Translations under genes and position numbers: made by a program
The notes under the pieces: generated by a model
Seen by the model: the letters and a program-made list of their open reading frames with translations, nothing else
The model's database searches: none
Told to the model about the DNA's origin: nothing
Assembly: GCA_020848315.1 (NCBI GenBank)
Contig: JADLAH010000288.1
Coordinates: forward strand, 1-14,963
Direction of reading: 5' to 3'
DNA: 14,963 nt
Origin: Chitinophagales bacterium
Lineage (GTDB): Bacteria; Bacteroidota; Bacteroidia; Chitinophagales; JADIYW01
In this document: positions 1-14,963 of the stretch, piece by piece
How positions within the stretch are numbered: position 1 is the first letter of the stretch
How the letters are laid out: every line of letters starts with the position of its first letter

Positions 1-378
1 AGCCACGGCAATGAGCGCGTGAGCGCGCAGCTGATGCAGCAATTCGGATTTTCAGCATTGGATGTGGCTCTCGCGAATAAGCCGGATGAAACCCGCAATT
101 TGTATTTAAACGCCCTCGGGATAGGTACAGAACTCGGCTTAATGCTGCCATTCAACCGCAAGCAGGAAAGCGAGGCCGACCGCATGGGCCTGATATTTAT
201 GGCGATGGCGGGCTATGATCCGACGGAAGCCATTAATTTCTGGACGCGCATGTCTGACCTCAAAGGTGGCGCTGCCATGCCGCAGTTTCTGAGCACACAC
301 CCGAGTGATGCGACCCGCATTAGTGATATAAAAAATAAATACCTCGCGGAGGCACTCACCTACTATAAGAAGCAATAG
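1..378 (+). CDS. M48-family metalloprotease, C-terminal part (5' end outside window)
   Basis: The reading frame is open from base 1, so the gene begins upstream of the window. The first visible residues (SHGNERVSAQ) match the stretch that follows the zinc-binding HEXXH helix in M48 (HtpX/Ste24/LoiP-like) peptidases. The downstream motif ESEADRMG supplies the third zinc ligand, a Glu, and the C-terminal STHPSDATRI is typical of the periplasmic YcaL/BepA-type subgroup. By family it should be a zinc endopeptidase that degrades damaged envelope proteins. The HEXXH itself and any signal or lipoprotein sequence are not visible. The stop codon overlaps the ribosome-binding site of the next gene, which starts 8 bp later, so the two are probably co-transcribed. 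Family assignment is strong; the precise role is unknown. Confidence 0.88.
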   Translation, partial: SHGNERVSAQLMQQFGFSALDVALANKPDETRNLYLNALGIGTELGLMLPFNRKQESEADRMGLIFMAMAGYDPTEAINFWTRMSDLKGGAAMPQFLSTHPSDATRISDIKNKYLAEALTYYKKQ

Positions 379-382
379 GAGG
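377..382 (+). promoter_or_regulatory. Strong Shine-Dalgarno AGGAGG overlapping the preceding stop codon
   Basis: AGGAGG lies 4 bases before the ATG at 387, and its first two bases are the last two of the TAG stop of the protease gene. Most other starts in this window have A-rich leaders without such a site. It fixes the start of the downstream gene and suggests translational coupling. Confidence 0.7.
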
Positions 383-386
383 ATAT

Positions 387-1046
387 ATGGCTCTGCTCAG
401 GAAATTTATCAGCTATTTTTTTGATCTCACACAGGAAAAAGTGCAGAGCCGCTATAGCGGGGAAGTGGTGGTAGCCTACAGTCGCGGGCAATACAAACTC
501 AGTACGAGCAAAGCCATTTACTCCTTCGGGAAATACTATACCTCTTTTGATACGGTATTCCGTCAATTGCAGGTGGGTGAACGTCCGGTGCAGTCAGTGC
601 TGGTGCTGGGCTTCGGCCTAGGTAGCGTAGTTGATTTACTAGGACAACATCCTTCCATACAACTCATCACGGCCGTAGATGCCGATGATGTGATTATGGA
701 TTTGGGTAAGAAATACCTGCAGTCAGGTCTGAAAAGTAAAGTAGAATGGGTATGCGCGGATGCCGCAGCATTTGCATCAACCACCACACAGGCATATGAT
801 CTGGTGTTGTTTGATGTGTTTATTGACGACCTTACGCCGGTTGTATTTATGCAGACTGAATTTCTGGAGTCGCTGAAGAAAACGGTAGCACCCGGTGGTT
901 TGTTGTTGTTCTCCAAAATCCACGATTCACATCACAGCAAGATAGAAAATGAGCAGTTTGAAAAACGATTCACTAAAGTTTTCCCTTCCGCATTTTCTAT
1001 AGATACGGATGGCAATAAATTATTCTGCTGGGAAAATAAACAGTAG
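387..1046 (+). CDS. Spermidine-synthase-fold SAM-dependent methyltransferase-like protein
   Basis: This is a 219-residue protein with a Rossmann-type nucleotide-binding loop LGFGLGS (about residues 74-80), an acidic strand end AVDADD (about 96-101) and a VLFDVF strand (about 140-145). These occur in the order found in the SpeE/spermidine-synthase-like family. The N-terminal 60 residues form a short segment resembling the small beta-domain of that family, so it is shorter than true spermidine synthases (around 280-300 residues). Many such short relatives are methyltransferase-like with no known substrate, so polyamine synthesis should not be assumed. The start is fixed by AGGAGG at 377-382. 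The stop codon directly abuts the stop of the convergent PAP2 gene with no spacer. There is no signal peptide, so it should be cytoplasmic. Confidence 0.8.
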   Translation: MALLRKFISYFFDLTQEKVQSRYSGEVVVAYSRGQYKLSTSKAIYSFGKYYTSFDTVFRQLQVGERPVQSVLVLGFGLGSVVDLLGQHPSIQLITAVDADDVIMDLGKKYLQSGLKSKVEWVCADAAAFASTTTQAYDLVLFDVFIDDLTPVVFMQTEFLESLKKTVAPGGLLLFSKIHDSHHSKIENEQFEKRFTKVFPSAFSIDTDGNKLFCWENKQ

Positions 1047-1793
1047 TTACGGATGAAATCTTTTATGCAAGTGTGGCACCAGAATGCCCACGAGCGTGCC
1101 GATCGCATAGCCTGTCAGCACGTCTGTATAATAGTGCTTGCCGGCACCGACACGACATAAACCAACCACTGCAGGCAGCACTGCGGCGCCTGTCCAGAAT
1201 AATGGTTTGTATTTAGAATCGGGATGATAGTCCGTCCACACTTTTGCAATAAAAAACATGCTGGCAGCGGATATGGCGGTATGTCCCGACCAGAAAGAAG
1301 CCTTCGCATCCTTGCTGAATTTGTCGCCCAGGGGCGCATTTGGATTATATACAAAAGGCCGTTTTCTTTTTACCAGTTCTTTCGTCAGCGCCGTAAGACC
1401 CGTCGTCAGCGCGAAGGTTTCCATCCAGATAGGCGTCACCGTTTTCCAGTCTTTGCGGATGTTTTTGTCGATGTACAGGAAAGCCGGACTTACCATCGCG
1501 GAAATCTGCAGTACATCGCTGGAAATTTTAGCGCCTTTGTTGTGAAAGTGGATAGACGTTCTGTCCCATTTATTCACGTCGCTGATTTGCAGTGACTGAA
1601 TTTCTTCCAGTGTCAGTGGTTGTTTTTTCTTTTTTAAAAACAGGGAAGTTAATCCGGAGCCGAGTGCCACCGTTCCGATGGGAATATCCAGTCCGAGTTT
1701 GAACTTGTACACACTCTGGCGTTGCAGCGAATCCTGCGCGGATACCGGCTTCAGCATAACCAGCGCCAGTATAAATATCAAAAAGGGTCTCAT
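1047..1793 (-). CDS. PAP2-family (type 2 phosphatidic acid phosphatase) membrane-associated protein
   Basis: I chose the ATG at 1793 because it begins a clean signal peptide (MRPFLIFILALVMLKPVSAQ); an in-frame ATG 36 bp upstream would put polar residues before it. The 248-residue product has all three acid-phosphatase signature blocks: K138-x6-R145-P146, WSGH (S169, G170, H171) and R214-x5-H220-x3-D224, where H220 is the expected nucleophile and H171 the general acid. The first block has the usual RP; the third begins with Cys instead of the usual Ser (CRVGAGKHYYTD). Family members dephosphorylate lipid phosphates or undecaprenyl pyrophosphate at the outer face of the inner membrane, and the substrate here is not predictable. 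It is divergent from the vWA gene (82 bp between starts) and convergent with the methyltransferase. Confidence 0.88.
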   Translation of the reverse strand: MRPFLIFILALVMLKPVSAQDSLQRQSVYKFKLGLDIPIGTVALGSGLTSLFLKKKKQPLTLEEIQSLQISDVNKWDRTSIHFHNKGAKISSDVLQISAMVSPAFLYIDKNIRKDWKTVTPIWMETFALTTGLTALTKELVKRKRPFVYNPNAPLGDKFSKDAKASFWSGHTAISAASMFFIAKVWTDYHPDSKYKPLFWTGAAVLPAVVGLCRVGAGKHYYTDVLTGYAIGTLVGILVPHLHKRFHP

Positions 1794-1875
1794 TGGAATA
1801 AAAATAGCACAAATTTTGATGTTATACACGCAAAAGCCAAACTATAATTCTATTTTTAGAAGACAAATTCCGCTT

Positions 1876-2817
1876 ATGAGATATCTATACATGTTGCTAT
1901 TATTGCTGCTCTTTCAGCAAAGTTTCGGACAGGGAATGCGGGTGGAAGGCGTGATAACTGATATGGATAGTAAGCAGCCGGTAGCGGATGCCAGTGTTAT
2001 TATCACTTTCTTCGCCGGTGGTGAATATGCTACTGTGACAGATTCGTTGGGGCGTTATGTGATTACAACGAAGGTAGTGGTGCCCGATGGCGATTTCCCA
2101 TTGCAGATTTTACATCCTGTTTATTACCCTTCCAACGGTTTTGTACATGTAACAAAAAATTGCAAACGCGATTTTACCATCAAGAATAAAATACCCAAAA
2201 TTGAACCGGCAGATACCATTATAGCGATATTGCCACCGAAGCCTGTGCTCGAAGGATATGCTACCAATAATCTGGTGTTTCTCATTGATGTGTCCGCGTC
2301 CATGAATGCGCCCGAGAAAATGCCGCTCATCAAAGAATCCCTGAAATATCTGGTGAATGAATTGCGCCCTACGGATAAAATTGCAATCATGACTTTTTCC
2401 AGTCAGACGAAAGAAATATTACCTTCCACCTCGGCGCAGCAAAAAGAACTGATACTGCAAACCATCGACGGACTGGCATTTGGCAGCACATCGCAGGGGG
2501 GCGCGGCACTGACTGCAGCGTATAAAAACGTGGAACAAAACTTCATTCAGAAAGGAAACAACCGGGTGGTGTTAATCAGCGACGGATTGTTTACTTCAGG
2601 TGAAAAAGACTTTAAAAAAATGCAGCAGACGATTACTGCGGGCGCGGCAAAAAATCTGTCGTTGTCGATTTTCTGTTTTGGAAAAACAACCGGATATGTG
2701 GATGAAAAGTTGCGCAAACTGAGCGTGTCCGGAAAAGGGAACTACGCCGTCATTCAAAATGCGGAATCCGCCAAAGTGCATTTCATCGAGGAGGCCAAAG
2801 CGCTGAAGGCGGAATAA
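1876..2817 (+). CDS. Secreted von Willebrand factor type A domain protein
   Basis: The frame is open far upstream, but the ATG at 1876 begins a typical signal peptide (MRYLYMLLLLLLFQQSFGQ) and avoids overlap with the divergent PAP2 gene, so I use it (313 residues). After the signal, residues about 22-105 look like a carboxypeptidase-regulatory-like beta-sandwich (GVITDMDSKQPVADASV), a common Bacteroidota module. Residues about 130-310 are a vWA domain with a complete metal-binding MIDAS site: D138-x-S140-x-S142, a Ser/Thr near 204-206 (GSTS) and D236 in LISDG. Such proteins bind partners in a metal-dependent way; no partner is encoded beside it. Its TAA is immediately followed by the stop codon of the convergent Crp/Fnr gene. 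Confidence 0.85.
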   Translation: MRYLYMLLLLLLFQQSFGQGMRVEGVITDMDSKQPVADASVIITFFAGGEYATVTDSLGRYVITTKVVVPDGDFPLQILHPVYYPSNGFVHVTKNCKRDFTIKNKIPKIEPADTIIAILPPKPVLEGYATNNLVFLIDVSASMNAPEKMPLIKESLKYLVNELRPTDKIAIMTFSSQTKEILPSTSAQQKELILQTIDGLAFGSTSQGGAALTAAYKNVEQNFIQKGNNRVVLISDGLFTSGEKDFKKMQQTITAGAAKNLSLSIFCFGKTTGYVDEKLRKLSVSGKGNYAVIQNAESAKVHFIEEAKALKAE

Positions 2818-3447
2818 TCAGAAGGCTTTCAGTAGCTTGATTTCATTTCTGTACAGCAGTATTTTCTGATCGTTTTCCAGTTTTTTCAGTAATCTGGAAA
2901 TAACCACGCGGTTGGTACCAAGGTCTTCCGCAATCTGCTGATGGGATAGCTGAAGCGCTGATTTTTCAGATACTTCCGACTTTTTTCTCAGATAATTGAT
3001 CAGCCTTTCATCCAGTTTTTCAAATGCAATGACATCAATCGTTTTCATGAGTTCGATGAAACGATCATTGAAACTGCGCATGATGTAGTTTTTCCAGCTC
3101 GGATATTTGCAAAGCCATTCATCCAGTTTGATGTGCGGAATGGCAAGCAGTTCCACGTCGTCTTCCGCGATGGCTTTAACCTCACTTTTTTTGGCTTCAA
3201 TACAGCAACTGTATGCCATCGAACAACTTTCATTGTTGGTGAGGTAATAGAGTAAAATTTCTTTTCCGTTCTCGTCCATGCGGGATACTTTCACCGTTCC
3301 TTTCAGAATAACGGGCATCATGCGCACATACTTTCCGTAATCCATGATGATATCGCCTTCCTTGAAGGACTTGATGTCACCGAATTGATACATCTCCTGT
3401 ACCAATGCAGGTTCAAAGGCAAGTTCCAGATTAGGATATTTGTTCAT
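2818..3447 (-). CDS. Crp/Fnr-family transcriptional regulator with a Cys motif, last gene of the sulfur block
   Basis: This 209-residue protein has an N-terminal cyclic-nucleotide-type beta-barrel (about 22-115), a long dimerisation helix (about 116-150) and a winged helix-turn-helix (about 166-190, SHQQIAEDLGTNRVVISRLL). The position where FNR carries its DNA-reading Glu is Val here. Three cysteines in the effector domain (C75, C81, C82 in ESCSMAYSCC) resemble a motif seen in other Bacteroidota members. They could sense redox state or persulfides, which is inference. They are not arranged like the N-terminal cluster-binding cysteines of FNR. The ATG is 1 bp after the stop of the porin gene, indicating co-transcription, so this is probably a local regulator of the sulfur operon. 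No effector can be named from sequence. Confidence 0.88.
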   Translation of the reverse strand: MNKYPNLELAFEPALVQEMYQFGDIKSFKEGDIIMDYGKYVRMMPVILKGTVKVSRMDENGKEILLYYLTNNESCSMAYSCCIEAKKSEVKAIAEDDVELLAIPHIKLDEWLCKYPSWKNYIMRSFNDRFIELMKTIDVIAFEKLDERLINYLRKKSEVSEKSALQLSHQQIAEDLGTNRVVISRLLKKLENDQKILLYRNEIKLLKAF

Positions 3448-3448
3448 G

Positions 3449-4870
3449 TCAGAAATGATAGTTAATTACGAGATTATACGATACCATGTCGGTTTTGTTA
3501 ATCACGAATTTAGCATTATTATACGTTTCTCCCACATTTATTTTTCCGGCAATCAGGAATTGTGCTTCCAGTCCTTTCATTCTGCCCGGAAACTGATAGC
3601 GGATATCGAGATTGATTTGTGAATAGGTTGGCAGTCCGTATTTGTTGAGTAGGAAGTCTTTCACGTCCGGCATTTTGTAATACCCGCCCGCCAGGGAAAA
3701 TTTCAGATTAATCTTCTGTACGTTGTAGTTGATTTTTCCCATCACGGCATGCACATCCCCAAATCCTTCATTGCGTTCTCTGGGAAGAAAAGTAAAGAAC
3801 GGATCGCGTCCCCATTCCCGCGGCATCAGATATCTGCCGTGGTCAGTAATGCGGTTGTAGTTCGCGCTGATTTCAAAAGCCTTGTTTTTCCACCCGAGCT
3901 TCGCGCCGAATGTCATGGCTTTCGCGCCCTTGTCAAAGTATGTCTTGGCCGGATCGGCATTGCCGCCGTCTTTCAGCGCATCCTGCCGTATCATCTGTCC
4001 GGCCGCGAAGAGGGTATTGTCTTTAAAGCGATATTGCAGGTCTGCCTGCACCAATAGCGAGTTGGAGATATTGTGGGTATACATATCCCAAAGATGGAGT
4101 TGGAGATATTTTACGGGCGCCCACTGAAAGCCAGCCATGGCAATAACCTTGCTGTTAAGATGTTCCGCGTATTCGGATTTGGTGCCATCGGTGTTGACGC
4201 CACCCGGATATAGCCCGATAGATTCTCCCGGATTAAACCAGCCTACTGTGCTGCGTGGTGAGATATTGTGTAAAATACCACCTTCGATGTGCAGTGTCTT
4301 CACTTCATCTATACTCAGCCATAATCCGGAGACGGAGGTAGGCCGCATGCGTCCGTCCTGCAGGTTGATGAATGGCGTATTGATAAATTGTCTTCCGAAA
4401 AGCACATAGGATTTGCGGAAATTATATTTGAGATAGATTTCTTCCAGATCGGCGATGTCTCTTTTGTTTTTCGGATTTTGTATGTCAAACAGCCCGATTT
4501 CATATCTGTTGAGTTGACCGGATGCCGAATCGGGCTTGCTGAGGTCGGAGGAGCCGATATTGAAAATAAAGGAGCCGCTCATGCCCACCTGAAATCCGTG
4601 GAAAGGAGCTGTTTCATACCGAAGTGCGCCGCCCAATGCGTTGGCAAAATAGTCGGTCAGTTCTTTTTTGTTGTCGGTGTACATAAAGAAATAACGCAGG
4701 TGTACATCCACATCACCGGATTTAATGGCGTGCAGAAAAGTAGTGGAATCCTTGGCTCTGTTGAGCATTCCTTTCCACATGCTTGGTTTTTCTGATATTT
4801 CCTGATGTTGCGCCATGCTGATTTGGACAAAAAGTATGGCTGACAACACACTAAGTAGTTGTTTTTTCAT
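3449..4870 (-). CDS. OprD-like outer-membrane porin
   Basis: The 473-residue product starts with a signal peptide (MKKQLLSVLSAILFVQISMAQ) and continues with the alternating polar/aromatic pattern of transmembrane beta-strands up to a terminal YNLVINYHF, ending in Phe as outer-membrane barrels do. Motifs such as VHLRYFFMYTDN near the N-terminus, YVLFGRQFINTPFI and the FEISANYNRITDHGRYLMPREWGRDPF region resemble OprD/outer-membrane porin families in Bacteroidota. OprD-type porins form 18-stranded channels for small charged solutes. Placed between the DsrE-like and Crp/Fnr genes in a sulfur operon, it may admit thiosulfate, tetrathionate or a related anion; that substrate is inference. It lies 38 bp downstream of the DsrE-like gene. 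Barrel assignment is firm, specificity is not. Confidence 0.82.
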   Translation of the reverse strand: MKKQLLSVLSAILFVQISMAQHQEISEKPSMWKGMLNRAKDSTTFLHAIKSGDVDVHLRYFFMYTDNKKELTDYFANALGGALRYETAPFHGFQVGMSGSFIFNIGSSDLSKPDSASGQLNRYEIGLFDIQNPKNKRDIADLEEIYLKYNFRKSYVLFGRQFINTPFINLQDGRMRPTSVSGLWLSIDEVKTLHIEGGILHNISPRSTVGWFNPGESIGLYPGGVNTDGTKSEYAEHLNSKVIAMAGFQWAPVKYLQLHLWDMYTHNISNSLLVQADLQYRFKDNTLFAAGQMIRQDALKDGGNADPAKTYFDKGAKAMTFGAKLGWKNKAFEISANYNRITDHGRYLMPREWGRDPFFTFLPRERNEGFGDVHAVMGKINYNVQKINLKFSLAGGYYKMPDVKDFLLNKYGLPTYSQINLDIRYQFPGRMKGLEAQFLIAGKINVGETYNNAKFVINKTDMVSYNLVINYHF

Positions 4871-4908
4871 GATGTTGAGTTTGGTGGAATGAACCGGTTT
4901 GTTGTCGG

Positions 4909-5352
4909 CTAGAACCCTGACTTGATATAACTCCAGCCGGCTTCCTGTTTGCTGACTATTTCAATGATGCCGGCCTTTACATAAGCTGCTTCCGAAATAA
5001 TCTGTTCTTTGGCCACATTTCTTTCTTTCATAGAGAATTCACAAGCCACAAATGAAATTCCTTTAGCATTCATCTGAGTAATCTTGTCGTGCACCGTTGT
5101 TTTGCTTTGTACCAGCATATCCAGTCCCGGGCCATGGCACACCACTTCAATCTGTGTGCTAGGTTCCACAGTAGTGATATTGTTCAATTGCTTCATCAGC
5201 GCCTTGTGGGCGAGCGTGTCATTGGTGGTTAGCTGAAAGATGATTCTGTGTGCTGCTTTCACTTCTGATTTGCCTTTTGTCTTTGCAGGTTTTCCTGCGT
5301 ATATGCTGAAGATGGAAACGCTCAATAAAAGCAATAATGCTAATTTTTTCAT
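4909..5352 (-). CDS. Exported DsrE-family sulfur-carrier-like protein
   Basis: The ATG at 5352 begins a clear signal peptide (MKKLALLLLLSVSIFSIYAG). The frame continues upstream, but only inside the SoxB-like gene, so I use this start (147 residues). The mature part has the DsrE/DsrF-like fold pattern: a HRIIFQL strand, LKQLNNI-type helix, an EVVCHGPG turn with a Cys, and a second Cys in VACEFSMKERNV at the position where DsrE-like proteins carry their sulfur-binding residue. DsrE-family proteins bind or relay sulfane sulfur as persulfides. Most characterised ones are cytoplasmic, whereas this one should be periplasmic, beside the SoxB-like and cytochrome products. It lies 17 bp after the SoxB-like gene. 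A role as sulfur acceptor for those enzymes is inference. Confidence 0.82.
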   Translation of the reverse strand: MKKLALLLLLSVSIFSIYAGKPAKTKGKSEVKAAHRIIFQLTTNDTLAHKALMKQLNNITTVEPSTQIEVVCHGPGLDMLVQSKTTVHDKITQMNAKGISFVACEFSMKERNVAKEQIISEAAYVKAGIIEIVSKQEAGWSYIKSGF

Positions 5353-5369
5353 AATCGTATTTTTTGTCG

Positions 5370-7073
5370 TTATCTGAATTCGTATTTCACACCGTGTACT
5401 TGAGTCAGCAAAGTCTGAGGTGCATCCAGGATCTTCGCGGACATCGGCAGTTGCGGAGTTACCGGCGAGTTGGCCTGCAGGTATTCCCGCATCACGGAGT
5501 GCAGTGTATAAGTCGTATTCTTCGCATTTTTTACGCCCTTGATGCGGCACAGCATATCCATCGGATCGCCGTCGCGTTCGCAGGCGCATATGCTGTATTC
5601 TCTGTTCAGGTCTAATGGTTGCTTGCCTACCATAACCGATTGCACACGCTGTCCTTTAGGGGCAAAAGCCTTGAAGGTGATTTGCATTCCCTTGAATTTA
5701 ATGACCCAGCCGCCAAATCGTTCCACCGCATTTTCCGCGAATACATTATTCAATTCCTTTTCCAGCCAATCCTGTATTTGTTTGCCCGTCACGACAGCTG
5801 TTCTTACCACACTGTCCACCGGCAGCATATCATAGATAAATCCGTTGGTAATCGGAATATTGCCGGTTTTATCGGGCGTGGAACGCGGGGGACAGAAACG
5901 GAATCCGTTGGAAAGCACGATGTCAATGCCGTCCATCTTCCATTTCAACGCATCCAGGATCATGGTGTCAATGGTGTTTTCCACCACAAAATAGCGATAC
6001 AACGGAAGTGTGCTATAGCCGATAATCTTATGAATGTCATTTTCAAAAGGACCTTCATTGGCAGCGATGATAGCATCCATTTCCTTGTCAGCTTTGTATT
6101 CATCAGCATCAATCTCATCCAGGTGGTAAGATTCCTGTATGATTTTGCCATCCTGTATAGTGAGGTCAAGCCGACCTACAAAAGAGCCAAATGCACCGGG
6201 TTCTACTACCTTGGCATATTTGCCGATAATCGGTTCGCGCACCCGTTCATGTGTGTCGCCACCCAGAATATAATCCACGCCTTCACATTCCGGTAAGTTG
6301 GAAAGATGTATCTGCTGTGAAAGTCCGAGGTGAGCCAGTATAATGACAAAGGCGCATTGCTCTTGATTTTTCAATACATCCACATAGTGCGCGAGATTGT
6401 CTTCCGGTTTGCTGTATACGATGCCCTTGCTGTAGTTCGGCGACTGCCGCAGCGGCACCAGCGGATCGGTATATCCGAGGAATCCGATTTTTATACCTGC
6501 TACCTGCCAGATATGATAGGCCGGAAAAATGAGTTCTCCTTTTTTGCCTTCTCCCAGGTCGTGATACATATTGGCACATACCTTAGGCGCATTCAGTGAA
6601 CCCAGTAGTGTTTGCATGGCTTTTTTGTAATAAATCACTTCCCAGTTGCCGGGCAGATACAAATCATATCCGAGTGCATTGAGAATCGGAATCATCGCTT
6701 TGCCGGTTGTTTTTACGGATAATTCGCTGCCCTGAAACATATCGCCGGTATCAATCAGCAATGAATGCGCATATTTTCTGCGGGTTTTGTTGAGGTAACT
6801 CGCCAGATGTGCATATCCACCGGTTTTGCGGAATACCGCCTGATTGTTTTCCCAGAAAAGTTCGTCGTGTGCGTGCACCTGACAGTGAACATCCGTTGTC
6901 TGCAAAATGGAAACAGTAACGGGTTTGCTTTTTTTACCGCCGGATTTCACTTTCTTCTCGGAACCGGCTGTTGTAGCAGCATCCGCTGCCATGGGTGTAG
7001 CAGAGATAATTCCCAGACCGGCGCCGAGAGCGCTCAGCTTTTTGAGGAAATCTCTTCTGTTGTTGGTCTTCAT
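5370..7073 (-). CDS. soxB: SoxB-like thiosulfohydrolase / 5'-nucleotidase-family metallohydrolase, Tat-exported
   Basis: This 567-residue protein has a twin-arginine signal (NRRDFLKKLSALGAGLG, R6-R7) and a two-domain 5'-nucleotidase/SoxB architecture. Metallophosphatase motifs seen are D61-x-H63, GDMFQGS (D111), GNWE (N143), AHLG (H248) and GGDTH (H275). The Trp in GNWE replaces the His of true nucleotidases (GNHE), a feature of SoxB. The C-terminal domain (about 350-550) contains the 5'-nucleotidase-C pattern (NGFIYDMLPVDS, GKQIQDWLE, RFGGWVIKFKGM). SoxB hydrolyses sulfate from SoxY-bound thiosulfonate in the periplasm. No soxYZ, soxXA or soxCD is in this window, so the substrate is open. 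One oddity is Asp273 where the family usually has His (GGHTH). It sits 34 bp after the TsdA-like cytochrome gene. A divergent nucleotidase cannot be excluded. Confidence 0.8.
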   Translation of the reverse strand: MKTNNRRDFLKKLSALGAGLGIISATPMAADAATTAGSEKKVKSGGKKSKPVTVSILQTTDVHCQVHAHDELFWENNQAVFRKTGGYAHLASYLNKTRRKYAHSLLIDTGDMFQGSELSVKTTGKAMIPILNALGYDLYLPGNWEVIYYKKAMQTLLGSLNAPKVCANMYHDLGEGKKGELIFPAYHIWQVAGIKIGFLGYTDPLVPLRQSPNYSKGIVYSKPEDNLAHYVDVLKNQEQCAFVIILAHLGLSQQIHLSNLPECEGVDYILGGDTHERVREPIIGKYAKVVEPGAFGSFVGRLDLTIQDGKIIQESYHLDEIDADEYKADKEMDAIIAANEGPFENDIHKIIGYSTLPLYRYFVVENTIDTMILDALKWKMDGIDIVLSNGFRFCPPRSTPDKTGNIPITNGFIYDMLPVDSVVRTAVVTGKQIQDWLEKELNNVFAENAVERFGGWVIKFKGMQITFKAFAPKGQRVQSVMVGKQPLDLNREYSICACERDGDPMDMLCRIKGVKNAKNTTYTLHSVMREYLQANSPVTPQLPMSAKILDAPQTLLTQVHGVKYEFR

Positions 7074-7107
7074 GGCAGATGTTTTGAGAAGTGAAAAAAA
7101 AGTCGGT

Positions 7108-8187
7108 TTATTTTTTAGCGCTCTTTTTCTGTTGATCTACTATTGGCTGGAATGGTCCGAACTTATGCTGTTGTTCGCTGAATCCATCGGAAAACGGACC
7201 GAAAGGATGGTCGACCGGTTTTTTGGAAATATCCGGCCAGTCCTTAGGTGCATTTTTATGAGGTCGTGGCTGTGAATTCACAAAAGCCGCCAGATCCCAG
7301 GCTTCCTCATCTGTCAATTGCGTATTGTCGTGCGTTACGCCCAATGGCATATTGGATTTTACATATTTCGCAAAATTGGAAATTCGGTAAAGTCCCGCGC
7401 CGTCGTTGTAGCTGTTCTTGCCCCACAGTGGCGGGAATGCGTATCCCGTGCCATCCGCGTTCAGTGTTCCTTCGCCATTCGCCTGATGGCAGCTCTGACA
7501 TTTGGCTATATAAACGGTTTTGCCTTTTGCCGGATCAGCTGCTCTGTCGAGATAGGGCAGGTCCTTGAATCCTGAGCCTTTGGCTTTCTCGCCTTTCGGA
7601 ACATTGCTGCCGATATAGGAAATATAGGCTTTGATAGCCTGCATTTCTTTTCCCAATGTATCGAGCGGTTGCCCGTTCAGGCTTCGTTCAAAGCAGTCGT
7701 TGACACGTTTGTAAATATTCTCTTCCGTGCCACTTCGGGCTCTGAATTTCGGATACATCGAAGCTACAGAGCCGTAGTTGTTGCCGAAAGTCCGGGTGCC
7801 TGCATCGAGATGGCAGTTCTGACAGTTCATACCATTGCTGATTTGCATCACGCTGCCTTTAGGCCCCAGATATTTGGAGGTGTGCGCAATTAAATCCTCA
7901 CCGTATAATACCTGTGCTTTTAATTGCTCATCCTGAATCTCATCGATATCCGCTGGTGTCCAGAAGTCTTCGGCAGGGGCAGCAGTCGCTGACGCAGCCG
8001 GCAACTGAATAGTGGGTTGCTTTTTACCTTCCTTAAAATACTGTCCGATTTCATTGCGGTAAAAGATGAGTAAAGGCAATACAATAACAGCTACGACCAA
8101 CAGTAATATGATGCGCAACAAGCGATCCATAATCACCAGTATTTCTCGTTGTGGTGTGGATGGCATCTGATTGTTTTCGTTGCTCAT
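7108..8187 (-). CDS. tsdA: Dihaem cytochrome c, thiosulfate dehydrogenase (TsdA)-like, membrane anchored
   Basis: I chose the ATG at 8187, preceded by an AAGGA-type site, over upstream in-frame codons that overlap the transporter gene. The 359-residue product has a short cytoplasmic N-terminus, one membrane segment (about 22-43) and two c-type haem motifs, CQNCH (122-126) and CQSCH (230-234). The segment YGSVASMYPKFRAR followed by RVNDCFERSLNG (C165) matches TsdA, where a Cys is the unusual axial ligand of haem 1. M280 in NMPLG is a candidate ligand of haem 2. TsdA couples two thiosulfates to tetrathionate (or the reverse), exchanging electrons with other cytochromes. The tail after residue 305 is rich in Pro and Gly. 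SoxA-like cytochromes are the main alternative. It follows the transporter gene by 31 bp. Confidence 0.82.
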   Translation of the reverse strand: MSNENNQMPSTPQREILVIMDRLLRIILLLVVAVIVLPLLIFYRNEIGQYFKEGKKQPTIQLPAASATAAPAEDFWTPADIDEIQDEQLKAQVLYGEDLIAHTSKYLGPKGSVMQISNGMNCQNCHLDAGTRTFGNNYGSVASMYPKFRARSGTEENIYKRVNDCFERSLNGQPLDTLGKEMQAIKAYISYIGSNVPKGEKAKGSGFKDLPYLDRAADPAKGKTVYIAKCQSCHQANGEGTLNADGTGYAFPPLWGKNSYNDGAGLYRISNFAKYVKSNMPLGVTHDNTQLTDEEAWDLAAFVNSQPRPHKNAPKDWPDISKKPVDHPFGPFSDGFSEQQHKFGPFQPIVDQQKKSAKK

Positions 8188-8218
8188 TATTCCTTGTTTT
8201 AAGGTGATAACTGTTTTT

Positions 8219-8731
8219 TTAATGAGGCAGTTTCTCGCGCACGTAGCCATATACCCATGTGCCCACAATGGCACTCAGCAGGGTGATGGCAATGGCGGTG
8301 GCACCGGTGCCAATCTGCGCGAACAGTGGTCCCGGACACGCGCCTGTGATAGCCCATCCCAGACCAAACATCAATCCTCCGTACACCTGTCCTTTGTTAA
8401 AGGTTTTCGGGTGGAACTCAATAGTTTCACCGTAGATGGTTTTTATGTTGAATTTTTTAATCAGCCAAACGGATATAATGCCTACGAGAACGGCGCTGCC
8501 AATCACACCGTACATGTGGAATGATTGCAGGCGGAACATTTCCTGTATGCGGAACCAGCTAATGATTTCTGCTTTTACGAATACAATACCAAAGGCGATG
8601 CCCACGGCGCTGTATTTCAGGTTGTGATACCATTTATGGGTGAGATGACTCTCATTGACACACATCGTGTCGAGTGAGCGTACTTCAAAGTCGGTATTGG
8701 TTTCAACTTGTGGTGTTTCTATCTTTTGCAT
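8219..8731 (-). CDS. DUF6691/YeeE-type half transporter, second subunit
   Basis: This 170-residue membrane protein has about four hydrophobic segments (40-58, 72-91, 115-135, 142-163) and the motif GWAITGACPGPLFAQIG with C132. That motif is typical of the shorter partner of split YeeE/YedE (PmpB/DUF6691-like) transporters. In the full-length YeeE/TsuA thiosulfate importer, conserved cysteines relay the substrate through the membrane, and C132 is the likely equivalent here. It lies 10 bp downstream of the other half gene, so the two probably form one channel for thiosulfate or another sulfur species. The 36-residue polar N-terminal extension is of unknown role. Family is firm; cargo is inference. 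Confidence 0.85.
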   Translation of the reverse strand: MQKIETPQVETNTDFEVRSLDTMCVNESHLTHKWYHNLKYSAVGIAFGIVFVKAEIISWFRIQEMFRLQSFHMYGVIGSAVLVGIISVWLIKKFNIKTIYGETIEFHPKTFNKGQVYGGLMFGLGWAITGACPGPLFAQIGTGATAIAITLLSAIVGTWVYGYVREKLPH

Positions 8732-8741
8732 GCTGTCGGAT

Positions 8742-9311
8742 TTAGAGTGATAAAATAAATGGAAGAATGAAGTTAGCCATCAGGAAACCGCCTACCATAA
8801 AACAGCAGGTAGCTACCAAAGAAGGCCATTGCAGCGTGGATAATCCCATAATGGCATGACCGCTGGTACAACCGCCGGCATATCGTGTGCCGAAGCCTAC
8901 CATAAAGCCACCCAGAACCATCATGATGAATCCTTTCAGCGTCAGTACATTGGACCAGTTAAACAACTGCACCGGTACTAATCCGGAGAAGTCGGTGATG
9001 CCGTAGGTAGCCAGTTCCTGCGCCAGGTTTTCATTTACCTGTACCGGCTCCGGACTGGATAATAACCATGCGGCAATCATACCACCAAAGAAAATACCTG
9101 TTACAAAAAATAAATTCCATACCTCTTTTTTCCAGTCGTATTTAAAGAACGGAATGTTAGCAGGGACACAGGCAGCACATACGTGTCTGAGAGAAGAGCT
9201 GATGCCAAAGGATTTATTTCCGATAATCAGCAAGATAGGAACTGTAAGGCCTATTAATGGACCGGCCACATACCATGGCCAGGGTTGTTTGATAAATTCG
9301 ATGATATTCAT
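8742..9311 (-). CDS. YeeE/YedE-type half transporter, first subunit
   Basis: This 189-residue inner-membrane protein has about five hydrophobic stretches and the YeeE/YedE signature [13 protein letters not shown] (C148 in residues 146-158). Two further cysteines sit in RHVCAACVP (45, 48) and two in ATCCF (169-170). It corresponds to the PmpA-like half of a split sulfur-compound transporter, with the 8219-8731 gene as partner. In the family, the conserved cysteines hold thiosulfate by S-H-S contacts during passage. Its neighbours (rhodaneses upstream, cytochrome and SoxB-like genes downstream) support a sulfur cargo. The gene follows the rhodanese lipoprotein by 35 bp; that gap carries a short repeated ACTAACTTT sequence that could be a weak internal promoter. 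Confidence 0.86.
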
Positions 9312-9346
9312 GATGATGATATTTTTATAAAGTTAGTCAATAAAAG

Positions 9347-9682
9347 TTAGTTGCACTTAACTGTCTGCCACGGTCCTTTGTTCTCCGCATTTCTGTAGCC
9401 TTGCTGCTCCAGTAAATGCTGTGCATAGCTGGCGCGATTGCCGCTTCTGCAGACTAAGACCACCTTGTCATACTGTTTGAGTTCTTCGATGTGTGAGGCA
9501 AACTGATCCAACGGATAGTTTACACTGCAGTCTGCATGTCCGTCATATTCCCATTCTTCCTGGCTTCTGACGTCTACTATAATTGTTTTCATCTCTTTTG
9601 ATTTTTGGGCTTCCTGCTTGGTCTGACTGTTACAGGAGGTAATGGTCAGCAGCAGTACGATGGATAATAAGAAAGTTCTCAT
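9347..9682 (-). CDS. Rhodanese-domain lipoprotein
   Basis: The 111-residue product begins with a lipoprotein signal (MRTFLLSIVLLLTITSC, lipobox ending at C17), so it should be anchored in the membrane facing the periplasm. A single rhodanese domain follows, with DVRSQEEWEYDGH (37-49) and the active-site loop VCRSGNRAS (C78 nucleophile). Rhodaneses accept sulfane sulfur as a cysteine persulfide and pass it to acceptors. The Ser-Gly-Asn-Arg loop is the same as in the neighbouring cytoplasmic rhodanese. Start and stop overlap the upstream gene as ATGA (9679-9682), a sign of translational coupling. Together the two would give one sulfurtransferase on each side of the membrane; the flow direction is not known. 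Confidence 0.9.
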   Translation of the reverse strand: MRTFLLSIVLLLTITSCNSQTKQEAQKSKEMKTIIVDVRSQEEWEYDGHADCSVNYPLDQFASHIEELKQYDKVVLVCRSGNRASYAQHLLEQQGYRNAENKGPWQTVKCN

Positions 9683-9993
9683 TTTACGTATTGTTTTACA
9701 TTGCCCCAGGAACCGCCGTTGTATACGTTCTGGATGCCGTTTTTTTCCAGTATTCGTTTTGCTTCGCCACTCCTGTTGCCGCTTCGGCAGAATACCACAA
9801 TGGCGTCTTTGCCTTTGAATTTGGTTATCTGTGAGGACACTCTGTCCAGTGGGATATTGACAGATCCTTTAATGTGGCCTGCCGCAAATTCCTGTGGTGT
9901 TCTTACGTCTACCAGAAATGCGCCTTGTTGGATAATATTTGCCAGTTGCGGTGCATTGGAATTGCCGAACATGTTTTTTATTAAATTGAGCAT
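9679..9993 (-). CDS. Single-domain cytoplasmic rhodanese sulfurtransferase
   Basis: This 104-residue protein has no signal peptide and one complete rhodanese domain, with DVRTPQEFAAGHIKGSVNIP (29-48) and active-site loop FCRSGNRSG (C69 nucleophile). It resembles small GlpE/PspE-like sulfurtransferases that move sulfur between thiosulfate or persulfides and thiol acceptors. It is the first gene of the leftward nine-gene block and overlaps the next gene by 4 bp. Upstream there are only 74 bp to the CstB-like gene, most of it taken by a hairpin, and no convincing promoter, so expression may depend on read-through from the CstB-like gene. Confidence 0.92.
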   Translation of the reverse strand: MLNLIKNMFGNSNAPQLANIIQQGAFLVDVRTPQEFAAGHIKGSVNIPLDRVSSQITKFKGKDAIVVFCRSGNRSGEAKRILEKNGIQNVYNGGSWGNVKQYVK

Positions 9994-10018
9994 AGTATTG
10001 TTTTTTGGTATTTAAAAT

Positions 10019-10048
10019 AACACAGGCAGTTTGAGTGCTGCCTGTGTT
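10019..10048 (-). terminator. Hairpin between CstB-like gene and rhodanese gene; possible partial terminator
   Basis: An 11-bp perfect inverted repeat (AACACAGGCAG / CTGCCTGTGTT) with an 8-base loop lies 20 bp after the CstB-like stop. On the minus strand it is followed by ATTTTAAATA, only a modest T-run, so termination may be incomplete. It is the only strong hairpin I noticed among the leftward sulfur genes. Confidence 0.65.
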
Positions 10049-10067
10049 GTTATAGGGAGTTGTTTGC

Positions 10068-11483
10068 TTATGCCGTCATTACTTTGCTTTGGCAAACGAA
10101 ATCTGTTTTTGGAACGGATGTTTTCGCGATCTCGCCGAAACCACCAGCAATTTCTGTGAAGTTGCGGTAACCTCTGGCTTGCAGGATGGAAGCAGCAGAC
10201 ATACTTCTGTAGCCACCGCCACAGTGCATGAAAAAGTGCTCCTGTGGATTGACATCCTTGATCCAGTCGTTGATGTATTGCAGTGGTCTGTTGTAAGCAT
10301 CTTCTACGTGCTCGGCAGCGTATTCACTTTCTTTACGAACGTCGAGTACTTTGCTTTCACCTTTTTTGAATAATCCTGCAAACTGTTCCGCTGTGATGCG
10401 ATCAATAACATCTGCCTGTTTGCCGGAAGCCAGCCATGCCGCAAATCCACCTTTCAGATGTCCGAGGATATTGTCGAATCCTACGCGGCTCAGGCGTGTA
10501 ACGGTTTCTTCTTCCTTACCTTCATCTGTTACCAGAATCAGCGGTTGTTTTACATCAGCAATCAGTGCGCCCACCCACGGTGCAAAATCGCCATTGAGAC
10601 TGATGTTGACAGATTGCGGGATAAATCCTTTGTAGAATTCATTGTGGTCTCTGGAGTCCAGAATCAACGCGCCGGTAGCCTCTGCCACTGTTTCGAGTTC
10701 GTCTGGCGTCAGGCCTTTCATGCCGTTGTTCAGAATGGTTTCAAAACTGTCGTATCCTTTCTTGTTCATGGCCACATTCATCGGGAAATAAGCCGGAGGC
10801 GGGAGTAAACCGTCAGTTACCGCTTTGATGAATGCTTCCTTATTAGGTTGGTTCAGCGCGTAGTTCATTTTTTTCTGGTTGCCCAGTGTGTCTACGGTTT
10901 CTTTCATCATGTTTTTACCGCATGCACTGCCTGCACCGTGTGCCGGATATACAATCACATCATCCGCGAGTGGCATAATCTTAGTAGTCAGACTTTCATA
11001 CAGCAATCCAGCCAGATCTTCCATTGTCATGTTGGCTGCTTTCTGTGCCAGGTCAGGTCGCCCCACGTCACCTAAGAATAAAGTGTCTCCGGAGAAGATA
11101 GCATGGTCTTTGCCGTTTTCATCTCTCAACATGAAGGTGGTACTTTCCATCGTGTGTCCCGGTGTATGTAATACCTTGATGGTCACATTGCCTAATTTGA
11201 ACTCCTGACCGTCTGTTGCAATGATAGCGTCAAACTCAGGTTTTGCGTTTGGTCCGTAAATAATCGGCGCACCTGTTTTTTTACTCAAATCAACGTGGCC
11301 GGAAACGAAGTCAGCGTGGAAGTGCGTCTCAAAAATGTATTTGATCTGCACGTTGTCTTTCGTTGCTCTGTCGATATAAGGTTGTGTTTCACGCAGCGGG
11401 TCAATGATGGCAGCCTCTCCGTTCGAAGTGATGTAGTAGGCACCCTGTGCCAGACATCCTGTGTAAATTTGTTCTATTTTCAT
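10068..11483 (-). CDS. CstB-like persulfide dioxygenase fused to two rhodanese domains
   Basis: The frame could begin at GTG 11492, but ATG 11483 matches the usual family start (MKIEQIYTGCLAQGAYYI), giving 471 residues. Residues 1-240 are a metallo-beta-lactamase fold with H54-x-H56-x-D58, H110 (HTPGH), D133 (SGDTLF) and H182, as in ETHE1-type iron persulfide dioxygenases. Residues about 265-355 are a rhodanese fold lacking the nucleophile (D320 in LVTDEGK). Residues about 362-460 are a second rhodanese with active C421 (HCGGGYRS). This dioxygenase, pseudo-rhodanese, rhodanese order is that of Staphylococcus CstB, which turns low-molecular-weight persulfides into thiosulfate and sulfite in the cytoplasm. 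Thiosulfate would be handled by the genes downstream. Two GTAAC-N4-GTTAC operators lie upstream. Assignment is by motif and domain order only. Confidence 0.88.
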   Translation of the reverse strand: MKIEQIYTGCLAQGAYYITSNGEAAIIDPLRETQPYIDRATKDNVQIKYIFETHFHADFVSGHVDLSKKTGAPIIYGPNAKPEFDAIIATDGQEFKLGNVTIKVLHTPGHTMESTTFMLRDENGKDHAIFSGDTLFLGDVGRPDLAQKAANMTMEDLAGLLYESLTTKIMPLADDVIVYPAHGAGSACGKNMMKETVDTLGNQKKMNYALNQPNKEAFIKAVTDGLLPPPAYFPMNVAMNKKGYDSFETILNNGMKGLTPDELETVAEATGALILDSRDHNEFYKGFIPQSVNISLNGDFAPWVGALIADVKQPLILVTDEGKEEETVTRLSRVGFDNILGHLKGGFAAWLASGKQADVIDRITAEQFAGLFKKGESKVLDVRKESEYAAEHVEDAYNRPLQYINDWIKDVNPQEHFFMHCGGGYRSMSAASILQARGYRNFTEIAGGFGEIAKTSVPKTDFVCQSKVMTA

Positions 11484-11519
11484 GTTGTTCACTTTTTTGT
11501 TTGTTTATAATTGATAATG

Positions 11520-11527
11520 CAAAGTTG
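11520..11527 (-). promoter_or_regulatory. Probable -7 box (CAACTTTG) of the CstB-like gene
   Basis: CAACTTTG on the minus strand is one base off the Bacteroidota TAnnTTTG consensus. It is 22 bp downstream of the operator at 11550-11563, with no TTTG at the -33 position, as expected for an activator-dependent promoter. The predicted leader is about 35 nt of A-rich RNA. Confidence 0.55.
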
Positions 11528-11549
11528 ATTCTTTTTTGAAAGCTTGTCA

Positions 11550-11563
11550 GTAACTTTTGTTAC
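11550..11563. promoter_or_regulatory. Crp/Fnr-type operator 1, GTAAC-TTTT-GTTAC
   Basis: A perfect 5-bp inverted repeat with a 4-base spacer, the geometry of FNR-type sites. Its centre is about 41 bp before the inferred start site of the CstB-like gene, the class II activator position. It is part of a 20-bp sequence repeated exactly 90 bp upstream. Confidence 0.7.
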
Positions 11564-11639
11564 TTAAGGAATCCTGTTTGTAAAAACGTTTTTTCCTTTT
11601 TTGATACTGTAAATTTGTATAGCATTCGGCGTGTTGTCA

Positions 11640-11653
11640 GTAACTTTTGTTAC
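11640..11653. promoter_or_regulatory. Crp/Fnr-type operator 2, GTAAC-TTTT-GTTAC
   Basis: Identical to operator 1 and 90 bp upstream of it, 13 bp after the end of the methyltransferase gene. It could serve a second, distal promoter for the CstB-like gene or bind the regulator cooperatively over about 8-9 helical turns. Confidence 0.62.
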
Positions 11654-11666
11654 GTTCGCCGCTGGC

Positions 11667-12305
11667 TTATTTTTTCTCCAGTTCTATGAATAGTTCTGTA
11701 TTGGCTCTTTTGAAATAGGAATTATAACAAGGCTCAAAATGGCACATGTTGAAATAAGGTGCAAACATCGGATGGTATTCTTCTGCCGTGCCACCGAAAG
11801 GTGGTCCCTGAAATTCAAAAGTGCGATTGAACAGAACGCCAGCCAGTTTGCCGTTTTCTGCCAATAGTTCGTGCATTTTCTTGACATAGGCACTACGAAG
11901 AATCGGATCCAGTGCACAGAAAAATGTTTGCTCAATAATCAGATCGTATTGCCCTTTGTGTTCAAAGAAATCACCCAGTATGATTTTTATATTCGGATGG
12001 TTCGCGAATTGTTGTTTCAGTTTCTCCACCAGTGTCGGCGCGATGTCAATTACCGTAATGTCGGTAAAGCCTGCCTCCAGCAAATAAGCTGCTTCGTATG
12101 CATTGCCACAGCCCGGAATCAGGATGCGTATATTTTTATTGGTTAGTCCATCCGCGTAGGCTTTGATGGGCGGAGATACTTCTCCCATATCCCAACCGGT
12201 GGTATTGGATTGGTACTGCTGATCCCAGAACGATTGACCTAAGTCGCGCTCCGAAGGTGTGGTGCAGCACGCCTGATTAATTTTGTTACTGTTTTCCTTA
12301 TTCAT
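11667..12305 (-). CDS. TPMT-family thiol/thiopurine S-methyltransferase-like protein
   Basis: I chose ATG 12305 (MNKENSNKINQACC) because the upstream extension would run into the exporter gene; length is 212 residues. Residues 25-48 (SFWDQQYQSNTTGWDMGEVS) are the N-terminal hallmark of the thiopurine methyltransferase/halide-thiol methyltransferase family. ILIPGCGNAYEA (61-72) is the SAM-binding loop, and IDIAP (86-90), GDFFE (111-115) and EQTFFCALDP (125-134) follow in the expected order. Relatives methylate thiols, and some plant and bacterial relatives methylate bisulfide or halides. In this setting sulfide or methanethiol is an attractive substrate, but this is inference. It lies 26 bp after the TauE-like gene and probably shares its transcript. 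Cytoplasmic. Confidence 0.86.
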   Translation of the reverse strand: MNKENSNKINQACCTTPSERDLGQSFWDQQYQSNTTGWDMGEVSPPIKAYADGLTNKNIRILIPGCGNAYEAAYLLEAGFTDITVIDIAPTLVEKLKQQFANHPNIKIILGDFFEHKGQYDLIIEQTFFCALDPILRSAYVKKMHELLAENGKLAGVLFNRTFEFQGPPFGGTAEEYHPMFAPYFNMCHFEPCYNSYFKRANTELFIELEKK

Positions 12306-12331
12306 AATGTATTTCTTGTTGTAATGAATAA

Positions 12332-13135
12332 TTATTTCAGTAGTGTTTCTTTCACGATAATATAGATGCCCATCACCAGCACAAACCAACCGAATCCGGT
12401 TTTAAGTTTGTCCCCGGATATTTTTTTGGAGAGGATAATGCCACCAAATATGCCGATTACCGCAGATAGTGTGAATCCACCGAGCAATGTCCAGTCAATG
12501 CTTTCGCTGCCCTGTAAATCGCCGGTGAAACCAATCAGCGACTTGGCTGCAATAATGAACAGGGAAGTGCCCACCGCCAGTTTCATCGGCATGCGCGCCA
12601 GAATAACGAGCGCAGGAATGATTAGAAATCCGCCACCGGCTCCCACGAGTCCGGTCAGTACACCTACCACTGTGCCTTCGAGCAGAATCATCGGGTAGTT
12701 ATATTGCATCTGTGCATCTTCATCCTGTTCTTCCGATTTTTTTCCGGGACGTATCATCGTTATGGATGCCATAATCATGACAACGGCAAACAGCAACATC
12801 AGCGCAATGGGTTTGGTGAGTGAGAAGGTGCCGATTTGCATGATTTCATCCGGAATGAATGGTACGAGCCACAGTCGGGTGGCATAGACCGCCAGAATAG
12901 ACGGTATGCCGAAAATGAAGACCGTTTTGAAATCTACTTTTTTCTGTAAGGCACTTTGTATGCCGCCCACCAATGCGGTGGAGCCCACGATAAAAAGGGA
13001 ATAGGCGGTGGCCATGACGGGTTCTACGCCCATAATATAAACCAAAATCGGAACGGTAAGAATAGAACCGCCACTGCCAATTAAACCCAGTGAAACGCCT
13101 ACGAGTGCTGCTAAAATGTATCCTAAGATTTCCAT
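12332..13135 (-). CDS. TauE/SafE-family sulfite/organosulfonate exporter
   Basis: The ATG at 13135 (MEILGYILAALVG) starts directly in the first membrane segment, whereas upstream in-frame codons would run through the promoter and operator, so I use it (267 residues). The protein has the family's two repeats, each with a Gly-rich loop: GLIGSGGSILTVP near the N-terminus and GLVGAGGGFLIIP at about 187-199. It has around eight hydrophobic segments and a charged central cytoplasmic loop (GKKSEEQDEDAQ). TauE/SafE proteins export sulfite, sulfoacetate or related anions, and some import sulfur compounds. Its TAACTTTG promoter and palindromic operator (13156-13200) suggest control together with the CstB-like gene. 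Removing sulfite made by the persulfide dioxygenase is a plausible role. Confidence 0.9.
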   Translation of the reverse strand: MEILGYILAALVGVSLGLIGSGGSILTVPILVYIMGVEPVMATAYSLFIVGSTALVGGIQSALQKKVDFKTVFIFGIPSILAVYATRLWLVPFIPDEIMQIGTFSLTKPIALMLLFAVVMIMASITMIRPGKKSEEQDEDAQMQYNYPMILLEGTVVGVLTGLVGAGGGFLIIPALVILARMPMKLAVGTSLFIIAAKSLIGFTGDLQGSESIDWTLLGGFTLSAVIGIFGGIILSKKISGDKLKTGFGWFVLVMGIYIIVKETLLK

Positions 13136-13155
13136 GTAATGTCTGTTTTGTACTA

Positions 13156-13163
13156 CAAAGTTA
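13156..13163 (-). promoter_or_regulatory. Perfect -7 box (TAACTTTG) of the TauE-like operon
   Basis: TAACTTTG on the minus strand matches the Bacteroidota TAnnTTTG consensus exactly. It is 23 bp downstream of operator 3. No TTTG lies at -33, consistent with dependence on an activator. The start codon is about 20 bp beyond. Confidence 0.68.
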
Positions 13164-13186
13164 GCGCACCGGATAGGGGAATAGCT

Positions 13187-13200
13187 GTAACAATAGTTAC
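13187..13200. promoter_or_regulatory. Crp/Fnr-type operator 3 between tauE-like and crp/fnr genes
   Basis: GTAAC-AATA-GTTAC, extended by one more pair to TGTAAC/GTTACA. The centre is near -41 for the TauE-like promoter. It is 64 bp before the ATG of the divergent Crp/Fnr gene, so the same site could allow that regulator to control itself. Confidence 0.72.
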
Positions 13201-13263
13201 ACAACGATTTTCGTTTTTGTTATGCTGTATAATATTAAGCATTTTTTGTATTATTGTGTAGCT

Positions 13264-13863
13264 ATGACAGGTCAGGAATTACTACTTCGGAACATTGCCC
13301 GTTTTATTGCGCTCGATGAAGCGGAAATAAGTTTTCTGTTGTCTTCGCTCAAGGTGAAAAAATTGCGCAAGAGGCAGTATTTCCTGCAGGAAGGGGATGT
13401 CTCCAAATGGCAGGCCTTCGTATGTCAGGGTTGCATGCGGGTGTTCGAAGTGGACGAAAAAGGCGTGGAACATGTCATTCAGTTTGCGCCCGAAGACTGG
13501 TGGGTAGGCGATTTGTACAGCTTTTACACGGGGCAGCCTACACGACTGAATGTAGAGGCCATGGAAGATACGGAGTTGTATATCTTTGACAAGGACGCGC
13601 TGGACGTGCTGTACGAAAAGATCCCCAAGTTTGAACGTTATTTCAGATTGCTGATGCAGAATGCGCTGATAGCCTTACAGGAACGCGTTTTATCTTCGAT
13701 GTCGCGCACGGCTTCCGAGCGGTACGATGATTTCATCCGCCGCTATCCGCAGATAGAACAGCGCGTACCCAATCATCAGATAGCCTCTTATCTGGGTATC
13801 AAACCGGAATCGCTGAGCCGCATCCGCAGTCAGTCGCTGCAGAAGAGGAAGTCAAACTCTTAA
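13264..13863 (+). CDS. Crp/Fnr-family transcriptional regulator, divergent from the exporter operon
   Basis: ATG 13264 (MTGQELLLRNIARF) gives a normal 199-residue protein. An in-frame ATG at 13222 would add 14 unlikely residues, so I prefer the later one. It has a cNMP-type barrel (about 25-115, with LQEGDVSKWQAFVCQGCMRVF), a dimerisation helix (about 118-148) and a helix-turn-helix at about 168-190. The recognition helix PESLSR carries the Glu-x-x-Ser-Arg pattern of the FNR/FixK group. Residues usual for cAMP binding (the GELA...RSA stretch) are absent, and there is no FNR-like Cys cluster, so the signal is unknown. The operator at 13187-13200 in its own promoter region, with two more copies before the CstB-like gene, makes it the leading candidate to control the exporter and the persulfide-oxidation gene. 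Confidence 0.88.
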   Translation: MTGQELLLRNIARFIALDEAEISFLLSSLKVKKLRKRQYFLQEGDVSKWQAFVCQGCMRVFEVDEKGVEHVIQFAPEDWWVGDLYSFYTGQPTRLNVEAMEDTELYIFDKDALDVLYEKIPKFERYFRLLMQNALIALQERVLSSMSRTASERYDDFIRRYPQIEQRVPNHQIASYLGIKPESLSRIRSQSLQKRKSNS

Positions 13864-13919
13864 CGTATATCAATTAAATTTCTTAAGCCACATCATTCCC
13901 CGGGTGTGCCTATTTGTAG

Positions 13920-13927
13920 CAACTTTG
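13920..13927 (+). promoter_or_regulatory. Possible -7 box (CAACTTTG) of the YceI gene
   Basis: The same octamer as at the CstB-like promoter, one base from TAnnTTTG, 21 bp before the YceI ATG. No palindromic operator and no clear -33 box were found upstream, so this is a weak call. Confidence 0.4.
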
Positions 13928-13948
13928 CAGTACAAAAATGTTACAGAT

Positions 13949-14587
13949 ATGAAAACAACAATGCACCTGCTGAACACCATGACATCATGGGTAGGCAAAA
14001 AAGCCACGATAGCGGCTTTCATAACATTCGGATTCCTGAGCGCTCAGGCACAAACACCTGCCACCGTGTGGAATCTCGATAAATCACATTCCGCGGTTTC
14101 TTTCGAAATCGATCACATGGTGATTTCTGAAGTACAAGGTAAATTCAACGAGTTTACGGCAGATGTAAAAGCGGATAAAGCGGATTTTACAGATGTAAAA
14201 GGTACGATTACCATCGCGCTGAAAAGTATCGATACGGATAATGACAAACGCGATGAGCACCTGCGCAGCGCAGATTTCTTTGACGTAGAAAAAAATCCGA
14301 ACATGACTTTCGTAATTAAAAAATTCACGAAAGTAAGCGGCAAGCAGTACAAAGTAACCGGTGACTTAACGCTGAACGGTATCACCAAAACGGTTACGCT
14401 GAACGCGAAATTTGGCGGCATTATCAAAGATCCTTGGGGACTGACCCGTACAGGTATCACAGTAACCGGAGAAATTGACCGTTACGCATTCGGTCTGAAA
14501 TACAATGCAGCACTCGAAGCCGGCGGATTGACCATCGGACAGAAAGTAAATATTAAAGTGGCGTTGGAATTTACGAAAGCAAATTAA
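13949..14587 (+). CDS. YceI-family periplasmic lipid-binding-like protein
   Basis: ATG 13949 (MKTTMHLL) is the most likely start. An ATG 12 bp later is also possible, and both lead into the same signal peptide ending near SAQAQ (residues 31-35). The mature part is a single YceI domain: WNLDKSHSAVSFEIDHMVISEVQGKF-type start, DKRDEHLRSADFFDVEKNP in the middle, and GLTRTGITVTGEIDRYAFGLKYN near the end, all hallmarks. The family forms lipocalin-like barrels that bind polyisoprenoids or other amphiphiles in the periplasm, often linked with stress or quinone-related functions. It follows the Crp/Fnr gene by 85 bp and is closed by a strong terminator. Whether it belongs functionally to the sulfur genes is not shown. 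Confidence 0.93.
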   Translation: MKTTMHLLNTMTSWVGKKATIAAFITFGFLSAQAQTPATVWNLDKSHSAVSFEIDHMVISEVQGKFNEFTADVKADKADFTDVKGTITIALKSIDTDNDKRDEHLRSADFFDVEKNPNMTFVIKKFTKVSGKQYKVTGDLTLNGITKTVTLNAKFGGIIKDPWGLTRTGITVTGEIDRYAFGLKYNAALEAGGLTIGQKVNIKVALEFTKAN

Positions 14588-14609
14588 TTGTTTTCATAGT
14601 GTGATGCGT

Positions 14610-14641
14610 GGGCGCGACCAAAGGTCGCGCCCTTTTCTTTT
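14610..14641 (+). terminator. Strong rho-independent terminator after yceI-like gene
   Basis: A perfect 10-bp GC-rich stem GGGCGCGACC / GGTCGCGCCC with an AAA loop, followed by TTTTCTTTT. It lies 22 bp after the YceI stop codon and also marks the edge between the mid-GC sulfur region and the AT-rich segment to the right. Confidence 0.93.
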
Positions 14642-14686
14642 ATATGATAAAAATCAAAAAAAATGGAAATAACATTTTCTTTTAAA

Positions 14687-14718
14687 TTTTGATATGTTAT
14701 TTGAAATATGTATTTTTG
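14687..14718 (+). promoter_or_regulatory. Bacteroidota consensus promoter before the HsdR-N-like gene
   Basis: TTTTG ends at 14691, and TATTTTTG spans 14711-14718, a 19-base spacing, exactly the TTTG-N19-TAnnTTTG form known for Bacteroidota primary sigma. The start codon is 42 bp beyond. The rest of 14642-14760 is AT-rich with no other feature seen. Confidence 0.68.
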
Positions 14719-14760
14719 GTTTTTACAGAGTTTTAAAAATGAAAATATAATATCAATAAT

Positions 14761-14963
14761 ATGGATTTCAAGGATCAAATAAAACAACTGGGAGATAGAG
14801 TTAATAAACTTAAAGATCAGATACAAACAGAAGAAGCAACTAAAAATGCATTCATTATGCCTTTTCTGCAAACTTTAGGATATGACGTTTTCAATCCACT
14901 TGAAGTTGTTCCGGAATTTGTGGCTGACATTGGAATTAAAAAAGGTGAAAAGATTGATTATGC
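14761..14963 (+). CDS. Type I restriction enzyme HsdR-N-like protein, N-terminal part (runs off the window)
   Basis: An open frame starts at ATG 14761 and continues past the last base (67 complete codons visible). The N-terminus is a charged helix (DFKDQIKQLGDRVNKLKDQI) followed by KNAFIMPFLQTLGYDVFNP and a PEFVADIGIKKGEKIDY segment. This is the start of the HsdR N-terminal nuclease-like domain found both in type I restriction subunits and in many stand-alone proteins of about 350-400 residues in Bacteroidota. The catalytic D...ExK pair would lie just beyond the window end, so activity cannot be judged. Codon use is clearly more AT-rich than in the genes to the left, and it has its own promoter after a strong terminator, which fits an acquired defence gene. 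Confidence 0.75.
   Translation, partial: MDFKDQIKQLGDRVNKLKDQIQTEEATKNAFIMPFLQTLGYDVFNPLEVVPEFVADIGIKKGEKIDY

What the first reader, a model, noticed from the sequence alone, without database searches (positions are those of the whole stretch)
2818..9993. Nine-gene envelope sulfur operon with SoxB-like and TsdA-like enzymes but no SoxYZ, SoxXA or SoxCD
Seen: nine leftward genes with gaps of -4 to 38 bp, encoding two rhodaneses, a split YeeE transporter, a TsdA-like dihaem cytochrome, a Tat-exported SoxB-like hydrolase, an exported DsrE-like protein, an OprD-like porin and a Crp/Fnr regulator. Known: SoxB works on sulfur bound to the SoxYZ carrier, and TsdA makes tetrathionate. Inference: this may be a self-contained Bacteroidota pathway in which the SoxB-like enzyme acts on a carrier other than SoxY, or directly on a free sulfur compound.
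Basis: partly seen in the sequence, partly recalled or inferred. Interest (0 to 1): 0.72.

Follow-up and report, generated by a model that had tools for sequence, protein, structure and literature searches.

The report
Bacteroidota thiosulfate-oxidation operon without Sox carrier
A widespread gene set in Bacteroidota probably oxidises thiosulfate by joining two molecules and then cutting the product with a divergent SoxB-like enzyme; it is a new variant of a recently described pathway and may supply a step reported as missing in these bacteria.

Summary
The nine leftward genes are real. New here: (1) the SoxB-like protein is a distinct clade (GNWEV, DTHER) far below NCBI's SoxB cut-off (239 vs 550 bits), lacking the nucleotidase catalytic His. 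(2) No soxY in 77 genomes with this gene, no soxZ or over-cut-off soxA in 48; TsdA-like in 48 of 48, but 11 of 14 in a phylum sample. (3) A palindrome, GTAAC-N4-GTTAC, stands upstream; a variant precedes many unlinked SoxB-like genes and some unlinked TsdA clusters. (4) Exported DsrE is missing from 16 of 48 genomes, so it is no obligate carrier. Most likely TsdA makes tetrathionate, the SoxB-like enzyme releases sulfate from it, and rhodaneses, YeeE and a sulfur dioxygenase handle the sulfane sulfur. The chemistry is inferred.

The parts
9679..9993 (-). single-domain rhodanese without visible signal (CRSGNRS)
   Evidence: PF00581 66 bits
9347..9682 (-). rhodanese with lipoprotein-like signal
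   Evidence: PF00581 48.6 bits; signal read by eye
8742..9311 (-). YeeE/YedE-type transporter half, Cys45 and Cys148 in 60 of 60 rows
   Evidence: PF04143 64.4 bits
8219..8731 (-). second YeeE-type half (DUF6691), Cys132 in 61 of 62 rows
   Evidence: PF04143 and PF20398
7108..8187 (-). TsdA-like dihaem cytochrome c with N-terminal hydrophobic anchor; Cys165, R151, R161, S169 in 60 of 60 rows; Asn279-Met280
   Evidence: PF21342; A. vinosum TsdA 4wqc E 6.2e-44
5370..7073 (-). Tat-exported SoxB-like hydrolase, GNWEV and GGDTHER motifs
4909..5352 (-). exported DsrE-family protein, Cys104 in 36 of 36 rows
   Evidence: PF02635; PDB 1l1s E 3.5e-9
3449..4870 (-). OprD-type outer-membrane porin
   Evidence: PF03573 40.8 bits
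2818..3447 (-). Crp/Fnr regulator CRP1
   Evidence: PF00027, PF13545
10068..11492 (-). metallo-beta-lactamase with two rhodanese matches (sulfur/persulfide dioxygenase type), likely ATG at 11483
   Evidence: PF00753, PF00581 two stretches
10019..10048 (-). terminator-like hairpin between MBL gene and nine-gene block
11667..12305 (-). TPMT-type methyltransferase
   Evidence: PF05724 102 bits
12332..13135 (-). TauE/SafE exporter
   Evidence: PF01925 142.6 bits
11550..11563 (.). operator-like palindrome GTAACTTTTGTTAC, 66 bp before the likely MBL ATG
11640..11653 (.). operator-like palindrome, second copy
13187..13200 (.). operator-like palindrome GTAACAATAGTTAC, 51 bp before the likely TauE ATG
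13222..13863 (+). second Crp/Fnr-like regulator, divergent from TauE; link to the system not tested
   Evidence: PF00027

Best explanation
A Bacteroidota version of the TsdA-SoxB thiosulfate pathway. Inferred steps: thiosulfate enters the periplasm through the OprD-type porin; the membrane-anchored TsdA-like cytochrome oxidises two thiosulfates to tetrathionate and passes electrons to the respiratory chain; the SoxB-like enzyme hydrolyses a terminal sulfonate from tetrathionate, giving sulfate and sulfane sulfur; the lipoprotein rhodanese, DsrE (when present) and the two-part YeeE transporter pass sulfane sulfur inward; the cytoplasmic rhodanese and the MBL-rhodanese dioxygenase oxidise it to sulfite, which TauE exports. 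A Crp/Fnr-type regulator, perhaps CRP1, acts through GTAAC-N4-GTTAC sites. Shown by sequence: gene content, residues, co-occurrence, absence of SoxY and SoxZ from the genomes searched, shared sites. Not shown: every reaction, the direction of TsdA, and binding of the regulator.
For: TsdA-like in all 48 distinct SoxB-like genomes given, also where the genes are unlinked. In 296 phylum-wide genomes 11 of 14 SoxB-like genomes have TsdA-like against 23 of 282 others, Fisher p 2.6e-9, kinship not corrected. SoxY in 0 of 77 distinct SoxB-like genomes (Paracoccus control rings), SoxZ 0 of 48 with 3 of 3 controls, SoxA over cut-off 0 of 48 with 2 of 3 controls. TsdA catalytic residues in 60 of 60 rows (roles from PMC4423706, passages). 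Trp where nucleotidases have the catalytic His, 87 of 87 rows; best PDB sequence match is T. thermophilus SoxB, E 8.3e-32. Palindromes upstream. A second SoxB-like type stands in the same neighbourhood on a Hymenobacter plasmid. Knockout precedent in E. flavus (PMC7608252; abstract, passages, sections 17, 18, 20).
Against: Three of 14 SoxB-like genomes in the phylum sample gave no full TsdA-like match: G230 none, G395 one weak match, G195 only the tail beside SoxB-like with the rest reading N. Twenty-three genomes have TsdA-like without this SoxB-like clade. The fold search ranks a putative nucleotidase (3ive) first and SoxB second, so fold does not discriminate. Asp273 replaces a metal-site His kept in the SoxB and nucleotidase rows compared. 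Asn precedes the haem-2 Met, as in the C. jejuni enzyme that serves as tetrathionate reductase (PMC5146829, passages). Exact palindromes are found on both the SoxB-like and the TsdA side in only 2 of 11 unlinked genomes. The E. flavus SoxB was not compared.
Confidence: 0.6

Rival explanations
1. The SoxB-like enzyme acts on a protein-bound thiosulfonate other than SoxY: DsrE or the lipoprotein rhodanese is the carrier.
For: DsrE is exported and Cys104 is invariant in 36 of 36 rows; canonical SoxB acts on a protein Cys-S-thiosulfonate (PMC5336275, passages).
Against: DsrE of this type is absent from 16 of 48 SoxB-like genomes. Nine of those 16 have TsdA-like and SoxB-like in one locus (L007, L014, L016, L019, L032, L035, L041, L044, L053). 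The rhodanese was not tested in the same way.
Confidence: 0.12
2. It is an ordinary 5'-nucleotidase or phosphoesterase that sits in a sulfur cluster by chance.
For: Pfam domains are those of 5'-nucleotidases; top fold hit is 3ive.
Against: Catalytic His replaced by Trp and the partner Asp position changed, GNWEV in 87 of 87 rows; coupling to TsdA, also when unlinked.
Confidence: 0.07
3. TsdA runs backwards as a tetrathionate reductase, and the cluster serves tetrathionate respiration and sulfur detoxification.
For: Asn before the haem-2 Met in 58 of 60 rows as in C. jejuni TsdA (PMC5146829, passages); TsdA enzymes work both ways (PMC6879331, listing).
Against: Company of an MBL-rhodanese protein of the O2-dependent dioxygenase type and a TauE exporter; a sulfate-releasing hydrolase would compete for tetrathionate. 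C. jejuni wild type is about equally fast both ways in vitro (1316 and 1265 units/mg, PMC5146829 passages).
Confidence: 0.1
4. A sulfur assimilation or persulfide detoxification cluster, with SoxB-like making sulfate or sulfane for biosynthesis rather than energy.
For: YeeE-type proteins serve thiosulfate uptake for assimilation in other bacteria (PMC11073785, listing only); persulfide dioxygenases detoxify elsewhere (recalled).
Against: A cytochrome stands at the centre; field reports call Sediminibacterium and Algoriphagus sulfur oxidisers (PMC10086054, PMC11294248, PMC12584484, passages).
Confidence: 0.11

Closest known systems
TsdA-SoxB-SdoA/B pathway of Erythrobacter flavus 21-3 (PMC7608252)
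   Same: TsdA plus SoxB homolog, no SoxYZ, MBL-rhodanese dioxygenase; the authors list Bacteroidetes among holders of both genes
   Different: Here a separate SoxB-like clade, Crp/Fnr gene and palindromes, two-part YeeE, OprD, DsrE; no experiments. Distance to the E. flavus protein not measured, and their supplementary species table not seen
Canonical SoxB (T. thermophilus 2wdc; Paracoccus; TIGR04486)
   Same: Fold (2wdf TM 0.77); Trp in place of the nucleotidase His
   Different: 27% identity to Paracoccus SoxB, GNWE not SHWE, DTH not HTH, no SoxYZ
TsdA of Allochromatium vinosum and Campylobacter jejuni
   Same: Two haem sites, Cys ligand, R/R/S residues, Met ligand
   Different: Membrane anchor, conserved C-terminal tail; Asn before Met as in C. 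jejuni, not Lys as in A. vinosum
Short two-part YeeE-type proteins (PmpA/PmpB type, PMC11582611, passages)
   Same: Two short YeeE-like proteins in place of one long one, each with conserved Cys
   Different: Here 170 and 189 aa and next to sulfur genes; the studied PmpAB pair had no shown sulfur role
Tetrathionate oxidation of Advenella kashmirensis (cited in PMC7608252; original not read)
   Same: SoxB proposed to act in tetrathionate oxidation
   Different: Needs a thiol partner enzyme and other Sox parts (recalled)

Membership tests
canonical thiosulfohydrolase SoxB (TIGR04486) | score over curated cut-off 550 bits | tested here: not met
   238.9 bits; five relatives 222-292; Paracoccus control 861
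canonical thiosulfohydrolase SoxB (TIGR04486) | SoxYZ carrier in the genome | tested here: not met
   SoxY 0 of 77, SoxZ 0 of 48, controls ring; own genome 85% complete
canonical thiosulfohydrolase SoxB (TIGR04486) | Trp replaces nucleotidase catalytic His | tested here: met
   W144 in 87 of 87 rows; same column as Trp of Paracoccus SoxB
canonical thiosulfohydrolase SoxB (TIGR04486) | first His of the HTH metal motif | tested here: not met
   D273 in 86 of 87 rows
canonical thiosulfohydrolase SoxB (TIGR04486) | thiosulfohydrolase activity | not testable with these tools
   needs assay
5'-nucleotidase (UshA/CD73 type) | catalytic His-Asp dyad in GNHxxD (role recalled) | tested here: not met
   GNWEVI
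thiosulfate dehydrogenase TsdA | two CxxCH, Cys haem ligand, R109/R119/S127 equivalents | tested here: met
   60 of 60 rows
thiosulfate dehydrogenase TsdA | thiosulfate-tetrathionate activity and its direction | not testable with these tools
   needs assay
TsdA-SoxB pathway (E. flavus type) | tsdA and soxB homolog without soxYZ | tested here: met
TsdA-SoxB pathway (E. flavus type) | SoxB homolog at 40% or more to the query SoxB proteins used in PMC7608252 | not tested
   E. flavus sequence not fetched; to Paracoccus ferrooxidans SoxB 27%
TsdA-SoxB pathway (E. flavus type) | loss of sulfur formation on deletion | not testable with these tools
   needs mutants
Sox multienzyme pathway | SoxXA, SoxYZ, SoxB, SoxCD | tested here: not met
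   SoxY, SoxZ and over-cut-off SoxA not found; SoxX, SoxC, SoxD not searched separately

The most novel reading that the evidence does not exclude
TsdA is itself the carrier: the SoxB-like enzyme cuts the sulfonate from the Cys-S-thiosulfonate that forms on TsdA's haem-ligand cysteine, so one cytochrome does the work of SoxAX and SoxYZ and tetrathionate need never be free. The known TsdA intermediate (PMC4423706, passages) bears the same chemical group as SoxB's normal substrate, and TsdA-like was present in 48 of 48 SoxB-like genomes given.
Probability: 0.12. Interest if true: 0.75.

Novelty: new variant of a known kind. Interest (0 to 1): 0.52.

Why it matters
Field studies count Sediminibacterium and Algoriphagus among sulfur oxidisers on the strength of tsdA. 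One reports that Sediminibacterium was the only sulfur oxidiser in it that encoded no sox genes, and suggests that genera with only tsdA may couple with tetH-bearing Thiobacillus for the next step (PMC11294248, passages). Here a SoxB-like gene stands directly behind tsdA in Sediminibacterium, e.g. S. salmoneum NBRC 103935 (L044), scoring too low to be called SoxB (221.7 of 550 bits). If it works as proposed, the second step is inside the same cell, such genes are misannotated as 5'-nucleotidases (as on the Runella and Pontibacter plasmids), and sulfate and acidity budgets of such waters change. Named cultured strains carry it, so it can be tested.

Tried and rejected
DsrE as an obligate SoxY substitute: rejected as a general rule, 16 of 48 genomes lack it. 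Plain nucleotidase: disfavoured by active-site residues. The conserved TsdA C-terminal tail as a SoxB-like docking site: matches in TsdA-like proteins of genomes without the SoxB-like clade also run to about residue 348-357, so the tail is not specific. Fold comparison did not separate SoxB from nucleotidase. Algoriphagus loci first looked like counter-examples (no operon around SoxB-like), but the Algoriphagus genomes given to carry TsdA, in the ten fetched in a separate sulfur cluster (an eleventh unlinked stretch, L136 of a Bernardetiaceae genome, shows TsdA with OprD only). Literature on the operator found nothing relevant (listing). The VIA-align library was unavailable. The DsrE model (ticket) was still unfinished.

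Rows dropped or chosen before counts: G389 (31% identity) left out of the 14 SoxB-like genomes; G038 counted with G072 as one genome because both give the same TsdA place; L081 is the window itself. Genome-wide searches for TsdA, SoxZ, SoxA and DsrE were given 44 of the 80 search for related loci genomes, picked by me mostly for longer stretches, plus the own genome and relatives; SoxY was given 73 of the 80.
Full report
OBSERVATION. The window is bases 1-14963 of contig C288 of a 2.2 Mb, 352-contig, 85% complete genome. Nine minus-strand genes fill 2818-9993 with gaps of -4 to 38 bp. Upstream on the same strand lie an MBL-rhodanese gene, a TPMT-type methyltransferase and a TauE exporter. A terminator-like hairpin separates the MBL gene from the nine-gene block (-18.4 kcal/mol, z -5.4).

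CONSERVATION. One scan of genome contigs gave 282 relatives of the SoxB-like protein; the best 80 were kept (best-segment identity 69-75%). By their titles the records are Bacteroidota, except one titled 'bacterium' and one titled Streptomyces griseus, probably a mislabelled bin. Of 85 loci clustered (80 plus 5 from the genome search, one the window itself, one a repeat), homologs stand in the same locus as follows: TsdA-like 57, YeeE halves 47 and 42, OprD 43, rhodanese 35, DsrE 34, CRP1 34, MBL 31, TauE 30. Many contigs are short, so these are lower bounds. In 27 of the 80 loci no other window sulfur gene was found; 20 of these are titled Algoriphagus and some others are very short.

PARTNERS. 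TsdA-like is in 49 of 49 SoxB-like handles given (48 distinct genomes), best E at most 1e-120, and not in the Paracoccus control record. In the ten Algoriphagus genomes fetched it lies in its own cluster with YeeE, MBL and OprD genes. In a sample of 296 genomes of the phylum, 14 have the SoxB-like clade (43-100% identity; a fifteenth hit at 31% left out), 34 have TsdA-like, 11 both; Fisher p 2.6e-9, not corrected for kinship. Of the three misses, G195 shows a TsdA-like tail beside SoxB-like with the rest reading N, G230 has no match and G395 a weak one. Twenty-three genomes have TsdA-like without this clade; whether they hold the other SoxB-like type was not tested.

NO SOX CARRIER FOUND. SoxY: 0 of 44 and 0 of 34 (Paracoccus control E 1.3e-31); with one duplicate removed, 77 genomes. 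In the phylum sample 35 of 296 have SoxY (34 over cut-off), none among the 14, which alone is not significant (p 0.39). SoxZ: 0 of 48, 3 of 3 controls. SoxA over cut-off: 0 of 48, 2 of 3 controls; the 49 sub-threshold matches all lie inside the TsdA-like places. SoxX, SoxC and SoxD were not searched separately.

THE SOXB-LIKE ENZYME. Against TIGR04486 it scores 238.9 bits, cut-off 550; five relatives score 222-292, two proteins of the other SoxB-like type 301 and 339, Paracoccus SoxB 861. In 87 aligned rows GNWEV is invariant; D273 is kept in 86 and THER in 87. Nucleotidase rows show GNHD and H[TS]H; Paracoccus SoxB and the other SoxB-like type show [SAV]HW[ED] and HTH. Exceptions: Sporosarcina has GNWD with HSH, G389 has GHWD, and my pattern did not match two Chlorobi SoxB rows. 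So the catalytic His is Trp, as in SoxB, the Asn is kept as in nucleotidases, and a metal-site His is Asp. A 38-row tree gives the clade 100/100, the other SoxB-like type 95/85 and canonical SoxB 100/100, with a warning about long canonical and nucleotidase branches. AlphaFold2: mean pLDDT 80.5. Foldseek: 3ive first (E 4.1e-38, TM 0.73), SoxB 4uwq second, SoxB 2wdf TM 0.77.

THE CYTOCHROME. Best PDB match A. vinosum TsdA (E 6.2e-44). Cys165, R151, R161 and S169, matching C123, R109, R119 and S127 of PMC4423706 (passages), are in 60 of 60 rows. Asn279-Met280 (58 and 60 of 60) is the C. jejuni arrangement; there Met is the ligand and the enzyme serves tetrathionate reduction though it works both ways (PMC5146829, passages). 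Direction cannot be read from sequence.

INTERCHANGEABLE PARTS. A Runella plasmid carries TauE, MBL, methyltransferase, TsdA-like, DsrE, SoxB-like, OprD and both YeeE halves. A Hymenobacter plasmid has rhodanese, both YeeE halves, TsdA-like, OprD and a DsrE protein, and 1.8 kb further the other SoxB-like type instead of this one. A Bradyrhizobium plasmid has that type beside a 34% TsdA-like cytochrome. Two unlike SoxB relatives in similar company suggest that a SoxB-type reaction is needed there.

REGULATION. GTAAC-N4-GTTAC occurs three times in the window (0.19 expected with one mismatch allowed; 0 of 200 shuffles reach three): two copies before the MBL gene, one before TauE. I chose the pattern after seeing the window's repeats. 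In 104 loci, window included, there are 41 exact copies against 0.64 expected; near-identical loci inflate this. Among 596 five-base palindromes of the same shape in the 80 loci and window it ranks third by count, behind A and T runs, and sixth by number of loci. In 24 loci with SoxB-like alone and 11 stretches with unlinked TsdA-like, the wider GTRAC-N4-GTYAC gives 17 sites in 645 kb, 0.55 expected, all 17 within 300 bp upstream of a SoxB-like (11), TsdA-like (4), YeeE (1) or OprD (1) gene. That wider pattern was set after looking at these loci; 13 of 24 and 6 of 11 have no exact site; both sides have one in only 2 of 11 genomes; and by raw count GTGAC palindromes are not the commonest there. 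Allowing one mismatch, 21 of 24 loci have a site in the 200 bp before SoxB-like, against 65 of 4800 random 200-bp windows of the same loci. Of 43 linked loci of 10 kb or more, all 17 with CRP1 at 68% identity or more have a site, 0 of 3 at 62-65%, 7 of 23 others, which fits CRP1 as the binder but follows kinship too.

KNOWN OR NEW. PMC7608252 (abstract, passages, sections 17, 18 and 20) shows by deletion that TsdA and a SoxB homolog convert thiosulfate to zero-valent sulfur, with tetrathionate as intermediate, in E. flavus, and lists Bacteroidetes among holders of both genes; its species table was not seen, so this clade may be in it. PMC12345210 (passages) makes the same inference for 8 of 21 MAGs with SoxB and no other sox gene. 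tsdA in Bacteroidetes is in print (PMC7887784, PMC10086054, PMC12584484, passages). In the listings of searches I saw no description of this SoxB-like clade, of the operon or of the operator; only open-licence papers are held. PMC11294248 (passages) says Sediminibacterium encoded no sox genes; three loci titled Sediminibacterium (L041, L044, L060) and three like them titled Sphingobacteriia (L032, L035, L053) carry SoxB-like behind tsdA.

VERDICT. A new variant of a known pathway, with an enzyme clade that standard models miss and a shared palindrome as the new facts. Reactions remain inferred.

Noticed in passing
window 11550-11563, 11640-11653, 13187-13200: Palindrome GTAAC-N4-GTTAC, conserved upstream of sulfur genes in relatives; likely operator of a Crp/Fnr regulator.
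   Followed up: yes
window 10019-10048: Stable terminator-like hairpin between the MBL gene and the nine-gene block; possible attenuation.
   Followed up: partly
L101 (Runella slithyformis plasmid pRUNSL04): Most of the sulfur set is plasmid-borne beside a replication gene, so it may move between strains.
   Followed up: partly
L102 (Pontibacter akesuensis plasmid), 3604-10533: Three nucleotidase-family genes of three different types stand within 7 kb, with TsdA-like and DsrE genes near.
   Followed up: partly
window 7108-7245: TsdA-like proteins here share a near-invariant C-terminal tail (DWPxxxKKPxDHPFGP...HKxGP) beyond the part aligned to A. vinosum TsdA; function unknown.
   Followed up: partly
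L105, L143 (Novosphingobium and Sphingobium plasmids): The other SoxB-like type stands with a short YeeE pair, MBL, TauE, TlpA, DsbA and a cytochrome bd oxidase.
   Followed up: no
L036: A record titled Streptomyces griseus MAG carries this Bacteroidota-type locus at 72% identity; probably a mislabelled bin.
   Followed up: no
window 13904-14587: YceI-family protein downstream of the second Crp-like gene; relation to the sulfur genes unknown.
   Followed up: no
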